This document shows positions 1 through 64,000 of a DNA stretch of 64,000 nt, piece by piece. A program made the position numbers and the translations under genes. The stretch comes from Desulfosediminicola ganghwensis. Lineage in GTDB: Bacteria > Desulfobacterota > Desulfobulbia > Desulfobulbales > Desulfocapsaceae. The notes under the pieces were generated by a model, which made no database searches, was not told the origin of the DNA, and was given only the letters and a program-made list of their open reading frames with translations. The DNA lies in assembly GCF_005116675.2 (NCBI RefSeq), contig NZ_CP050699.1:1697001-1761000 (forward strand). Direction: 5' to 3'. How positions within the stretch are numbered: position 1 is the first letter of the stretch; every line of letters starts with the position of its first letter.

Positions 1-1247
1 TTGTTCTCATGGCAATACGGGTACCGATCCCCTTTGCTTTGCTCGCTTCAACTCTGGTCTACTATTTCGGCGCTGAACTGCCGCTCAATATTGTGGTGGT
101 TCGTCTTCTGCGTTCATTCGATTCGTTTATCCTGCTGGCCATCCCTTTCTTCATCCTCGCAGGTCGAATCATGTCCGAGGCGGGAATCAGCGACCGGTTG
201 ATCCGGGTGGCTGACCTTATCGTCGGGAGAGTCAAAGGCAGCCTGGCGTACACAAATATTGTGGTCAGCATGTTCTTTGGCGGTATCACCGGTACAGCCA
301 TTTCAGATACCACAGCAATTGGTTCTATCCTTATTCCCTCAATGGTGAAAAAGGGGTACTCGAGAAGCTTCAGTGCCGCAGTTACTGCTGCCTCATCAAC
401 CATGGGTCCTATCATTCCCCCGAGCCTCATGTTCATCATATATGGCTCCATTGCCCAGGTCTCCATTCGGGATATGTTTCTTGCCGGCGCTATTCCCGGG
501 TTGCTGGTCGGAATCTCACAGATGGCGGTGGTGAAAATTCATGCCATCAAGAATGACCTCCCCAGAAGGGAGGAAACGATTTCTCCTCGTGAGGCGTGCA
601 TAATTGTTCGGGACGCCTCTCTGGCTATCCTGCTGCCGGTAATAATTCTCGGCGGGATCCTTCTCGGAATCGTCAGTCCCACCGAGGCGGCGGTCGTGGC
701 TGCCTTTTATGCCGGTATCATCGCCATGTTTGTTTACCGGACTCTGAGCGTGAGACGGCTGCTGACGGTAATCAAAGAGTCCGCGGTTGAGACTGGCAGC
801 GTTTCGATAATTATCGCTGCTGCTGCTCTTTTTGGCTGGGCGTTGTCCAACGAGCAGGCCCCTCAGATGTTTGCAGAATGGCTGATGGATAGTTCATTAT
901 CGAAATGGCAGATCCTGTTGATGATCAACCTGATGCTGTTTGGGCTCGGGATGTTCATGGACAGCATTCCAGCCATCATGATTGTGACGCCTGTCTTGCT
1001 GCCTCTCTTTAACATGCTCAACATTGACCCACTGCATGCCGGTTTATTCATGAGCGTTAATCTCATTACCGGTCTTGCCACACCGCCCGTTGGCTGCTGT
1101 CTGTTTGCTGCCTCGATAATATCAGAGTCACCAATGGAGAAGATAAGCCGGGCAATCCTGCCTTTTCTCCTGGCGAATGTTATTGTGGTGTTGCTGGTAA
1201 CATATATTCCCAGCATATCTTTATTTATTCCTTCTTTATTGAAGTAA
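1..1247 (+). CDS. dctM: TRAP transporter large permease (DctM family), 5' end outside window
   Basis: This is the large membrane subunit of a tripartite ATP-independent periplasmic transporter, which takes up organic acids or similar solutes. The frame is open to the left edge and the first ATG (9) falls inside the first membrane helix of the family, so the true start lies upstream. About 412 residues are visible against 425-430 for the family. The protein is strongly hydrophobic. It carries the DctM loop GGITGTAISDTTAIGSI near residue 92, and a later PTEAAVVAAFYAG segment. Its DctP and DctQ partners are not in view; the DctPQM set at 39-41.8 kb is separate. The substrate cannot be told from the permease. 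Confidence 0.9.
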   Translation, partial: VLMAIRVPIPFALLASTLVYYFGAELPLNIVVVRLLRSFDSFILLAIPFFILAGRIMSEAGISDRLIRVADLIVGRVKGSLAYTNIVVSMFFGGITGTAISDTTAIGSILIPSMVKKGYSRSFSAAVTAASSTMGPIIPPSLMFIIYGSIAQVSIRDMFLAGAIPGLLVGISQMAVVKIHAIKNDLPRREETISPREACIIVRDASLAILLPVIILGGILLGIVSPTEAAVVAAFYAGIIAMFVYRTLSVRRLLTVIKESAVETGSVSIIIAAAALFGWALSNEQAPQMFAEWLMDSSLSKWQILLMINLMLFGLGMFMDSIPAIMIVTPVLLPLFNMLNIDPLHAGLFMSVNLITGLATPPVGCCLFAASIISESPMEKISRAILPFLLANVIVVLLVTYIPSISLFIPSLLK

Positions 1248-1670
1248 TGATTTTGATCCAGGGTGGTGCCGCCAATTGCATAAGGTTTTGCTTGGTACGC
1301 TCTATGAGATGCATAGCCTTGCAATTGAGGGCTTTGTTCGGAGGAAGCCTTGCTTGCTCTGGTGCCATCAACCACCTCCCTTGCTGGAGTTTGGCGGCAA
1401 CATACCCATGGTGTCTGGAGTCGAGGGAGGCAAGACGGTACAAGGACGTTTAAACAGTATTTTATCGTGAATGTCACCCTGCTTTTACTATAGGGTCGAA
1501 GGTCACTGAGGCGTTCTGTGCCGTTCACCATTAAAAAAGTGGGTACAGGTGGTAGCCACGCAAAATACATCCTGTTGGATGCTCTGATCCTTCGCGAAAA
1601 TTTGATAACCCCTGGCTGTAATACAGCAAAGAAATGACGAAAAGCTCGCTAGGGGTAAGAATTTTCTTTG
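1248..1670. other. Intergenic stretch without a credible gene
   Basis: Open frames here are short on both strands and none has a recognisable domain or a convincing ribosome binding site. The stretch lies between the TRAP permease and a group II intron fragment, so it is probably mobile-element debris. I could not assign it to a family. Confidence 0.5.
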
Positions 1671-1744
1671 GGAAACGCCTGGTACGGACCCCTCATGCCA
1701 GGTGTTGCGGGGGCGGGGGAGAAAAACCTTCGGCTGTCCGATTA
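1671..1744 (+). mobile_element. Group II intron 3' end fragment (domains V and VI)
   Basis: A domain V-like hairpin (arms AACGCCTGG and CCAGGTGTT) is followed by a G-rich/C-rich hairpin like domain VI, then TCCGATT. The same arrangement, with GGGAAACGCCT, a CGGACCC loop and GGGGGAGAAAAA, recurs at the 3' end of the RT-less intron ending near 8768. Nothing resembling domains I-IV or a reverse transcriptase precedes it, so only the tail remains. It lies 45 bp left of the IS66 element. Confidence 0.6.
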
Positions 1745-1799
1745 GGGTTTTTTCAATAGAGATTGCTCACATACTCAGCAGTATATTTGTAAGCGGTAA

Positions 1800-3428
1800 T
1801 TAAACCCCACTCACATTTCCAGCTATTCGTAGATCGTCAGCTTTTAAATTCATCGGCAAAAGTTTCAACAGCTCTGAACGAGATTCTGCAAACGGTAATT
1901 TTTCAAATAGATATCGAAGGTAGTTATACGGTTCCAAATTATTGGCCTTGGCTGTTTCAACCAGGCTATAGATCACGGCGCTCGCCTTAGCACCTTCCTG
2001 TGTTCCTGCAAACAGCCAGTTTTTTCTGCCAACGACAAATGGGCGTATTGCGTTCTCAGCGGCATTATTGTCCGGCGTCATTTCAGGAATATCGAGGTAG
2101 ACCAATAAGCGTTTCCACTGGTTGAGGGTATAATTCACCGCAGATCCAAGCAAACTCTTCGGTGTCACTTGGCTAGACTTTTTGCTCAGCCAAAGGAAGA
2201 AATCTTCCAGAATCGGCCGAGCCTTTTTTCGACGCAAGGCAAGCAGGTCTTCATCTGCAAGACCTTGTTTAGCTGCCTCTTTTTCAATTGCATAAATTTG
2301 TCGAATATAGTTCAGCGCTACATCGGTGCTGCCCGCCTTTTTGGTTTTGCCACGACCTTTTTGTGCATCAACAAATTTACGGCGAACATGAGCCCAACAG
2401 CCAGCGTGGGCAATATTCGGTTGCGTATCAAGAAAGTCGTACCCAGCGTAACCATCTGATTGCACGGCTCCACGATATCCCGCAAGCAGCTCCCTTGCAA
2501 TTTTGGCTGAACGACTTGGAGCATAATGATAGATCAGGCCGGGATGATGTGGATCACCACCGCGACATATCCACATATACGATTTAGTTGTTGGTGACCG
2601 CCCCGGTTCAGCCAGAACCTGAACCGAGGTTTCATCGATATTGATTAACGGACCGGAATGAATCTCTCGCCACAGCAGTTCAAGAAGTGGTGTGCAGGCA
2701 CCGGCAGCTTTCATTGCCCAATTAGCCATGGTTGCCCTGGGTATTTCAGCTCCCAGCCGGGAAAATTGTCTTTCCTGCCGGTAAAATGGCAGTGCATCAC
2801 AGAATTTTGCAGTAAGTATATGGGCGAGTAAGCCCGCGGTAGCAATTCCCTTGCTGATAATCTGCTTTGGCGGTGGTGCAATTTTCACCACTGGCCCTTC
2901 AGACTCCAATCCTTCACAGGCTTTACAAGCATATTTAGGGCGAATATGACGCACAACCCGTATAATAGCTGGGACGATATCCAACTTTTCGGAAATATCC
3001 TCACCTATACGATCCAGCTCCGCCCCACAATTGCAGACTTTATCATCTTCGGGAATGTCATGTACGATTTCGACCCTGGGCAGGTTAGCCGGTAACGGCT
3101 TGCGGCCTCGTTTCGCTCGAGTATGTTCAGGGACTTCAACAACCTCGGCAACTGGCTCAACCTCAGGTTCAGGCATGTCAAAGAGAGGCAGTTGCATCAC
3201 GCCTGCTTCGGCTCCTCCTTTTTCACTTTTTTTGCCAAACAGTTTGGCATAGAGTAGACGAACCTGCTCTCGTAAAAGCTCGGTTTCCCGCTCGTAACGA
3301 CGTTGGGTTTCAACGAGAAGTCGTTTGAGTTCTGCCGGGTCATCAGGAAGGTTTGCTGTATCGAAATTCATGTGTGCAATATACCACATAAACATTGCCA
3401 TAACAGCTAGTTCAAGCAATATTTCCAT
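1800..3428 (-). CDS. tnpC: IS66 transposase TnpC
   Basis: This is the DDE transposase of the IS66 element, 542 residues as called. An N-terminal leucine-zipper-like helix (about residues 30-70) is followed by a Cys-rich zinc-binding stretch (CNCGAEL and CKACEG, about 130-175). The catalytic core contains NIDETSVQVL (first Asp), VQSDGYAGYD (second Asp) and PDNNAAENAIRPF (Glu). The called ATG lies 5 nt after the tnpB stop, which suits coupled translation. The family usually begins like MNFDTANLPDDP, which would put the start at 3371. The frame is intact, so the enzyme is probably active. Confidence 0.95.
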   Translation of the reverse strand: MEILLELAVMAMFMWYIAHMNFDTANLPDDPAELKRLLVETQRRYERETELLREQVRLLYAKLFGKKSEKGGAEAGVMQLPLFDMPEPEVEPVAEVVEVPEHTRAKRGRKPLPANLPRVEIVHDIPEDDKVCNCGAELDRIGEDISEKLDIVPAIIRVVRHIRPKYACKACEGLESEGPVVKIAPPPKQIISKGIATAGLLAHILTAKFCDALPFYRQERQFSRLGAEIPRATMANWAMKAAGACTPLLELLWREIHSGPLINIDETSVQVLAEPGRSPTTKSYMWICRGGDPHHPGLIYHYAPSRSAKIARELLAGYRGAVQSDGYAGYDFLDTQPNIAHAGCWAHVRRKFVDAQKGRGKTKKAGSTDVALNYIRQIYAIEKEAAKQGLADEDLLALRRKKARPILEDFFLWLSKKSSQVTPKSLLGSAVNYTLNQWKRLLVYLDIPEMTPDNNAAENAIRPFVVGRKNWLFAGTQEGAKASAVIYSLVETAKANNLEPYNYLRYLFEKLPFAESRSELLKLLPMNLKADDLRIAGNVSGV

Positions 3429-3433
3429 AAATA

Positions 3434-3781
3434 TTATGATACTGAATTGTAGCTAAGTTGCATGTGAGCCTGTTGCACATCAAGCCCATGTAAAAGCCAC
3501 TGCAAAGCAGTTTCATGGACTTCAATTACCTCTTCTTCTGATTCCGGCCAACGAAAGACATCTGCCTCAAGTCGTTTTTGCCAGATGCAAAAACCATTTT
3601 GATACCAGTAAAGGATCTTGACCATATCCCTTTTCCTATTACAGAAAGCGAACAGACTGCCCGAGAAAAGATCGAGGTCAAACTGATCTTCAACAAGAAG
3701 AGACAAACCGTTTATTGACTTGCGCATATCGGTAACCCCGAGAGCAATGTAGACTCGGACATTTGCTGGAGTGGGAATCAT
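3434..3781 (-). CDS. tnpB: IS66 accessory protein TnpB
   Basis: This is the 115-residue second IS66 protein (Orf2 type), needed for transposition of many family members but of unclear biochemical role. The family pattern is plain: GVTDMRKSINGLSLLV near the N-terminus, then LFAFCNRKRDMVKILYW and WQKRLEADVF. The ATG overlaps the end of tnpA by 4 nt and tnpC follows after 5 nt, so the three are translated as one coupled unit. Confidence 0.95.
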   Translation of the reverse strand: MIPTPANVRVYIALGVTDMRKSINGLSLLVEDQFDLDLFSGSLFAFCNRKRDMVKILYWYQNGFCIWQKRLEADVFRWPESEEEVIEVHETALQWLLHGLDVQQAHMQLSYNSVS

Positions 3782-4116
3782 GTTAGCTGCTCCAGGGTCT
3801 TCACAGCTTTTTTCAATTGTTCGGCGCAGAAGTCACTCTGAATTTCGAGCTTAAATCGATTGACATGTACTGCGATGCTAGCAGGAGAAGCCGTAACAGG
3901 ATTATCTGGAAGTGTTGCTGGTACAGTAAGTGGGTAAAACGCAACCTGCCTATCATTCAGGTTTTTTAGTTTGCGCTTCCAGTAGCCAAATGTCGCCAGA
4001 GCAATGCCGTGCGATTGACAATAGGTTTTCTGACTCAGATTACTTGATTGCCAAGCAGTGATATGTTTTTGCCAGTATTCCTGCTTCTGCTGTAGTTTCG
4101 AGATTGTGCCGTTCAC
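3778..4116 (-). CDS. tnpA: IS66 accessory protein TnpA
   Basis: This is the first gene of the IS66 element, 112 residues. The N-terminal half has the helix-turn-helix-like pattern of the IS66 Orf1 group (SNLSQKTYCQSHGIALATF then YWKRKLK). It probably binds the element ends. An AGGAGG-like site (rc of cctcct, about 4124-4129) lies just upstream of the ATG, and the gene ends overlapping tnpB. About 80 bp separate it from the right inverted repeat, which should hold the promoter. Confidence 0.9.
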   Translation of the reverse strand: MNGTISKLQQKQEYWQKHITAWQSSNLSQKTYCQSHGIALATFGYWKRKLKNLNDRQVAFYPLTVPATLPDNPVTASPASIAVHVNRFKLEIQSDFCAEQLKKAVKTLEQLT

Positions 4117-4351
4117 GATGTATACCTCCTTGGTTATGGTGAGGCATACTGGAACATGAATTTATAGGACTGAAAAGATGGGGTTTATTGGTCGCTTACG
4201 TATATTTCGTTGATTGCTCACATTTGTAACAGCGGTATGCGATATTTTCATAATAGATTGCACACTCATCATAATGGCCTGTAGAGCTTTGACTAGATTT
4301 TGACCATTTATTTCTTTCTATTTTTATACTCACGTAGGTTGCTTTTGTACA

Positions 4352-4409
4352 GGTAACGTGTAGGGTAACCGGCGAGCTTTAGCGAGTCCGTGTTTACCCG
4401 TTTGTTATC
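4352..4409 (-). repeat. attC recombination site a (intact)
   Basis: Read on the minus strand it runs from GATAAC to GTTACC. The inner arms pair as GGGTAA-(A)-C-(A)-CGG with CCGGTTACCC: perfect pairing apart from two extra bases in one arm, the extrahelical bases that mark the strand an integron integrase uses. The loop is ACTCGCTAAAGCTCG. It begins at the stop codon of the 4409 gene, as expected for a cassette. Confidence 0.8.
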
Positions 4410-4945
4410 TATTTATTTGATATTTGTTTTTTTTCAATACTTGCCAAAACAATTGCTAATATGGATGACACTAAACTAAGTGAGATGCAGTTCAATGTTG
4501 TTTTAAATGCATACTCGTTGGCAATTTGAGGTAGATTTAAAAGTTTCCATATTGGCCCTAATACTTCAGATGCGACTAAAGGGACTGTTGCTAACCCAAA
4601 GATCGTTGTGAGGCAAATGCCTACTTTTGCAGTTAGCTTATTCTCGTGAATTTTTGTTTCATTTTCTCGGATTGCCAGGGTGGTTTTAATTCTTTCTTTG
4701 ACAGTATTAACACCTAGTTCTTCCCAACCTTTTTTTAGCAATTCTCTTATCTCACCAAAATGACTAGCGGTATACATATCATGTTCTAATTTTAGAATGG
4801 AAGATTGAGCCTTCAGTACTTCAGAGGATTCTGTGTATTTTTCAATAGCATTTAATAGGCTATAATATAACATACTGCCATACTCTAACATTTCTGAAAT
4901 AACTTGTGCTTCATAGATTAGATGTCCCATTATTAGGATCAGCAT
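4409..4945 (-). CDS. Cassette-borne small membrane protein, unknown function
   Basis: The open frame reaches 5026 but overlaps the preceding gene, which ends at 4911. An internal start at 4945 (MLILIMGH) or 4930 (MGHLIYEA) is more likely. The product is about 170-180 residues. A helical, charged N-terminal part is followed by two membrane segments near the C-terminus (about residues 130-150 and 170-195 of the long frame) and a Lys-rich tail. No family was recognised. The tight overlap with the upstream gene suggests the two are translated together and act together. The attC site begins at its stop codon. Confidence 0.6.
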   Translation of the reverse strand: MLILIMGHLIYEAQVISEMLEYGSMLYYSLLNAIEKYTESSEVLKAQSSILKLEHDMYTASHFGEIRELLKKGWEELGVNTVKERIKTTLAIRENETKIHENKLTAKVGICLTTIFGLATVPLVASEVLGPIWKLLNLPQIANEYAFKTTLNCISLSLVSSILAIVLASIEKKQISNK

Positions 4946-6071
4946 GTTCTTTTTGTTGTAGCACTCCATTCTTAGACCAAACCCACAAACTTGCAGAAAG
5001 GTTAATGTAAATAGAATAATCTTCAAATGGTCGTAGATCTTTTTCTAGATAATTTAATGCCACTTTTTTATCTGCAATATTAGTTCTAGCTAATATACTA
5101 CCCCAGTGGTACCCATGATGTTTTTCATTTTCACTAGCTGTTTTCTTTTGGTTTGAAAAGTTAGTAATGTGAATATGAGGTCTGCCTGTCCAATAAGAAG
5201 CAACATGGGGTATATGTCGTTGACCAAATAATATCTTTCTTATACCGTATCTCGGATTACTAATTATATGAGTTGCGGTTAGGAATATTGACAGTGCAAC
5301 ATTCTGCAATCTATCTTTTGTAGAAACCTCTTCTGAACTAGATAATGGGCTAAGTACAAATTGAAAATCACCTTCATCATATGTGGTTGCTAGAAAATCT
5401 ACAGCTTCTTCATGTTTCTTCTGTAAGAAATAATGTTCTAGTCTTTTAAAAATATTCCAAGGGCCTAACGAATCATATGATGCACGAGTAGCATGCTTCG
5501 AAAATGATCTTGGAACTTCAACTTTCTCAAATGAATGTTTAAAAAGGTTGACGGCACCTGAAATTAAATTTTCAATTTTAGTAGTGCTTTGAGGGGATAT
5601 CGTACGGAAGGATAAAGTGATTATGCCTGTTTCATAGATATTCAAAATTGGATAACAGATAACTTTGCCACCATTTTCTTCTGAATAAATTAGATTTATT
5701 TGACCTAAAAATGCTCTTAAGTATGGGTGAGGTAATGTGTCACTTTCACCACCAATAACCCTCAACTCATTAAATCGTAAATGGGCTGCTTGATACCATG
5801 CTTCAAATGCAAAACCACTTGGACCACTAATATCTTCTGGGAATTTGATTAATTTGATTTCACCCTGTGAACCGTATGGCTCATGGTTGACATCTGTGTA
5901 TCCCCTACAAAACCCATCTTGAGACTTCCAAAAAGTTTGCCCATTTTGGAGCATTGCAAGCTCAACAAACTCAGCTTCAACCAATTTACATGCTGCAGCT
6001 TCTAAATCAATAGATTGGGATTGAATATAAGTGCTATATGTGTGCCATATTTCCCATTCGTGAATCTGCAT
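4911..6071 (-). CDS. Cassette-borne protein of unknown function
   Basis: This is a 386-residue soluble-looking protein with no signal peptide or clear membrane helix. I do not recognise a domain. The N-terminal third is rich in Trp and acidic residues; the middle holds a stretch ending RPHIHITNFSNQKK. The gene has the low GC of the array. It overlaps the membrane-protein gene at 4409 by a few codons, so one cassette seems to carry a two-gene unit, which is less common than single-gene cassettes. Confidence 0.65.
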   Translation of the reverse strand: MQIHEWEIWHTYSTYIQSQSIDLEAAACKLVEAEFVELAMLQNGQTFWKSQDGFCRGYTDVNHEPYGSQGEIKLIKFPEDISGPSGFAFEAWYQAAHLRFNELRVIGGESDTLPHPYLRAFLGQINLIYSEENGGKVICYPILNIYETGIITLSFRTISPQSTTKIENLISGAVNLFKHSFEKVEVPRSFSKHATRASYDSLGPWNIFKRLEHYFLQKKHEEAVDFLATTYDEGDFQFVLSPLSSSEEVSTKDRLQNVALSIFLTATHIISNPRYGIRKILFGQRHIPHVASYWTGRPHIHITNFSNQKKTASENEKHHGYHWGSILARTNIADKKVALNYLEKDLRPFEDYSIYINLSASLWVWSKNGVLQQKEHADPNNGTSNL

Positions 6072-6107
6072 TTTGTGGAATAGTTACTCAATTATAGATT
6101 GTTTTAA

Positions 6108-6833
6108 GATAACGTTGAGTTCACCGATCGAGTCGCCCGGGGGAATCTCACCCCCAGGCTCTCACAGAACCGTACGTGAGACTCTCGCCTCATACGGCTC
6201 TTCATGACCCCTATTCAGAATAAGTTTGCATTGCTAGGAGGTTCTTCCTATTGCTAGTTGACCAATAAGCAAATTCAGATATGTTACCCCCTTCGCTCCA
6301 TCTCCATTACAGAGACTTCATCACTACTACGAGGTAATCTGCCCCCGTGCTCCGCATCAGTACTTTCATCCTTGTGGGACCGCCACTTGGATTTTTCCCT
6401 TAACATCGGAACGACAGGTTCCCACGTTCCTTATGAAAGCCTGTATTAGGATCATGCCACCTCTATGCCGGTCACCGTGTGGGCAGTAAACAGGTTGCCT
6501 CCACACTCATCCCAGATCAGCTCGCGTTACCCTGGTTTTGATGACGTCTGTCAACGCTGATTTCGGCACCTCGTCGGTGGTTCACTTTCGTTCATCTTCC
6601 TAAAACATACCTGACAGATTTACTTTCTGCCTTTCCCTACTCGCTCACTACCATGGCTCTTTACCACAGCAGCAGTAGGTGGTTTGAACCCAAATCCTGC
6701 AATCCGAGTTCGAAGAGCCCTCCTTCATCTTTCACAAAGTTACAGAAAGTTATGAGTTCCTTTCTTCGTGGCACATGCGAGCTTCAGCGAGTCCAGCGGA
6801 ACGCAGTGGAGCGATAGTGAACGCCTTGTTAGC
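6108..6833 (-). repeat. attC site b, split by a group II intron
   Basis: Minus-strand halves are GCTAACAAGGCGTTCAC (plus a loop, 6775-6833) and GGTGAACTCAACGTTATC (6108-6126). GTTCAC pairs with GTGAAC, and GCTAAC/GTTATC are the outer ends. The two halves are separated by the intron at 6128-6774. The first half includes the stop codon of the gene at 6829. Confidence 0.65.
6128..6774 (-). mobile_element. Group II intron without reverse transcriptase, inside an attC site
   Basis: The 3' end carries a textbook domain V (GAGCCGTATGAGGC ... GTACGGTTC, near 6168-6203). It is followed by a domain VI hairpin with GGGGG/CCCCC arms and ends ACTCGAT. The 5' end begins GTGCCACG. The internal text resembles the domain I-IV leader of bacterial introns, but there is no maturase or reverse transcriptase frame; the whole element is about 650 nt. 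It may still fold, but it would need a helper protein from another copy to move or splice efficiently. Boundaries are by eye, to within a few bases. Confidence 0.75.
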
Positions 6834-7377
6834 TTATTCCTAATAATTTTGGTATTATATTCACTGCAACACCGACTGAAACATCTTTAGATATTGCAGT
6901 AGTGTTTGAGAATATATTTTTAATTGCTCCAATATAAGAGGAGGCTTCATTTTCAAGTTTCCCTTCTTTAAACTTTTTGTTTAGGTGAGAGAAGGATTTC
7001 GAAGTCAGCCTATATCCACCTTGATGACAGGTTGAAATGAGATTTTCAGCCAATAGAAACTCGATCGTTCCTTGATATATCTCTAATTGTACTCGTTCAT
7101 CATTGTGCCTTTCTTCTTCCACTTCTCGCCATTGCTCTTTAGATTTTTCTATTTTCTCTTTAAAATCTTTTTCACGTAATTTCTCGCTGTAACTATGTTC
7201 TAACAACTCAGCCATGTCTTTTTTGATTTTTAATTCTTTCAATTCATCTTTTTTATCAAAACAAAGATAGTCTGAAATAATTGTCATACGGTCAATAGAA
7301 CAAGGTACCGGGAATTTCTGATAAAGAATTTCAAATATTTTAGCCGTATATATACTGAACTGTTCAATGTTATCCAT
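6829..7377 (-). CDS. Cassette-borne protein of unknown function
   Basis: This is a 182-residue protein with no family I recognise. The centre (about residues 45-100) is a long, highly charged helix that should form a coiled coil (many K/E, including SKEQWREVEEERHNDE). The part around residues 100-135 looks like a small winged-helix unit (TIEFLLAENLISTCHQGGYRLTSKSF). The last 35 residues are mildly hydrophobic and could touch a membrane. The stop codon lies within the attC end, typical for a cassette gene. Confidence 0.65.
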   Translation of the reverse strand: MDNIEQFSIYTAKIFEILYQKFPVPCSIDRMTIISDYLCFDKKDELKELKIKKDMAELLEHSYSEKLREKDFKEKIEKSKEQWREVEEERHNDERVQLEIYQGTIEFLLAENLISTCHQGGYRLTSKSFSHLNKKFKEGKLENEASSYIGAIKNIFSNTTAISKDVSVGVAVNIIPKLLGIS

Positions 7378-7390
7378 AAGGTTATTTTTT

Positions 7391-7405
7391 GAACGCTTTG
7401 TTAGC
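7391..7405 (-). repeat. Degenerate attC site c
   Basis: The minus strand shows GCTAACAAAGCGTTC directly after the gene at 7418, matching the left half of the other sites. Only about 14 bp lie between it and the next start codon, so a full right half with GTTA is missing. It is probably a decayed or rearranged attC, and the two flanking genes may now behave as one unit. Confidence 0.4.
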
Positions 7406-7417
7406 TAAATTATATTT

Positions 7418-7993
7418 TTATTGTGGATATATAAAGTGTACAGGTGAAGAATTTTCAAGCCATTCAGTAGCATTTTGGCCTATTCGTTTTACTTCATCAT
7501 ATAGGGGCTTCAATTCAAGTTCGAACTTTGTCCCATCTCGATTTTCCGATATAAATATTAGTTCCTCTTGTAGGAGTACTCTTTTAATTCGAGTTTCATC
7601 TCTTATTAAATAATTATAGCCAGACCTAGAATCTAGAACGATTTCCATGATTGAACCTGCGTCATCTCGTACCCAATTGTCAATGCGTTCATCGAAATGT
7701 TCCGCATTGTCTCTAGCATTTCGCGTAAGAACTTCAGATGCACCTGAAACACTAAGTTTTTCCTTTAGCAAAGCCATTCTTTCCCTTTTTATGCCGTTAG
7801 GTCTAATTGGTGAGATATATTTAGATATCATACCAGCATGAGCCAGGAAGGAAGTTAGGTGAAACCAAACAAACCTTGTTTGTCTAGTTTGCTCATTTTC
7901 GATGCAATTAATCATTTCATGATAGTGAACTTCGGCACCTAATGAATGCATTGATACTTCTTGCATATACCATGTTAATTGTGTGTCATTCAT
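7418..7993 (-). CDS. Cassette-borne HEPN-like protein
   Basis: This is a 191-residue, largely helical protein. Residues about 80-105 contain RNARDNAEHFDERID, which fits the R-x4-H pattern of HEPN domains; many of these are RNases or nucleotidyl transferases' partners in toxin-antitoxin and defence systems. The pattern alone is short, so the call is tentative. The N-terminal half has conserved-looking His and Trp positions (VHYHEMINCIEN, FVWFHLTSFLAHAG). No antitoxin-sized gene lies immediately beside it apart from the next cassette. Confidence 0.6.
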   Translation of the reverse strand: MNDTQLTWYMQEVSMHSLGAEVHYHEMINCIENEQTRQTRFVWFHLTSFLAHAGMISKYISPIRPNGIKRERMALLKEKLSVSGASEVLTRNARDNAEHFDERIDNWVRDDAGSIMEIVLDSRSGYNYLIRDETRIKRVLLQEELIFISENRDGTKFELELKPLYDEVKRIGQNATEWLENSSPVHFIYPQ

Positions 7994-8016
7994 ATTTTTT
8001 TCAATAGCTAACGTAG

Positions 8017-8053
8017 AGCTAACAGGCGCGTGCAGTCTGTGCGTCCTTGTTCA
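8017..8053 (-). repeat. attC site d
   Basis: On the minus strand the arms AACA-(A)-GG-(A)-CGC and GCGCCTGTT pair perfectly around two extra bases, with GTTAGC at the right end. The left outer end should lie next to the stop of the nuclease gene, but the RT-less intron ending near 8768 now separates the two. A second GTTAGC follows at 8006-8011, so the exact right edge is uncertain. Confidence 0.6.
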
Positions 8054-8062
8054 GCTTTTTGT

Positions 8063-8768
8063 GTGCGCCCGGCATGGGCGTGAACTAATAGGGTTAAAGT
8101 CCATTGTGTGTGATCCTGTGTTAAGTTAAATGCTTAACATGGAACACTAACCGATGGCAAGAGCATAACCGCGAGGTTGTGTTTGGAGGAAGCCTAAGTG
8201 TAACGATGTGGGTCGACGAACAGAAATGTCATATAAGGCCGAGTCTCTGGGTAAGGCAGCACAACATGTTTAAGCCCAAGGATCAGGAGATACGGTAAAT
8301 GACGCGATCGCTCATCATAAGTTCACGCAATTACCCGGGGAGGCCTGTCTCTCTAGCGTCTGGAAACAGGAGCGCGGACGGTGGTAACATCGGCTGTGAT
8401 GAGACAGGAGTCAGCAGAGGCCATAGTAGGCGAAGGAAGTCACCCAAAAGGCACATGGGGGACTGGAAACGAGCCAGGTGAAGAGAAAAGCCTGGAAGAC
8501 TCACCCCGCTGAAGGGCCAAACCCATAGAAGAAAGAGAGACCTCATATGCTCAACCACGCATTCAACCCGACAGGGCCGCCAATGGTAGGCGCGATGTGA
8601 GACAATCCAACTTTCGGTATTATCCGCAGCTGTTGCCTTCTTGCTGTCAAAGAGCTGCGGATATACTTTATCCGGCTACGGCCCGATGTTCTATGGGAAA
8701 CGCCTAGTGCGGACCCGCATGCTAGGTGTTGTGGGGGCTGGGGGAGAAAAACCCCCGGCTACCCGATT
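8063..8768 (+). mobile_element. Group II intron without reverse transcriptase
   Basis: It opens with GTGCGCCCGGCATGGGCG, a typical bacterial group II 5' end, followed by GTGAACTAATAGGGTTAAAG and further domain I text. The 3' end has a domain V hairpin (AACGCCTAG/CTAGGTGTT), a domain VI hairpin with GGGGG/CCCCC arms, and ends CTACCCGATT. The total is about 706 nt with no maturase frame. It lies on the strand opposite to the cassettes, about 6 bp beyond the stop of the nuclease gene. Its tail matches the fragment at 1671, so a full copy may exist elsewhere in the genome. Confidence 0.75.
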
Positions 8769-8774
8769 ATGTCT

Positions 8775-9764
8775 TTATTCCTTTGATTTTATATGGTTAA
8801 TCAAGTCGTCACCTGACTTTTTCCTCAAGCTTGTGTAAGTTCTTAGAAGTGGTACATGGTAATCAGCAATTTCTCTTAACTTACCAGCCCTTATGGCAGG
8901 TTTAACTCTATTAAAATTATCTAATTCAACAAAATATTCTTCATCACCATCCCAATCACCGATTTTATATTGGCTGTTTGAGGTTCCATATGCGATTATA
9001 CCTTTTCGACTTTCATACAGAAAAACGATATCGCCTTTCTTGATGTTCATTATAGAAAGTTTCCAAGGGTTGTTGTAAGCAGAAGCCCTTTCTTTACTAA
9101 TCATATTGTCATGGAATTTATTTCCATGAGCTTTACAAGTGTTCACTAGATGATAAGAACTTACAACATCTTCATATGGATCTACAGTTGAGCCAAAAGC
9201 CTCGAAAGAAATATATTTTTGACCTTCGATTTCATAAACTTTATAGACCCAAGGTCTTATGTCAATACCTAAGCCATGCCAATATTTAATTGCAACCCTA
9301 GTCTCAACGTCAAGACCGTTAGTCATTACTATCAAAACTTGCTTATTGTTAAACCTTTTTCTATTTATTGATGTTTTCACACCAAAATAATCTTTATGAG
9401 CTTCTTCAAGATCTCCTGACCCGAATTTTTTCCATAGTCTATTAAGACGATCGTAATCGTAAGTCGAAAACATTTGAGCATAGCGCATTACTTGTAATAA
9501 ATTGTTTTTATTACTTTCCCATGCTTTTAATTCAAAAATATATAAATTTCCTTCTTCGTCTAATGCTAATATATCAGGCTCTTCTTGCCAATTTCTAGAG
9601 TGGCCTATAGTAATTAAATCTGCAGACCTAATTACATGGTTAATATTTTTGTAAATTATATTTTCTAAATCTTTTTCTTTAAGACCTATCGAAAATAGTG
9701 TTTTTGACTCAACACTACTTAGAGTGTGGTCCCCTGTTCCAATTTCATTAATTTTGAACAACAT
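8775..9764 (-). CDS. Cassette-borne PD-(D/E)XK nuclease with C-terminal EVE/PUA-like region
   Basis: This is a 329-residue protein. Residues about 60-85 show a PD-(D/E)XK core: EEPDILALDEEG then LYIFELKAWES, with the Asp and the E-x-K that bind metal in restriction-type nucleases. The C-terminal 120 residues (KGDIVFLYESRKGIIAYGTS, GDWDGDEEYFVELDNF) resemble EVE/PUA-type domains that read modified bases in modification-dependent restriction systems. This fusion suggests a defence role against foreign or modified DNA, but it is inferred from motifs only. The IS1595 element lies 14 bp upstream and may have displaced or replaced its promoter. Confidence 0.7.
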   Translation of the reverse strand: MLFKINEIGTGDHTLSSVESKTLFSIGLKEKDLENIIYKNINHVIRSADLITIGHSRNWQEEPDILALDEEGNLYIFELKAWESNKNNLLQVMRYAQMFSTYDYDRLNRLWKKFGSGDLEEAHKDYFGVKTSINRKRFNNKQVLIVMTNGLDVETRVAIKYWHGLGIDIRPWVYKVYEIEGQKYISFEAFGSTVDPYEDVVSSYHLVNTCKAHGNKFHDNMISKERASAYNNPWKLSIMNIKKGDIVFLYESRKGIIAYGTSNSQYKIGDWDGDEEYFVELDNFNRVKPAIRAGKLREIADYHVPLLRTYTSLRKKSGDDLINHIKSKE

Positions 9765-9786
9765 TTATTGTATACCTTTAATATTT

Positions 9787-10847
9787 TCTGATTACCCCTA
9801 AAGCTCAGCATTTAAAAACCCCTTGAGGGTGGTCACTCTGTGATACCCCTGGCATGTCATAATCCCTTGGATAACCTTCATAGGGAGAAACGACATGCCA
9901 AAGAATACAGTTCAATTTCAAAAAGGCCTCAGCTTGAAGAGATTTCTCGATACATATGGCGCTGAAGAGCAGTGCCGAGAAAGGCTATTCAATGCTCGTT
10001 GGCCTACTGGGTACAAATGTCCGAGATGCGGTCATACCAAACACTACCTAATCTTAACTCGGAATCTCTATCAGTGTCGCAACTGTCGTTTCCAATGCTC
10101 ACTTACAAGCGACACTATATTTGCCTCCTCAAAACTGCCTCTTACTACTTGGTTCCTCGGGATTTTCTTTGTTACCCAATCGAAAGAGGGTATGTCAGCG
10201 CTCAATCTGCGACGATTACTTGGTATTTCAATCAATGCTGCTATGAAAATGAAGCACAAGCTCCAGCACGTTATGAAAGCAGCCGATGACAGTCTTGCCC
10301 TCAATGGCCTAGTTGAACTTGATGACGCATATTGGGGTGGTAAAAGATCCGGTGGTAAGCGTGGCCGGGGAGCCCCTGGCAAAACCCCATTTCTTGCTGC
10401 CATAGCCCGCAACGAAAAAGGCCATCCGATTCATATGAGAATGAGTAAAGTGAACTCCTTTTCCTCCCAGGAAGTTCGCAAGTGGTCGTTGAAGCATATC
10501 CACCACGAAAGCGTTGTAATTTCGGATGAGTTCGGCCCGTTACGAGGAGTTGCTGACAGCGTTGCTTTCCACGGCGCTATCAATACAAGTGAAATTTATC
10601 ACAATCCCGACAACAAGATTTTCCATTGGATCAACACCATGATCGGCAATGTCAAAAGGGCCATACATGGTACATATCATGCTGTGAGTTCAAAGCATTT
10701 GCCAAGGTATTTGGCTGAATTCTGTTTTCGTTTCAACAACCGTTTTTATATGGGAGCCATGGTCGGCTCACTTATTCGATATTCCACAGTTACTAAGCCA
10801 ATGCCTCAGCGTATTTTAAAGTTTGCTGAGGATGAGGGGTAATCAGA
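9787..10847 (+). mobile_element. Complete IS1595-family insertion sequence
   Basis: The element is about 1.06 kb. Inverted ends begin TCTGATTACCCCT and share CTCAGCA further in. It is flanked by a perfect 8-bp direct repeat TAATATTT (9779-9786 and 10848-10855), as expected for IS1595. It carries one intact transposase. Its ends match those of two short repeats at 14.0 and 20.0 kb. Confidence 0.95.
9895..10842 (+). CDS. IS1595-family transposase
   Basis: The transposase is 315 residues. The N-terminal zinc ribbon is CPRC (about residues 41-44) with CRNC about 18 residues later. The catalytic domain is of the ISXO2 type: LVELDDAYWGG (first Asp), VVISDEFGPL (second Asp), and a C-terminal segment with HWINTMIGNVKRAIHGTYH. 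The frame is intact and the stop lies only a few bases inside the right end. A GGGAGA ribosome binding site (9882-9887) precedes the ATG. Confidence 0.95.
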   Translation: MPKNTVQFQKGLSLKRFLDTYGAEEQCRERLFNARWPTGYKCPRCGHTKHYLILTRNLYQCRNCRFQCSLTSDTIFASSKLPLTTWFLGIFFVTQSKEGMSALNLRRLLGISINAAMKMKHKLQHVMKAADDSLALNGLVELDDAYWGGKRSGGKRGRGAPGKTPFLAAIARNEKGHPIHMRMSKVNSFSSQEVRKWSLKHIHHESVVISDEFGPLRGVADSVAFHGAINTSEIYHNPDNKIFHWINTMIGNVKRAIHGTYHAVSSKHLPRYLAEFCFRFNNRFYMGAMVGSLIRYSTVTKPMPQRILKFAEDEG

Positions 10848-10872
10848 TAATATTTTTGTCAAACATAACGAG

Positions 10873-12703
10873 CCTGTAGAAAAATGCAGTTCAAAATCCC
10901 GAAGATTCCCTCAACCGATTTCAGGAGGGTTCCAAAAATCTACTTTCCTAGCCGCCTATTTCGATTCCACTTGTTCTTTACCCTGCTCTATTTGCCCTCA
11001 GTCCATTTGTGAACCTTCTTGGGACTATTCTCCTCTACGATCTACCTGTCAGCTGCCTACTACCGCTCCATACGAGTGGATCTTTTTCAGGTTATGGACC
11101 ATGCAGAACAGGTTCCACTGCGCATTCACTTTTCGTTTTCCTCGAAGACTGAATCGATCAAGTTTCATGGTTGACCGTATATGGCCAAAGGGTGGCTCAC
11201 CAACAGCGAGTCGCATGCCATAGATTGCTCGACCAATGGTTGAATCAATCTTTCGTTTCATCTTCTCTGTGAATCGCTCATTACCGTTACGCTTTTTCCC
11301 CGGAAAGTAAGCTAGCTGGCGGGCCTCGGTTTTCTCTGGCTTGCGTAAACACTCACGTCGCAATTGACATGGGAGGCAGTCTCGCTTAGCTCCTTTGAAC
11401 TTGTAGGCCTGATAATCTTTCACCTTGGCGTTGCAGCCATTGCGGTAGAGTTTCTTGCCGGCCGGACAAATAGCGTGGCTCAAATCATCAGCGAAAGTAA
11501 AATGTTCAGGCCGAAAGAGTCGCTTTCCACCGGCCCTGGTCGCAAAGTGATAAGCGGGGAGATCTTTATAGCGCTCCGCTGTGGCAAAGCGAGGATCTCG
11601 TTTGCGGAAACGAGTATCCGCAACATACCCATCTATATTCTCTGTATAGAGGTACTCGAGATTCTTCTCGGAATGATAACCGCTATCCGCTACAACTTTG
11701 GCCTTACCAAATACATCTTGGTCGCCTATCTGTTCCAAGTTAGACTGTATCGACTTCAGCGAAGGTACAAGGAGATTGGACTCACTGCCCTGCCCATAGG
11801 CTTCTGCTCCAACAATGACTTGGTGCTTCTTGTCCACTGAGGCAACACCGACATACCCCTGTATTACCCCTTTCGATGTGGCCATCTTGGCAGAGTCATT
11901 ATCGGTAATGTTTGATTTAACCGGTTTGCCGCCACTGCCACGTCGGTCATCATGGTCTTTCAGCCAATCCCTTATCTTGGCAGCACTTTTTTGTAGTTTC
12001 TTCTTATATTTCTCTTCATGATCCCGAACTTCCGGCTCTATCTTCTCAAGATCCATGGACTTGTGACGGATGATCATTCTGTGCAGAGCTCGCTCTATCT
12101 TTTCAACCTTTTTGGTCAAATCGGCTTTGGTGCCACTCCATTCCTTAGAGGCATTGCTTGGGAGTTTGCAGCCATCAATAGCAAACATCTCTCGGCCAAT
12201 AAGGTTCTGCTGGTCACAGATCAGCAGTACTTGAAGAAAGAGAGAGACAACCTCTTTGTCCATACTGGAGACGAAACTGGCAATTGTTGTGAAGTGGGGT
12301 CTGGTATTGGCTGAAAGGGCCATGAAAAGGATGTATTTCTCACAGCACTCGGAAATTGCACGACTAGAAGTAATACCTCGTGAATAGGCAAACAGGATAA
12401 TCTTCAGCAAAATCCGTGGGTCATAGGCTGGGGCACCAGTTTCGTCGTTGGTGAACCTGGCATCAAAGATGGAAAGGTCGAGTTCGTGATCGACCAGATA
12501 GTTCAGGGTGTACTCGAAAGTCCCTTTTTGTATCTGCTCATTGAAGAATACTGGTATGAACATCCCCTGAGCGTATGAATACGGCTTGTATTTGGCCATG
12601 GCTTCCGACTTTCGGCAGGGTTAAGGGGTTGATTACCATCGAATGAAGCCAAATATAACTCTAAATGCCTGATTTTGCTATGACCAACACCTTTTTCTAC
12701 AGG
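10873..12703 (-). mobile_element. IS1182-family insertion sequence
   Basis: It runs from CCTGTAGAAAAA at 10873 to its inverted copy TTTTTCTACAGG ending at 12703, about 1.83 kb, with one intact transposase. I see no direct repeat at the flanks (CGAG on one side, TTCA on the other). Either the duplication was lost or this element inserts without one in the hairpin target. It begins 25 bp after the IS1595 copy. Confidence 0.85.
11049..12599 (-). CDS. IS1182-family transposase
   Basis: The transposase is 516 residues. The N-terminal domain (FTNDETGAPAYDPRILLKI, RAISECCEKYILFMALS) is typical of the IS1182/IS5-like group. The catalytic part has FAIDGCKLPSNASKEW (first Asp) and VVADSGYHSEKN (second Asp). 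A Cys-rich zinc region (CPAGKKLY ... CLPCQLRREC) is followed by the hallmark C-terminus LRGKRKVNAQWNLFCMVHNL. The frame is full length and uninterrupted. Confidence 0.95.
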   Translation of the reverse strand: MAKYKPYSYAQGMFIPVFFNEQIQKGTFEYTLNYLVDHELDLSIFDARFTNDETGAPAYDPRILLKIILFAYSRGITSSRAISECCEKYILFMALSANTRPHFTTIASFVSSMDKEVVSLFLQVLLICDQQNLIGREMFAIDGCKLPSNASKEWSGTKADLTKKVEKIERALHRMIIRHKSMDLEKIEPEVRDHEEKYKKKLQKSAAKIRDWLKDHDDRRGSGGKPVKSNITDNDSAKMATSKGVIQGYVGVASVDKKHQVIVGAEAYGQGSESNLLVPSLKSIQSNLEQIGDQDVFGKAKVVADSGYHSEKNLEYLYTENIDGYVADTRFRKRDPRFATAERYKDLPAYHFATRAGGKRLFRPEHFTFADDLSHAICPAGKKLYRNGCNAKVKDYQAYKFKGAKRDCLPCQLRRECLRKPEKTEARQLAYFPGKKRNGNERFTEKMKRKIDSTIGRAIYGMRLAVGEPPFGHIRSTMKLDRFSLRGKRKVNAQWNLFCMVHNLKKIHSYGAVVGS

Positions 12704-12757
12704 TTCAACGTGAAGTTCAGGGGCGCGCGCCTTTTGCGCGTCCCTTGAAACGGCTGG

Positions 12758-13108
12758 TTATGTGTATTTTTTTATTATTTTCACTATAACAACCAGTGCT
12801 GCCAATGACGTAATTTGCACTAACGGAACAAAGAAATATATAATTCCATCGTATTTATCTGGAACCTTGAAATATGCGAAATAATAGTATATTGGTACGG
12901 TAACGAACGCCACAACTACCCCTACCTGGCCTACAAGATCACTTGCAAGACCTCCATACAACTTCAATGCGCTACATACTGCTGGGATTATTAATGGAGC
13001 AACTACAATAGCAATAAAGAAGAAATTTACTCCTACATTTTCGATTACAACCCCAACGCTTAATGCTATGGCTATGGCTAGCAATATGATGGTTGTGTAT
13101 TTCATCAT
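12758..13108 (-). CDS. Cassette-borne membrane protein, unknown function
   Basis: The product is 116 residues, almost entirely hydrophobic, with four predicted membrane segments (about residues 3-22, 26-46, 58-78 and 88-110). No family was recognised. Its start overlaps the stop of the gene at 13105 by four bases, so the two small membrane proteins are made together and may form one complex. Its stop codon lies in attC site e. Confidence 0.65.
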   Translation of the reverse strand: MMKYTTIILLAIAIALSVGVVIENVGVNFFFIAIVVAPLIIPAVCSALKLYGGLASDLVGQVGVVVAFVTVPIYYYFAYFKVPDKYDGIIYFFVPLVQITSLAALVVIVKIIKKYT

Positions 13109-13311
13109 TCATATTTCCAAATAACATATATAATTGAAGACACAACAAGTAATATATATATTGCCGTGGTTCTCTTAATTAATGATTTTGCATTATCTTT
13201 AATTTCAGAAATTGTTCTTTTTCCATATGCAACTTCGCTAATCAATGTCATTATTACCACTACAGGGTAAAGAATTATCAGAAATGCAATATATTTAATA
13301 ATGAGAATCAT
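13105..13311 (-). CDS. Cassette-borne small membrane protein, unknown function
   Basis: The product is 68 residues with an N-terminal membrane helix (about 3-24), a short charged loop (GKRTISEIKDNAKSLIKR) and a C-terminal helix (about 47-66). It is the first gene of the array in the direction of transcription. Such small two-helix proteins in cassettes may be toxins, immunity proteins or stress factors; nothing here decides between these. Confidence 0.55.
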   Translation of the reverse strand: MILIIKYIAFLIILYPVVVIMTLISEVAYGKRTISEIKDNAKSLIKRTTAIYILLVVSSIIYVIWKYE

Positions 13312-13392
13312 ATAATTAATATTAGATTATCCGTAATTTTATTTTATACACATTTCCAATACTCTAAGTACAGCATAAAATACATTCATTTA

Positions 13393-13681
13393 CATAACGT
13401 GTAATATAGGACTACTCCCTTTTTGGGGATTTCTTCCTCATTTTCAATGAATACGACTACCACAACGGGTAGCTACCCGTTGTGGTATATTTCTTTTCAA
13501 ATTGTGCGACAAACTGCTTATCTTGCTAAAATGTCACATTTTTATTGCATAGTAGGCGATTGATTTTCAAGTTGCAAGCGTTAATCAGGCAACTCCTGGG
13601 AGTTCCTATAATACGTAAATATCCGTGATATAGGAGTATGGGTATATTACGCAACTCCAATATTCGTTAGATGTGCCTAAC
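13393..13681. other. Head of the cassette array: possible attI remnant and a perfect palindrome
   Basis: Just upstream of the first cassette gene the minus strand reads ACGTTATG (13393-13400), the right half of a recombination site. Further out, GTTAG-N6-CTAAC (13666-13681) contains GTTAGAT, which fits the integron core GTTRRRY. This is where attI would lie. I find no integrase remnant in any frame up to pyruvate kinase, so the assignment is weak. Confidence 0.35.
13458..13487. terminator. 30-bp perfect palindrome, probable bidirectional terminator
   Basis: Two 15-base arms (TACCACAACGGGTAG and its exact complement) meet without a spacer, and TATTTCTTTT follows on the plus strand. It would form a strong hairpin. 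It lies between the array and the pyruvate kinase region and could shield the cassettes from outside transcription. Confidence 0.45.
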
Positions 13682-14022
13682 CTTACATGTTGTGTACTAC
13701 GATATCGTACAACTGCATTTAGTTGGTTTGTCAAATCGCCAGGGACATCAATTAGTGTTATGTCGAATAGTATGCAAAAAAAGATAAGTAAATTGGGTTT
13801 TGTCAGATTTTATAGACTAGGAGTTCCAATACGTTCAACAATGTCGCAAGAAGATTAGTTCTCGATAGTGAAACAGTATTGTTGAGCTGGAATTGAATTT
13901 TTCTTTTGAGGGCAGAAAGAGTCAGCATGCCCTTTTGCCACGCAAAACAGTACGCAGCGTAGCACGAGTTCTTTTTCTTTGACTCTCTCTCAATTCATCA
14001 GCATGTATTCTCTAAAATATTT

Positions 14023-14226
14023 GCCGATTCCTTCTAAAGCTCAGCTTCACGAATCAAGGCGTGAGAAGCAAGGAATTAGGGGGATGAGTAACAGCCTAAA
14101 CCTAAAGAAGTGTTCCCTGAAACTCGATAAGATGAATCGATTTCAGGGGGGATTTGCCAATCTGCTACGCCTTACCTCACACCGTACCCCTCACTTTTTC
14201 AAGTCTAAGCTGAGGGGGGAATCAGA
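14023..14226 (-). mobile_element. MITE copy 2, IS1595-related ends
   Basis: The element is about 204 bp with imperfect inverted ends (right end TCTGATTCCCCCCTCAGCTT on the minus strand; left end GATTCCTTCTAAAGCTCAGC). Read on the minus strand it shares blocks with the copy at 19965: GATTGGCAA, TTTAGGYTGTTACTC and TGAAGCTGAGCTKTAG. It has no coding capacity. It lies 10 bp past the stop of pyruvate kinase and could supply its 3' hairpins. No intact target duplication remains. Confidence 0.65.
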
Positions 14227-14236
14227 ACCAATATTG

Positions 14237-15652
14237 TCAGCGGCATTTAAGTTTGAAGTTCGCGGCCGAGCTGATCTCGATATAGGTCGCTCCCTGGCGG
14301 GGACCGAAACTGCCGGCGAGGATGACGATCAGGTCGTCGTCGTGAAATCGGTTTTCCGCTATAAGGCGGCAGATTGACGACTGCAAGACATTGCCGTTGC
14401 CAAGATCCATGTGAATATAATCTGCATAGACCCCAAAGGATAAGGAGAGGCGGCGCATGACCCGCTGGTCGTAGACCTGGGCGTGGATGACGTTGGCCCC
14501 GCGATAGGCGGCAAGGGCGCGGATCGAGGTGCCGGTGAGAGAATCTGCCACAATCGCCTTGGTGTTGAGGCGAATAGCCGCCTTTACTGCCGATTTTGCC
14601 AGATACGCAGCGACTTTGTTCTGCTCGGTGTACCCCGCATCGATATAGCCCTTCCTCTTGCTCTCAACCTCGACTGCGATCTTGGCCATGGTGCGTACGG
14701 CCAGCTCGGGATATTTGCCGTTGGCGGTCTCGCCGGAGAGCATTAAGGCATCTGTATGGTCAAGGCAGGCGTTGGCTACATCCGAGACCTCTGCCCTGGT
14801 GGGACGGGGCGAATCGATCATGGAGTGCAGCATCTGTGTGGCGACGATAACCGGTTTGCGGCGCTCTATGCAGTCCAGGATTATGCCTTTTTGAATCAGC
14901 GGGATTTGCTCGGTCGGGATTTCAACGGCCAGGTCACCGCGGGCAATCATGACCCCATAGCAATGGTCGAGAATCTCGCAGAGGTTGTTGACACCTTCAG
15001 CGTTTTCAATTTTGGAAATTATTTTGATAGGAGAGTTGGTCTCATCGAGAATCTCCTGGACGGCCAGCACATCCTCTTTGTTGCGCACGAAGGAATGGGC
15101 GATGAAGTCGAGATCATTCTCTGCGGCAAAACGGATAAAACCCTTATCCTTTTCACTGAGGGCAGGAAGCTTTACATGTACTGCCGGTATATTGATACTT
15201 TTGCGCTCGCTGATTGTACCGTCATTCTCCACCGAGCAGTAGAGGTACTGGTCATCCTTTTCGAGCACAGCAAGGGCTATATGGCCATCATCGATAAGAA
15301 TGGAACTGCCGACCGGGACATCTTTGACGAAGTTGTCGTACGAGACACAGATGATGTCGCCTGAGGATTTTTTATCCGGTGCCCCGGTAATGCGAACAGC
15401 ATCACCGTACTTGACCGTTAGCGGCTCCTCGGCAAGGCAGGTTCTGATTTCAGGGCCTTTAGTGTCAAGCAGGATGCCGATTTTGTCGGAGACGGCCCTG
15501 GTATTTTTGATGACCTCTAGTGCATCCTCATGGCTCATGTGAGCCGTGTTGAGACGTACGACATTGATGCCGGCCTTGTAGAGGCCTTCGATAAAAGCGA
15601 CGGAACAGTTGAGTGATGAGATGGTGGCTACAATCTTGGTGAGTCTGGGCAT
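14237..15652 (-). CDS. pyk: Pyruvate kinase
   Basis: It converts phosphoenolpyruvate and ADP to pyruvate and ATP in the cytoplasm, the last step of glycolysis. The protein is 471 residues, the usual length. The barrel is recognised by IISKIENAEGVNN (catalytic Lys), GVMIARGDLAVEI (metal and phosphate site) and VIVATQMLHSM, ending with the C-terminal allosteric domain (about 335-471; IVADSLTGTSIRALAAYRG). The N-terminal loop reads KIVATISSLNCS where most members have T-I-G-P-A-S/T, a mild divergence. It is transcribed alone, with a MITE directly downstream. Confidence 0.93.
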   Translation of the reverse strand: MPRLTKIVATISSLNCSVAFIEGLYKAGINVVRLNTAHMSHEDALEVIKNTRAVSDKIGILLDTKGPEIRTCLAEEPLTVKYGDAVRITGAPDKKSSGDIICVSYDNFVKDVPVGSSILIDDGHIALAVLEKDDQYLYCSVENDGTISERKSINIPAVHVKLPALSEKDKGFIRFAAENDLDFIAHSFVRNKEDVLAVQEILDETNSPIKIISKIENAEGVNNLCEILDHCYGVMIARGDLAVEIPTEQIPLIQKGIILDCIERRKPVIVATQMLHSMIDSPRPTRAEVSDVANACLDHTDALMLSGETANGKYPELAVRTMAKIAVEVESKRKGYIDAGYTEQNKVAAYLAKSAVKAAIRLNTKAIVADSLTGTSIRALAAYRGANVIHAQVYDQRVMRRLSLSFGVYADYIHMDLGNGNVLQSSICRLIAENRFHDDDLIVILAGSFGPRQGATYIEISSAANFKLKCR

Positions 15653-16627
15653 GGGGATCTCGCTGAATTAAAGATGTAAGAGAATGCACCGAGGGCCTGG
15701 GGCCAACAGCAGCCTACAGAGTTTGCCCAAAGTATCTTCGATTGCACCAAGGTTCAAGTAAAAGATCAGGGTGGTAAGAAAAATATTCAGATTTTCGATG
15801 GTTTAATAGATGTCTCGTTCTGTGGGGATGATGAGGTCACGATGAGCGCAACACTTCAGGGGAGAGCTGAAGCATGGAACATTATGATCTTCTTGATAAT
15901 TAATCCATCCTGTGGAATTGCTGAAGATGTTGTGCACACATAGGCTGAAAGATTTTTTCTTGGATGCTCTGCGTGCCTGGTCACTGAAAATAGTCTGGGA
16001 AACTCAACTCTGCTACATTTTGACACATAGTTGCCGGTAACGGAACTGTGTCATGGCACATGCCACTCCTTTGGTCATTTCAATGCAGTAAATGCCATTC
16101 ATCTGAAGTAACAATCTGAATAGGTATGGGAAATATGTTGAATTACATATTTGTGCCGGGCTGAATCGCCAGTGGCATATTGCTTGCTTAGAAAACTCTG
16201 GTAACCGAAAACACCAGAATTGAATTTGGTTAAGTAAGGGCGGGGGGAGAGGTTGGGATTTTGCGGCAAAGTCAAACCTCTTTATTGCAGCAAAATTCCG
16301 ATTTTTCATCAGTTTAGTCGGTGTCAGGTTCAGGTCTTTGGATGCTAAATGAATCGTGGGTTATTTTGGTAACCAAAATACTCAAGAAGGTGACATCGCA
16401 TGAGCTGTTCCCCGAGAGTATTCGAAGTCAGTGCTTATTTCTTTCAGGGCACATTGGTGGGCAACTTCCCAAATCATTACTCTTCCCATTACTCTCAATG
16501 AATTATTAACAGAAACTTCCCTGTGTTTCTGCAAAATGCGGCCGAGAAACGCGGACTGGATGTTGGATATGATAATGGTGTCTGTGTCCTTATTGCAGAA
16601 TGAGTTGTAACCAGTGAGGGCCCAGCT
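15653..16627. other. Long intergenic region, no gene supported
   Basis: About 975 bp lie between pyruvate kinase and the glycosyltransferase, which diverge. Both promoters should be here, but I cannot place them with confidence. The open frames at 16013-16309 (minus) and 16321-16509 (plus) have low-complexity or unconvincing products and no good ribosome binding site. No RNA gene was recognised. Confidence 0.5.
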
Positions 16628-17677
16628 ATGAAAATTGCCCAGGTTGCTCCAATAACAGAAAGTGTGCCGCCGAAGCTCTACGGTGGAACAGAGCGGATAG
16701 TTTCATTTCTCACTGAAGAACTGGTACGACGAGGTCACGATGTAACTCTATTTGCCAGTGGCGATTCCCAGACCAAGGCACGCCTTTGCAGTTACCCAGA
16801 CAAGGCCTGGAGGATTCAGCCCTGCTGCAGTGATGCCCTGGCCGTACAGATACTACAGCTTGAAAGAGTTTTTCGGGAGCTAGACCTGTATGACATTGTA
16901 CATTTTCATACAGATTATTTGCAGTTTCCGTTTTTGAGGCGGCTCCCCGTAAACCATGTAACCACACTGCATGGGCGGCTGGATCTTCCGGAACATACCA
17001 TGATTTTTAATGAATACAGGGAGGCACCTGTCGTATCAATCTCCAATAATCAGCGTAAAGCCCTGCCGATGGCAAACTGGCAGAAAACCGTTTACAACGG
17101 CATCGACGATTCCCTGCTGAACTTTAACCCGGAGTCTGGTTGCTATCTTGCATTTCTGGGCAGAATTACAGCGGACAAGGGTGTTGTCGAAGCTATTGAG
17201 ATAGCAATGCGCAGCGGTGTGGAGCTAAAAATAGCGGCTAAGGTCGATCCAACGGATCAAGCATATTTCCACGAAAAAGTTCTTCCTCTCTTAGATCACC
17301 CTCTAATTAATTTCATAGGTGAAATTAACGAAATCGAAAAGTCAGATTTCCTTGGCAATGCAGCGGCTCTTCTCTTTCCTATAAAGTGGCCGGAGCCTTT
17401 TGGACTTGTCATGATAGAGGCACTTGCCTGCGGAACACCTGTGGTGGCTTTTAACCGCGGCTCTGTTCCGGAGATTTTGCAGAATTTTGTTACTGGATTC
17501 ATCGTCAATTCTATTGAAGAGGCCATTGCCTCTGTTGGCAGGTTGCACCTTATCAGCAGATATCAGTGCCGTGATGTTTTTGAGAGGCGATTTCGTGCTA
17601 CGGCCATGACAGATGAATATCTTGATGTATATCATCAACTCATTTCATCCCATGATGGTGCCTGTAATGCGGGTTAA
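16628..17677 (+). CDS. Family 4 glycosyltransferase
   Basis: This 349-residue cytoplasmic enzyme of the GT-B fold transfers a sugar from a nucleotide donor. The N-terminal domain begins VAPITESVPPKLYGGTERIV, the family's glycine-rich start. The donor-binding C-terminal domain shows FLGRITADKGVVEAIEIA (about 175-192) and EPFGLVMIEALACGTPVVAF (about 258-277), where the E-x7-E motif sits. The gene ends 23 bp before the amylo-alpha-1,6-glucosidase gene, so the two form an operon and probably serve glycogen or another alpha-glucan or trehalose-type sugar. The acceptor is unknown. Confidence 0.88.
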   Translation: MKIAQVAPITESVPPKLYGGTERIVSFLTEELVRRGHDVTLFASGDSQTKARLCSYPDKAWRIQPCCSDALAVQILQLERVFRELDLYDIVHFHTDYLQFPFLRRLPVNHVTTLHGRLDLPEHTMIFNEYREAPVVSISNNQRKALPMANWQKTVYNGIDDSLLNFNPESGCYLAFLGRITADKGVVEAIEIAMRSGVELKIAAKVDPTDQAYFHEKVLPLLDHPLINFIGEINEIEKSDFLGNAAALLFPIKWPEPFGLVMIEALACGTPVVAFNRGSVPEILQNFVTGFIVNSIEEAIASVGRLHLISRYQCRDVFERRFRATAMTDEYLDVYHQLISSHDGACNAG

Positions 17678-17700
17678 TCTCCAACAAAATACTGATAGCC

Positions 17701-19878
17701 ATGGAAAAAAATATCGGGGAAGTTATTCAAATTAACGACAGCTGGTATGTCAAGGCGGGATCTTCAAGAACGGATCTGCAGACCAGGGTACTTAAGAATG
17801 GTGAATCTTTCGCGATTTTTGATCGATTCGGCGACATCCACCGCATAGGAGTAGGAGAGAAGGGTATCTTTCATCAAGGGACCCGGTACCTGTCTGCCCT
17901 TGAAATGCTGTTGAACCGACGGCGACCTATGCTTTTGAATTCTTCCGTTTCACATGACAACACACTGCTTTCCATTGACCTTACTACCCCTGATATGTAC
18001 AGCGATGGCCAACTGTATCTGGGTAAAGGGAAATTGCATGTTTTCCGTTCGAAACTGCTTTGGAACGAGCAGTACTACGAACATATCCGTGTCATGAATT
18101 ATGATGCACAGATGTGTTCTGTTGATCTCAGCTTTTCCGTTGGTGCTGACTATGCCGATATTTTTGAGATAAGGGGAATGAAGAGAGCGGCAAAAGGGGA
18201 GATCCAGCGCCCTGTGTGGGATGAGAGTATGATTAAACTCAGCTATATCGGGCTTGACCATGTTTTCTATCAGACACGAATACAGTTTGATCCAAAGCCC
18301 CAGGGCATCAGCGCAAGTAACACATTCTATTCCTTTAACCTGCATCCCTTCGAATCAGAAAGTATATATTTGCGGATATCATGCAGCAGAGAAAACAGTA
18401 CCTTTCCTGGGTTCACTTTTTCACGGGCATATCAAGAGTGCAGGGAGAAAAGTCTGGCATCCCGTGCCGCTTTCGTGAGTGTTTATTCTTCAAATGAGCA
18501 GTGTAACGAGTGGGTCGAGAGGTCTTCTGCTGACCTTCGGCTTCTGATAACGGAAACAGGCCAGGGGCTTTACCCCTATGCAGGTGTCCCCTGGTTTTGT
18601 ACGCCTTTCGGTAGAGACGGCCTGATTACCGCTCTTCAGTGCCTTTGGGTGTATCCGGAGCTGGCCAGGGGCGTATTGCAATACCTCGCTCAAAACCAAG
18701 CCACAGACTATTCACCTGAAAACGATGCGGAGCCGGGCAAGATATTGCATGAAAGCCGAAAGGGAGAGATGGCGGCTATGGGAGAAATCCCTTTTGCCCG
18801 TTACTATGGGAGTGTTGATTCAACACCTCTGTTTTTACTTCTGGCCGTCTACTATTATGACCGAACCGGTGACAGGGACTTTATGCTGGAGCTTTGGCCT
18901 CATCTTCTTGCTGCACTGGACTGGATCAGGGACTCTGGAGATATCGATGGTGACGGGTTTGTAGAATACCAGCGAAAAAGCGAACAGGGAATTCTTCAGC
19001 AGGGGTGGAAGGATTCCAATGATTCAATTTTCCATGAGGATGGTACTGATGTAACCGGGCCCATAGCGCTTTGCGAGGTGCAGGGTTATGTCTACGAGGC
19101 AAAGTTGAAGTTATCGGGCTTAGCTGCGGTCTTAGGGCAATCAGCGTTAGCTGAAAGCCTGCTCGATGAAGCGGTGCACTTAAAAAAGAAGTTTAATGAG
19201 AGTTTTTGGCTGGAAGATCTGAAGACATATGCCATTGCACTGGATGGCGATAAGAGGCCTTGCAGGGTGCGTTCCTCAAATGCCGGTCATGCCCTGTACA
19301 ATGCGATCGCGGATGAGAAAAGTGCAGGCGCGCTGGTGGAAACCCTCTTGTCCCCGAACTCATTCAGCAACTGGGGGGTGCGAACCCTGGCTATGGGGGA
19401 AGCACGTTATAATCCGATGTCCTACCATAATGGATCTGTATGGCCCCATGACAATGCGCTTATCGCCATGGGGATGGCACGGTACGGCTTTAAAACAGAG
19501 GCATCGAAAATTTTCACAGCCATGTTCAATACCGCAATGTCCGTCGATCTGTTCCGTTTGCCGGAACTTTTTTGCGGATTTCATAGACGACATGGGCAAA
19601 ATCCGACCTTATATCCCGTAGCCTGTTCACCACAGGCGTGGGCGAGTGGGGCTGTGTTCATGTTGCTGCAGGCCACCCTCGGACTCACATTTTTTCATGA
19701 GAAACCGCAGATACGATTTACCCGTCCCTTTTTACCTGACTCTCTCGATTCAGTTCACCTGTCGAACCTGAAGGTTTGTAATGGGGAAGTGGACCTTGTG
19801 ATACGGCGAAACTATAACGAGGCCGGAATTCATGTAATACGGAAGACAGGTGACATTGAGATTGCAGTTATAATGTGA
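17701..19878 (+). CDS. Amylo-alpha-1,6-glucosidase / glycogen debranching-type enzyme
   Basis: The protein is 725 residues. The N-terminal beta-sandwich domain (about 1-260) starts FAIFDRFGDIHRIG and includes GIFHQGTRYLSALE, typical of the GDE N-terminal family. The alpha/alpha-barrel (about 270-690) has GVPWFCTPFGRDGLITALQ, EPGKILHESRKGEMA (with the likely acid/base residue) and SYHNGSVWPHDNALIAMGM. It should hydrolyse alpha-1,6 branches or related alpha-glucosides in the cytoplasm. The ribosome binding site is weak, consistent with coupling to the glycosyltransferase 23 bp upstream. Exact substrate not determined. Confidence 0.9.
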   Translation: MEKNIGEVIQINDSWYVKAGSSRTDLQTRVLKNGESFAIFDRFGDIHRIGVGEKGIFHQGTRYLSALEMLLNRRRPMLLNSSVSHDNTLLSIDLTTPDMYSDGQLYLGKGKLHVFRSKLLWNEQYYEHIRVMNYDAQMCSVDLSFSVGADYADIFEIRGMKRAAKGEIQRPVWDESMIKLSYIGLDHVFYQTRIQFDPKPQGISASNTFYSFNLHPFESESIYLRISCSRENSTFPGFTFSRAYQECREKSLASRAAFVSVYSSNEQCNEWVERSSADLRLLITETGQGLYPYAGVPWFCTPFGRDGLITALQCLWVYPELARGVLQYLAQNQATDYSPENDAEPGKILHESRKGEMAAMGEIPFARYYGSVDSTPLFLLLAVYYYDRTGDRDFMLELWPHLLAALDWIRDSGDIDGDGFVEYQRKSEQGILQQGWKDSNDSIFHEDGTDVTGPIALCEVQGYVYEAKLKLSGLAAVLGQSALAESLLDEAVHLKKKFNESFWLEDLKTYAIALDGDKRPCRVRSSNAGHALYNAIADEKSAGALVETLLSPNSFSNWGVRTLAMGEARYNPMSYHNGSVWPHDNALIAMGMARYGFKTEASKIFTAMFNTAMSVDLFRLPELFCGFHRRHGQNPTLYPVACSPQAWASGAVFMLLQATLGLTFFHEKPQIRFTRPFLPDSLDSVHLSNLKVCNGEVDLVIRRNYNEAGIHVIRKTGDIEIAVIM

Positions 19879-19885
19879 ATATTTC

Positions 19886-19921
19886 AAAGTGCCAAACCCC
19901 GCATAGCAGGCTGGTGTCTGC
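19886..19921 (+). terminator. Hairpin after the debranching enzyme gene
   Basis: The arms CCGCATAGCAG and CTGCTATTTGCGG pair around a short loop about 15 bp past the stop. There is no U-run, so termination is uncertain. Confidence 0.35.
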
Positions 19922-19964
19922 TATTTGCGGCAGGCATCAGCCGGTTATCGGCTGTGTTATGGGA

Positions 19965-20167
19965 TCTGATTACCCTTAATCTTCAGCTTGAAAAAAGGTT
20001 AGGTGATAGACCTGAGGTGCCAGGCGTGACCGATTGGCAAGCGACCAATCCCTGGAATAATTGTGAAATTGGCTTGTGGAGAAAAGCTTTTTAGCTTTAG
20101 GTTGTTACTCCTATCACCTTTCTCCTCACGCTCCTCTCCTTGAAGCTGAGCTGTAGTGGTAATCAGA
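19965..20167 (+). mobile_element. MITE copy 1, IS1595-related ends
   Basis: The element is about 203 bp. Its right end, read inward, is TCTGATTACCACTACAGCTC and its left end starts TCTGATTACCCTTAATCTTC. The IS1595 copy at 9787 starts TCTGATTACCCCTAAAGCTC, only two mismatches from the MITE right end over 23 bases. The sequence is homologous end to end to the copy at 14023. It lies between the convergent debranching-enzyme and mechanosensitive-channel genes. Possible 8-bp flanks TTATGGGA/TTACAGAG are poorly matched. Confidence 0.75.
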
Positions 20168-20181
20168 TTACAGAGACATGA

Positions 20182-21729
20182 TTATTTCCCTCTTTTGATG
20201 ATTTGCCGGATATAACGTTTTATTTCCCGAAGGCTTGAAGGCGTTGGCTCCGTACTATTCTGCAGGCGAAGGTACTCTGCTTCGTCTTGGCGCTGTTTGA
20301 CTACAACGGCAATGCGATCAGCTACATCAGGGTATTTCTGCACCAGTTCTTTCATTATGTCGAAATTAATACGTATGAGGGTAACATCGGTCTGCGCTGT
20401 CCAATGGGTCGGGATAGGTTGGTCGGTGAACATGGATACCAGGCCGTAACTTTCTCCCGGGCCCAATTCCCCTATGATTATTTTTTTGTTGTTTACGAGC
20501 CTGGTGGAGACCTCTACCACCCCGCTGATAAGAACATCAAAGGCATCTACTTCGCCCTCGTCATATTGTATGACCGATCCCGTATCGTAATGTTTCTGAT
20601 GGCTTACCACTGCTATTTTCTCTATTTCGTCATCCTCAAGGTTGGAGAAAATCGGCTGACTTTTAAGAGCCAGTTGAACAGTTGGAGGCTCTGCTACCGG
20701 AATTTCAGATTTCCTGATACGCATTTCGCTGGTTATGGTTGAGGGAGATATTCCCGCCTGCTGGAGGACATAATGTATCTCCCGGTACAGTTCCTCGCGC
20801 CCCCTGAACATGGATGGGTAGTTGGGGAATGATATCCAGCACATATACGTGTAGGGGACGGATGAGGCGTCTGTGAGTCGGACAACCGGTGCCGGATGCT
20901 TCAAGACATGTTTGCAGCGATAAAGTCCCTCAAGCAACAGTTGTTTGGCAAAACGGGGGTCAAGTTCCGCAGGAAGGTTGATAGTATACCATGGCCGGTA
21001 TCGATGAAATTCATTGCCGCAGTTGGTAAACCCCTGTTTGGCCATCTTTGAATTCGGAATCACATTTGTTGTGTTATCCCAGCCTCTAAGCCAGGTGGCC
21101 CTCCAATTGATATCAACAACCATTCCTTCAGTACCGTCATTGAGCCGAATCCAGTCTCCAATGCGAAAGGCCCCTTCCACCCCCAAGGCAATACCGGAGA
21201 ATAAATCCCCCAGTGTTTGTTGCAGGGCGAATCCCAGCAGTGCTGTTGCCAAACCGGTCGAAACCCATACACTGGTAAAGGAATATCCCTGCTGCCAGGA
21301 AAAAACTCCCAGGGTTACGAAAATTGAAGAACCGAAAATGACGCCACGCAGCAACCCTGATACCGTACTGGTCGTTTTTCCCTTGCTCATATATTTTTTC
21401 ACAACGAAGGCATGAACAACAGCAGCAAGCTGCACGCCAACGATAAGAAAAAAGATAATAGTAAAAAATAAAGACGGCCATCTATCCTGAGCGAGCCCTG
21501 CAAACTTCGTAAACAAATGGTAGAAAAACGTATGGGCAATTAAAAAAGCCAGGGGTATGCAAAAAAAGTTGATAACCGGAACGAGAACAGGAAAAGAATC
21601 TTTAACAGGTTGTATGGGTGGGAATTTGATAACTGCTAAATAGCATAGTGTCAATACCGCCAGGATGATTGTCGTAATTGGTGCATATTCATAAAAGTGT
21701 AGCAGTATGGTAGTGGTGTTTTCCAGCAT
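20182..21729 (-). CDS. MscS-family channel with C-terminal cyclic-nucleotide-binding domain
   Basis: This is a 515-residue inner-membrane protein. There are about four membrane helices (15-35, 50-75, 88-112 and 130-165), the last being the pore helix (GLATALLGFALQQTLGDLFSG). The MscS beta domain follows (FRIGDWIRLNDGTEGMVVDI, about 188-207). Residues about 350-470 form a cNMP-type domain (LKSQPIFSNLEDDEIEKIAV, GELGPGESYGLVSMF). Such channels respond to membrane tension and may be gated or tuned by a nucleotide. An AAGG site precedes the ATG. It is transcribed alone. Confidence 0.9.
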   Translation of the reverse strand: MLENTTTILLHFYEYAPITTIILAVLTLCYLAVIKFPPIQPVKDSFPVLVPVINFFCIPLAFLIAHTFFYHLFTKFAGLAQDRWPSLFFTIIFFLIVGVQLAAVVHAFVVKKYMSKGKTTSTVSGLLRGVIFGSSIFVTLGVFSWQQGYSFTSVWVSTGLATALLGFALQQTLGDLFSGIALGVEGAFRIGDWIRLNDGTEGMVVDINWRATWLRGWDNTTNVIPNSKMAKQGFTNCGNEFHRYRPWYTINLPAELDPRFAKQLLLEGLYRCKHVLKHPAPVVRLTDASSVPYTYMCWISFPNYPSMFRGREELYREIHYVLQQAGISPSTITSEMRIRKSEIPVAEPPTVQLALKSQPIFSNLEDDEIEKIAVVSHQKHYDTGSVIQYDEGEVDAFDVLISGVVEVSTRLVNNKKIIIGELGPGESYGLVSMFTDQPIPTHWTAQTDVTLIRINFDIMKELVQKYPDVADRIAVVVKQRQDEAEYLRLQNSTEPTPSSLREIKRYIRQIIKRGK

Positions 21730-21899
21730 AGGATTAACCTTCTTTTCCCTGGAGTAAATGTGATAGGCAGAACAAAATGTAGGGTCGGATGGTGGATTTG
21801 AATAGAGCTAAAAGTGATGTAAACACCTCAGGGAACCATTTCTTCACCGCGTATTGCCTGAATAACTGTATCGTTCGGCTGCGGTTGGTAAAGCTTTTT

Positions 21900-23282
21900 T
21901 CAAGCAGCGCTGTTTATTGCATTTTGCCACAGACAGAATGAATCTACATTCTTTAAGGTGTGATCCGCAAGCCTGGGGTTGCCTTTTTCAGCAATCTCAC
22001 GGATACCGGCAAGCGCATTGTCGTCAGCGGGAAAGTACAGAGGAAGAACTCCTGTGTTTTGGGGTCGTGCTTCAAAGAGCTTCCTGGAATAGCGTTCACG
22101 CTCACAGTCTTCCAGGAATTTTTCCTTACTGAAAAAGTTCAGGCTGCCTAGAGCACCCATGGCGTGTCGTACGATATGCACCCCATATTTGCGTAACGAA
22201 TTGCGGCTCATTTCAGACTCGAAAATAGCCAGGGAAGACACTTCCGTCAAGCTGGTGCTGCCTCCGGTCTGGGCTGAGGGGTACCCGGTAATCCAGAGGT
22301 TGAGCCGTGCCAGAGCCGCATTGATGAGAGGCTGACAGGGAGAGCTGTAAGAAAGATTGCCACCTGTCTCCGTCACACTGGGGAGGCCTCCGTGAATGCA
22401 CAAGACACCCGGGTTAACAGTCTGGGCGATAATCATCATAAAGAGCACCTGGGCATGAATCTGCGTCAGCAACGACTCCGGACTGCAGGCGCCGGATACG
22501 CCGGCAATAGTCTGGTCTATCAGCAGCAGGTTGTTGCCGGAGCGGGCACTGCGCAAAAATGGGTCCACCATGCTATTCATGGGCGCCAGGGAGGAAAGCA
22601 GGCTAGTGCCGTCGATCCAGTGTTCCTTGCCCGATAAAAATTGCACCTCGTCAGCGTTCATCGTGTTGGTGGTGATCATTTTCAGCCCTTGATAGTCTCG
22701 CTCCATCAACCGGGCTACCTCAAAAAGGGATATGCTCTTGTCGCAGGCAACCGGCAGGCTGAAAATGTTCACAATATCCTGCTGTTCAGCCACCAGGCGG
22801 GTGATCTGGTCGTACTCTTTGCGAGTGGCCGGGCGGAGTTCTTCGTCGGTGCTCCGTTTGAGAAAGGGTGATGTCGAACCTGTGCCAAAAGAGTTTCGAC
22901 CAGGGTCTCCGGGCATTTCTCGGGGGACCAGCTCCAGGCAACGGTCGATGTAACTCCGTTTTATGGGGATAAACAGCGCTGTTTCATTTTCGAAATCAAT
23001 GGCATCCGCTTCCAGGAGAATATCCATAAGAGTCTGGTTCCCTGAAATATTCATGCCGATTTCCGTCAAGACCTGTTTGGCGTTTTCGTCGATACGCTGA
23101 TAGATCCTCTTCTCGGCTATCAGGTCGTCAATATCCTCCAGCCGTAATCGGGCTGATTCGAGAATTGTTTCATCGGTGACATGCTGCAGCATCTCCTGAT
23201 AGAGGGCTTTTGCTTTGCTGAAATGAGTTTCCTGTTCCAGGACAATCCCTTTCGCCAGGATAGATTCCCCGTGTGGGCCCAT
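21900..23282 (-). CDS. MttB-superfamily protein, non-pyrrolysine
   Basis: The protein is about 460 residues from the ATG at 23282, which has a GAGGAG site; the frame itself reaches 23315. The core matches the trimethylamine/glycine-betaine methyltransferase superfamily (VGMNIS-type entry IGMNISGNQTLMDILLEA, PATRKEYDQITRLV, TVNPGVLCIHGGLPSV, SAQTGGSTSLTEVSSLA). There is no internal amber codon, so it belongs to the group that lacks pyrrolysine, like MtgB. A helical leader of about 40 residues precedes the family start. No corrinoid protein or reactivase gene is nearby. The substrate is unknown: a quaternary amine is the family norm. Confidence 0.8.
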   Translation of the reverse strand: MGPHGESILAKGIVLEQETHFSKAKALYQEMLQHVTDETILESARLRLEDIDDLIAEKRIYQRIDENAKQVLTEIGMNISGNQTLMDILLEADAIDFENETALFIPIKRSYIDRCLELVPREMPGDPGRNSFGTGSTSPFLKRSTDEELRPATRKEYDQITRLVAEQQDIVNIFSLPVACDKSISLFEVARLMERDYQGLKMITTNTMNADEVQFLSGKEHWIDGTSLLSSLAPMNSMVDPFLRSARSGNNLLLIDQTIAGVSGACSPESLLTQIHAQVLFMMIIAQTVNPGVLCIHGGLPSVTETGGNLSYSSPCQPLINAALARLNLWITGYPSAQTGGSTSLTEVSSLAIFESEMSRNSLRKYGVHIVRHAMGALGSLNFFSKEKFLEDCERERYSRKLFEARPQNTGVLPLYFPADDNALAGIREIAEKGNPRLADHTLKNVDSFCLWQNAINSAA

Positions 23283-23459
23283 GGTAATGCTCCTCAAGCC
23301 GAGGTGATGGTGCACCGGCTAGAGAGCTGGTCAGCGCTGGTCTGTTGCTGTAGTGCACTGAGAGAAGTTCTCCGCAATTGAAACGTTATTCGACTCATAC
23401 CAGAATATACCCTCTGATGTCTGAGGGGAAATCAGGCTGGGTAGATAATCTGTACGCAA

Positions 23460-24416
23460 CTATATCTGTTTTTCATACTGTAGGGGCAGCAGGCGAAGCA
23501 GCAGTGTGCCGAAGCGCATGATGGCCCATAAAAAAATGAGTGGCAGGAGTATGGTGTTCAAGACAAAAACCACGATAAGATCGACAATCTGGTCTATCAA
23601 TTCCAGCGACATCTTCTTGAGCAGTTCGATCTTGTTTTTGGCTTCCAGCATGCGCTGCCCCTGACTCATGGTCTGGTTGACCAGCTCTTTGGTTTTGCTC
23701 CAGATTCCCTTTTCATCCTGCGGGCTTTCCCCTTCAGTCTCTTCTTGCTGCCCGCCCTCAGTGGGACCGAGCAGGTTATCGAGTTGCTGTGACTCAAGGT
23801 CGGCCACGGTACGGCCCAGCACTTCAACCGAGAGATCATGCTTTTCCTGCAAAAAGGTAACATAGACCTGTTCGTTGATATAGGCCATGGCTGGCACAGC
23901 GAAACGCAGCACCACTGCGGTGACCACCAGCACCACACCACTTCTGGTAAGCTGTGGCCTGTATTTCAATGGCAACCAGAGGCCCAGGAGCAGCACGATC
24001 AAAGCCAGTGCCAGAATGATCTGGACAGAGACAAAAGGTGTAATTTCAATAAGGAACTTCTGGGACCCAAGAGAGGTGAGGCTGACCAGCATCACCCAGG
24101 AGAAACGTTCAATGAGGTCGTTGATCGGGTCCAGGGCGGCGCCGAGGGCGAGTGAGACACCAACTCCGCCCGGTTCGAGCTGGAGCGTGCTCTCCTGAAA
24201 AACTGAGATCACCCCGTTAAAAGTGCGGGCCATGGCAAAGGAGGCGGCGGCACGCAGCAGGGCCTGATCCACATAATCGGTGGCAACACTGTCTACAGTC
24301 GTGAAGGCTCTGTTTTCAAAGAGGTAGCTGCGGGGCATCTCAAAGCAGGAACCTATCAAAACAAGCACCAGTAAGGCGGTCATCACAACTTTTCGATGCT
24401 TCGAAAGCGAGGCCAT
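23460..24416 (-). CDS. Membrane protein of unknown function
   Basis: This is a 318-residue protein. Helices lie at about 10-27, 115-150, 160-185 and 270-305, with a soluble, acidic segment between the last two (about 190-265, Gln/Glu-rich and partly coiled coil). The first helix resembles an uncleaved signal. I recognise no family. It follows the MttB-like gene's direction but sits upstream of it, 144 bp apart, so linkage is possible but not shown. Confidence 0.75.
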   Translation of the reverse strand: MASLSKHRKVVMTALLVLVLIGSCFEMPRSYLFENRAFTTVDSVATDYVDQALLRAAASFAMARTFNGVISVFQESTLQLEPGGVGVSLALGAALDPINDLIERFSWVMLVSLTSLGSQKFLIEITPFVSVQIILALALIVLLLGLWLPLKYRPQLTRSGVVLVVTAVVLRFAVPAMAYINEQVYVTFLQEKHDLSVEVLGRTVADLESQQLDNLLGPTEGGQQEETEGESPQDEKGIWSKTKELVNQTMSQGQRMLEAKNKIELLKKMSLELIDQIVDLIVVFVLNTILLPLIFLWAIMRFGTLLLRLLPLQYEKQI

Positions 24417-24598
24417 GGAACACTCCTTGATGGGGTATTGTAGCTGTTTTTATCGCATATGGCTAAATCTGCATTAGTATATCGAATTATGAAAGAATGT
24501 ACAGTGCTTGCACCTTTTGAATAAGTACAGATACAGCCCCGGTTACAGTTCAGGATTGGTACATAGGTCGTCAAAACTCACAATAACAGGAGGCGGAT

Positions 24599-25120
24599 AT
24601 GGAGCTTAGCACAAAGAAGGTGGCGATATTGATTGAGGATATGTTCAATATCTACGAGTTCTGGTACCCGTATTACCGGCTGAAAGAGGCGGGAGTTGAG
24701 GTTGTTGTGGTTGGTTCCGGCAGAAAGAAGAGCTTTACCGGTAAGCCTGCCACGGAGATAAAAGCTGATGTGGCGGCGGTCGATGTCTCGGCTGATGAGT
24801 TTGACGGAGTGGTCATCCCGGGTGGTTATGCACCGGACATGATGCGGCGTTATCCTGCCATGGTGAAGCTGGTGGCAGATGCGGTCAATGCAGACAAGAT
24901 GGTGGCCTCTATCTGTCATGCGGGCTGGATGCTCTGTTCGGCGAAGGTCCTGCAGGGCAGAAAGGTCACCTCGTATTTCGCCATTAAAGACGATATGATC
25001 CACGCCGGCGCCGATTGGGTGGATGAGGCGGTAGTTATTGATGGCAAACTGGTCACCAGCAGAACGCCGGATGACCTGCCGGTTTTTCTGCCGGCCATAC
25101 TGGAGGTTCTGGGCCGATAA
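24599..25120 (+). CDS. DJ-1/PfpI-family protein
   Basis: This is a 173-residue cytoplasmic protein of the class I glutamine amidotransferase-like superfamily. The nucleophilic elbow is ASICHAGWML (Cys near residue 102), with the acidic partner in IEDMFNIYEF. DGVVIPGGYAPDMMRRY precedes it. Members act as glyoxalase-like, chaperone or peptidase-like stress proteins; this sequence is closest in pattern to PfpI/YhbO. A strong AGGAGG site (24589-24594) precedes the ATG. It is divergent from the membrane protein upstream and convergent with the ureide operon. Confidence 0.9.
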   Translation: MELSTKKVAILIEDMFNIYEFWYPYYRLKEAGVEVVVVGSGRKKSFTGKPATEIKADVAAVDVSADEFDGVVIPGGYAPDMMRRYPAMVKLVADAVNADKMVASICHAGWMLCSAKVLQGRKVTSYFAIKDDMIHAGADWVDEAVVIDGKLVTSRTPDDLPVFLPAILEVLGR

Positions 25121-25238
25121 CTTCTGGAGTTTTAGATTCTTTCTGTTGGTGTGAGCTGGGAGTGGGCCGACTTATCTTTTCCGAACACGCCGGCTGTCAG
25201 TATTCTGTCAGCCGGCGTGGTGCATGAAAAGGCCCGTA

Positions 25239-26018
25239 TCAGAGGCTTTCGTCTCTGTTGCAATCTTTGGAATAGATGTATTCCATGCGATCAAGGCCGG
25301 TGCCGTAGCAGGCCTGTTTGCAAAACGGGGCAAACCAGATGAAGTCTTCTGCCTGGACGGGTATCCAGGTCTCATCGAGAAGATAGAGGCCCTGGCCGGT
25401 GTAGATATAGGCCCCGTGTTCCTGTACGTGGGTTTCTACGAAAGGATGGCATCCGCCGGGCAAAAATGCCAGGGTGTGGAAGTTCATATCGAAGCTTTCA
25501 CCGGTCGGCAGCAGATCGCGCACCAGGACGTTTTCCATATCGTCATAATTGCTTTCATTGATCCTGTGGATGTTGCCTGTCACCGTCCAGGGGAGTTTCA
25601 CTTCCGGGTCCGGATGGGGGGTGAAGCGCTGCTTGTAGAGCAGAATACGAACCTCGCCGTCACCTTTTGACTTAAAGTGAATCCCTGCTCCCGGAGGGGA
25701 GTAAATGTATCCGCCTGCGGTGAGGGTCTCGGTGGTGTCGCCCGATTTTACTTCAAGGCCGCCCATGCCATCGAGCACGAAGAGCAGGGTCTCGAGGCCT
25801 TCTTCAGCCCCGTAGGCCATGGTCGTCTCGCCTGTGGTGCTGACCGTGCCGATCATCTGTACGAAGCTTGCGCCAAGTTTTGGCGAAGCGAGTATGGTCA
25901 TCTGGCAGTCCCTGATTCCGGGAATGACGTTGATTACTCGGCCTTCGGGGCTAATGACAGCGTACTTGCCCGGCTCCAGAACCGATCTGTTTTTTAGTAA
26001 TCCCTTAGGGTATCCCAT
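25239..26018 (-). CDS. allE: (S)-ureidoglycine aminohydrolase
   Basis: It removes ammonia from (S)-ureidoglycine to give (S)-ureidoglycolate in allantoin breakdown. It is a 259-residue bicupin, the usual length. The manganese site is intact: ETHVQEH gives Glu195, His197 and His201, and CKQACYG gives Gln235, as in plant and E. coli enzymes. The N-terminal cupin starts near residue 40 (TILASPKLGASFVQM). A GGAG site precedes the ATG. The gene is last in the ureide operon, 16 bp after the reductoisomerase-like gene, so the two are made together. Confidence 0.92.
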   Translation of the reverse strand: MGYPKGLLKNRSVLEPGKYAVISPEGRVINVIPGIRDCQMTILASPKLGASFVQMIGTVSTTGETTMAYGAEEGLETLLFVLDGMGGLEVKSGDTTETLTAGGYIYSPPGAGIHFKSKGDGEVRILLYKQRFTPHPDPEVKLPWTVTGNIHRINESNYDDMENVLVRDLLPTGESFDMNFHTLAFLPGGCHPFVETHVQEHGAYIYTGQGLYLLDETWIPVQAEDFIWFAPFCKQACYGTGLDRMEYIYSKDCNRDESL

Positions 26019-26034
26019 TTATTTTCTCCAAAAA

Positions 26035-27030
26035 TCACTTACCGAATTTCTCGCGCCATATTTCGCCTGTCTGCTCCATGTCTGATTCTGCACAGGTGCG
26101 GCGCATTCTGTGCAGTGTCGGCATGCCGAGGGAGAATTCCTGCAGCCAGTTTCTGGCGAAAATACCATTTTCGGTTTCCTCGAAGATTTTCTCCATCTCT
26201 TCTTCATTAATAACCCGGGGGCCACTGTGACGCACGGCAAATTCACAGGTTCTGCTGGCGCGTGAGGTGAGGTAGGGCTCGATGCCTACCTCGTCGATAT
26301 CATCGATGATAGAGCGAATGGAGCGGATGGCTTTGGCATAGGCAAAGGAGCGCGGGTAACCGTTCTTGACCATGATATTGTACATGGTGCGCATCAGGTG
26401 GATGGTGCCGCCGTAGAGTACCTGCTCTTCATAGTTGTCGCCTTCCGTTTCATTCTGGAAGGTCATAACCACTACTCCGACCCTGGTGGAGCCAACCGCC
26501 TTGGCGATGGCAAGGGCGGTTTCCTGGGCCTGGCCGCTGATGTTCTGGTCGACAGCGACACAGCCCCAGATGCCTGAGCCGTCTTTGTACTTCTGGCGGG
26601 TGACCGGGCCAGGACCATTTGGGACAAAGAGTACTACGTCCACATCCTTGGGTGGCTTGATTGTGCCGTAAAGTACCGCAAAACCGTGGGCGAAACTGAG
26701 GGTCTGGCCAGGGCGAAGGTGGGCGTGAATGGATTCGTAATAGACTGATGGCTGGGCCGGGTCTTGTAGCAGGATGTGTACCACGTCGGCTTTTTGAACT
26801 GCCTCTTCGATGGAGTAGACTTCAAAGCCATCGGCTTCAGCTTTGTCCCAGCTTGAATGGCGATGGCGATCTCCAGCACCGACGATTACCTTGATACCGC
26901 TTTCACGCATATTCATGCTCTGGGCGCGCCCCTGACTGCCGTAGCCGATAACGGCCACAACCTTGTCGGTAAGCAGTTCAAGGTTCACATCTTCATCACG
27001 ATATATTTTTTCAAAATTTGTAGCGTTCAT
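26035..27030 (-). CDS. Divergent ketol-acid reductoisomerase-like protein in a ureide operon
   Basis: The protein is 331 residues, class I IlvC size. A Rossmann domain opens VVAVIGYGSQGRAQ (GYGSQG at 29-34). SFAHGF keeps the active-site His115, and D198 and E202 in EGDNYEEQ keep two metal ligands. But the catalytic Lys of the P-K-x-P-G motif is Asn138 (VPNGPG). The two C-terminal metal-binding Glu (family AYFECLHE) are Lys233 and Ser237 (AYAKAIRS). It lies between allC and allE, and no isoleucine/valine genes are near. It is unlikely to be a working acetohydroxyacid isomeroreductase. Oxidation or reduction of a ureide intermediate such as ureidoglycolate is an inference. A GAGGT site precedes the ATG. 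Confidence 0.88.
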   Translation of the reverse strand: MNATNFEKIYRDEDVNLELLTDKVVAVIGYGSQGRAQSMNMRESGIKVIVGAGDRHRHSSWDKAEADGFEVYSIEEAVQKADVVHILLQDPAQPSVYYESIHAHLRPGQTLSFAHGFAVLYGTIKPPKDVDVVLFVPNGPGPVTRQKYKDGSGIWGCVAVDQNISGQAQETALAIAKAVGSTRVGVVVMTFQNETEGDNYEEQVLYGGTIHLMRTMYNIMVKNGYPRSFAYAKAIRSIRSIIDDIDEVGIEPYLTSRASRTCEFAVRHSGPRVINEEEMEKIFEETENGIFARNWLQEFSLGMPTLHRMRRTCAESDMEQTGEIWREKFGK

Positions 27031-27162
27031 ATCAACCTCATTTTTTATGCTTTTTGTGCTGTTGTGTTGATGGAGTCAACCTGCATCCATGTTGCTCCAG
27101 TATGGATGCCGGTGAGTGTAGTCGTGGAACAGGTTCCACAGGTTCTCGTGCTCATTGGTGTT

Positions 27163-28401
27163 TTAAGCGATCTCTTCTGTGGAGTTGCCGGTTTGCACAA
27201 TCGCAGCCAGCAGTACATCGGTGCCTGCAGCGCAATCCTGCCATGAGGTGTTCTCAATCTCGGCATGGCTTCTGCCGTCAATAGAAGGAACAAATATCAT
27301 GGCACTGGGCGTTTGCTGGTTGATGTAAATCGTGTCGTGGGAGGCGCCGGAAACCATATCGAGGGATTCCAGGCCGAGTTTGGCGGCGCTGTCATGGACG
27401 AGTTTGACCAGTTCAGGGTGAAACGGGGCCCGCTCAACTTCCCACAATTTGTTGATGGTAACTGTGCATCCGGCACTTTCGGCAATTTCGGCAAGGGCAG
27501 TTTCAACCTCGGTACATACCCGGTCGGTCTCATCTTCTTCCCAGCCCCGGATGTCGATGGTGAAATGTACTTTTCCGGCAATGACGTTTCGGGAGTTGGG
27601 GATGGGATGTACTTCGCCAACGGAGGCGACAACTTCATCGGCGTTACGACCGGCTTCGAAAATTCTGGCGTTCATCAGGGCGAAACAGTAGAGGGCGTCC
27701 TGTCGTGAGTCCATCGGGGTTGGGCCGACATGGTTGGTGACACCAGTTACTTCGATATCGTACCAGCGCAGGCAGACGATGCCTTTGGGAACTCCGATGG
27801 AGATACCTTTTTGCTCCAGCACCGGGCCCTGTTCGATATGGCATTCAAAATTGGCATGGATCGGACCGGGCTCAAAAGGTTCGGTACCTTTGTAGCCAAT
27901 GCGCTCCAGTTCGTCACCAAGTCGCTTGCCTTCAAGGTCGGTGAGATCGTGCATTCTGGCAAGTGGCAGTTTGCCTGCGAAATATCCTGAGCCTGTGGTG
28001 CCGGGGGTGAATCTGCTGCCTTCCTCGTTGGTCCAGTTCACAACGATCAGGTCACGCTCAAGCTGGATACCGGCGTCTTTTAAGGCGCACATTACCTCGA
28101 GGCCGGCAATGATGCCGAGAATACCGTCGAAGCGTCCGCCCTGGGGTTGAGAGTCGCAATGGGAGCCGGTCATAATCGGCGGCAGTGAGCGCTGCTTGCC
28201 TGCCAGAGTGAAGAACATGTTACCCATCGGGTCGATATGTGTGGCAGCACCGGCCGCTTCAAACCACTGTTTGAGCTGGTTTCGGGCATCACGATCCTCG
28301 TCAGTGAGCGCGAGTCGCGTCACTCCGCCTCTGTCAGTTGCACCGAAGCGGGCGATTTCTGTCATGAATTGTTCTAAACGTGTTGGATTGCAGCGTATCA
28401 T
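27163..28401 (-). CDS. allC: Allantoate amidohydrolase (M20 family)
   Basis: It hydrolyses allantoate to ureidoglycine, CO2 and ammonia; close relatives are N-carbamoyl-L-amino acid hydrolases, so only the context fixes the substrate. The protein is 412 residues. Metal and catalytic residues are present: GSHCDSQPQGGRFDG (His81, Asp92), TNEEGSRF (Glu126/127), ECHIEQGP (His188) and GRSHAE (His379). The dimerisation lid is at about 210-325. It sits between the ABC ATPase gene (76 bp upstream) and the reductoisomerase-like gene (132 bp downstream) on the same strand, and its product is the substrate of AllE. Confidence 0.88.
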   Translation of the reverse strand: MIRCNPTRLEQFMTEIARFGATDRGGVTRLALTDEDRDARNQLKQWFEAAGAATHIDPMGNMFFTLAGKQRSLPPIMTGSHCDSQPQGGRFDGILGIIAGLEVMCALKDAGIQLERDLIVVNWTNEEGSRFTPGTTGSGYFAGKLPLARMHDLTDLEGKRLGDELERIGYKGTEPFEPGPIHANFECHIEQGPVLEQKGISIGVPKGIVCLRWYDIEVTGVTNHVGPTPMDSRQDALYCFALMNARIFEAGRNADEVVASVGEVHPIPNSRNVIAGKVHFTIDIRGWEEDETDRVCTEVETALAEIAESAGCTVTINKLWEVERAPFHPELVKLVHDSAAKLGLESLDMVSGASHDTIYINQQTPSAMIFVPSIDGRSHAEIENTSWQDCAAGTDVLLAAIVQTGNSTEEIA

Positions 28402-28477
28402 ACTCTTTCGTCTGGTTAATTTTTGAGGGGTTTGAAAATTGTTACGGTGAGTCGGCGTGTATAAAATCCGCCGCCGC

Positions 28478-29206
28478 TCAGCTCACGGCACCGATAAAGG
28501 CGGCCAGCTCAGGGGTGGCCGGGCTGTTGAACAGTTCCTTGGGCGGACCGGCCTCGTGGACCCGTCCTTCATGCATGAAGATGAGCTTGTCGCCAACTTC
28601 GCGGGCAAAACGCATTTCATGGGTAACCATGATCAGTGTCATGCCGTCGCTGGCAAGTTTTCGTACGACCTCAAGCACTTCGCCGACCAGTTCCGGGTCG
28701 AGTGCTGAAGTGATTTCGTCGCAGAGCAGGACTTTGGGCTGCATGGCCAGCGATCTGGCTATCGCCACGCGCTGCTGCTGACCGCCTGAGAGTTGATCAG
28801 GGTAGGAATGGAATTTCTCAGCAAGACCAACCCGGTCCAGCATCTCTTCAGCTAGCGTTACTGCCTGCCTTGGATCAATTTTTTTTACCTGTACCGGTGA
28901 GAGCATGATGTTTTCTCCCACGGTGAGGTGGGGGAAGAGGTTGAATTGCTGAAAAACCATGCCCACCTTGAGGCGCAACGGCCGCAGGTCTTTTTCCAGG
29001 CCTGTGATGAGTTGGCCATCAACAAAGAGAGCCCCGCCATCGAGTTCTTCAAGGCCGTTCAAAATACGGAGGAAGGTGCTTTTTCCCGACCCGCTTCTAC
29101 CGATAATAGCGACGACCTCGCCTTCGTTGACAGTAAGATCAACACCTTTGAGTACTTCCAGGTCGCCAAAATTTTTATGTATATCTTTGCTGATGATTAA
29201 CGACAT
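28478..29206 (-). CDS. Polar amino acid-type ABC transporter ATPase
   Basis: This is a 242-residue ATPase of the GlnQ/HisP type. It has the Walker A GRSGSGKST (36-44), a Q-loop at QQFNLFPH, the signature LSGGQQQR and the Walker B LLCDEITSALDPE, followed by the H-loop VTHEM. It overlaps the permease gene at 29197 and has an AAAGGAG site. It powers uptake by the two permeases beside it. With AllC and AllE downstream, the cargo is more likely a ureide or related nitrogen compound than a common amino acid. Confidence 0.93.
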   Translation of the reverse strand: MSLIISKDIHKNFGDLEVLKGVDLTVNEGEVVAIIGRSGSGKSTFLRILNGLEELDGGALFVDGQLITGLEKDLRPLRLKVGMVFQQFNLFPHLTVGENIMLSPVQVKKIDPRQAVTLAEEMLDRVGLAEKFHSYPDQLSGGQQQRVAIARSLAMQPKVLLCDEITSALDPELVGEVLEVVRKLASDGMTLIMVTHEMRFAREVGDKLIFMHEGRVHEAGPPKELFNSPATPELAAFIGAVS

Positions 29207-29844
29207 CCGATGCTCCTTTCGATATGTCTGGAATACACGGAAAGTGGAAAACAGAGCATGAAATAGCCCACGGCCACCAGTGAATAGACCAGTAGGGGCT
29301 GGAAGGTGGCGTTGGCGATCATGGAACCTGTTTTGGTGATTTCCATAAAGCCGATGATTGAAGTGACAGCGGTTCCTTTAACCACCTGCACGGAAAAACC
29401 GACAGTGGGCGGAATGGAAATGCGTAAGGCCTGGGGCAGAATGACAAACCGCATCTGCTGGTATCTCGACATGGCCAGGCTGTCGGCTGCTTCCCATTGC
29501 CCTGTTGTGATTGATTCAACAGAGCCTCTCCATATTTCGGCAAGATAGGCACTGGTAAAAAGGGTCAGCCCGATGGTTGCCGCCAGCAGGGGGGAGATGT
29601 CTGAGCCGAGCAGGCCAATACCGAAAAAGATGAGAAAGAGCTGCATGAGCAGCGGTGTTCCCTGGAAAAACTCAATATAGGCCTTGGACAAAATGCGAAG
29701 AAATTTGTTGTCTGAGATCCGTGCAAGCAGGGTGAGGAGCCCGACTATTCCACCAAGAACAAAGGCGATGAGAGAGAGCCCTGCCGTCCAGCCGAGACCG
29801 AGTAGCAGATGTTTGACAATGAGTGTTATTGGGAAATCAATCAC
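29197..29844 (-). CDS. ABC transporter permease, polar amino acid type
   Basis: The protein is 215 residues with about five membrane helices. The EAA loop that docks on the ATPase reads WEAADSLAMSRYQQMRFVILPQAL. The N-terminal start PITLIVKHLLLGLGWTAGL is typical of the HisM/GlnP group. It overlaps the upstream permease by 4 bp and the ATPase gene by 10 bp, so expression is coupled. Confidence 0.92.
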   Translation of the reverse strand: MIDFPITLIVKHLLLGLGWTAGLSLIAFVLGGIVGLLTLLARISDNKFLRILSKAYIEFFQGTPLLMQLFLIFFGIGLLGSDISPLLAATIGLTLFTSAYLAEIWRGSVESITTGQWEAADSLAMSRYQQMRFVILPQALRISIPPTVGFSVQVVKGTAVTSIIGFMEITKTGSMIANATFQPLLVYSLVAVGYFMLCFPLSVYSRHIERSIGCR

Positions 29845-30509
29845 GCTGGCCTCCGGTCAATGAAGGTGTTACCTATGAAATGTAAGAATTTTCGGATCAA
29901 TATGGCCAGAATCAGGTACATGATGGTGCTGCAGAGGTAAATCTCAAAGGCCCGGAAGGTCATGGACTGAAGGAGGTTGGCGGAATAGGTGAGTTCCATT
30001 GCAGCAACCTGCGAACAGACCGATGAACCAAGCATGACGATGATGATCTGACTGCACAGTGCCGGCCAGACCGTTTTGAGCGCCGGTTTGAGCACGATAA
30101 AGCGAAAGGTCTGGTATTTACTGAGGGCAAGCGCTTTGGCGGCCTCTATCTGGCCGCTTGGGATAGCAAGGATTCCGGAACGTATGATTTCTGTTGAGTA
30201 GGCTCCGAGGTTAAGAGCCATGGCTATAAATGACGCTTCCCAGCCGCTGAGTTTAATGCCGAGTGCTGGCAGTCCGAAAAAGATGAAGTAGAGCTGAACG
30301 AGAAACGGGGTGTTACGGATGGATTCTACATAGATGGAGAAAATATGCTGAAGCAGGGGGAGTTTCCAGCCCCTTGAAACTGCCCCGAGAATACCGGTAG
30401 CCACGCCGACCAGTGATCCGAGAAAAGTGAGCAGCAAGGTCATTCCGGCTCCCTGGAGCAGCGGAAGCCAATTGGTGAAAACGGGCTCGAATGAAAATTG
30501 ATAGGTCAT
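29841..30509 (-). CDS. ABC transporter permease, polar amino acid type
   Basis: The protein is 222 residues with about five membrane helices. The EAA loop is IEAAKALALSKYQTFRFIVLKPAL. It is the partner of the permease downstream, with which it should form a heterodimer. An AGGAC site precedes the ATG. It starts 58 bp after the substrate-binding protein gene. Confidence 0.92.
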   Translation of the reverse strand: MTYQFSFEPVFTNWLPLLQGAGMTLLLTFLGSLVGVATGILGAVSRGWKLPLLQHIFSIYVESIRNTPFLVQLYFIFFGLPALGIKLSGWEASFIAMALNLGAYSTEIIRSGILAIPSGQIEAAKALALSKYQTFRFIVLKPALKTVWPALCSQIIIVMLGSSVCSQVAAMELTYSANLLQSMTFRAFEIYLCSTIMYLILAILIRKFLHFIGNTFIDRRPA

Positions 30510-30567
30510 GGTCGTCGTCCTGAATGGGGGGAGAGACCGGCCGGGCTACAGCCGGTCTCAATTCGTT

Positions 30568-31368
30568 TTACAGATCCGTAGGGAGTTCGTTATGGAGCCA
30601 TTTCTCGGAGATAACATTCAGGGAACCGTCAGTTTTGGCAGCAGCAATGATGCCGTTAACTGCGGCCATGAGGCTTGGCTGCTCTTTGCCAATGCCCACA
30701 TAGCACGGAGAATTTTTCATGACGAATTTGGTTACCAGCATTTTGGCAGGGTTCTTCTCGTTAAGAGAAGCGGCGACGACATTGCCGGTAGCTGTCAGAT
30801 CTACCTGACCCATCTTGTAAGCGGCAATGGTAGAGGCATTGTCTTCAAAGCGTTTTATCTCAAGTGAAGCTGGTGCGACTTTGGTCAGTTCGAGATCTTC
30901 GATGGACCCGCGGGTTACAGCGATTACTTTTCCGGCTAAGTCCTCAGGGCCGCTGACATCCAGAGATTTGAGACCGAACACACCGTTAAAAAATGGAGCG
31001 TAAGCGTCTGAGAAATCGATAACCTTCGCACGATCCGGATTTTTGCCAAGAGAAGAGATAATTATGTCGACCTTGCCGGTTGTGAGATATGGGATGCGGT
31101 TGGTGCTGGTTACCGGTACGAGTTTAATATCTACACCAAGTTTTTCGGCGATGAGTCTGGCGGTGTCGATATCATAGCCCGCCGGTTTCATGTCTGAACC
31201 AACCGAACCAAATGGTGGAAAATCCTGTGGTACTGCTACTTTAAGTACTCCGGCAGCCTTGATCGCAGTGAGTTTGTCGTCGCTTGCCAGGGCAGGGCTG
31301 GTGATGAGAACGGCTGTGATAAATAGGGTGAGCAGGGTGAGAACGCCAGGCTTAATGCAGGTTTTCAT
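30568..31368 (-). CDS. Periplasmic substrate-binding protein of the ureide-linked ABC transporter
   Basis: The frame reaches 31470, but the signal peptide begins at MKTCIKPGVLTLLTLF (start 31368), followed by a cleavage-type ALA site. The mature protein is a family 3 solute-binding protein: GVLKVAVPQDFPPFG, then GYDIDTARLIAEKLGVDI and a C-terminal KTDGSLNVISEKW. This family normally binds amino acids. With its operon partners AllC and AllE, allantoate, allantoin or another ureide is a reasonable ligand, but no residue seen here proves it. Confidence 0.88.
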   Translation of the reverse strand: MKTCIKPGVLTLLTLFITAVLITSPALASDDKLTAIKAAGVLKVAVPQDFPPFGSVGSDMKPAGYDIDTARLIAEKLGVDIKLVPVTSTNRIPYLTTGKVDIIISSLGKNPDRAKVIDFSDAYAPFFNGVFGLKSLDVSGPEDLAGKVIAVTRGSIEDLELTKVAPASLEIKRFEDNASTIAAYKMGQVDLTATGNVVAASLNEKNPAKMLVTKFVMKNSPCYVGIGKEQPSLMAAVNGIIAAAKTDGSLNVISEKWLHNELPTDL

Positions 31369-31868
31369 GGAAGACTCCGATTGTGTGAGGTTTTGTGGTT
31401 GATGGCTGTGTTTTGTGTGGTGTGAATCTGGTCGGTCCGGACTGGTAGGGCCGGTTGGTCTGTTATGCACAAAATGGTGTAAAAAAAAGAAACTGTCAAG
31501 GAGATAATTTCCAATTATGTTGTAAAAATATATTGTTACAAAAACGTAAGCATATGAGCTTGTGCGTTAAGTGGCTGATTATGTGGGGCTCGAGGTGTGT
31601 GGAGAGGAGAGCGCTTGAGTAAGGCCAGAAAATACTATTACAAAAATGGAAAAAATAAAAGTGGACAGGATGTTGTGACTGTGTTTTTATGGGTCAATGT
31701 GGTCAGACCGGTTTGTGTTTTGTGTGTATTTTTGTTAGATATATTTCTTGAGTTGTGGTGAATGGTTTTTGTGAGTTGGTCGGGATACGTTGTCTGGGTG
31801 TTGGGTCTGTTGATCGGTCTGTGCTAGTGGGTCTGTGTGGTGAGATGCAGTGGGTGAAAGGAAGCACA
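31369..31868. promoter_or_regulatory. Divergent promoter region with a possible FadR-type operator
   Basis: About 500 bp between the binding-protein operon and the regulator gene must hold both promoters. TGGTCAGACCG at 31700-31710 resembles the T-G-G-T-N3-A-C-C pattern of FadR-group GntR proteins. Related half sites (TGGTCGGTCC, TGGTAGGGCC) lie at about 31427-31453. Placement is by eye and untested. Confidence 0.3.
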
Positions 31869-32612
31869 ATGAAGAGAAATACCAATCAGCGTGATGAAAT
31901 GCAAAAATCAAAAAGCCATAAAGCAGTTGAAGCAATCCGTGAAATGATAGCCAGCCATGGTTGGTCGGAGGGGACAAAATTGCCGTCCCAGCGCGATCTT
32001 TCATTGGCGTTGGGATTCAGTCGTTCGACGATCCGTGAAGCGATAGCCACCATGGAGGCTGGCGGGCAACTGATTATAGAGCCGTCCAGAGGGGTGTTTC
32101 TGAGCAGGCGTGATCAGATAAAAATGGTTCAATCTCCTAAAGCGGAGTCGCTGCCGAAAGCGCAGTGGCTCGGGTTGGCAGGTCGGGAAACGCAGATGTA
32201 CCAGTTCCGGCTCATGGTGGAACCTTCAGTGGCAGGATTGGTAGCGCAAAATGCCACCGATGTACAGTTGCGTGATTTACAGATCATGGTTGAGTCGATG
32301 GCCAAGGCTATGCAAGAGGGAAAGCTGGAGCAGTTCTCAGGGCTGGACTTCAATTTCCACGGGCAGATGCTCGAGGCCGCAAATAACTGTTTTTTTAATC
32401 TTTCGATCTCGCCGTTTCTCGATCTTTTCCATGAAAGCCAGAAGCTTCCTTTTCGTGCCAGTGAAGATCTTGGCGAAACCCTTGTGGAGCATGAGCGGAT
32501 CATGGATGCGCTCTGGCGGCGGAGCCCGGAGGATGCATCTATCGCTATGCGGCAGCACGTAGAAGGGGTTGCGGCCAGAGCTGGTGTTGTGATACCGGGT
32601 AATAGTCGTTAA
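31869..32612 (+). CDS. GntR-family (FadR subgroup) transcriptional regulator
   Basis: The protein is 247 residues from the ATG at 31869, chosen because AAAGGA lies just upstream; an earlier frame start at 31755 has no such site. The winged helix is at about 20-80 (KLPSQRDLSLALGFSRSTIREAIATME). The C-terminal FCD domain has FRLMVEPSVAGL, DFNFHGQMLEAANN and MRQHVEGV, with the Asp/His metal-ligand positions. It is divergent from the ureide operon and most likely represses it until a pathway intermediate binds. Confidence 0.88.
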   Translation: MKRNTNQRDEMQKSKSHKAVEAIREMIASHGWSEGTKLPSQRDLSLALGFSRSTIREAIATMEAGGQLIIEPSRGVFLSRRDQIKMVQSPKAESLPKAQWLGLAGRETQMYQFRLMVEPSVAGLVAQNATDVQLRDLQIMVESMAKAMQEGKLEQFSGLDFNFHGQMLEAANNCFFNLSISPFLDLFHESQKLPFRASEDLGETLVEHERIMDALWRRSPEDASIAMRQHVEGVAARAGVVIPGNSR

Positions 32613-32776
32613 ACGGTAGGATTCAGCTTAAGGTTTATGAGGGGTTGAGGAGAAAGGAGGGAGGGGCGAAACTACATCATGGCCGGTTTTCCCATTGCAG
32701 ATTGATCTCAATGCTTATCCGTACAGCCCTGGTTTCCGCAAGGAGCGGCGGCAGTCACAAGTGGTGCTGGCTTTTC

Positions 32777-34138
32777 CTAATTTTTAACGGTTTCCTCCAT
32801 TGCTGAAGCTGACAGTTCTGTTATAGAACGGGGCAATTCCTTTTTGACCTTCACACCCATTTCGGTCAGTTGCTGTGCCTGACTGACCAGGTTGCCGCGG
32901 CCCTGACAGAGCTTGTTCATGGCGCTGTCATGGGTATGGCGGCAGCTGTCCAGTTGTTTGCCGATTTTTTCCATATCTTCCACAAAGCCACGGAACTTAT
33001 CGTAGAGGCTGCCGGCTTTTCTGGCGATCTCCTGTGAATTTCGGTTCTGGTGTTCATAGCGCCAGATGTTTTCTATGGTACGCAAAGTGGCCAGGAGAGT
33101 AGTGGGAGTGACAATGATGATCTTCTGCTTAAACGCCTCGGTGTAGAGGTTGTCATCGTGCTGGAAGGCGGCCACATAGGCGGCCTCCACCGGCATGAAC
33201 ATCAGTACGAAATCGAGAGAGCGCACTCCTTTAAGCTCTTCATACTTTTTACTGCCAAGCGTCTGGATATGGTTGCGAATGGCAACCGCCAGCTCTGCCA
33301 TGGCGGTGGTCTGCTCGCTGCTGTCTTCCGAGGCGCAGTAGCGCTCCCAGGCCGAGAGGGAAACCTTGGAGTCGACGATGATATCCTTCTCATCCGGCAG
33401 ATGGATGATCACATCCGGCTTGAACAGTTTGTTGCCCTCGTCCCGATAGCCGCGCTGAGTCTCGTACTCCACACCACGCCTGAGGCCGGACTGTTCCAGC
33501 ACCCGCTCCAGAATCAGCTCTCCCCAGTTGCCCTGCAGCTTTTTATCACCTTTCAGGGCGCGGGTGAGATTGGTGGTCTCCTCGCTCATCTGTCTGTTCA
33601 GCTCCTGCAGTTGCTGCAGTTCTGTTTTAAGCGTGGCCCGCTCACGGGTATCGTTTAAATAGGTCTTCTGAATTTCACTTTTGAGTGAATCGAGCTGCAG
33701 ATGGAAGGGCTTGAGCATCGACTCCAGCCGCTCTTTCGACTGGCTGGTAAAGGTGGAGTTTTTCTCTTCGAAAATCTCCTGGGCCAGCGAGGCAAACTGC
33801 AGCCGTAACTCTTTGCGGGCATCTTCGAGCAATGTCAGTTTTTCTGAAGAATTTCTTCGTTCGTTCCGAATGAGCGCGATCATCCGCGCTTCACGGATTT
33901 TTTGTCTGGTGGTGAGCTTTTCTAATTCCTCAACATGGGTGTTTGTTTCGTGGAGTTTTTTCTGGGTGCTGAAATATTTATCACGCAGATACCTGGCATT
34001 GTTTCGTGAGAGGATAAGCACCACCAAAAGTACCAGGGCCGGAATGAGAATAAGCAGAATCAGGATGAGAACCAACAGCGGAGCACTGGCAAGTAGCTGA
34101 GAAAGTTCTTGAAGTTGGGACGAAAGGGATTGAGTCAT
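32777..34138 (-). CDS. rmuC: DNA recombination protein RmuC homologue
   Basis: The protein is 453 residues. An N-terminal membrane helix (about 17-42) is followed by a long coiled coil (45-190). The restriction-endonuclease-like core has KLQGNWGELILERVLEQSG, KPDVIIHLPDEKDIIVDSK (Asp and D-x-K) and LDFVLMFMPVEAAY. RmuC proteins limit sequence inversions in bacteria; the biochemical role is not settled. The gene is transcribed alone. Confidence 0.93.
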   Translation of the reverse strand: MTQSLSSQLQELSQLLASAPLLVLILILLILIPALVLLVVLILSRNNARYLRDKYFSTQKKLHETNTHVEELEKLTTRQKIREARMIALIRNERRNSSEKLTLLEDARKELRLQFASLAQEIFEEKNSTFTSQSKERLESMLKPFHLQLDSLKSEIQKTYLNDTRERATLKTELQQLQELNRQMSEETTNLTRALKGDKKLQGNWGELILERVLEQSGLRRGVEYETQRGYRDEGNKLFKPDVIIHLPDEKDIIVDSKVSLSAWERYCASEDSSEQTTAMAELAVAIRNHIQTLGSKKYEELKGVRSLDFVLMFMPVEAAYVAAFQHDDNLYTEAFKQKIIIVTPTTLLATLRTIENIWRYEHQNRNSQEIARKAGSLYDKFRGFVEDMEKIGKQLDSCRHTHDSAMNKLCQGRGNLVSQAQQLTEMGVKVKKELPRSITELSASAMEETVKN

Positions 34139-34463
34139 TGAGCTTGTGAGTATGGTTGGTTAATGCGAGTCGACAGGAGAAGGTATACAATTACCGGAAA
34201 ACGAATGGAGATGTAACCTGTCATTTTTGATAAGCTTTTGCATAACAGGAACATAAAGGTTCAGGTATGGCAAGCAGGAAGTGGTTGCAGAAACGTGTTC
34301 TAATGAAGAAACGCATGGGACGGGCAAGAGAGCGGATAGATGCTTGATTATTTGAAATAACAACTGTTTTTCGTTATATCTCTATGCTCTTTCTGAATAT
34401 ATCAGCGCTCTATTCAGCATAGGCGCAAGCGGCGAAATCCAATGAAAGGTTCAGGGAATTTCC
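34139..34463. other. Intergenic region between divergent rmuC and esterase genes
   Basis: It should contain both promoters. No gene, RNA or clear operator was seen. Confidence 0.5.
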
Positions 34464-35099
34464 ATGAAGAAAGGCATACTGGCAATCGTTCTGGTAATGG
34501 CCGGTTGGCTCGGCTACATCTTTATCGGCGGAGATGATGACTATAAAATTGTAAATATACCCGTTTCCGTATCCCGCATTGTCTGCTTTGGCGATAGTTT
34601 GACCGCCGGAGTCGGTGCTTCAAAAGGTCGTGATTATCCTGCCCGCCTGGCAGAGATGACCGGGATTGAAGTGATTAATTCCGGAGTGCCGGGGGATACA
34701 ACGGCGGATGGTCTTGCTCGCCTGCAGCACGATGTGCTGGATTTAGAACCCAGTGTGGTGCTGATCACCCTGGGTGGCAATGATCTGAGAAAGCGGGTCG
34801 ATATCGTCACAGTTGAAGCACATCTGACCTCTATTGTTGAGGAGATTCAAGGCACTGGGGCAATGGTGGTTCTTGGTGGGTTGCAGATACCACTCTACGG
34901 CAGAGAGTTTTCGACGATGTACGAATCCGTCGCCAGAAAGACCGGCGCGGTGCTCATCCCCAATATCTTCAAAGGAATTTTCAGTGATAGAAATCTGATG
35001 AGCGACTCGATTCATCCTAATGATGGCGGTTACGAGATTATGACCGGCTATTTTTATGAGGCGTTGCAGCCGTATCTTGACTTCGGCGGGGAATTTTGA
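34464..35099 (+). CDS. GDSL-type esterase/lipase (TesA-like)
   Basis: The protein is 211 residues. An N-terminal helix (about 4-22) acts as a signal or anchor, so the enzyme is outside the cytoplasm. The catalytic Ser45 is in CFGDSLTAG, the oxyanion Asn in LGGNDLRK, and the Asp/His pair in DSIHPNDGGY, making a full SGNH set. It hydrolyses acyl esters or thioesters; the physiological substrate is unknown. Confidence 0.92.
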   Translation: MKKGILAIVLVMAGWLGYIFIGGDDDYKIVNIPVSVSRIVCFGDSLTAGVGASKGRDYPARLAEMTGIEVINSGVPGDTTADGLARLQHDVLDLEPSVVLITLGGNDLRKRVDIVTVEAHLTSIVEEIQGTGAMVVLGGLQIPLYGREFSTMYESVARKTGAVLIPNIFKGIFSDRNLMSDSIHPNDGGYEIMTGYFYEALQPYLDFGGEF

Positions 35100-35362
35100 A
35101 TTGCCATGAATTGAGACAGGGGAGGGGGGGCGTACCTGATTTGAGGCTTCGGAAATAGAGCATGCCTGACGATAGCTCTACCGCATGAAATGCTGATGAG
35201 GATGAAAGCGATGGAGATGCTTGATGCCATTATTGGGTCGATCGGCAAAGGCTAACTGGTATGCAGAAAGAAGCAAGCTGACCGTAAACCGCGTTGGAAA
35301 GCGTACAGCAAAGGTCTTGAAAGACAGGTTGAAATACAACAAAACAGATGAGTTATTCCGTG

Positions 35363-35803
35363 ATGAAGAAAATTATATTTTTCGTCTTACTGGCGGTTTC
35401 TCCGGTATATGCCGACGGATATGAGGTGCTACCGGAATCTGAGGCACACATAATACTCAATCAATGCTCCAGGGAAGTGCCGGTGATTGAAGGAACCTGG
35501 ATGCCGCCATTGTCGGTAATAGAGGAGCTTGAGGCAAACCTCTACAAACTACAGGAATTGGAAGCTGTTGCTTGTTGCGGATATGGCAGGCTGGAGAAAA
35601 ATCTGAACGAGTATTTTCGTCAATATACGGGAATAATCACGGGCGGTGAACGGTTGGTCTATATAAATGGCATGCCGGCCGACAGACAAAAGTCAAAACC
35701 GGTTACCGTAACAGTCTGTGACGGCGGGAAAAATTATTGGGGCGCGGTGTATGACCCGAAGATGAAAGAGTTTGACAAGCTTGCCTTCAATGGAGAAATC
35801 TAA
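35363..35803 (+). CDS. Exported protein of unknown function
   Basis: The frame opens at 35348, but MKKIIFFVLLAVSPVYADG from 35363 is a clean signal peptide, so that start is preferred. The mature part is about 127 residues with a CC pair near the middle (VACCGYG) and a further pair of Cys that could form disulfides. The motif GERLVYINGMPAD and a Tyr-rich end are visible; no family was recognised. The ribosome binding site is weak. Confidence 0.6.
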   Translation: MKKIIFFVLLAVSPVYADGYEVLPESEAHIILNQCSREVPVIEGTWMPPLSVIEELEANLYKLQELEAVACCGYGRLEKNLNEYFRQYTGIITGGERLVYINGMPADRQKSKPVTVTVCDGGKNYWGAVYDPKMKEFDKLAFNGEI

Positions 35804-36146
35804 GATTTTGTTGGAGCAGTGCATTTTTTGTCACAAAATAAGGTATTGAGAGAAAATTAAGCGGAGCCATATGGTTACTATCGAAGTCTCACAAGGTTCG
35901 CTTATCTGCATGCATTAATTTTCTTATGAGCGTCGAGCTTGGGGAAAAAGGCATAGTCCAGCCAGAACAGCCTCTGCAGATGCAATGCCTTCATAGTCAT
36001 GGCGTGTTGAATCGACTGTATAGATTGCCTATGTGACACGGTATGAATGGTGATAATGCGAGGGATTATTTTTCCGGGTTGTTGCTGCCGTACTTTGGTT
36101 CAACTGGGGGATGTTGAGGTGGCTCTCTTGCCAATAGTTTCCGGTG
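35804..36146. other. Intergenic region, nothing recognised
   Basis: About 340 bp without a credible frame or RNA lie between two convergent small genes. Confidence 0.5.
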
Positions 36147-36473
36147 CTAAAGGGATTGAAACGGCATCAGCCGCATCAGGCCGGCGAAAATGAACAGGGC
36201 TGAGGCGAGAACGAGTATTATACCGGCCAGGCATGGTCGTCGTTTGCGTACAAGGGTATTATCGGTTTCAAGAGTTGCAGCATGATTTTCCTGCTGAACC
36301 AAAGGGTGGTTGATGTATTCACCGAAGCCGTATGAAAAGATACCGGTGGCGATAAGGAGTGCGGCGCTGCGTATCTCTGCTGTCAACACCAGAACGAATG
36401 ACTCAATGACGATCATAATGGCGATGGTCATTGCCACGACGGCAAGGTAGTAAAGTGGTGGATTCCGTTTCAT
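36147..36473 (-). CDS. Small membrane protein of unknown function
   Basis: The protein is 108 residues with three hydrophobic segments (about 7-30, 34-50 and 81-102) and a charged middle loop with Lys/Arg (VRKRRP). No family was recognised. It is transcribed alone. Confidence 0.6.
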   Translation of the reverse strand: MKRNPPLYYLAVVAMTIAIMIVIESFVLVLTAEIRSAALLIATGIFSYGFGEYINHPLVQQENHAATLETDNTLVRKRRPCLAGIILVLASALFIFAGLMRLMPFQSL

Positions 36474-36627
36474 GTTGTCCCCCAGCTTTTGTTGGCTTTC
36501 CTTAACAGGAACAAAAAGTACGGGTTATGGCAAGCAGTAAGTTATTCGTATAGCAGAATGAAATAGAGGTGCTGAGCGCTTTTGTTTGGAGGCATTCTTT
36601 GTTGTCCGACCTCGTTCAGACGGCATG

Positions 36628-36939
36628 TCACCAGGCCGATCCGGTTGATTCATCAAGTTTTGCAATAATTACTGTCATATCATCGATGAAGCTCATTGTG
36701 TTTGTGAAGTGTGAGTGGGGTTCAAAAACAGCATTCAGGATTCCCTGGAAGAGCAGGCTGCTTTTCACGAATAAGGGTTTTGACGCGACTGTTCCGGAAC
36801 AATTCTCCTTCAATACTATGTCGGCAAATTCCATTGCCCGACCTCTCAATTCGTAGATATCGAAACCAAATTGCTCGATTCCTGATGATACAGAGTCAAT
36901 GCTGATTTTTGCCGAGCTGTTATATCAAGAGCAAGGAAA
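36628..36939 (-). pseudogene. Possible C-terminal remnant of a PP2C/SpoIIE-type phosphatase
   Basis: The frame ends SFIDDMTVIIAKLDES, which resembles the D-D-x-T-x-V-V end of SpoIIE-type phosphatases. Upstream, GIEQFGFDIYEL is weakly similar to the segment before it. A TGA blocks the frame near 36940 and no catalytic N-terminal part follows. The match is short, so the call is tentative. Confidence 0.3.
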
Positions 36940-37199
36940 ACCAGCCTATTACTGTTTGCTGCTTTAGAACTTTCAATGTTGTCGATCACACCTTCAGCCA
37001 GATGTAAAACTGCGATTACTGCAAGAAGAGTACTGTGCGTCGTGGGAGAGAAGCATCTTGTGCGTATCCAGAGATGATTTCCCCATACCTGTGGCTTATA
37101 AAAAAAGGCGATTATAAAACGTGACTTTCCAGCAGGGGTAGAGTCGTTACCTGAGCCAATCCAGCTTGGCTTCCCGGTAGCGACAATGTTTTTCCGATT

Positions 37200-37385
37200 G
37201 GAATGAAGAACCACTGGGGCGAGCAATTGGACTTTTACGATCATGGCAACACCAAGCCCAAGGGCGGCGCAGCCGAAGGTCATTGGCATGTGGGCTTTGA
37301 AATTGTGACTGAGCCTGGGGCCGAGAATCGCGCCTATGACACTTCATGTTAATAATGCTACACCGTTGATATAAGGACCTATCAT
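37200..37385 (-). pseudogene. Remnant of a DUF554 membrane protein gene
   Basis: From an ATG at 37385 with an AGGAAAAG site, the minus strand reads MIGPYINGVALLT, a TGA (37344-37346), then SVIGAILGPRLSHNFK and CAALGLGVAMIVKVQLLAP. This is the pattern I know for the N-terminal half of DUF554 (YdfK-like) proteins. The TGA falls where the family has Gly, so it is a nonsense change rather than a selenocysteine site. Beyond about 37200 the similarity fades, so the gene is broken. Confidence 0.5.
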
Positions 37386-37515
37386 TACTTTTCCTAAAGT
37401 GAGACCATGCGTGCACTGACACACGGAGAAGAGAATGTGTCATGACTGACCGGAGCAGACCATGACAGCTTGAGCAATTAAGAGGAACAGTAATGTGGGA
37501 ACAACCTGTGATGAA

Positions 37516-37833
37516 TCAGATATCTAAGGTGTTGCCAAACTCTGCAGGGGTTTTTCGATAAAAAATGGAGAGCTGTTTTTTTCTTATAGCTGTGAACAGA
37601 AGTTCGCTTTCTTCGGGTGTGAGCACCAGATCGACCTGTATGGGGCGATCCTCCAGATCGAAAAAATTTTCGGAGTGATAGCGGCCATCACGTCCGAAAC
37701 CTTCATGTCCGGATGAGAGGGTGGCACCGCGGATGCCGAGCTCTTTAGCTTTATCGATAATCCAGTGAGCCACCGATACCCCATCAAGCCCGCGACTCTG
37801 TTGGGTAAAAAATGTAACTATATATCCTTCCAT
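37516..37833 (-). CDS. DUF190 family protein
   Basis: The protein is about 105 residues from the ATG at 37833, which follows AGGA at a fair distance; the frame extends to 37884. The sequence matches the PII-like DUF190 family: GYIVTFFTQQSRG, AKELGIRGATLSSGHEGFG, GRYHSENFFDLEDRPIQVDL and FYRKTPAEFG. These small proteins often lie near fluoride channel genes, but no crcB is present here. Function unknown; a nucleotide-binding signalling role is suspected for the fold. Confidence 0.82.
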   Translation of the reverse strand: MEGYIVTFFTQQSRGLDGVSVAHWIIDKAKELGIRGATLSSGHEGFGRDGRYHSENFFDLEDRPIQVDLVLTPEESELLFTAIRKKQLSIFYRKTPAEFGNTLDI

Positions 37834-37966
37834 AAAAACCATCCTGTGTGTGTAGAAGTGAATGAGATGTTGAGAAAACAACACGATTGCCTCAGAGCTA
37901 AAATCATTTCCCAGAGGTGACGGCTGTTCATTAACCTGACCCGGTATCGTCAGAACTCTGCAAGGA

Positions 37967-38449
37967 TCAGGTGTGAGGGGAACGTATTTTTTGCAGGATG
38001 ACGGTGTTGAGCTGCTGCATGACTGAGTACCATTGCTCGAAGGTTTCTTCGCCCAGGTCTTCGATCAAAGATGCAAACCAGTTGGCCAGTTCCGCACGTA
38101 CGAAAACAACGTGTTCTTCGAAGTCAGGGCTGACCGACAGGAGGATTTCCCGCCGATTGTGGGGGTTGGGCTGGCGCACCACCAGGCTGTTTTCAACCAT
38201 TCGCTCCACCAGCGCTGAGGCTGCGGACTTCGACAGGCGCATGAGTGCGGCAAAATCCTTCAATGCACAGGGGGCTATTGCCTTGAGCAACAGTGCAGCA
38301 TGGATATGATTGCTATTGAGACTGGTAAATCTGTTGTCGCTGATGCGGGACTTGATGTCTTTGATAACCACCGAGGTGATGTAATGTCTCAGTAAACCGT
38401 CTGTTTCAACAATAACGGACACTTTGTCCATGAATTCTTCATTATGCAT
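37967..38449 (-). CDS. MarR-family transcriptional regulator
   Basis: The protein is about 160 residues from the ATG at 38449 (MHNEEFMDKVS), which has an AGGACAG site; the frame extends to 38515. The winged helix is at about 75-125 of the long frame: ALKDFAALMRLSKSAASALVERMVENSLVVRQ followed by NPHNRREILLSVS, the wing. It lies between DUF190 and the TRAP operon on the same strand; the nearest transporter is 500 bp away, so its target is not clear. Confidence 0.85.
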   Translation of the reverse strand: MHNEEFMDKVSVIVETDGLLRHYITSVVIKDIKSRISDNRFTSLNSNHIHAALLLKAIAPCALKDFAALMRLSKSAASALVERMVENSLVVRQPNPHNRREILLSVSPDFEEHVVFVRAELANWFASLIEDLGEETFEQWYSVMQQLNTVILQKIRSPHT

Positions 38450-38957
38450 TTGTGCTGTCCTGATTGTTATCACCTTGAATGAAAACAGTTGCACCCATAA
38501 TAAAGTTCTATTCATGGATAGTCAAACATTAAAACAGTCAAACATGTTAACTTTGTGTGGTGGCTATGCCGGTGGACATGTTGAGACGCCACAGGTTCAC
38601 TCCGCCGTTAATACCAACCACGAGTTTTGGATTCGTCGCGAAGATGGAACTTAGAAGAGTATCCAGCTTTCCAGGCTGCGATATTCCTTCGCGTGCGGGG
38701 CATAAGATAACTGTGGTGTCGGCAGGAATCGTTGTGAAAAATGTTGGGTATTGAACACAAAGCATCAATCACGATGCCGGGGAGTATCGATTTCATCGAA
38801 AAAGCAGATTCTTTGAACCGGGTTCTAAAGGTAGACCAGTTCACCGGCAAATCAATGTGATTGGCAAGTCGTTTTTGAGGTAACTCTTGAGGTAACTACT
38901 GGAAAGATAGCAGCAGGTGGTGCAGCATCAAAAAAATGTGCTGACCACCTGTGTATT
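38450..38957. other. Intergenic stretch with scrambled frames
   Basis: Short frames exist on both strands, such as 38547-38768 (minus, PAREGISQPGKLDTLLSSIF), but they are broken by stops and shifts. It looks like a decayed gene that I cannot name. Confidence 0.35.
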
Positions 38958-40241
38958 TTAGATTAATCCCAAAATTGTGGGAATAAACAGCGACAGCTGT
39001 GGGAACATAATAACCACCACCAGTGCGATGAGCATGGCAACAACCATCGGCCATACCGCCTTAAATGTCTCCTCAAGCCGGATATTGGCAAGTTGGGTGG
39101 TGACATACAGGTTTACGGCAACCGGTGGAGTGAACTGGCCGATAGCAAGGTTTAAGGTCATCACTACGCCGAACCAGACCGGGTCCCAGCCGAAGTGGGA
39201 CATGATCGGCAGGAAGATCGGCATGAAGATATAGAAGATCGAGATCGCATCGATCAGCATACCACCGATGAAGATCAGCAATTGAATTGCGATCAACACC
39301 ACCCACTCATTGTCGCTGACACCCATCAGCATGTTGGCCAAGCTATCGAGAATACCGATGGTGGAACCGGCCCAGGAGAAGAGTCCGGCAAAGGCGACGA
39401 TCAGCATGACGATGGCGGAAGCCTGGCTGGCATCCACCAGAATCTGGTAGGCCGACTTTAAACTCAGGCTGCGATAGATGACAAAACCGAGCAGCAGACT
39501 ATAAAACACCGCCACAACTGCAGCCTCGGTGGGGGTGAAGATACCGCCGTAGAGTCCGCCCAGAATAATCACCGGGGCGAGCAGACCCCAGAATGATTCC
39601 TTGAATGCCTGCCAGATTGATTCGTCCGTATCATCTCCCTCCTGTTCAGAGCCATACCCTTTTTTCCTGGCTATCCAGATGGCGGGGATCAGGAGAGATA
39701 GACCTGCGATGAATCCGGGAATCGCCCCGGCTGCAAAGAGAGCAGGTACTGAGGTGTTGGTGATGGCACCATAGATAATGAGCGCGATACTCGGTGGTAC
39801 GATGATAGCTGTCGAGCCAGCCGAGGCAATGAGGGCCGCGCTGTAGCCTTTACTATATCCTTGCGCGTACATTGCCGGAATAAGGATGGCACCGATTGCT
39901 GCGGCATCGGCCGGGCCGGAGCCTGAAACACCGCCGAAGAAGACGCAGACACCGATCGCAACTATTGCCAGTCCACCTCTGCGCCTGCCGACCAGCAGAT
40001 TGGCAAAGCGGATGATGCGCAGGGAGATGCCGCAACGTTCTAATATGAAACCTGCGAGGATAAAGAGCGGAATTGCCAGGAGCGGAAATTTGGCGATACC
40101 GGCAAAGAAGTTGGGAGCAATGACCGGGGTGCCCAGTTCTGCGGCCCAGATCACCAGAAAGGTCGGTACACCAATGGCAATTGCGATTGGTGCACCGAGC
40201 AGCAATAAGGCGAAAAAGCCTAGGAAAAGTAGTACGCCCAT
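38958..40241 (-). CDS. dctM: TRAP transporter large permease DctM
   Basis: This is the 427-residue inner-membrane channel subunit of a TRAP system, with about 11-12 helices. The family loop is GGVSGSGPADAAAIGAILIPAMYAQGY (here about residues 93-120) and the later PTEAAVVAVFYS is present, as is FTPPVAVNLYV near the end. Its ATG overlaps the dctQ stop. A GGAGGG site precedes it. Together with DctQ and DctP it takes up a solute with sodium. Confidence 0.95.
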   Translation of the reverse strand: MGVLLFLGFFALLLLGAPIAIAIGVPTFLVIWAAELGTPVIAPNFFAGIAKFPLLAIPLFILAGFILERCGISLRIIRFANLLVGRRRGGLAIVAIGVCVFFGGVSGSGPADAAAIGAILIPAMYAQGYSKGYSAALIASAGSTAIIVPPSIALIIYGAITNTSVPALFAAGAIPGFIAGLSLLIPAIWIARKKGYGSEQEGDDTDESIWQAFKESFWGLLAPVIILGGLYGGIFTPTEAAVVAVFYSLLLGFVIYRSLSLKSAYQILVDASQASAIVMLIVAFAGLFSWAGSTIGILDSLANMLMGVSDNEWVVLIAIQLLIFIGGMLIDAISIFYIFMPIFLPIMSHFGWDPVWFGVVMTLNLAIGQFTPPVAVNLYVTTQLANIRLEETFKAVWPMVVAMLIALVVVIMFPQLSLFIPTILGLI

Positions 40242-40714
40242 TACGCTGCCCTCCCACCTGTTTTGATTGTGGCCTCAATGATTCGCACCACGATCAGCAC
40301 GCAACCTATCGGAATGCAGACAGTGTACATCCACTGGGGCAGACCGAGGGATTCCGAGGTGATCTCCAGCAGCCTCTCATCCAGCAGCTGCATATAGCCG
40401 AGATAGCCAAGGCTGGTGAATAACCCGATACCCAATGCAGCCATGAGCAGGTTGAGCGCTTTCTGCACAATCGGCGGAAATTTATCGAGGAAAAAGAGCA
40501 TCCGCAGATGACTGCCTCGCCTGAACGCGGCGGAAGTGCCGAACAGGGTAAGCCACACCAGTGCGTTTACCTCAATCTCTTCGGTGAAAGCAAGGGGATA
40601 GTGGAAGACATAGCGGGTGACCACATTGGCGAAGGCCAGGCAGGCCATACAACAGAGAAGGGATGCGCCGAGCACCTCCTCGAGGTGCGCGGCGATCCAG
40701 CGAAACTTCAGCAC
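40241..40714 (-). CDS. dctQ: TRAP transporter small permease DctQ
   Basis: The protein is 157 residues with four membrane helices. The start is GTG with a GGAG site. The family segment VTRYVFHYPLAFTEEIEVNALVWLTLFG is split in the usual way, followed by GTSAAFRRGSHLRM. It connects the binding protein to the large permease and lies between them in the operon. Confidence 0.93.
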   Translation of the reverse strand: MLKFRWIAAHLEEVLGASLLCCMACLAFANVVTRYVFHYPLAFTEEIEVNALVWLTLFGTSAAFRRGSHLRMLFFLDKFPPIVQKALNLLMAALGIGLFTSLGYLGYMQLLDERLLEITSESLGLPQWMYTVCIPIGCVLIVVRIIEATIKTGGRAA

Positions 40715-40738
40715 AGCAAATTCTCCTTAATGGGTTGT

Positions 40739-41764
40739 CTATTCTGCAGCTTTGATAGCAGCTTCAGCTTTGACAACGAGATCTTCACCGATAACTTCGG
40801 TCCACTTCTCGTAGACTGCTGCTGTTTTGGCTCTGAACTGGTTGCGGGTGGCCGCGTCAAGCTCGGTGACTTCCATGCCGTTGGAACGAAGAGTCTCGAG
40901 TGCGCTCAGGTCCGGTGCGATTAGTCCTTTACGTACAATTCCACGCTGCTTCTCAGCCGCCTCGATTGCTGCCTGGCGGATGGTCTCCTGATCTTCCGGG
41001 GTAAAGCTGGCCATAACCTTGTTGTTCACGGTCAGCATGAGAGGGTCGATAACATAGCGCCAGATAGTGGCATACTGGTGAAACTGCCAGATTTTCACAG
41101 GGATTTCGATTGCTACAACCGGGTTTTCCTGACCATCGACCACGCCCTGCTGAAAAGCGACCTGGGCATCACCCCAGTTCATGTTGACCGGGTTTGCGCC
41201 CAACGCTTTCATGGTATCGATGAAGATGGGGGTGCCCACCACGCGGATTTTCATGCCTTCCATATCTTCCGGCTTGGTGATGGCATGCTTGGAGTTGGTG
41301 ATTTCCCTGAAGCCGTTTTCACCCCAGGCCAATACACTAACACCTTTTTTGTGCAGCATCCCCTCAAGCTCGGCACCGACTTCACCCTGGGTGATAGCGT
41401 CGAGTGCGGCATAGTCAGGGAAAAAGAATGGCAGGTTAAAGAGGTTGAGCGGCTTAATGGTGGTGGACCAGTTGATGGTTGATGCGAAGCAGAAATCGGC
41501 CACACCCTGGCGGTGGAGCAGGAACTCGTTGGTCTGCTTGCCCGCCATCAGTGAAGATGAGGTATAGACCTTGATATTGATACGGCCATCGGTACGCTCA
41601 CGGACGAGGTCGGCAAAGTGTGTGGCGCCCTCACCCCATGGCAGTTTGGGGCCCACGACCACGCTCATCTTGTACTCTTTTTTGTAAGAATCAGTGAACC
41701 CGAGAGTGGGCAGCAGCAGAGCAAGAATGGCAACGGTCAGAATGACAGGAATGCGCTTAAGCAT
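40739..41764 (-). CDS. dctP: TRAP transporter substrate-binding protein DctP
   Basis: The protein is 341 residues. A signal peptide (about 1-24, ending LGFTDS) is followed by the DctP fold: KLPWGEGATHFADLVRERTDGRINIKVY, EDMEGMKIRVVGTPIFIDTM (with the Arg that grips a carboxylate) and NPVNMNWGDAQVAFQQGVVDGQENP. The ligand is probably a carboxylate, but not more can be said. A strong GGAGGTAAC site precedes the ATG. It is first in the dctPQM operon. Confidence 0.94.
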   Translation of the reverse strand: MLKRIPVILTVAILALLLPTLGFTDSYKKEYKMSVVVGPKLPWGEGATHFADLVRERTDGRINIKVYTSSSLMAGKQTNEFLLHRQGVADFCFASTINWSTTIKPLNLFNLPFFFPDYAALDAITQGEVGAELEGMLHKKGVSVLAWGENGFREITNSKHAITKPEDMEGMKIRVVGTPIFIDTMKALGANPVNMNWGDAQVAFQQGVVDGQENPVVAIEIPVKIWQFHQYATIWRYVIDPLMLTVNNKVMASFTPEDQETIRQAAIEAAEKQRGIVRKGLIAPDLSALETLRSNGMEVTELDAATRNQFRAKTAAVYEKWTEVIGEDLVVKAEAAIKAAE

Positions 41765-42059
41765 GTTACCTCCGGTAATTTGTTAAGTATTAATAATCAA
41801 ATAGTGAACAAAATATGGTAAAAACGATGACAGATCATCATAGATTAAAACTTGATTATGGTCAATATTTAGAGTGATTACAGCTAATGGTGCCACGCTG
41901 TGGCGCCTGGAGGCTTTGAATGTACTCTGTTGCTTGACTTTTTTTCCAAGTTGGGACAGTATGTGCTGGCCTGTTTTGAGTCGATGTTTAAGTAATTTCT
42001 TGATTACAGGTGGAAAATGGCGTGCATTGCATATGGTAAAAAAGGCAATGCGCAATCTA
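41765..42059. other. Intergenic region between divergent dctP and the FMN riboswitch
   Basis: It should carry both promoters. No clear site was placed. Confidence 0.4.
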
Positions 42060-42197
42060 TTCTCAGGGCGGGGTGAAATTCCCCACCGGCGGTAATTCCA
42101 GTCAGGAAGAGCCCGCGAGCGCCTGTGCTTCATTCACAGGGTCAGCAGATCTGGTGAGAATCCAGAGCCGACGGTTACAGTCCGGATGGGAGAGGAT
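42060..42197 (+). promoter_or_regulatory. FMN riboswitch (RFN element)
   Basis: The conserved RFN blocks are all present in order: TCTCAGGGCGGGGTGAAATT, CCCCACCGGCGGT, GAGCCCGCGAGCGCC, then GTCAGCAGATCTGGTG, GAATCCAGAGCCGACGG and the closing TTACAGTCCGGATGG. It senses FMN and should switch off the downstream riboflavin gene when FMN is plentiful. The start codon lies about 120 nt downstream; I could not identify the expression platform. Confidence 0.95.
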
Positions 42198-42315
42198 AGT
42201 GCAACAGTAAGTCCCGTGGCCTGGTAAGCAGGGGAGGTGCTGTTGTTTCGGTTATGTGTCCATGTAACCGCTCTGTACTCTTGTGTGCCCAGTTATTGGA
42301 AAAAGGAGAGTTATA

Positions 42316-42966
42316 ATGAGTGATTCTTTGTTATCACAGTTCGGAAATTCGCATGAGCGGGTCGAGAAAGCGCTTGCAGCTTTACAGGCAGGTGAGGGTG
42401 TTCTGGTTGTCGACGATGAGGATCGGGAAAACGAGGGCGATCTGATCTATTCTGTAGAGAATCTGACCAACGAGCAGATGGCACTGATGATCCGTGAGTG
42501 CAGTGGTATTGTCTGTCTTTGTCTAACAGATGAAAAGATTCAGTCCCTGAATTTGTCGCCCATGGTTGTTTCTAACACCAGCGCAAATCAGACAGCGTTT
42601 ACCGTTTCAATTGAGGCTAAAGAAGGTGTGACCACCGGTGTGTCCGCCGCTGACCGTGTGACCACCATCAAGACCGCCGCCGCAGTCGATGCCAAGCCGG
42701 AGGATCTCTGTCATCCCGGTCATGTCTTTCCGCTCAGGGCCCAGCCGGATGGTGTTCTGGCCCGCCGCGGCCATACCGAGGGAACCGTCGATCTGATGAA
42801 ACTGGCGGGTCTGCAGCCAGCTGGCATTCTTTGCGAAGTGACCAATGTGGACGGCACCATGGCGCGACTACCGGAGATTGTAGAGTTTGGCAAGAAGCAG
42901 GATATGGTGGTGTTGACCATTGAAGATATAGTGGCGTTTAGGCAGCAACTGGCAAAAGCAGCCTAG
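42316..42966 (+). CDS. ribB: 3,4-dihydroxy-2-butanone 4-phosphate synthase
   Basis: It converts ribulose 5-phosphate to dihydroxybutanone phosphate and formate in riboflavin synthesis. The protein is 216 residues from the ATG at 42316, chosen for the AAGGAGAG site; an earlier frame start at 42283 lacks one. The acidic loop [13 protein letters not shown] holds the metal-binding Glu/Asp, and GHVFPLRA and [16 protein letters not shown] carry the catalytic His and Arg. There is no GTP cyclohydrolase II fusion, so it is the single-domain RibB. It is controlled by the FMN riboswitch upstream. Confidence 0.95.
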
Positions 42967-43171
42967 TTCATCAGGTCATACGGCGCCATCTTCTTCAGTA
43001 TTTTGGTATTGCGCATGGAAAAGCTATCGGAGTCTTCGCTTACCTGCGCAATACCAGAAACTTCGAATATGACGACGTTTGACCAGATGTCGAATCGTTT
43101 ACTAGGGTTTTCTTTAGACTCAGTTTTAGAGCATGAGATAATCTACCGAAAGTCGTGAGCCAGAAAAATTA

Positions 43172-43222
43172 GCCGCCTTGGCCTGCTCCTGTGGAGCTGG
43201 TTTAGGCGGCTCTTTTAATTTT
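43172..43222 (+). terminator. Rho-independent terminator
   Basis: GCCGCCT and AGGCGGC pair around a 25-nt insert that may itself fold, followed by TCTTTTAATTTT. It lies about 200 bp past ribB and ends transcription from that side. Confidence 0.7.
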
Positions 43223-43298
43223 GAGGGTAGTGAATCGATAAAGCGAAATTGATGCCTATCGATTCAAATCTAAATAATTCGTCCAGGATCGGGACGTG

Positions 43299-43423
43299 GC
43301 AAAATTAGAGAATTCATTCAAGGTCGAGGCGCGTAAATAATTTTACCGGAGGCATACGTATTTGTATGTCGAGGATAAAATTAGTTACGCAACGCTGAGA
43401 TTGAATGAATTATCAATTTTTGC
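43299..43423. repeat. Long imperfect inverted repeat next to the HIT gene
   Basis: About 125 bp fold on themselves: GCAAAATT...AATTCATTCAA pairs with TTGAATGAATT...ATTTTTGC. The inner part pairs GCGTAA with TTACGC, TAATTTTA with TAAAATTA, and GGCATAC with its partner. It ends at the stop codon of the HIT gene. It may be an extragenic palindromic repeat and a terminator. Confidence 0.5.
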
Positions 43424-43768
43424 TTATTTGGAGACTAGTGGACCTAACGGGGCACCGCCAAGAATATGCATATGCAGGTGGAAAACTTCCTGACCTGCAG
43501 GGGCGCCGTTGTTGATAATGGTGCGGTAACCGTCACCGATGCTTTCATCGGCGGCGATCTTCGCTGCAGTCCGCATCATCTTGCCAATCAGCGCATCCTC
43601 GGTCTCGCTCAGATCCGAGAGATTGATGATATGTTTCCTGGGCACGATCAGGATGTGTTGCGGAGCTTGAGGGGCGATATCCCGGAAGGCGACCATGTCA
43701 TCATCTTCATAGATCTTATCTGCGGGAATATCTCCGGCGATAATTTTGCAAAACAGGCAGTCACTCAT
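43424..43768 (-). CDS. HIT-family purine nucleoside phosphoramidase-type protein
   Basis: The protein is 114 residues. FCKIIAGDIPADKIYEDD near the N-terminus and HLHMHILGG near the C-terminus (the H-x-H-x-H catalytic triad) identify the HinT group. These enzymes hydrolyse AMP-linked phosphoramidates. The start overlaps the antiporter stop (ATGA) and its AGGAGG site lies in the antiporter's last codons, so translation is coupled. Confidence 0.94.
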   Translation of the reverse strand: MSDCLFCKIIAGDIPADKIYEDDDMVAFRDIAPQAPQHILIVPRKHIINLSDLSETEDALIGKMMRTAAKIAADESIGDGYRTIINNGAPAGQEVFHLHMHILGGAPLGPLVSK

Positions 43769-46005
43769 TTCTGGTCCTCCTGAGTGGATTGGGTTAGCGG
43801 GTTTCTGTTCACGTTAGTTGTACCCCCATTGTGCACCACGATCAAGGTCTTCTGTACCCGCGCAGCGACAGAATCCACCAATGATCCGAGAAACATACGC
43901 CGAAGCCCACTCCGTTCTTTGGCACTCATTACTACCAGGTCCGCATCTTCAGCGGCTTTGGCGATGACTTCGATTCGTGAATCGGTGGGAACTGCCTGAA
44001 CCATGGCATTGATGGGTGGACTCTGCTCATTGAGCCAGCTCAATATACATTCCTCCATTGTCAGAATCTCTTTATCCTCTACGTCGGGAGGGAGCATGTA
44101 CAACAGGTGCAGCCGGTTCGCTTCAGGCCATCGCTTTTTACCGGTTCCGGCCAGAGATTTAATAAAATGGTGGAGCAAGTCAAGCTCATCGAGGTCAGCC
44201 AGGGGGATGAGGGTCCTGGTCACTTTCAGCTCGCCGTAAAAGCGGACTACAGCCAGGGGGCAATCGACCTTTGGCACAATGAAGTCGAGCAGTTCGTGGA
44301 ACTCATCCTGCATTGGCTGTGGAGTGGTGTCGAGAGGGTAGGCGAGCAGCAACGAGTGGGTAGGGTTGTATTGAACTCCGGCAATGATGCCTGCCGCCCG
44401 ATCGGGACTGGGAACCAACTCAGAGGTTAACGGGTACCCCATGCTTTCCACCTCTTTTTCTTCTGTAATCAGCAACTCGTCATGAATCGGTTCATCTTCC
44501 GGGCTGACCCGTATCGACATGGGGAGTGCGTCGTGCTGATGGGCAAAAAGGGTGGCAATTCTTGCGAGGGCTCTACCTGTTGCCTGCTCTGTACTGTGAA
44601 AGAGTATGAAGCCTTTATGTTTTTCAGGGGGAATCAACTTGAATTCCCCCTGAATTCCCCAGATTGGAATACGTATTGTTTGTCCGAGGGCGCAGATTTT
44701 GCCATCTACTTCGCCAATAGCAGCCTTTTCGTGTGCTCTTGGAGAGACCCTGTCGATTCTGGCTTCCCCGGCCCTGGTCAGGGCAAAGCGTGAAGTTACC
44801 GGGCCTATCATCTCTGAGATGAATACACCGGTAAGAACTATCGGCGTGATTATTGCTGAATACGGCAGGAGGAGTTGATCGGAACTTAGCAGAAAGATCA
44901 GGCCGATCGCGACTCCGGCCTGGGGAAACATGGTAAGACCGAGATAACGGCGAACCGTTTCGGGGGCGTCAGAGATTACACCGCCGATATAGACGCCTGT
45001 GATCTTGCCGGTGACTGTGGCGAGAAAGTAGGTGATGCCCAGAATGCCAGCGGTTCGCAGTGAGTCAAAGTCAAGGTGAGTACCTGCCAGGGTGAAAAAG
45101 ATTACGTATATCGGCGGTTCAAAGCGGTTGAGGGCACGGAAAACGCGGACATCGCGCTCGGCTTTATTGACCAGCAGGCAACCCGCCGACATACCGGCAA
45201 GCAGTGGTGAGAGGTGGAGCATCAGCGCGATCTCACCGCAGAGCAGGAGCACTGCAAGGCCGGCTGTAACCAGTTCACCGCCATCACGCATACGGTTCAG
45301 TATCAGCAGCAGCACAGTGCCGGAGAGGATGCCGAGTACCATGGAACCCAGGATCTCAACCAGGCTGGCAATAAATGAGGCCAGGATGGTTGTGTCAGCC
45401 TGACCAAGTACCTGATGGGCGATGGAAACCACCAACCCGAAAATAATAATGGCCAGTCCGTCATCGATGGCGACGATGGCCATAAGTGTCGAAGTGACCG
45501 GCCCCCGTGCCTTGATTTCCCGGATAACCATCAGGGTCGCGGCGGGTGCCGTGGCAACACCGATGGAGCCGAGCAGCAATGAAAGAATTATATAGTCGCG
45601 GGGAACCCAGCCTGCGATGGTGAAGCCGGTTAGTTGGATAGCTGAGTAGATAAACAGGCTCACCACGGTGAATGCAGCCAATGCTTCACAGATGCTGATC
45701 CACTTCAGGGAGCGGGTGAATTGCCTGATCGTTCTGAATTCAATATGCTCGCCGATACCGAAGGCGATCAGCATCAGGGCTATCTGGGTAAAATGCGAGA
45801 GGTCGTCACCTGTGGTGTCACTGGTGACCAGGTTGAAACCGGTGGGACCGAGTATGAGTCCGGCAATGATATAGCCGGTTACTGATGGCAGATGAAATCG
45901 CTGACACACCTTGCTGGCAGCCAAGCCCGAGGCAAGTAGGACCGCGAAGCAGAAGGTGACGGTGATCATAGGCAATATGCCCTGGCTGATATCCTTTTTC
46001 TTCAC
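43765..46005 (-). CDS. CPA2-type cation/proton antiporter with C-terminal universal-stress-like region
   Basis: The protein is 746 residues. Twelve or so helices fill residues 15-400, with the CPA2 features GYIIAGLILGPTGFNLV and GSIGVATAPAATLMVIREIKARG and IVAIDDGLAIIIFG (the ion-binding Asp). Residues about 440-730 form a soluble part with two alpha/beta units, the last ending MSAKERSGLRRMFLGSLVDS, like universal stress proteins. It probably exchanges K+ or Na+ for protons. The start is GTG as called; an internal ATG at ILPMITVTF is a possible alternative. It forms an operon with the HIT gene. Confidence 0.88.
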   Translation of the reverse strand: MKKKDISQGILPMITVTFCFAVLLASGLAASKVCQRFHLPSVTGYIIAGLILGPTGFNLVTSDTTGDDLSHFTQIALMLIAFGIGEHIEFRTIRQFTRSLKWISICEALAAFTVVSLFIYSAIQLTGFTIAGWVPRDYIILSLLLGSIGVATAPAATLMVIREIKARGPVTSTLMAIVAIDDGLAIIIFGLVVSIAHQVLGQADTTILASFIASLVEILGSMVLGILSGTVLLLILNRMRDGGELVTAGLAVLLLCGEIALMLHLSPLLAGMSAGCLLVNKAERDVRVFRALNRFEPPIYVIFFTLAGTHLDFDSLRTAGILGITYFLATVTGKITGVYIGGVISDAPETVRRYLGLTMFPQAGVAIGLIFLLSSDQLLLPYSAIITPIVLTGVFISEMIGPVTSRFALTRAGEARIDRVSPRAHEKAAIGEVDGKICALGQTIRIPIWGIQGEFKLIPPEKHKGFILFHSTEQATGRALARIATLFAHQHDALPMSIRVSPEDEPIHDELLITEEKEVESMGYPLTSELVPSPDRAAGIIAGVQYNPTHSLLLAYPLDTTPQPMQDEFHELLDFIVPKVDCPLAVVRFYGELKVTRTLIPLADLDELDLLHHFIKSLAGTGKKRWPEANRLHLLYMLPPDVEDKEILTMEECILSWLNEQSPPINAMVQAVPTDSRIEVIAKAAEDADLVVMSAKERSGLRRMFLGSLVDSVAARVQKTLIVVHNGGTTNVNRNPLTQSTQEDQK

Positions 46006-46188
46006 TCACTTTTAAAGTGGAGAATAGGGATGATTATTTCAGGAGTAGTATCAGTATGGGGAGGATAAGCCATACTGTCAACAGGTCGGTTACAACCGGA
46101 AGCTTAAAAAAGAAAACCCGTCGAATTCTGGGAAAAATGGAAGTCGACGGGTTTAAGAGAACATCACGCGGCATTTACTGCGGATGGT

Positions 46189-48450
46189 TTATTTTGTGTA
46201 GTGAAAAGTGAGTTTTTCATCTTTTAAATCGACGCTGGCCTCACCACCTCTGGAGAGCTGACCAAAGAGAATTTCCTCGGTGAGGACATCACCGATCTCT
46301 TTCATGATCAGGCGGCGCAACGGTCTGGCACCGAAGTTGGGGTCATATCCCTTCTTGGCCAGCCAGGTGCGGGCGCTGTCGCTTAAACGGATGCTCACTT
46401 TCTTTTCAGCAAGCTGCTCGCTGAGTTCTGCCATCAGTTTGTCGACAACCTTCTCGACCACTTCGTCGCCAAGCTTGGAGAAGCTGACGATGGAATCAAG
46501 CCTGTTTCGGAACTCCGGTGCGAAGAGGCGGTTTATTACTGTCGTGTCTTTGCCTCCTTCGCTGGTGACGAAACCGATGGACTTGGTTGCCATTTCACGG
46601 GCACCCGCATTGGTGGTCATAATGATTATCACATTCCTGAAATCCGCCTTTCTGCCGGAGTTGTCGGTGAGTGTGGAGTGATCCATCACCTGTAGCAGAA
46701 TGGAGTAGATATCGGGGTGGGCTTTTTCGATCTCATCAAGCAGCAGCACCGAGTAGGGGTGCTTGCGAATGGCCTCGGTGAGCAGGCCGCCCTGGTCGAA
46801 TCCGACATAGCCCGGAGGCGAGCCGATCAATCGTGCTACGGCATGCTTTTCCATGTACTCACTCATGTCGAAGCGCTCGAAATGTACGTTCAGCACCTGG
46901 GCGAGTTGTCTGGCCACCTCGGTCTTACCAACACCCGTGGGGCCGGCAAAGAGGAAGCTGCCGGTGGGTGAGTCCGGGTTGCCGAGACCGGCCCGGGAGC
47001 GTTTCACCGCTGCAACCACAGCCTCGATGGCTTCGTCCTGGCCGAAGATAACCTGACGAAGCTGTGGGGCGAGCTCTTTCAGGGAGCTGTAGTCGGAACT
47101 GGAGCCGCTCTTGGCCGGGATTCTGGCGATACGCGAGACTACCTTCTCGACATCGCCAACCTTGACCATGGAGTTCAGGCGGCCCTCAAGGCGGAACAGG
47201 GAGCCAACCTCATCCATGACGTCAATGGCCTTGTCCGGCAGGAAGCGCTCGTTGATGTAACGTTTGCTCAGCTCGGCCATGGACTTGATGGAGTTCTTCG
47301 AATACCTGATCTGGTGGTGCTTCTCATACTTACTCTGCAGACCGCGCAGAATAAGGATGGTGTCTTCAACAGATGGTTCCTCGATATCTATTTTCTGGAA
47401 GCGTCTGGAGAGAGCACGATCTTTTTCGATCTGATTCTTGTACTCCTCGTAGGTGGTGGAACCTATGCAACGCAGAATTCCAGCCTGCAGTGCAGGTTTC
47501 AGCAGGTTGGAGGCATCCATGGAGCCGCCGGAGGTGGCTCCGGCACCGACGATGGTGTGCATCTCATCGATAAAGAGAATGGCGTTTTGCTTATTCTCAA
47601 TGGCAGAGACCACGCTTTTCAACCGTTTCTCGAAGTCACCACGATACTTGGTGCCGGCCACCAGGGTACCCATATCGAGCAGGTGAATCTCAACATCCTG
47701 CAGCAGGTCGGGAACCGCACCTTCTTTGCCTTCCTGCCTGGCAACCTTATCCTCATAGATGCGCAGTGCCAACCCCTCAGCCATGGCGGTTTTACCAACA
47801 CCGGGTTCACCGACCAGGAGAGGGTTGTTCTTTTTGCGGCGGCAGAGCACCTGCATGATACGGCTGACCTCCATGTCGCGGCCGATCAGAGGATCAAGAC
47901 GCCCCTCTTCTGCATAGCGGGCGAGATTGATGGTATATTCCTTGAGCGCTTTGTCTTCCTTGACGGCTTCCTTGGGCTCGTTACCCTCGGGGACGTGGGG
48001 GAGCGGCTCCTGCTGCAGACCGTCCGGAATTTCGTGGGAGATGAAGTTCACTACGGCCATGCGACCGACTCCCACTGAACTCAGGAAGAACACCGCGTGG
48101 GATTCTGCTTCAGAGAAGATGGAGACCAGCACATCGCCACTGTCCACCTCTTTTTTGCCGCAACTCTGTACATGAGCCACAGCCCTTTGCAGCACGCGGT
48201 TGAAAGCAAGAGTCTGGGTGGGCTCCTGCTGGCTTGACTGGGAAAGCGTTGGCACATCTCCCTGAAAGAATTTCTCAAGTCGTTCTTTCAGGGTGTCGAT
48301 GGAACCACCGCATTCGTTGATTATATAACTAGCCAAATCATCATAAAGCAGACCGTAGAGCAGATGCTCCACAGTGACATATTCATGATGATGATTCTTT
48401 GCTTCACGTATGGAGCGAATCAATGATTTTTCTAATGTCTTACTCAGCAT
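46189..48450 (-). CDS. clpA: ATP-dependent Clp protease ATPase subunit ClpA
   Basis: It unfolds proteins and feeds them to ClpP. The protein is 753 residues. An N-domain (1-145) is followed by two AAA+ modules with Walker A motifs [16 protein letters not shown] and [16 protein letters not shown], Walker [14 protein letters not shown] and [12 protein letters not shown], and the sensor/ARM residues expected. No middle coiled coil of the ClpB type is present, and the IGF-type loop is IGFVTSEGG. clpS lies just upstream on the same strand. No clpP is in the window. Confidence 0.95.
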
Positions 48451-48490
48451 ATCGTTCTTCTCTGTCCTGGGGGTTGGAACCCCTTATCCG

Positions 48491-48805
48491 TTACGCCTTT
48501 TCCATGGAGCAACGTAAGGGGAACTCGTTTTTTCGAGCCAGTTCATGGACGATGGCTATCTTGGTTTCACAGATTTCTCGGGTATAGATTCCTGCTATTC
48601 CGATGCCTTTCTCATGCACATTCAACATAATACGAGTGGCTTCTTCCTGGGACTTGTGAAAAATATTCTCCAAGATGGAAATCACAAACTCCATGGAGGT
48701 ATAATCATCATTATGCAGTAATGCTTTGTAGAGTGGTGGCTCCGTTATTTCGATTCTGTCCTTGGTAACCACAGAACTCTGGCGGTCGTCGTTTCTTTCA
48801 GGCAT
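48491..48805 (-). CDS. clpS: ATP-dependent Clp protease adaptor ClpS
   Basis: The protein is 104 residues. The family core is YKALLHNDDYTSMEFVISIL, the acidic pocket that grips N-end-rule residues, then HEKGIGIAGIYTREICETK. It delivers N-degron substrates to ClpA, whose gene follows after 40 bp. Typical length and full core. Confidence 0.95.
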   Translation of the reverse strand: MPERNDDRQSSVVTKDRIEITEPPLYKALLHNDDYTSMEFVISILENIFHKSQEEATRIMLNVHEKGIGIAGIYTREICETKIAIVHELARKNEFPLRCSMEKA

Positions 48806-49323
48806 GATTGCGGTTGGTGTTATGTTAGATATTTTATATTGTTACTAGGTAGCTCGTCCCTTCTTCACAATTACAGTAATTCATAACCGGACATTTTCAA
48901 TGTACAGAGCAGCTGGTTTGTTTCAACCTCTGCCCCGGTAGAGAAATCCTTGTTTCGAGAACATTTTTGTCATGTTTCGCATTGCAAACTAGGCAGCTTG
49001 TGCAAAGAAAATCGGCATTTTCCTAATAGGTGATGATGAACATTTTGCTGGTGTTGACCAATTGGATCGATACTTCTTAATTTTACGTCATTTTTCTAAA
49101 TGATTACAGTAAAATTAGCTGCCTGTGAAGAGTTCTGTCTGGTTTATTTTGCATCCCTTCGTCAAGGAGAACTAAAATGAACATAATATTGGTACAGTAT
49201 TTGGCTGGTTGATACTGCTTAACCGTTTTGTATCAATATGTTGGAAGATGTGTCTGATGGCGGCTTCTTAAACGCCCAAAGGCCGGGAGAAATGTGTAAT
49301 CAGTAAAGACGAGTGAAATTGAT
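48806..49323. other. Intergenic region between divergent clpS and the DUF2971 gene
   Basis: About 520 bp. A tiny frame MNIILVQYLAGW (49177-49215) follows a good CAAGGAG site but is too short to support. No RNA or clear operator was seen; both promoters should be here. Confidence 0.45.
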
Positions 49324-50208
49324 ATGATACATAATATAACTTCCAAGTTGTATGCCGACGTACCTCAGGAAAGGCTTTACCATTATACCAGTTTCAGCGG
49401 ATTACTGGGGATTGTCAAAAGCAGGTCACTTTGGACCAGTGATATCAGGTATATGAATGACTCTGCCGAGCTGAAGCACACGGCGGATCTGCTCAAGACC
49501 GAGGTTTCTCGTAGAATCACAGCCGGTCACGCTATGCCTGACCTGTTGAATCAGTTTCTCGACTGGGTCACCCACCGGATAACCAACGGCCATATGCTCT
49601 TTGCCGCTTCTTTTCGTTCCAACGGTAATCTTCTCAGCCAGTGGCGAGGATACAGCAGGCACGGCAAAGGGGTGAGTCTGGGTTTTAATCCGGAATACAT
49701 TATGCGGTGTGCAGACCAGCAGGCGTTTCAGATCGGCAAGTGCATTTACAGTTGCGAGCAGCAGGAACTGTTGATCTGCCAGGTTGTTGATGCGGTGGAA
49801 GAACTGGCCGAAGAGCATGATGGCCGGTTGACCGAGCGGGATAGTGGAGGTAACCGCGTCTACAATCAAATTTTTGAGATGATCGAAAGTGACTTGTTAC
49901 GGATTGCGGCAATTCTCAAGCATCCTTCATTTCGTGAAGAGGAAGAGTGGCGGATCGTGTCACCGGTGATAACCAATTATCACCAGGCGGCGGTCCAGTT
50001 TCGGGAAGGGGTCTCCATGCTGGTGCCCTACATCGAGTTCAGGCTGAGTTCAATGGGTAATGGTCCCATTGACCTGGAGCATCTCTTTCTCGGGCCAACC
50101 CCGAATATCGGCATCTCCATGAACTCCCTCACCATGTTTCTCTCCCAGAACGGTATTCAGCCGCAAAAGGGAATCTCATATTGCCAGATCCCTTTCAGGG
50201 GGAAGTAG
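49324..50208 (+). CDS. DUF2971 domain protein
   Basis: The protein is 294 residues. The N-terminal part has the DUF2971 pattern: LYHYTSFSGLLGIVKSRSLW, DIRYMNDSAELKHT, then FAASFRSNGNLLSQWRGY and HGKGVSLGF, followed by FREEEEWRIV. This fold resembles ADP-ribosyl/ART-like barrels in structure reports of the family, but the activity is not established. Members are scattered and often near mobile or defence genes; here the neighbours are housekeeping genes. Confidence 0.82.
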   Translation: MIHNITSKLYADVPQERLYHYTSFSGLLGIVKSRSLWTSDIRYMNDSAELKHTADLLKTEVSRRITAGHAMPDLLNQFLDWVTHRITNGHMLFAASFRSNGNLLSQWRGYSRHGKGVSLGFNPEYIMRCADQQAFQIGKCIYSCEQQELLICQVVDAVEELAEEHDGRLTERDSGGNRVYNQIFEMIESDLLRIAAILKHPSFREEEEWRIVSPVITNYHQAAVQFREGVSMLVPYIEFRLSSMGNGPIDLEHLFLGPTPNIGISMNSLTMFLSQNGIQPQKGISYCQIPFRGK

Positions 50209-50387
50209 TCTCAGCGGGGGCGCAATTCAATACCACCCACCTTATCCGGCACCGGTATTCTGGATATCAAGGTAGCGGTAGCAGTACTCTATGCGGGTGG
50301 AATACTCGGTGACTTGGCAGTTATATGCAGGGCAGGCGTTATCGACCCGGCAGGTCAGGAGGAAAGCTGAGAACGCGAATTGCTGAG

Positions 50388-51752
50388 TTAACCTCTTCTC
50401 TGTAACTTCAGCATAGTCAGAAGCATCTCTTCCAGCACAATATGTTGAGGGATCGGTGAGCCCTTGAGCCGGAACTCCGCCTCAAGCAGCAGGCTCAGCC
50501 ACTGTTTTAGCTGGCCGCAGGAGAATTCCCCCGCTTTGGTGAAACTCATGAACAGCGCATAGGGGTGGCCGCCAAGCATATCGCTCCATTCGCCTTGTTC
50601 TTTTAAGGCAGGCAGGTAACTGCCCTGGAACTGTTTAGCGTTCATGCCGGAGTGCCAGGCTGGAGTAGGCTGGAGTTGCAGTGAGCGAAAGATAAGAAGT
50701 TTCCGTATATAGTTTCTGAGAGTAGCCAGGATGGCTAAACCGTGGGTACCGTTTTCCTGCAGGCGGTTAAGTATGGTGAGTGCTCGGCCGATCTGGCGCT
50801 TGCCAAAGGCGTCTGTGAGTTCGAAAAGAGCATCTTCCCGACTTCTGCCTACCATCTCTTCCAGGTCCTGGGCGACGATCTGCGGTCTGTCACCGACATA
50901 ATGGGCGAGCTTTTCCATTTCGGTGACAGCGGCGACGGGGTGAAAGCCGACCCGCTCAAAAAAGATTTCCAAAGCCCGTGGCTCGATGGATTTGTTGAAA
51001 TCGGCCAGGGTCTTGTTCATCATCTCCCGAATTACGTCTTTCTGTGCATCCTGGGCAGCTTTACTGGCCCCTGTGGCCACGGAGCAATCGATTACCAGAC
51101 CTTCTTTCTTGATGAAAGTGTAGAACCGTTGACGTTTGTCGACTGTTTCAGCGCTGAGGATCAGCACGTTCTGATCAGGGATGCCCTTTGTGAAGGTGTC
51201 GATGTATCTCTCAGTTATGTTGCCGCCACCCTTTGGAAGTTTGCCGGTGCCCACAGCCTGCACGAGCAGAGAGTCAGCCCAGCCGAGATCTCCGGGTTTG
51301 GAGAAGCCAAACATCTTCTCCCATTGTGAGCCTGAAATTTCGGAAAACGGTTTCTGGCTTTCGAGATCTATGGAACCAAGACGGGCAAAGGCTCCAATAT
51401 GTCGCATAGCTGGTGCGGTTTTTCCGGCATCACTATTCTGCTGAGCCTTATCCCAGATGGTGGAGGCGACTGTTTTACTGTGGAAAATCCGGGAATCGGA
51501 AACCCGGTAAACCTGACGCCCGGGAAGCAGGCTGAAACTGAGCAATTTGGCAAGTGTCTGTCCCTGATCCTCATGATCCCCATCGATTGGATGCACCGCT
51601 CCTCTGCCGTCTGCAGTCAGTGCTTCCTGTAACTGGTCCGCTGCTTCCTTGCAGAGATAGCGCTCGCCAAAGAGCAGGACAACAGAAAGTTCTGCGAGTT
51701 TACCCTCATCCTTGAGCAGGGCGGGAATTTCGTTACGTTTGATCAGGGGCAT
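50388..51752 (-). CDS. holA: DNA polymerase III delta subunit HolA
   Basis: The protein is 454 residues, about 100 longer than E. coli HolA. The N-terminal AAA+ domain (LSVVLLFGERYLCKEAADQL) lacks a working Walker A, as expected. An insertion at about 85-180 contains loop-rich text (FSEISGSQWEKMFGFSKPGDLG). The rest follows the family: VLILSAETVDKR, then FHPVAAVTEMEKLAHYVGDR and SREDALFELTDAFGKR, and a helical C-terminal collar domain. It helps load the beta clamp. The insert seems to be a variant of this group. Confidence 0.85.
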   Translation of the reverse strand: MPLIKRNEIPALLKDEGKLAELSVVLLFGERYLCKEAADQLQEALTADGRGAVHPIDGDHEDQGQTLAKLLSFSLLPGRQVYRVSDSRIFHSKTVASTIWDKAQQNSDAGKTAPAMRHIGAFARLGSIDLESQKPFSEISGSQWEKMFGFSKPGDLGWADSLLVQAVGTGKLPKGGGNITERYIDTFTKGIPDQNVLILSAETVDKRQRFYTFIKKEGLVIDCSVATGASKAAQDAQKDVIREMMNKTLADFNKSIEPRALEIFFERVGFHPVAAVTEMEKLAHYVGDRPQIVAQDLEEMVGRSREDALFELTDAFGKRQIGRALTILNRLQENGTHGLAILATLRNYIRKLLIFRSLQLQPTPAWHSGMNAKQFQGSYLPALKEQGEWSDMLGGHPYALFMSFTKAGEFSCGQLKQWLSLLLEAEFRLKGSPIPQHIVLEEMLLTMLKLQRRG

Positions 51753-52130
51753 AACAGCATTGGTGAGCAGTGAAAATCGAACTTTTGAATTGTGGTTGTC
51801 GCTTAAGGCGAAATTGACCGGTTTGCAGCAAAATACCAGAGATGAAGGATTTGGTCACTCAAAGAGTGTTGAGTGAGAGAGGCGACCGATAGTTTGTGTC
51901 GGTTGAGCCTGGTGTTGCATGGGCATTGAGTATGGGGAAACAATAAATTGTGGATGTCGATGAAAATATACTATATTAATCGACAGAAAGAGGGTGATAT
52001 GGCAGTGGCCAGTTGTTAAAGTCGCTTGCCTCGCGGCTTGGTAAACTCAGGTCTGCAAGCTCGATGAATCTAGGCATACTGAGATAACGTACTTCCTCTT
52101 TTTTTGAGAATAATCTTTGGGGAGAGAGCT
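51753..52130. other. Intergenic region between divergent holA and corA
   Basis: Promoters are expected on both sides. No gene or RNA was recognised. Confidence 0.45.
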
Positions 52131-53195
52131 ATGGCCCGGTTTCTGAAAAGCAGAGACAAAGTGCTGGGGAAATCCCTGGACGATGTGGTGTTTATCGGCT
52201 CACAAAAGGTCGACAAACCGTTTATAAGTGTTGTCAGCTACTCCGCGCAGGAATTGACCGAGGCTGAATGCCATTCACCTCTCGATTGCGCAGCATACCT
52301 CGATTCAGACCATGTCACATGGATAAGCGTGTATGGCCTGCACGATACCTCCTTTATTCAGCAGTTTGCACGAGGGCTTAATCTCCACCCGCTGGTGCTT
52401 GAGGATGTTGTGAATACCGGTCAGCACCCCAAGATGGACGATTATGACGATACGATCTATCTGGTTCTCAAATCCCTCAGATTCAATCCGGAAACAGAGT
52501 CTGTATTAAGTGATCAGTACTCGATGATCATCGGTGCCAATGTTCTGGTAACCTTTCACGAACAGCCGATGGAGATGTTTAAGCCGATACGGGAACGGTT
52601 GCGAAAAGGCAAGGGGCGGACACGAAAGCGAGGGACTGATTACCTGGCGTATGTGCTGCTGGATACCATTGTCGATAACTATATTGTCACGATCGAAAAC
52701 CTCGGCAGCCGAATTGAGGAGATCGATGATTCGATTTTCAAGGATTTCGATCAGGAAGTAGTAAGCACCATTACCAGATATAAGCGGGAAGTGAGTTACC
52801 TCCGTAAGACTATCAGGCCGGTGAAGGACCTTATTGGTCAGTTGATCAAGGTGGATTCCAATTTGATCAGCGAAGAGACGATGCCGTTTTTTAAGGATCT
52901 GCACGGCCTGACGATCCAGGCCGTTGAAGTTCTGGAAACCTATCGGGAGATGCTCAGCGATAGCCTGAATACCTACAATACCATCGTCAGCAACAGACTT
53001 AATGAGATCATGAAGGTTCTGACCATTTTCGCGGCTATCTTTATCCCCTTAACCTTCATAGCGGGGATTTACGGTACAAATTTCGAATACCTGCCTGAAC
53101 TTCGGTATAAATACAGTTATTTTGTATTCTGGGGAGTTCTGGTGGCAGTTGCTGCATTAATGCTGCGATTCTTCAAGAAGAAAGGGTGGTTGTAA
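52131..53195 (+). CDS. corA: CorA-type magnesium/cobalt transporter
   Basis: The protein is 354 residues from the ATG at 52131, which follows GGGGAGAG; the frame reaches back to 52104. The N-terminal alpha/beta funnel and long stalk helix lead to two C-terminal membrane helices. The signature loop reads IAGIYGTNFEYLPEL where most members have Y-G-M-N-F, so Met of the selectivity motif is Thr here. It transports divalent cations as a pentamer; the change may alter selectivity or may be neutral. Confidence 0.92.
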   Translation: MARFLKSRDKVLGKSLDDVVFIGSQKVDKPFISVVSYSAQELTEAECHSPLDCAAYLDSDHVTWISVYGLHDTSFIQQFARGLNLHPLVLEDVVNTGQHPKMDDYDDTIYLVLKSLRFNPETESVLSDQYSMIIGANVLVTFHEQPMEMFKPIRERLRKGKGRTRKRGTDYLAYVLLDTIVDNYIVTIENLGSRIEEIDDSIFKDFDQEVVSTITRYKREVSYLRKTIRPVKDLIGQLIKVDSNLISEETMPFFKDLHGLTIQAVEVLETYREMLSDSLNTYNTIVSNRLNEIMKVLTIFAAIFIPLTFIAGIYGTNFEYLPELRYKYSYFVFWGVLVAVAALMLRFFKKKGWL

Positions 53196-53521
53196 AAGGC
53201 GGGAGTATCTCTTTTTACCCGCGGGGGGTCACCACTGGCATAGCCGCCACCATGGGAGGCGGTTCTGTCAGTGTCTTCGCTGTTCCAAATCTGCAAGCAA
53301 ATCAAAAAACAATCACCGCTTTCAACGGGCATCAGACGAACCGGGGTAATTAGATAGGGGTGGAACCGGTTTTGATATGCACATCCCGTTGTGGGAATGG
53401 GATCTCAATACCGTTTTCCTTAAATGATTTATCAATCGCCATATGAAGCTCGCTCCTGACATGTATTTTCATGTCAATATCTTTCAGGTGACAGAGCAGA
53501 TCGAAATTCAGGGAACTGTCC

Positions 53522-55087
53522 CGAATGGCGCTAGTTTAAGCCTTTTTTTCATATCTGCTCCGATGCTGTATTTCGACCATTTCACTTCTAGGTTTGTTGA
53601 GTAACTGATAAGGTTTTGGTCTTCGCTTAAGACACCGCGGATCGCTTCGTCCAGGCCTGTCGAAAACTTTGCAACGAGCCACGACAAAGGATAAATCTGA
53701 GAGCATGTTTTGTCTTTCATTTGTGCTCAACCTAGAGGACCCCAACCGTGGTTCCCAACTTCTAATAGCCTGTAGACTTCCTTTGAAACTGATAGACCGG
53801 ATATCAATGTCTACCAGCTGTGTCGCTTGTAACATTATGCGCCGGATGCAGTTGTACGCTATGAAGTACATTAAAATTTCTTTCTTTATCATTTCAGGCG
53901 ATTGGCACCGGAGGATATCAAATCCCATCGTTGTCTTGATATCACGAAAGAAAAGTTCGACATCCCAACGCTTAAGGTATAACGCTGCAATTTCGTCTTT
54001 CAGGTACTGATCTTGATCGATTAGCGTGGTAACAATATGAAATTCTTTTGTTCTAAACCCTGATTGAGTCACCTTTACTTTGATTTGTCTCATAACGAGT
54101 TTGTCGGGAAGGTCCTCCCAGGTTTTCCGCGAATACGACACCATTTCCCTGTATACTGGTTTTTTCCATTCAATCAGTAGATCATCAGGAGCGAATTCTT
54201 TAATGCAGTTTTTCCTACCGACTGGTTTTCTACGAGCAAGTGTTATCACACTATCAACACAGCGTTTTTTCAGCTCGGCTAAATCGAAGTAACTACAAAA
54301 ACCTTTATCACCAAGAAAGATATCACCAGCCTCAAAGGTGGACCACTGCTTACGGAACAATGGAAGTTCGTTACTCTTTTTATTACCGATGGCATAGCTG
54401 AGCATTGTTCCGGTTTGCAATGAAAAGTATGCGCATATTCGTGCTGAGGGGAAGCCGCATCCTGGTTTCTGGTTCGATGACTGTGGCCAAAGCTCTTGAT
54501 TTTCTGCTGTATCCGCCATTGTAACACCTGTCCCATCAACAACAATTACCTGGCGATCATTTAATGAATGAGATGCACGTCGTGCTCCGGACCATTTAGC
54601 AGTATGTTGAAACACCTCAACAAGCAGATTTTCATCTAATTTCTTACGTGCACAGCAATATGAAGCGGTAGATGATGATGGAAGCCGAAGGCCGTGGTTA
54701 GATGCATATGATTGCAACTTTTTTACAGCTTCTCTACATCCACCGTCTGCATCAAGGACTTGGCCTAAGAAGGACCAAAAAGTGTTTTCCTTGGTAAACA
54801 AACGTCGTCTGCTCATCTTTCCCGAAGGATCCTGTTTGAGCAATTTCGTGGGAATGAATTGCCCAAAAATCTCTCCTATCTGTTTAAAAGAGTTCTGTCT
54901 GAGGGAAGTGATTTTTCGAGCAAATTTTTGTTGTTGGCTATGAGGTTTTCTACCTCGTTTGGGAAGGTGAAAACCGGGCAACATTGGCATGATTTGGTGT
55001 TGGTTTCGCATAGCAAATTATACCAATTTTTGCCAATATATTCAGTTGCTTTTCACCTATAAAACACGCTTAAACTAGCGCCATTCG
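53522..55087 (-). mobile_element. IS4-family insertion sequence inside the MscS gene
   Basis: The element is about 1.57 kb. Its ends are a perfect 20-base inverted repeat, CGAATGGCGCTAGTTTAAGC, and it is flanked by a 9-bp direct repeat GAACTGTCC (53513-53521 and 55088-55096). It carries one intact transposase. The intact duplication and clean in-frame repair of the host gene suggest a recent event. Confidence 0.93.
53536..55011 (-). CDS. IS4-family transposase
   Basis: The transposase is 491 residues. The DDE core has VIVVDGTGVTMADT (first Asp), IFLGDKGFCSYFDL (second Asp) and YLKRWDVELFFRDIKTTMG, which is the Y-(2)-R-(3)-E-(6)-K signature of the IS4 group. The N-terminus is basic and DNA binding. 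The frame is complete. Confidence 0.95.
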   Translation of the reverse strand: MRNQHQIMPMLPGFHLPKRGRKPHSQQQKFARKITSLRQNSFKQIGEIFGQFIPTKLLKQDPSGKMSRRRLFTKENTFWSFLGQVLDADGGCREAVKKLQSYASNHGLRLPSSSTASYCCARKKLDENLLVEVFQHTAKWSGARRASHSLNDRQVIVVDGTGVTMADTAENQELWPQSSNQKPGCGFPSARICAYFSLQTGTMLSYAIGNKKSNELPLFRKQWSTFEAGDIFLGDKGFCSYFDLAELKKRCVDSVITLARRKPVGRKNCIKEFAPDDLLIEWKKPVYREMVSYSRKTWEDLPDKLVMRQIKVKVTQSGFRTKEFHIVTTLIDQDQYLKDEIAALYLKRWDVELFFRDIKTTMGFDILRCQSPEMIKKEILMYFIAYNCIRRIMLQATQLVDIDIRSISFKGSLQAIRSWEPRLGSSRLSTNERQNMLSDLSFVVARCKVFDRPGRSDPRCLKRRPKPYQLLNKPRSEMVEIQHRSRYEKKA

Positions 55088-57470
55088 GAACTGTCCCCGA
55101 ATGCCTGGAACCAGGCTTTGGGGACAGGAGTTGAACCATCGGTTATAACCTGTGGATGTTTGTGCGCGATTTGCAGCAATAGTTTTTGCACCAACTCCGT
55201 GTCACTGCCATATGCGACGCCGACCGAGACCCTGAGCCTGCCCCGGTGATCATCAAACATCATATTTGTTACCTGGTTGGAGATAAGCTCCGAGTTCGGC
55301 ACAATGACATCAGATCTGTCAAAAGTCTGGACGATTGTTGAGCGTATACTGATTTTTTTCACGTAACCTTCTGTAGAGCCTACCAGTATCCAGTCCCCTT
55401 TTTTTATAGGCTTTTCAAACATGAGGATCAGCCCTGAGATAAAATTGTTGACGATGTTTTGTAATCCAAAACCTATTCCAACCGAAAGGGCACCTACTAC
55501 CACCGTAAGACCGGTTAACTTCACACCGGCTACTCCCAGCATGAGCAGGATAAGTGCGCCATAACAGATGTAACCTGTGATTGTGAGAATGGTATCCCGT
55601 GAGCTTTCAGAAAAATCTCCCGATTTCAAAAGCCTGTTCTCTGTCCTTGCCTTGATGTAGTCAATTGAAGGCCAGAAAAGAAGCAGGATCAGGAGAGCAA
55701 TTGTCACGCGCAGGGGGGAGATCTGTATACCGGTCAGCTGGAAGCCATGAACAAAAATTTCCCGGAGCCGCTCGCTGTCGACATTGGTGATTCCCCATTG
55801 GTGCAGGGTGAGTATGGCGGCTCCAATAATGACATATATTTTCAGACCGATACTCAAAACCGTGCTGGTTTGTGTCTTTGGCGCGCTCCCTTTTTCTTCT
55901 CTGCCTTGGGAAGTACGAAAAAACACTCTCTGCCTGTTGAGGAACAGTATGAGAATATCGATTGAATCATATAAGATGAGCGAAAAGGCAAAAACGGCAA
56001 AAGTGGCACCCAGTATATAGGCGATATGGATAACAAGATTCTTGAATCCAAATACTTCCAGCACAAGGAGAATAAGAATAGCTGAATAGACCAGGTATTT
56101 TCCCTGCTGCCATATCCCGGGGAAAAGCTCTTTGCCAATTGCTTTGGTCTGTAATGATAAGGCGATCAACCAGAGGATGAAAATGCAGGATGATATCAGG
56201 TTGATGTTCGGAAGCTGCAGTTGACCGGCGGGATAGCTCGAAGAAAAGAGTGTCAGGAGTCCTGTGGCAACACCGAAGAACAATACGATGAGAGAGAACG
56301 AGCGATTGTCCGGGCCCTCGGAAACAGGAGTGTCCTGCTGTCGGAAACGGGCGTGTATGGCGTGAAACAGTGAATAGATGACAGAGGAGCAAAACACCAA
56401 GGTTATTGGCAGCGTCAGGTATGCATATACCAGAGAAGAAGGCTGAAAGCGGGAAAAGAGTATCACCGAGAGGCAAATGGCCAGATAGAGTACCCGGATA
56501 ACGACACTATGCCGAACGTGAGCCTGGACGAGCAGACGCACCATGTTGTCCGGTTTACACTGCGTTGTTATAAAACTCCGTGCCTTCAGGATAAGTGCCG
56601 AAAGTAAAAAAAACGTTATGATTATGGCAGTATAAGCAAGTGAAAGATCCACCTTTTGTGGAACGATAGACGATCGCATTTCCGACTGAACCGCATCCGG
56701 AGTCATGCCGGAGGCCTGCAGCCAAAGAGGGTCATTACGGGTGTAGAGGTTTTGGCTCTGCTGCTCCCCGATATATTTGTCGAGTTGCTCGAGAGTTTTC
56801 TGGGTATTGAGCAGGGAAAAACGAAGTTGCGCCAGTTCGAGCTGCTTGTTCTGCTTGAGAACCTCAACCTCGGGTAGTGAATTGGCTGATGACGTGGAAC
56901 CGCCGCCATTTTCCCCACCAAGCCCACCCAGAACTGAGTTGAGTTGGTTGATTTCGGATTCGGCATATTTGATCTGGTTTTTCAGGTTCGATACATAACC
57001 CCGCAATTGCTGTTTCTTTGCCAAAGTCCATTCAAGATGCGGACGGTTTGCAAGGATCTGGAGAATGGCCTGGATCTCATGGGTTCTTTCAATTTCCGCT
57101 TGCAGCGATGGGGTGATCGCGTTCTCAGCCCGGAGGTCGGATATGGTGAAGACAAGTGTGGATATGCTGCATAGAAAGAACAGAACGCTTAAGAACATGT
57201 AGTTTTCAAAATTCCGGTTTGTTATGGATTTCATATTCCGCAGCTATTAAAGTTTGAACAGGAACTCGGCGATTGTGCCGACCACAGTATGGCAGAGCGA
57301 AGCCTGATTGTATATTTTTTTGTTCAGCTCATTATTGCTGCTATGCCGATAAGTTTTAGGTAGCCGATGTGAACAAAAATTCCTACAGATACTTCTCTGT
57401 GCGAGTTTTTCATTCTACTGGAATAGTCGATTTTACGAGAAGCGAGAAACGAGAAGCGAAGGGTAAGGCT

Positions 57471-57500
57471 GCCCGGACGGAATGAGGGTTCCGTCCGGGC
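57471..57500 (-). terminator. Strong hairpin downstream of the selenoprotein gene
   Basis: A perfect 12-bp stem (GCCCGGACGGAA and its complement) closes a six-base loop about 27 bp past the stop at 57527. No U-run follows, so it may act as a barrier or a Rho-assisted end. Confidence 0.5.
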
Positions 57501-57526
57501 GAAAGGAGATAGCGATTCTGCTGAGG

Positions 57527-58852
57527 TTACGGCTTGATTATTTCGCAATCACAGGCCGGGTCTGTGATGTCGAGCAGCAGAAACTTGACATCATAGCCAT
57601 GATTTTTCAGCTCCTCGTAGGCAAGGTCGGCTCTGGCGCCGGTGGAGCAATGAATAAATACTCTCTTGTCCTTGGGGATTGAGGCGAGTTTTTTGGGTAT
57701 TTCATCCAGGGGGATGTTCACGGTGTTTTTGAATATTCCGAACTCGGCTATTTCTTCTTCGGTCCGGGCATCGATCACGAAGGTGTCGGGCAGCTTGCCG
57801 TCAACCGCCTGCTTGAATTCGGCAACGGATACTTCACCTTTACCAAGTTTGCGCACCCAGCTGATCTCGTTGGAGAAGATAGGCCCGGATTCGACTTCAC
57901 CGCCTGCATCCACCCAGCCCTCATAGTTGCCTTTGACCATAGAAACATGCTTGAAGCCCTCATCTTTGAGATCTTCATAGGCATCCATGGCACTCTCTTC
58001 GCTGTCGCTGTAAAGAACCACCGGTGCGTTGCGGGGGATATCATCGATGCGTGATTCAAGTTCTTCATACGGAACGGTTACAGCCCTGGGGATTCGTCCA
58101 TCGGCCGGGCTGCCGTCTTCGCGCAGATCGAGCAGGACGATATTGCCAGTTTTTACGAACTCATTTGATGCATAGAGCGGATACCCTTCCTCAGACCAGG
58201 CAGGTTCACCATCAAGGAATACTCGAATATTGTTGTAACCAAGTTTTTTCGCCAGACCGGCGTTTGCGGTGGACATGCCTCAGGTGGGGCCTCCGCAATA
58301 GAAAACCAGCAGTTTATCCTTGTCATCAGGGAGCACTTCCGCTTTTTTCTCTTTCAGTTTGGCGACGGGAATTGAAATTGCTCCAGGTATGTGGGCCTGG
58401 TGATAACGGGAGAGTGGACGGGCATCAACCAGGGTGAGAGGCGTCGCACTTGCCAGCAGCTCATGGATTTCATCGACCTTTATTTCGGTGACACCCTCAG
58501 GGAGTTTGGCAAGTTTGGGCTTGATAAGGGTCGCGAATTTATCTTCTCCCCGCTGTTCCCAGGTGATGATGGCCGCTTCACCCTTTTTCGCGAACTCGAT
58601 TCCTTTGGTCTGGTCATCGAATCGCACCATCATGGTTTTGGCAGCGTCCCCCTTGCCAACCTGGATGGAAATAGTCTTCGCTTTATTCGATTTACCAACC
58701 ACCGGTCCCTTGTAAACGTTCTGGGCCTGCTGTTGGGCTGCAGCAGGTTGCTTGGCACTGTCCGCAAAACTATTTGTCGGGCTAAGCCCAGACGAAACAA
58801 GTGCCAGTACAAATGCAGCTGCAACGAGCTTTGTGCTGATTGAGCTTCTCAT
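57527..58852 (-). CDS. Exported three-domain rhodanese, probable selenoprotein (Sec191)
   Basis: Two frames, 58852-58280 and 58276-57527, are in the same phase and separated only by TGA-GGC. Read through, they give 441 residues with residue 191 encoded by TGA. The context LVFYCGGPT-TGA-GMSTANAGLAKKLGY is the rhodanese active loop, where relatives have Cys. A signal peptide (about 1-31, ending SFADS) exports it. Domain 1 (about 125-215) holds Cys186 and Sec191; domain 2 (about 220-325) lacks the Cys (VVLYSDSEES); domain 3 (about 340-441) has IHCSTGARAD. A SECIS-like hairpin follows the TGA. It should transfer sulfur or selenium or act in redox work outside the cytoplasm. If not read through, the first product is a 190-residue stub. 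Confidence 0.8.
58238..58282 (-). promoter_or_regulatory. SECIS-like hairpin after the in-frame UGA
   Basis: Starting 21 nt after the UGA (58280-58282), CGCC and GGCG close a five-base loop GGUCU (58258-58254). An outer ACC can pair with GGU at the base. Bacterial SECIS elements put the apical loop 16-37 nt after the UGA with a G in the first two loop positions; both hold here. Folding is by eye. Confidence 0.6.
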
Positions 58853-59015
58853 TACTGTTCCTCCGAAAGGTTAATGTGCTGTTTATGCTGCCTTGTTTGG
58901 TGGAGATCAATAGCTATAAAAGAATATAATTAATTGATTAAGTAATGCAATGGGATAATGCCATAAAAAATCGGAATTTCGAAGGACTACCACGTTTGGA
59001 TAAGGGAAATTATGG

Positions 59016-59606
59016 TCAGGAGAAGAGGAACGTTTCAAAAACACCTTGTTGGTGCAGGATGTTTAAGCCAATTCCCCAAAGTACGGCACCACCAAGGATC
59101 TCAGCCAGAACGCTTAATTTTTTAAAAGAAGCAACCTTTTTGCCAAGGTGCATGCCGGTTATGGTAAAAGCTGCAGCCACAATGCCGATGATGATTGCAG
59201 GGGTAACGATGTCTATCTCCAGCATGGACATGCTGAAGCCGACCGCCAGAGCGTCAATACTTGTTGCCACCGAAAGCATGACCATGGTTAGTCCGCGGGT
59301 GGAATCTTTTTTTTCTGCTTCGGTGTCTTTTTCGAAGTCGAATGCTTCGCGAAGCATATTGGTGCCCACTGCGGCAAGAAGACCGAAAGCTATCCAATGG
59401 GCCCAACTTTCCACGAAGTTGTGGATGGCGCTGCCGAGGGCCCAGCCGATAATCGGCATCATGGCCTGAAAGAGGCCAAAATGCCAGGAGAGTCGAAAAG
59501 TCTGTCTGGCGCTGATTGTTTTCAGACTGATACCGACAGCAATAGCCACCGCGAAGGCGTCCATGGCCAGGGCGATGGCTATTCCCAAAATACTTATTAA
59601 TGACAT
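59016..59606 (-). CDS. mntP: Manganese efflux pump MntP
   Basis: The protein is 196 residues with six membrane helices. The paired Asp motifs of the family are visible: GIAIALAMDAFAVAIAVG near the start and MLSVATSIDALAVGFSMS in the middle. It exports manganese to avoid toxicity. It lies 28 bp after korB on the same strand and could be transcribed with it; I see no manganese riboswitch in that gap. Confidence 0.93.
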   Translation of the reverse strand: MSLISILGIAIALAMDAFAVAIAVGISLKTISARQTFRLSWHFGLFQAMMPIIGWALGSAIHNFVESWAHWIAFGLLAAVGTNMLREAFDFEKDTEAEKKDSTRGLTMVMLSVATSIDALAVGFSMSMLEIDIVTPAIIIGIVAAAFTITGMHLGKKVASFKKLSVLAEILGGAVLWGIGLNILHQQGVFETFLFS

Positions 59607-59634
59607 GATATAAAATCTAAATTTTGCCCGGGCG

Positions 59635-60687
59635 TTATCTCAGGCTGTTATTAATTTTTTCTAATGCATCATTGCCGGGGCAGAGATCTTCCCTGGTGAG
59701 GCTGTTGAGCGGACGCGGGGTTGTCTCGATTATGTCGTGGGTATCCTTGCTCGCCGGATTGACATAAATGACTCCGGTAAGCACCCGACCACGTTCTTTT
59801 GCTTCTTCGAGCTTGTCTACAGAGCGGCGCTGGTCAGTAACATCGAACTCCTGTTCGAGCTTTTCAAGAAGCAGGGTAGAGCCGTCATGCATCACCACTG
59901 TCTGGGTGGCGCCCTCATCGTAACGGGTCAGGATTTCCCTCTGGAGCGGGATGAAATCAAAAGTACCTGTTGCCTCACTATGCTCACGAACATACTGATA
60001 GCTTTTGGTGGAGCGGTCAGTATTGTTGAATGTAACACAAGGGGAGATCACGTCAAGAAATGCCAGACCATTGTGGCTGATGGCCGCTTTAATCAGCGGT
60101 ACAAGCTGTTGCTTGTCGCCGGAGAAGCTACGGGCGACAAAACTTGCGCCAAGCTGGATGGCAATTTCACACAGGTCTATTGATTCAAAGGGATTCGGTT
60201 TGCCTTTTTTTCCGGCGCTGCCCTTATCTGCGGTGGCTGAATCCTGGCCTTTGGTGAGACCGTAACAACCGTTGTTCATGCAGATATAGTTCATGTTCAG
60301 GTTACGCCTGAGGGCGTGGGCGAATTGACCCATGCCGATGGAGGCGGTGTCGCCGTCACCGGAAACACCTATATACAGTAAATCCCGGTTGGCCATATTG
60401 GCTCCGGTGGCAATGGAGGGCATGCGGCCGTGGACTGAGTTGAAGCCGTGTGACTTGCCAAGAAAATAGGCCGGAGTCTTTGAAGAACATCCTATACCGG
60501 AAAGCTTCGCCACCCTGTGCGGCTCTATGGCCATCTCGAAACAGGCCTGCACAATAGCGCTGGAAATAGAGTCATGACCGCAGCCTGCACAGAGAGTGGA
60601 AATCGCACCTTCATAGTCCCGCCGGTGATACCCTTTGCTGTTTTTCTGTTGCTCAGGGTGGCGAAAGGTCGGTCGGGTATAGCTCAT
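59635..60687 (-). CDS. korB: 2-oxoacid:ferredoxin oxidoreductase, beta subunit
   Basis: The protein is 350 residues, the thiamine-diphosphate-binding half of a 2-oxoglutarate-type ferredoxin oxidoreductase. Cys for the 4Fe-4S cluster are in LCAGCGHDSIS and GIGCSSKTPAYF. The TPP motif is GVSGDGDTASIGMGQF with YICMNNGCYGLTKGQ. It cleaves 2-oxoacids with CoA to give acyl-CoA, CO2 and reduced ferredoxin. A GGAGGTAATGT site and a 4-bp overlap with korA couple the two. Confidence 0.93.
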   Translation of the reverse strand: MSYTRPTFRHPEQQKNSKGYHRRDYEGAISTLCAGCGHDSISSAIVQACFEMAIEPHRVAKLSGIGCSSKTPAYFLGKSHGFNSVHGRMPSIATGANMANRDLLYIGVSGDGDTASIGMGQFAHALRRNLNMNYICMNNGCYGLTKGQDSATADKGSAGKKGKPNPFESIDLCEIAIQLGASFVARSFSGDKQQLVPLIKAAISHNGLAFLDVISPCVTFNNTDRSTKSYQYVREHSEATGTFDFIPLQREILTRYDEGATQTVVMHDGSTLLLEKLEQEFDVTDQRRSVDKLEEAKERGRVLTGVIYVNPASKDTHDIIETTPRPLNSLTREDLCPGNDALEKINNSLR

Positions 60688-62561
60688 ACATTACCTCCGG
60701 TGGCGAGATGGGGAGAACTGTCTGTGCCGGTTCTGCCAGCCAGTTTTGCTTTCAGGCTTTCGGTTATAAAATCGGCAGTGATCGGCTTGCCGTCAAAGTT
60801 GAGAATAGAGACGAGCTTGTCCGGATGAAAGCCATATTCGGCGATGAGTAAAGTTCGCATCTGGGCGTCGCGGTTTTGTTCGATGACGAAAACGATTTCA
60901 TGCTGGTCAATAAAATCCACAGCAGGCTGAGGGCAGGGGAATGATCGAAGACGCATGGTGTCGATGATGATCCTCTCTTCTGCCAGCCTGTCTATTGCCT
61001 CGTAGGCGGAATGGGTGGTGGTGCCGAAAAAAAGTGCACCGAGAGGGTTCCCCGCCTGGGCAGACGTGCTCCGAAACTTGATATGGGGCTCGGGCATCAT
61101 GGTTTTTGCTGTCTGCCACTTTTTATCGAGCCTCAACATGGCGCGCTGATAGGCACCACTGTCTTCGGTATATGCCGCATACTCATCGTGGGAGGAGCCC
61201 CTGGTGAAGTATGATCCCCTGGTGGGGTGGGCGCCGGGGATGGTGCGATAGCAGATGCCGTCCCCATCAACGTCGAGGTAGCGTCCCCATCTCTCTCTGT
61301 TTCGTTCAAACTCATCCAGCTCTTCACCTGTTAAGGTTTTGCCACGGTCATACTCCCGGTTGTCATCCCAGACAAAAGGCCTGCTGATATGGTCGTTCAT
61401 GCCCAGATCAAGATCACTCATGACAAGTACCGGAGTCTGCAGTCGCTCGGCAAGATCGAACGCATCGGCGGTAAGTTCAAAACACTCCGCCGGGTCGCAG
61501 GGAATGAGCAGCACGTTCTTGGTATCGCCATGAGAGGCGTAGGCGGTGGCGATAAAATCAGACTGCTGGGTTCTGGTCGGCATGCCGGTGCTCGGCCCTG
61601 TTCTCTGTACGTTCACTACCACTGCAGGTACCTCGGCAAAATAGGCCAGGCCGAGAAATTCAGCCATGAGTGATATGCCGGGGCCGGATGTGGCGGTGAA
61701 GGCCCGTGATCCGTTCCATGAGGCGCCGATAACCATGCCAAGAGCTGAGAGTTCATCTTCGGCCTGGAGAATGGCAACCTTTTTGCTGCCGTCCTCTTCG
61801 AGCCGGTGAATGTTGGAGAATCGCTCAAACGCCTCTATCACGGAGGTGGATGGGGTAATGGGATACCAACCGGCAACGGTGGCTCCGCCATAGAGTGCGC
61901 CGAGGGCGGCGGCGCTGTTGCCGTCTACCAGAATTGAGTCCTGCAGGATGTTTTCCCTGCGGGAAAGAGATAGTCGGCAGCTCTCGTTAAAATGCTTTTT
62001 CGCATAATCCCTGCCGATTTCAAGTGCCTGGATATTGGGCTCAGCCAGTTTCGGTTTCTTCCTGAACTGCTGGCCGATGGCGTCGGTGAGAACGGTGAAT
62101 TCAATGTCGAGCAGGTGGGAGAGGGCACCTACATAGACAATGTTCTTCAGGAGTTGGCGCAGTTTTGGGTTGGTAAAGGCATCGTTAGTAAGCTGCGTGA
62201 GCGGAATGCCGATCTCGACGATGTCGTCTCTGTCGCACTCATCGAACAGCGGTCTGGTTGAATCATAGAAAAAGTATCCACCGGGCAGCAACTCGTTATA
62301 GTCCTGAACCAGAGTCTGGCCGTTGGTGGCCACCATCATGTCGACACCGCCGCGTCTGCCAAGGTTCCCCTTGTCGTTGACCCGCACTTCATACCAGGTG
62401 GGTAATCCCTGGATATTAGATGGGAAAATGTTTTTGGGGCTGACCGGAATGCCCATCCTGAAGATTGCCTTGGCAAAGAGGTTGTTGGCGCTTGCCGAAC
62501 CGGAGCCGTTGACATTGGCGAAGCGGATTACGAAGTCATTAGTACTTTGTATTGGTTCCAT
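60684..62561 (-). CDS. korA: 2-oxoacid:ferredoxin oxidoreductase, alpha subunit (gamma-alpha fusion)
   Basis: The protein is about 625 residues from the ATG at 62561 (MEPIQSTNDF); the frame extends to 62606 but overlaps the preceding gene. The N-terminal gamma domain (about 10-190) begins FANVNGSGSASANNLFAKAI. The alpha domain includes ALYGGATVAGWYPITPSTSVIEAF and FTATSGPGISLMAEFLGLAYF. Such fused subunits are typical of KorA. It works with KorB and the upstream GltD-like protein. Confidence 0.92.
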   Translation of the reverse strand: MEPIQSTNDFVIRFANVNGSGSASANNLFAKAIFRMGIPVSPKNIFPSNIQGLPTWYEVRVNDKGNLGRRGGVDMMVATNGQTLVQDYNELLPGGYFFYDSTRPLFDECDRDDIVEIGIPLTQLTNDAFTNPKLRQLLKNIVYVGALSHLLDIEFTVLTDAIGQQFRKKPKLAEPNIQALEIGRDYAKKHFNESCRLSLSRRENILQDSILVDGNSAAALGALYGGATVAGWYPITPSTSVIEAFERFSNIHRLEEDGSKKVAILQAEDELSALGMVIGASWNGSRAFTATSGPGISLMAEFLGLAYFAEVPAVVVNVQRTGPSTGMPTRTQQSDFIATAYASHGDTKNVLLIPCDPAECFELTADAFDLAERLQTPVLVMSDLDLGMNDHISRPFVWDDNREYDRGKTLTGEELDEFERNRERWGRYLDVDGDGICYRTIPGAHPTRGSYFTRGSSHDEYAAYTEDSGAYQRAMLRLDKKWQTAKTMMPEPHIKFRSTSAQAGNPLGALFFGTTTHSAYEAIDRLAEERIIIDTMRLRSFPCPQPAVDFIDQHEIVFVIEQNRDAQMRTLLIAEYGFHPDKLVSILNFDGKPITADFITESLKAKLAGRTGTDSSPHLATGGNV

Positions 62562-62577
62562 AGATTTGAGATCTCTT

Positions 62578-64000
62578 TTATTCCGCCATTGGGGCCTGAT
62601 AGACAAATTTAATCATCTCCCAGGATGATGTTGGGCAGCGTTCAGCACACAGGCCGCAGTGCAGGCAGACATTTTCGTCCTTGACCATCACCCGCCCGGT
62701 GGGCAGCTCAGAAGATACGTAAAGATCAGTTGTGCGGTTATTGGCCGGCACCAGCAGCCGCTGACGAAGATCATCTTCATCACCGTTTTCAATGAAGTTG
62801 ATGCAGGTGACCGGGCATATATCGACACAGGCGTCGCATTCGATACAGGTCTCGGCATCGAAGACAGTCTGCACATCACAGTTGAGGCAGCGTTTGGCTT
62901 CCCTTTGGCCAAGATCATAGTCATAACCAAGTTCAACTTCGATCAGCCGGTCCTGTATCGATTTGACCTTCTCCACCATCGGAACGACCTGACGCTCGTC
63001 ATCGGTGACGTGGCTTTCATAGAGCCAGTCATGGATACCCATCTTCTGGCCGACAAGGTTCACCTTGGGATGGGGACGGTCGAGCAGATTTGCTCCCTGA
63101 CAGAAGAGATGAATGGATATCGCAGCCTCATGGCCGTGGGCCACAGCGGTGATGACATTTTGTGGGCCGAATGCTGCGTCGCCACCAAAGAACACTTGGG
63201 GCAGGGTGGATTGCATGGTGTGCTTATTGAGCACCGGCAATCCCCATTTGTCGAAGTCGATACCGATATCGCGCTCTATAAATGGAAAGGCGTTCTGCTG
63301 ACCAACAGCGAGGATCACCTCATCGCACCCGATGAAAACCGGCTCATTGCCAATGGAGACCAGGCTTCTTTTACCGACTTCATCATATACTGGTTCAACC
63401 CGGTCGAAACGCATGCCGATTAATTTGCCATCTTCAACAACAAACTCCAGAGGTGAATGGTTCTCGATGATTTCCACATCTTCATGCTCGGCGTCTTCGA
63501 CCTCCCATGGAGATGCCTTCATCTCATTCTTGGGGCTGCGGACAATGACTTTTACATCAGTGCCGCCGAGACGTCTGGCGGTACGACAACAGTCCATTGC
63601 TGTATTGCCACCGCCCAGCACAAGTACTTTGGGGCCTGCACTGGTAACATGGCGATAGAGCACAGAGGCAAGCCATTCGATGCCGAGGTGAATGGACTGA
63701 TCTCCCTCGGCGCGGCCGGGCAGGTCGGGCAGGTCACGGCCGCGGGGGGCACCGGTGCCAATAAAGATGGCGTCATAATCTTTATCGAGAATCTCCTGGA
63801 GGTTGTCGATATATTGGTTGAAGAAGGTGTTCACTCCATAATCGAGGATGTAGTTGATTTCCTCATCAAGCACCTGCTCCGGCAATCTGAATGAGGGCAC
63901 CTGGGTGCGGATAAATCCCCCGGCTTTAGCCTGATCATCATAGAGATCGATGGTATAGCCCAGCAGGATAAGGTCACGGGCTACGGTGAGCGAGGCGGGA
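62578..64000 (-). CDS. GltD-like FAD/NAD oxidoreductase with two 4Fe-4S motifs, 5' end outside window
   Basis: The frame runs to the right edge: the residues before the called GTG (ARDLILLGYTIDLYDDQAKA) continue the first FAD fold. Visible motifs are FIGTGAPRG, VLVLGGGNTAMDCCRTARRLG (second nucleotide fold), then a C-terminal ferredoxin part with CIECDACVDICPVTCINF and CLHCGLCAERCP, each with the four Cys of a 4Fe-4S cluster. It resembles the small subunit of glutamate synthase and NADH-dependent ferredoxin partners. Directly upstream of korA, it probably passes electrons between NAD(P)H and ferredoxin for KorAB. Confidence 0.88.
   Translation of the reverse strand, partial: PASLTVARDLILLGYTIDLYDDQAKAGGFIRTQVPSFRLPEQVLDEEINYILDYGVNTFFNQYIDNLQEILDKDYDAIFIGTGAPRGRDLPDLPGRAEGDQSIHLGIEWLASVLYRHVTSAGPKVLVLGGGNTAMDCCRTARRLGGTDVKVIVRSPKNEMKASPWEVEDAEHEDVEIIENHSPLEFVVEDGKLIGMRFDRVEPVYDEVGKRSLVSIGNEPVFIGCDEVILAVGQQNAFPFIERDIGIDFDKWGLPVLNKHTMQSTLPQVFFGGDAAFGPQNVITAVAHGHEAAISIHLFCQGANLLDRPHPKVNLVGQKMGIHDWLYESHVTDDERQVVPMVEKVKSIQDRLIEVELGYDYDLGQREAKRCLNCDVQTVFDAETCIECDACVDICPVTCINFIENGDEDDLRQRLLVPANNRTTDLYVSSELPTGRVMVKDENVCLHCGLCAERCPTSSWEMIKFVYQAPMAE

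What the first reader, a model, noticed from the sequence alone, without database searches (positions are those of the whole stretch)
26035..27030. Reductoisomerase-like enzyme with a rebuilt active site inside an allantoin operon
Seen: an IlvC-like protein keeps the Rossmann fold, His115, D198 and E202, but the catalytic Lys is Asn138 and both C-terminal metal-binding Glu are Lys233 and Ser237. It sits between allC and allE, 16 bp from the latter, behind an ABC importer, with no branched-chain synthesis genes. Known: AllC and AllE yield ureidoglycolate, normally oxidised by AllD or split by a lyase, neither of which is here. Inferred: this protein may act on ureidoglycolate or another ureide, a new role for the family.
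Basis: partly seen in the sequence, partly recalled or inferred. Interest (0 to 1): 0.85.

Follow-up and report, generated by a model that had tools for sequence, protein, structure and literature searches.

The report
Repurposed IlvC in allantoin operons
Some sulfate-reducing bacteria carry, among their allantoin-breakdown genes, a rebuilt copy of an amino-acid-synthesis enzyme that probably takes over a missing step of that pathway, although its exact reaction has not been shown.

Summary
The 331-aa ORF at 26035-27030 (-) is a class I ketol-acid reductoisomerase (KARI) homologue with Asn138, Lys233 and Ser237 in place of the catalytic Lys and the second-metal Glu pair; His115, Asp198, Glu202 and Ser259 are kept. 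It is not an isolated oddity. All 15 distinct sequences of its clade (the window's and 14 others, 74-89% identical to it) read HNDEKSS at these positions, against HKDEEES in all 106 other class I sequences compared. In 16 of 16 loci the gene lies beside allC-like and allE; six loci add a racemase-like gene and allantoinase. All 14 carrier genomes searched whole also have a separate ordinary IlvC. None has ureidoglycolate lyase, AllG, or an AllD above cut-off. A genome of the same genus as four carriers lacks IlvCx and has allC-allE-allD-allFGH instead.

Best reading: an NADP(H)-dependent ureidoglycolate dehydrogenase (to oxalurate) on a one-magnesium KARI scaffold, replacing AllD (0.5). Main rival: reductive chemistry on the same C2 ureide or on glyoxylate (0.25). 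No enzyme that would consume oxalurate was found, and no activity was tested. The standard ilvC model misnames the protein.

The parts
26035..27030 (-). IlvCx (my name): KARI-fold protein with rebuilt active site, proposed ureidoglycolate dehydrogenase
26617..26619 (-). Asn138 codon, in place of the KARI catalytic Lys
   Evidence: codon; 106 of 106 other class I sequences have Lys
26332..26334 (-). Lys233 codon, in place of the first second-metal Glu (Glu227 of MtKARI)
   Evidence: metal ligands from PMC8615647 passages
26320..26322 (-). Ser237 codon, in place of the other second-metal Glu (Glu231 of MtKARI)
   Evidence: PMC8615647 passages
25239..26018 (-). AllE, (S)-ureidoglycine aminohydrolase
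   Evidence: TIGR03214 319.6 bits, cut-off 200; closest solved structures 1rc6 (YlbA) and 1sef
27163..28401 (-). AllC-like allantoate amidohydrolase (M20, hydantoinase/carbamoylase family)
   Evidence: NF006769 482.8 bits, cut-off 452; closest solved structures are carbamoylase-family proteins, E. coli AllC more distant
28478..29206 (-). ABC importer ATPase, polar amino acid type
29197..29844 (-). ABC importer permease
   Evidence: TIGR01726 100.9 bits, cut-off 42.2
29841..30509 (-). ABC importer permease
   Evidence: in other loci the two permease queries cross-match at about 30% identity; not scanned with family models
30568..31470 (-). Periplasmic binding protein SBP_bac_3, probably for allantoate (inferred)
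   Evidence: Pfam PF00497 111.2 bits
31755..32612 (+). Divergent GntR/FCD regulator
   Evidence: Pfam PF00392, PF07729; a divergent homologue (43-49% identity) heads 13 of the 15 other loci, not found in G002 or the cut-off L023

Best explanation
IlvCx is an NADP(H)-dependent 2-hydroxyacid dehydrogenase that oxidises (S)-ureidoglycolate to oxalurate, taking the place of AllD in an anaerobic allantoin or allantoate pathway. SHOWN by sequence comparison: it is a distinct KARI clade; it lies beside AllC-like and AllE in every locus found; the first magnesium site (Asp198, Glu202) and the conserved Ser259 are kept; the second magnesium site is destroyed (Glu to Lys233, Glu to Ser237) and the catalytic Lys is Asn138; the 14 carriers searched lack AllA and AllG and have no AllD above cut-off. 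INFERRED: the importer brings in allantoate (or, in six loci, allantoin, which the racemase-like and allantoinase proteins turn into allantoate); AllC makes ureidoglycine and AllE makes ureidoglycolate. One Mg2+ on Asp198/Glu202 chelates the carboxylate and C2 hydroxyl of ureidoglycolate. The ammonium of Lys233 stands in for the second Mg2+ and helps to draw off the hydroxyl proton. Hydride passes from C2 to NADP+, held by Arg55 and Ser60. Losing the second metal site and the catalytic Lys removes the alkyl-migration half of KARI and leaves the redox half.
For: Triad allC-ilvCx-allE in 16 of 16 loci, although the importer is exchanged and the gene order differs. Six loci add a racemase (PF01177, 197 bits) and allantoinase (TIGR03178, 400.3 bits, cut-off 357.85), both scanned in L121 and found in the other five by tblastn at 67-80% identity; G625 carries one locus of each type, so the shared core starts at allantoate. 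14 IlvCx genomes: ureidoglycolate lyase 0, AllG 0, AllD above cut-off 0; each of these searches found its E. coli control. G671, same genus label as four carriers, has allC-allE-allD-allF/G-allH-carbamate kinase and no IlvCx, so IlvCx stands where AllD stands. IlvCx is the most conserved protein of the core: mean identity to the window 83.1%, against 67.6% (AllC) and 68.0% (AllE) over 15 loci. Fifteen of 15 sequences share the rebuilt site. Model pLDDT 92.2, KARI fold, TM 0.93. Residues equivalent to the NADP-binding Arg48/Ser53 of MtKARI are kept. Chemical precedent: the KARI-fold enzyme BurG reduced the oxamate IpOHA to a hemiaminal in the crystal, the same pair of groups as oxalurate and ureidoglycolate; its E232Q variant was inactive in its main reaction but still reduced hydroxypyruvate (PMC9359912 passages).
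Against: No activity data. No known enzyme for oxalurate: AllG is absent in 16 of 16 genomes, and in urease-negative bacteria the AllFGH transcarbamylase is said to be the only way to recover the remaining nitrogen (PMC11326118 passage); oxalurate would be excreted or used by something unknown. A catabolic dehydrogenase more often uses NAD+ (E. coli AllD selects NAD+, PMC3527362 abstract), whereas the loop here looks NADP-type. Distant Ldh_2 proteins (146-252 bits, AllD cut-off 496.2) occur in 7 of the 16 genomes searched, all seven of them IlvCx carriers, the window's included; one of them could in principle do the job. AllE also survives without AllC and IlvCx in five loci of the sample, so AllE is not strictly tied to this pathway.
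Confidence: 0.5

Rival explanations
1. Reductive direction: IlvCx uses NADPH to reduce a C2 product of the pathway, either glyoxylate (from spontaneous breakdown of ureidoglycolate) to glycolate, or the carbamoyl imine of ureidoglycine/ureidoglycolate to N-carbamoylglycine, which the carbamoylase-like AllC could then cut to glycine.
For: NADP-type loop residues. KARIs are promiscuous reductases, and Streptomyces KARIs reduce pyrroline-5-carboxylate, though very weakly (PMC4353338 passages). No oxalurate-using enzyme AllG. The AllC-like protein is closer to carbamoylase-family structures (4wjb 3.6e-105, 8c46 3e-90) than to E. coli AllC 1z2l (3.6e-56). This version needs no further dedicated gene.
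Against: Free glyoxylate would not require so tight a linkage to AllC and AllE. The imine route makes AllE pointless, yet AllE is present in 16 of 16 loci. Imine reduction by KARI is known to me only as a trace activity.
Confidence: 0.25
2. Tartronate semialdehyde or hydroxypyruvate reductase in glyoxylate assimilation (after a glyoxylate carboligase), the analogue of acetolactate in KARI.
For: Tartronate semialdehyde is acetolactate without its two methyls (recalled chemistry); the KARI-fold enzyme BurG reduces hydroxypyruvate (PMC9359912).
Against: No carboligase-like gene was noticed by eye in the seven neighbourhoods whose ORFs were listed; no search for one was made, in neighbourhoods or genomes. 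Loss of the isomerisation residues fits badly, and the lyase that would supply glyoxylate was not found.
Confidence: 0.08
3. Still a ketol-acid or ketopantoate reductoisomerase or reductase used in amino-acid or coenzyme synthesis.
For: Passes the ilvC equivalog cut-off (295.4 against 226.15); fold match to KARIs.
Against: Catalytic Lys and both second-metal Glu replaced in 15 of 15; a separate IlvC of higher score in all 14 IlvCx genomes searched; constant allantoin-gene context.
Confidence: 0.05
4. A catalytically dead partner that binds or stabilises AllC/AllE, or a ureide sensor.
For: Key catalytic residues lost; inherited together with AllC and AllE.
Against: First-Mg-site residues and Ser259 are invariant, Arg55 and Ser60 too among the sequences tabulated; the protein is better conserved than either partner; the replaced residues are themselves invariant in the clade.
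Confidence: 0.07

Closest known systems
Class I ketol-acid reductoisomerase (IlvC), e.g. MtKARI 7q03 and 4tsk
   Same: Fold (TM 0.93, 42% identity over the structural alignment), both Pfam domains, first Mg site, conserved Ser, NADP-type Arg and Ser in the selectivity loop
   Different: Catalytic Lys is Asn, second-metal Glu pair is Lys/Ser, two-residue insert (G53-D54) in the cofactor loop, other changed positions in the C-terminal domain (C206Y, H236R, L240S), allantoin operon instead of ilv genes
AllD, (S)-ureidoglycolate dehydrogenase (Ldh_2 / sulfolactate dehydrogenase-like family)
   Same: Position in the pathway and beside allE in a genome without IlvCx (G671); proposed reaction
   Different: Unrelated family; E. 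coli AllD selects NAD+ (PMC3527362 abstract); in E. coli and G671 accompanied by AllFGH, which IlvCx genomes lack (AllG searched)
BurG, KARI-fold cyclopropanol synthase (PMC9359912, passages read)
   Same: A KARI paralogue repurposed as a redox enzyme, in a separate clade, in genomes that also have ordinary ilvC
   Different: BurG has two Mg ions and uses NAD; different pathway; IlvCx is closer to ordinary KARIs (best 287 bits) than to BurG entries (141 bits). Residues were not compared directly
Streptomyces KARI paralogues (PMC4353338, passages read)
   Same: Duplicated ilvC genes with altered specificity; show that KARIs reduce varied 2-keto acids and, weakly, an imine
   Different: Still functional KARIs; valanimycin or primary metabolism, not ureide operons

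Membership tests
Ketol-acid reductoisomerase (IlvC, EC 1.1.1.86) | KARI_N and KARI_C domains above family cut-offs | tested here: met
   Pfam 203.5 and 87 bits; TIGR00465 295.4 against 226.15; NF004017 just missed (331.3 against 336)
Ketol-acid reductoisomerase (IlvC, EC 1.1.1.86) | KARI fold | tested here: met
   AlphaFold2 model pLDDT 92.2; the 50 PDB matches listed (of 620 at E <= 0.001) are all KARI/AHIR entries, TM up to 0.93 by query length
Ketol-acid reductoisomerase (IlvC, EC 1.1.1.86) | Asp/Glu of the first Mg site and active-site His | tested here: met
   H115, D198, E202 in 15 of 15
Ketol-acid reductoisomerase (IlvC, EC 1.1.1.86) | Catalytic Lys and the two C-terminal Glu of the second Mg site | tested here: not met
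   N138, K233, S237 in 15 of 15; K, E, E in 106 of 106 other class I sequences
Ketol-acid reductoisomerase (IlvC, EC 1.1.1.86) | Linkage to branched-chain synthesis or sole IlvC of the genome | tested here: not met
   Allantoin operon in 16 of 16 loci; separate IlvC in 21 of 21 genomes searched, 14 of them carriers
Ketol-acid reductoisomerase (IlvC, EC 1.1.1.86) | Acetolactate to dihydroxyisovalerate activity | not testable with these tools
   needs assay
Ureidoglycolate dehydrogenase by function (AllD role) | Genomic place after AllC/AllE with no other enzyme known to consume ureidoglycolate | tested here: inconclusive
   AllA 0, AllG 0, AllD above cut-off 0 of 14 carriers; ureidoglycolate amidohydrolase (M20) was not searched, and distant Ldh_2 proteins in 7 carriers were not excluded
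AllD protein family (Ldh_2) | Ldh_2 / AllD profile match | tested here: not met
   No Ldh_2 or AllD hit for IlvCx at E <= 0.01
BurG-type cyclopropanol synthases | Membership of the BurG clade, gonydiol cluster | not tested

The most novel reading that the evidence does not exclude
The three-gene core is a complete, previously undescribed reductive ureide route: AllC-like and AllE make ureidoglycolate, IlvCx with NADPH reduces it (through the carbamoyl imine) to N-carbamoylglycine, and the same carbamoylase-like AllC then releases glycine, CO2 and NH3. All four nitrogens of allantoate would be recovered without urease, lyase or carbamoyltransferase, by a one-metal, lysine-assisted KARI.
Probability: 0.12. 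Interest if true: 0.85.

Novelty: new variant of a known kind. Interest (0 to 1): 0.6.

Why it matters
It would fill the hole after ureidoglycolate in the allantoin pathway of a group of sulfate reducers. It would be a further natural case, after BurG, of KARI turned to new chemistry, and to my knowledge the first in which the second metal site is replaced by a lysine. It also shows that the standard ilvC equivalog model names these proteins wrongly: IlvCx scores 291-295 bits against a cut-off of 226. The question can be settled with one purified protein and a spectrophotometer.

Tried and rejected
Rejected: (1) A degenerate or recently duplicated host ilvC: Desulfopila's own IlvC is of class II length (502 and 516 aa frames), IlvCx is class I-like with SH-aLRT 99 and a stem of 2.61 changes per site, and dN to its orthologue is 0.083 with dS not estimable. 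The tree program warned that the long IlvCx and class II branches may attract each other, so the exact place of the stem is not claimed. (2) Chance neighbourhood: 16 of 16 loci with exchanged importers. (3) Ureidoglycolate lyase or a true AllD hidden elsewhere: not found above cut-off. Ureidoglycolate amidohydrolase was not searched, because it belongs to the same M20 family as AllC. (4) Urea as the end product: of 14 carriers, 6 have a full urease alpha match, 7 have none above cut-off (the window's genome included), and G002 has only a partial match (positions 49-98 of 121) that just passes. This weakens the idea but does not exclude it, since urea can be waste.

Led nowhere: viral contigs (14 pattern stretches, no relative); plasmids (117 records, none at 60% identity or more; the 30 rows listed are 36.7-40.8%); literature for an IlvC-like protein in ureide breakdown (searches: none among the listed titles and abstract openings, though not every paper counted was listed; searches were about KARI itself). 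The genome-contig scan used two short N-terminal patterns, so relatives in other phyla could be missed; only 3 of the 80 loci kept (of 85 found) belong to the clade. Searches of whole genomes stayed within one phylum.

Rows dropped before counts: loci that only repeat earlier ones were left out beforehand, then 5 of 131 hits with under 270 aligned residues (the window genome's own class II IlvC not among the kept) and 4 duplicates, leaving 123 sequences with the window, 45 of these 123, mostly thaumarchaeal, were left out for a 78-row tree. The region 189-265 tested was chosen after seeing where the changes lie.

Full report
WHAT IS THERE. The ORF at 26035-27030 on the minus strand codes for 331 residues and lies between an allC-like gene and allE, behind an ABC importer and a divergent GntR/FCD regulator. 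I call it IlvCx. It scores as ketol-acid reductoisomerase by TIGR00465 (295.4 bits, cut-off 226.15) and by both KARI Pfam domains. In MtKARI the first Mg is held by Asp191 and Glu195, and the second by Asp191 and Glu231 with a distant Glu227 (PMC8615647, passages). By the alignment the first site is intact here and the second is destroyed. The role of the catalytic Lys and of the conserved Ser is recalled knowledge.

IT IS A CLADE. Two congeners of the window organism, G001 and G003, lack it. Other IlvC proteins seen are 26-45% identical. On 123 distinct sequences, 15 of 15 IlvCx (the window's included) read HNDEKSS at positions 115, 138, 198, 202, 233, 237 and 259; 106 of 106 other class I sequences read HKDEEES; the two class II sequences cannot be compared at the last Glu columns. 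The IlvCx sequences form one group (SH-aLRT 99) on a stem of 2.61 changes per site, apart from the f54 genomes' own IlvC (97); the window sequence lies in a group of ten (98) with D. aestuarii and eight f54 sequences, which suggests horizontal transfer between the families. Of the positions at least 97% conserved in ordinary class I KARIs, 17 of 34 between residues 189 and 265 have changed in IlvCx, against 8 of 39 elsewhere (Fisher p 0.013; the region was chosen after seeing the changes). The AlphaFold2 model has pLDDT 92.2 and matches KARI structures with TM 0.93.

ITS NEIGHBOURS. I count 16 loci in 15 genomes or records: the window, G002, L023, G362, G588, G600, G685, G625 (two), G645, G726, G727, G730, G748, G762 and G763. 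All 16 have allC-like and allE directly beside ilvCx; in the four genomes of genus label g133 and in L023 the order is allE-ilvCx-allC. Nine loci have the polar amino acid importer. Six (G625b, G645, G730, G748, G762, G763) have a different, Pot-type importer followed by an Asp/Glu/hydantoin racemase (PF01177, 197 bits) and allantoinase (TIGR03178, 400.3 bits against 357.85); both were scanned in L121 (G763) only and found in the other five by tblastn at 67-80% identity. One (L023) is cut by the contig end. G625 has one locus of each kind. The simplest reading is that the core of three genes starts from allantoate, delivered either by import or from allantoin. IlvCx is the best conserved member of the core: mean identity to the window 83.1%, against 67.6% for AllC and 68.0% for AllE over 15 loci (the G726 AllE value is from a partial ORF).

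WHAT IS MISSING. In 16 genomes (14 with IlvCx, plus G001 and G003) ureidoglycolate lyase was not found (0 of 16), nor AllG of oxamate carbamoyltransferase (0 of 16), and no AllD passes its cut-off (0 of 16); each search found its E. coli control. Distant Ldh_2 matches of 146-252 bits occur in 7 of the 16, all carriers, the window's genome included. Of the 14 carriers, 6 have a full urease alpha match, 7 (the window's among them) none above cut-off, and G002 a partial one that just passes. All 21 genomes searched, 14 of them carriers, have a separate IlvC (377-468 bits), while IlvCx scores 291-295.

THE NATURAL COMPARISON. AllE above cut-off occurs in 3 of 395 genomes of the phylum sample, and all three carry IlvCx. 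In the order sample it occurs in 21 of 247 genomes, 23 loci: 13 beside intact ilvCx; 3 beside C-terminal remnants of ilvCx (G640, G661, G687); 5 without either partner in the fetched stretch (G663, G705, G716, G720 and a second copy in G763); one distant AllE (32% identity) in G717, among hydantoinase-like and, by eye, TRAP-type genes; and one, G671, in the order allC-transporter-allE-allD-allF/G-allH-carbamate kinase. G671's AllD passes its cut-off (527.6 against 496.2) and its AllG and AllH match Pfam. G671 bears the same genus label as four IlvCx carriers. No AllE locus seen has both AllD and IlvCx.

HOW IT PROBABLY WORKS. Ureidoglycolate is a 2-hydroxy acid with an amide nitrogen on the same carbon (a hemiaminal), and oxalurate is the matching oxamate. 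The KARI-fold enzyme BurG reduced the oxamate inhibitor IpOHA to a hemiaminal in the crystal, and its E232Q variant was inactive in its main reaction but kept hydroxypyruvate reduction (PMC9359912, passages). The fold can therefore carry out this kind of interconversion. I propose that Mg2+ on Asp198 and Glu202 chelates ureidoglycolate, that Lys233 replaces the second Mg2+, and that hydride goes to NADP+, since Arg55 and Ser60 match the NADP-binding Arg48 and Ser53 of MtKARI. The gene context, missing genes and residue pattern are shown; the substrate, direction, metal count and cofactor are inferred. I put 0.5 on the dehydrogenase reading.

WHAT SPEAKS AGAINST IT. Oxalurate has no known consumer in these genomes, so the product would be excreted or handled by something unknown; a paper on AllFGH calls that enzyme the only route to the remaining nitrogen in urease-negative bacteria (PMC11326118, passage). 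E. coli AllD selects NAD+ (PMC3527362, abstract), whereas the loop here is NADP-like. These facts favour a reductive rival (0.25): reduction of glyoxylate, or of a carbamoyl imine to N-carbamoylglycine. The latter is my most novel case, because the AllC-like protein is nearer to carbamoylase-family structures than to E. coli AllC and KARIs can reduce an imine weakly (PMC4353338, passages). It leaves the constant presence of AllE unexplained. The distant Ldh_2 proteins of seven carriers and an unsearched ureidoglycolate amidohydrolase also remain open.

NOVELTY. Eight literature searches showed no listed paper on an IlvC-like protein in ureide breakdown; the library lacks most subscription journals and not every counted paper was listed. 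KARI repurposing as such is known (BurG). This is a new variant of a known fold in a new pathway.

Noticed in passing
L163, L166, L167, L169, L170 (G663, G705, G716, G720, G763): AllE-like genes stand without AllC-like or IlvCx matches in the fetched stretches of 15-18 kb; some lie beside an ORF that looks, by eye, like NAD kinase. Why they are kept is unexplained.
   Followed up: partly
L161 (9562-9615), L162 (8210-8386), L165 (9259-9558): C-terminal remnants of ilvCx beside an intact allE, a sign of decay of the operon in three genomes.
   Followed up: partly
L126 10601-10924 and 10909-11376: allE of G726 is split over two reading frames (true break or sequencing error), although allC and ilvCx match full length.
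   Followed up: no
G625 (L119, L120): One genome carries both operon types, one with the polar amino acid importer and one with the Pot-type importer, racemase and allantoinase; its two IlvCx proteins give the same identity (87.9%) to the window and fall on one row of the tree.
   Followed up: partly
window 21900-23315 (-): MttB-family methyltransferase (PF06253, 64.1 bits) that reads through without an in-frame stop, so probably not a pyrrolysine enzyme.
   Followed up: no
window 23460-24416 (-): 318-aa ORF with hydrophobic stretches (by eye) and no Pfam or NCBIfam match at E <= 0.01.
   Followed up: no
L022 253-2992: Beside the operon in Desulfopila aestuarii lie, on the other strand, an ABC ATPase and what looks like a BMP-type binding protein (by eye only), possibly for purine nucleosides.
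   Followed up: no
L022 6981-7658: D. aestuarii has a second-type GntR-like regulator ORF between the importer ATPase and allC (by eye) instead of the divergent one seen in 13 other loci.
   Followed up: no
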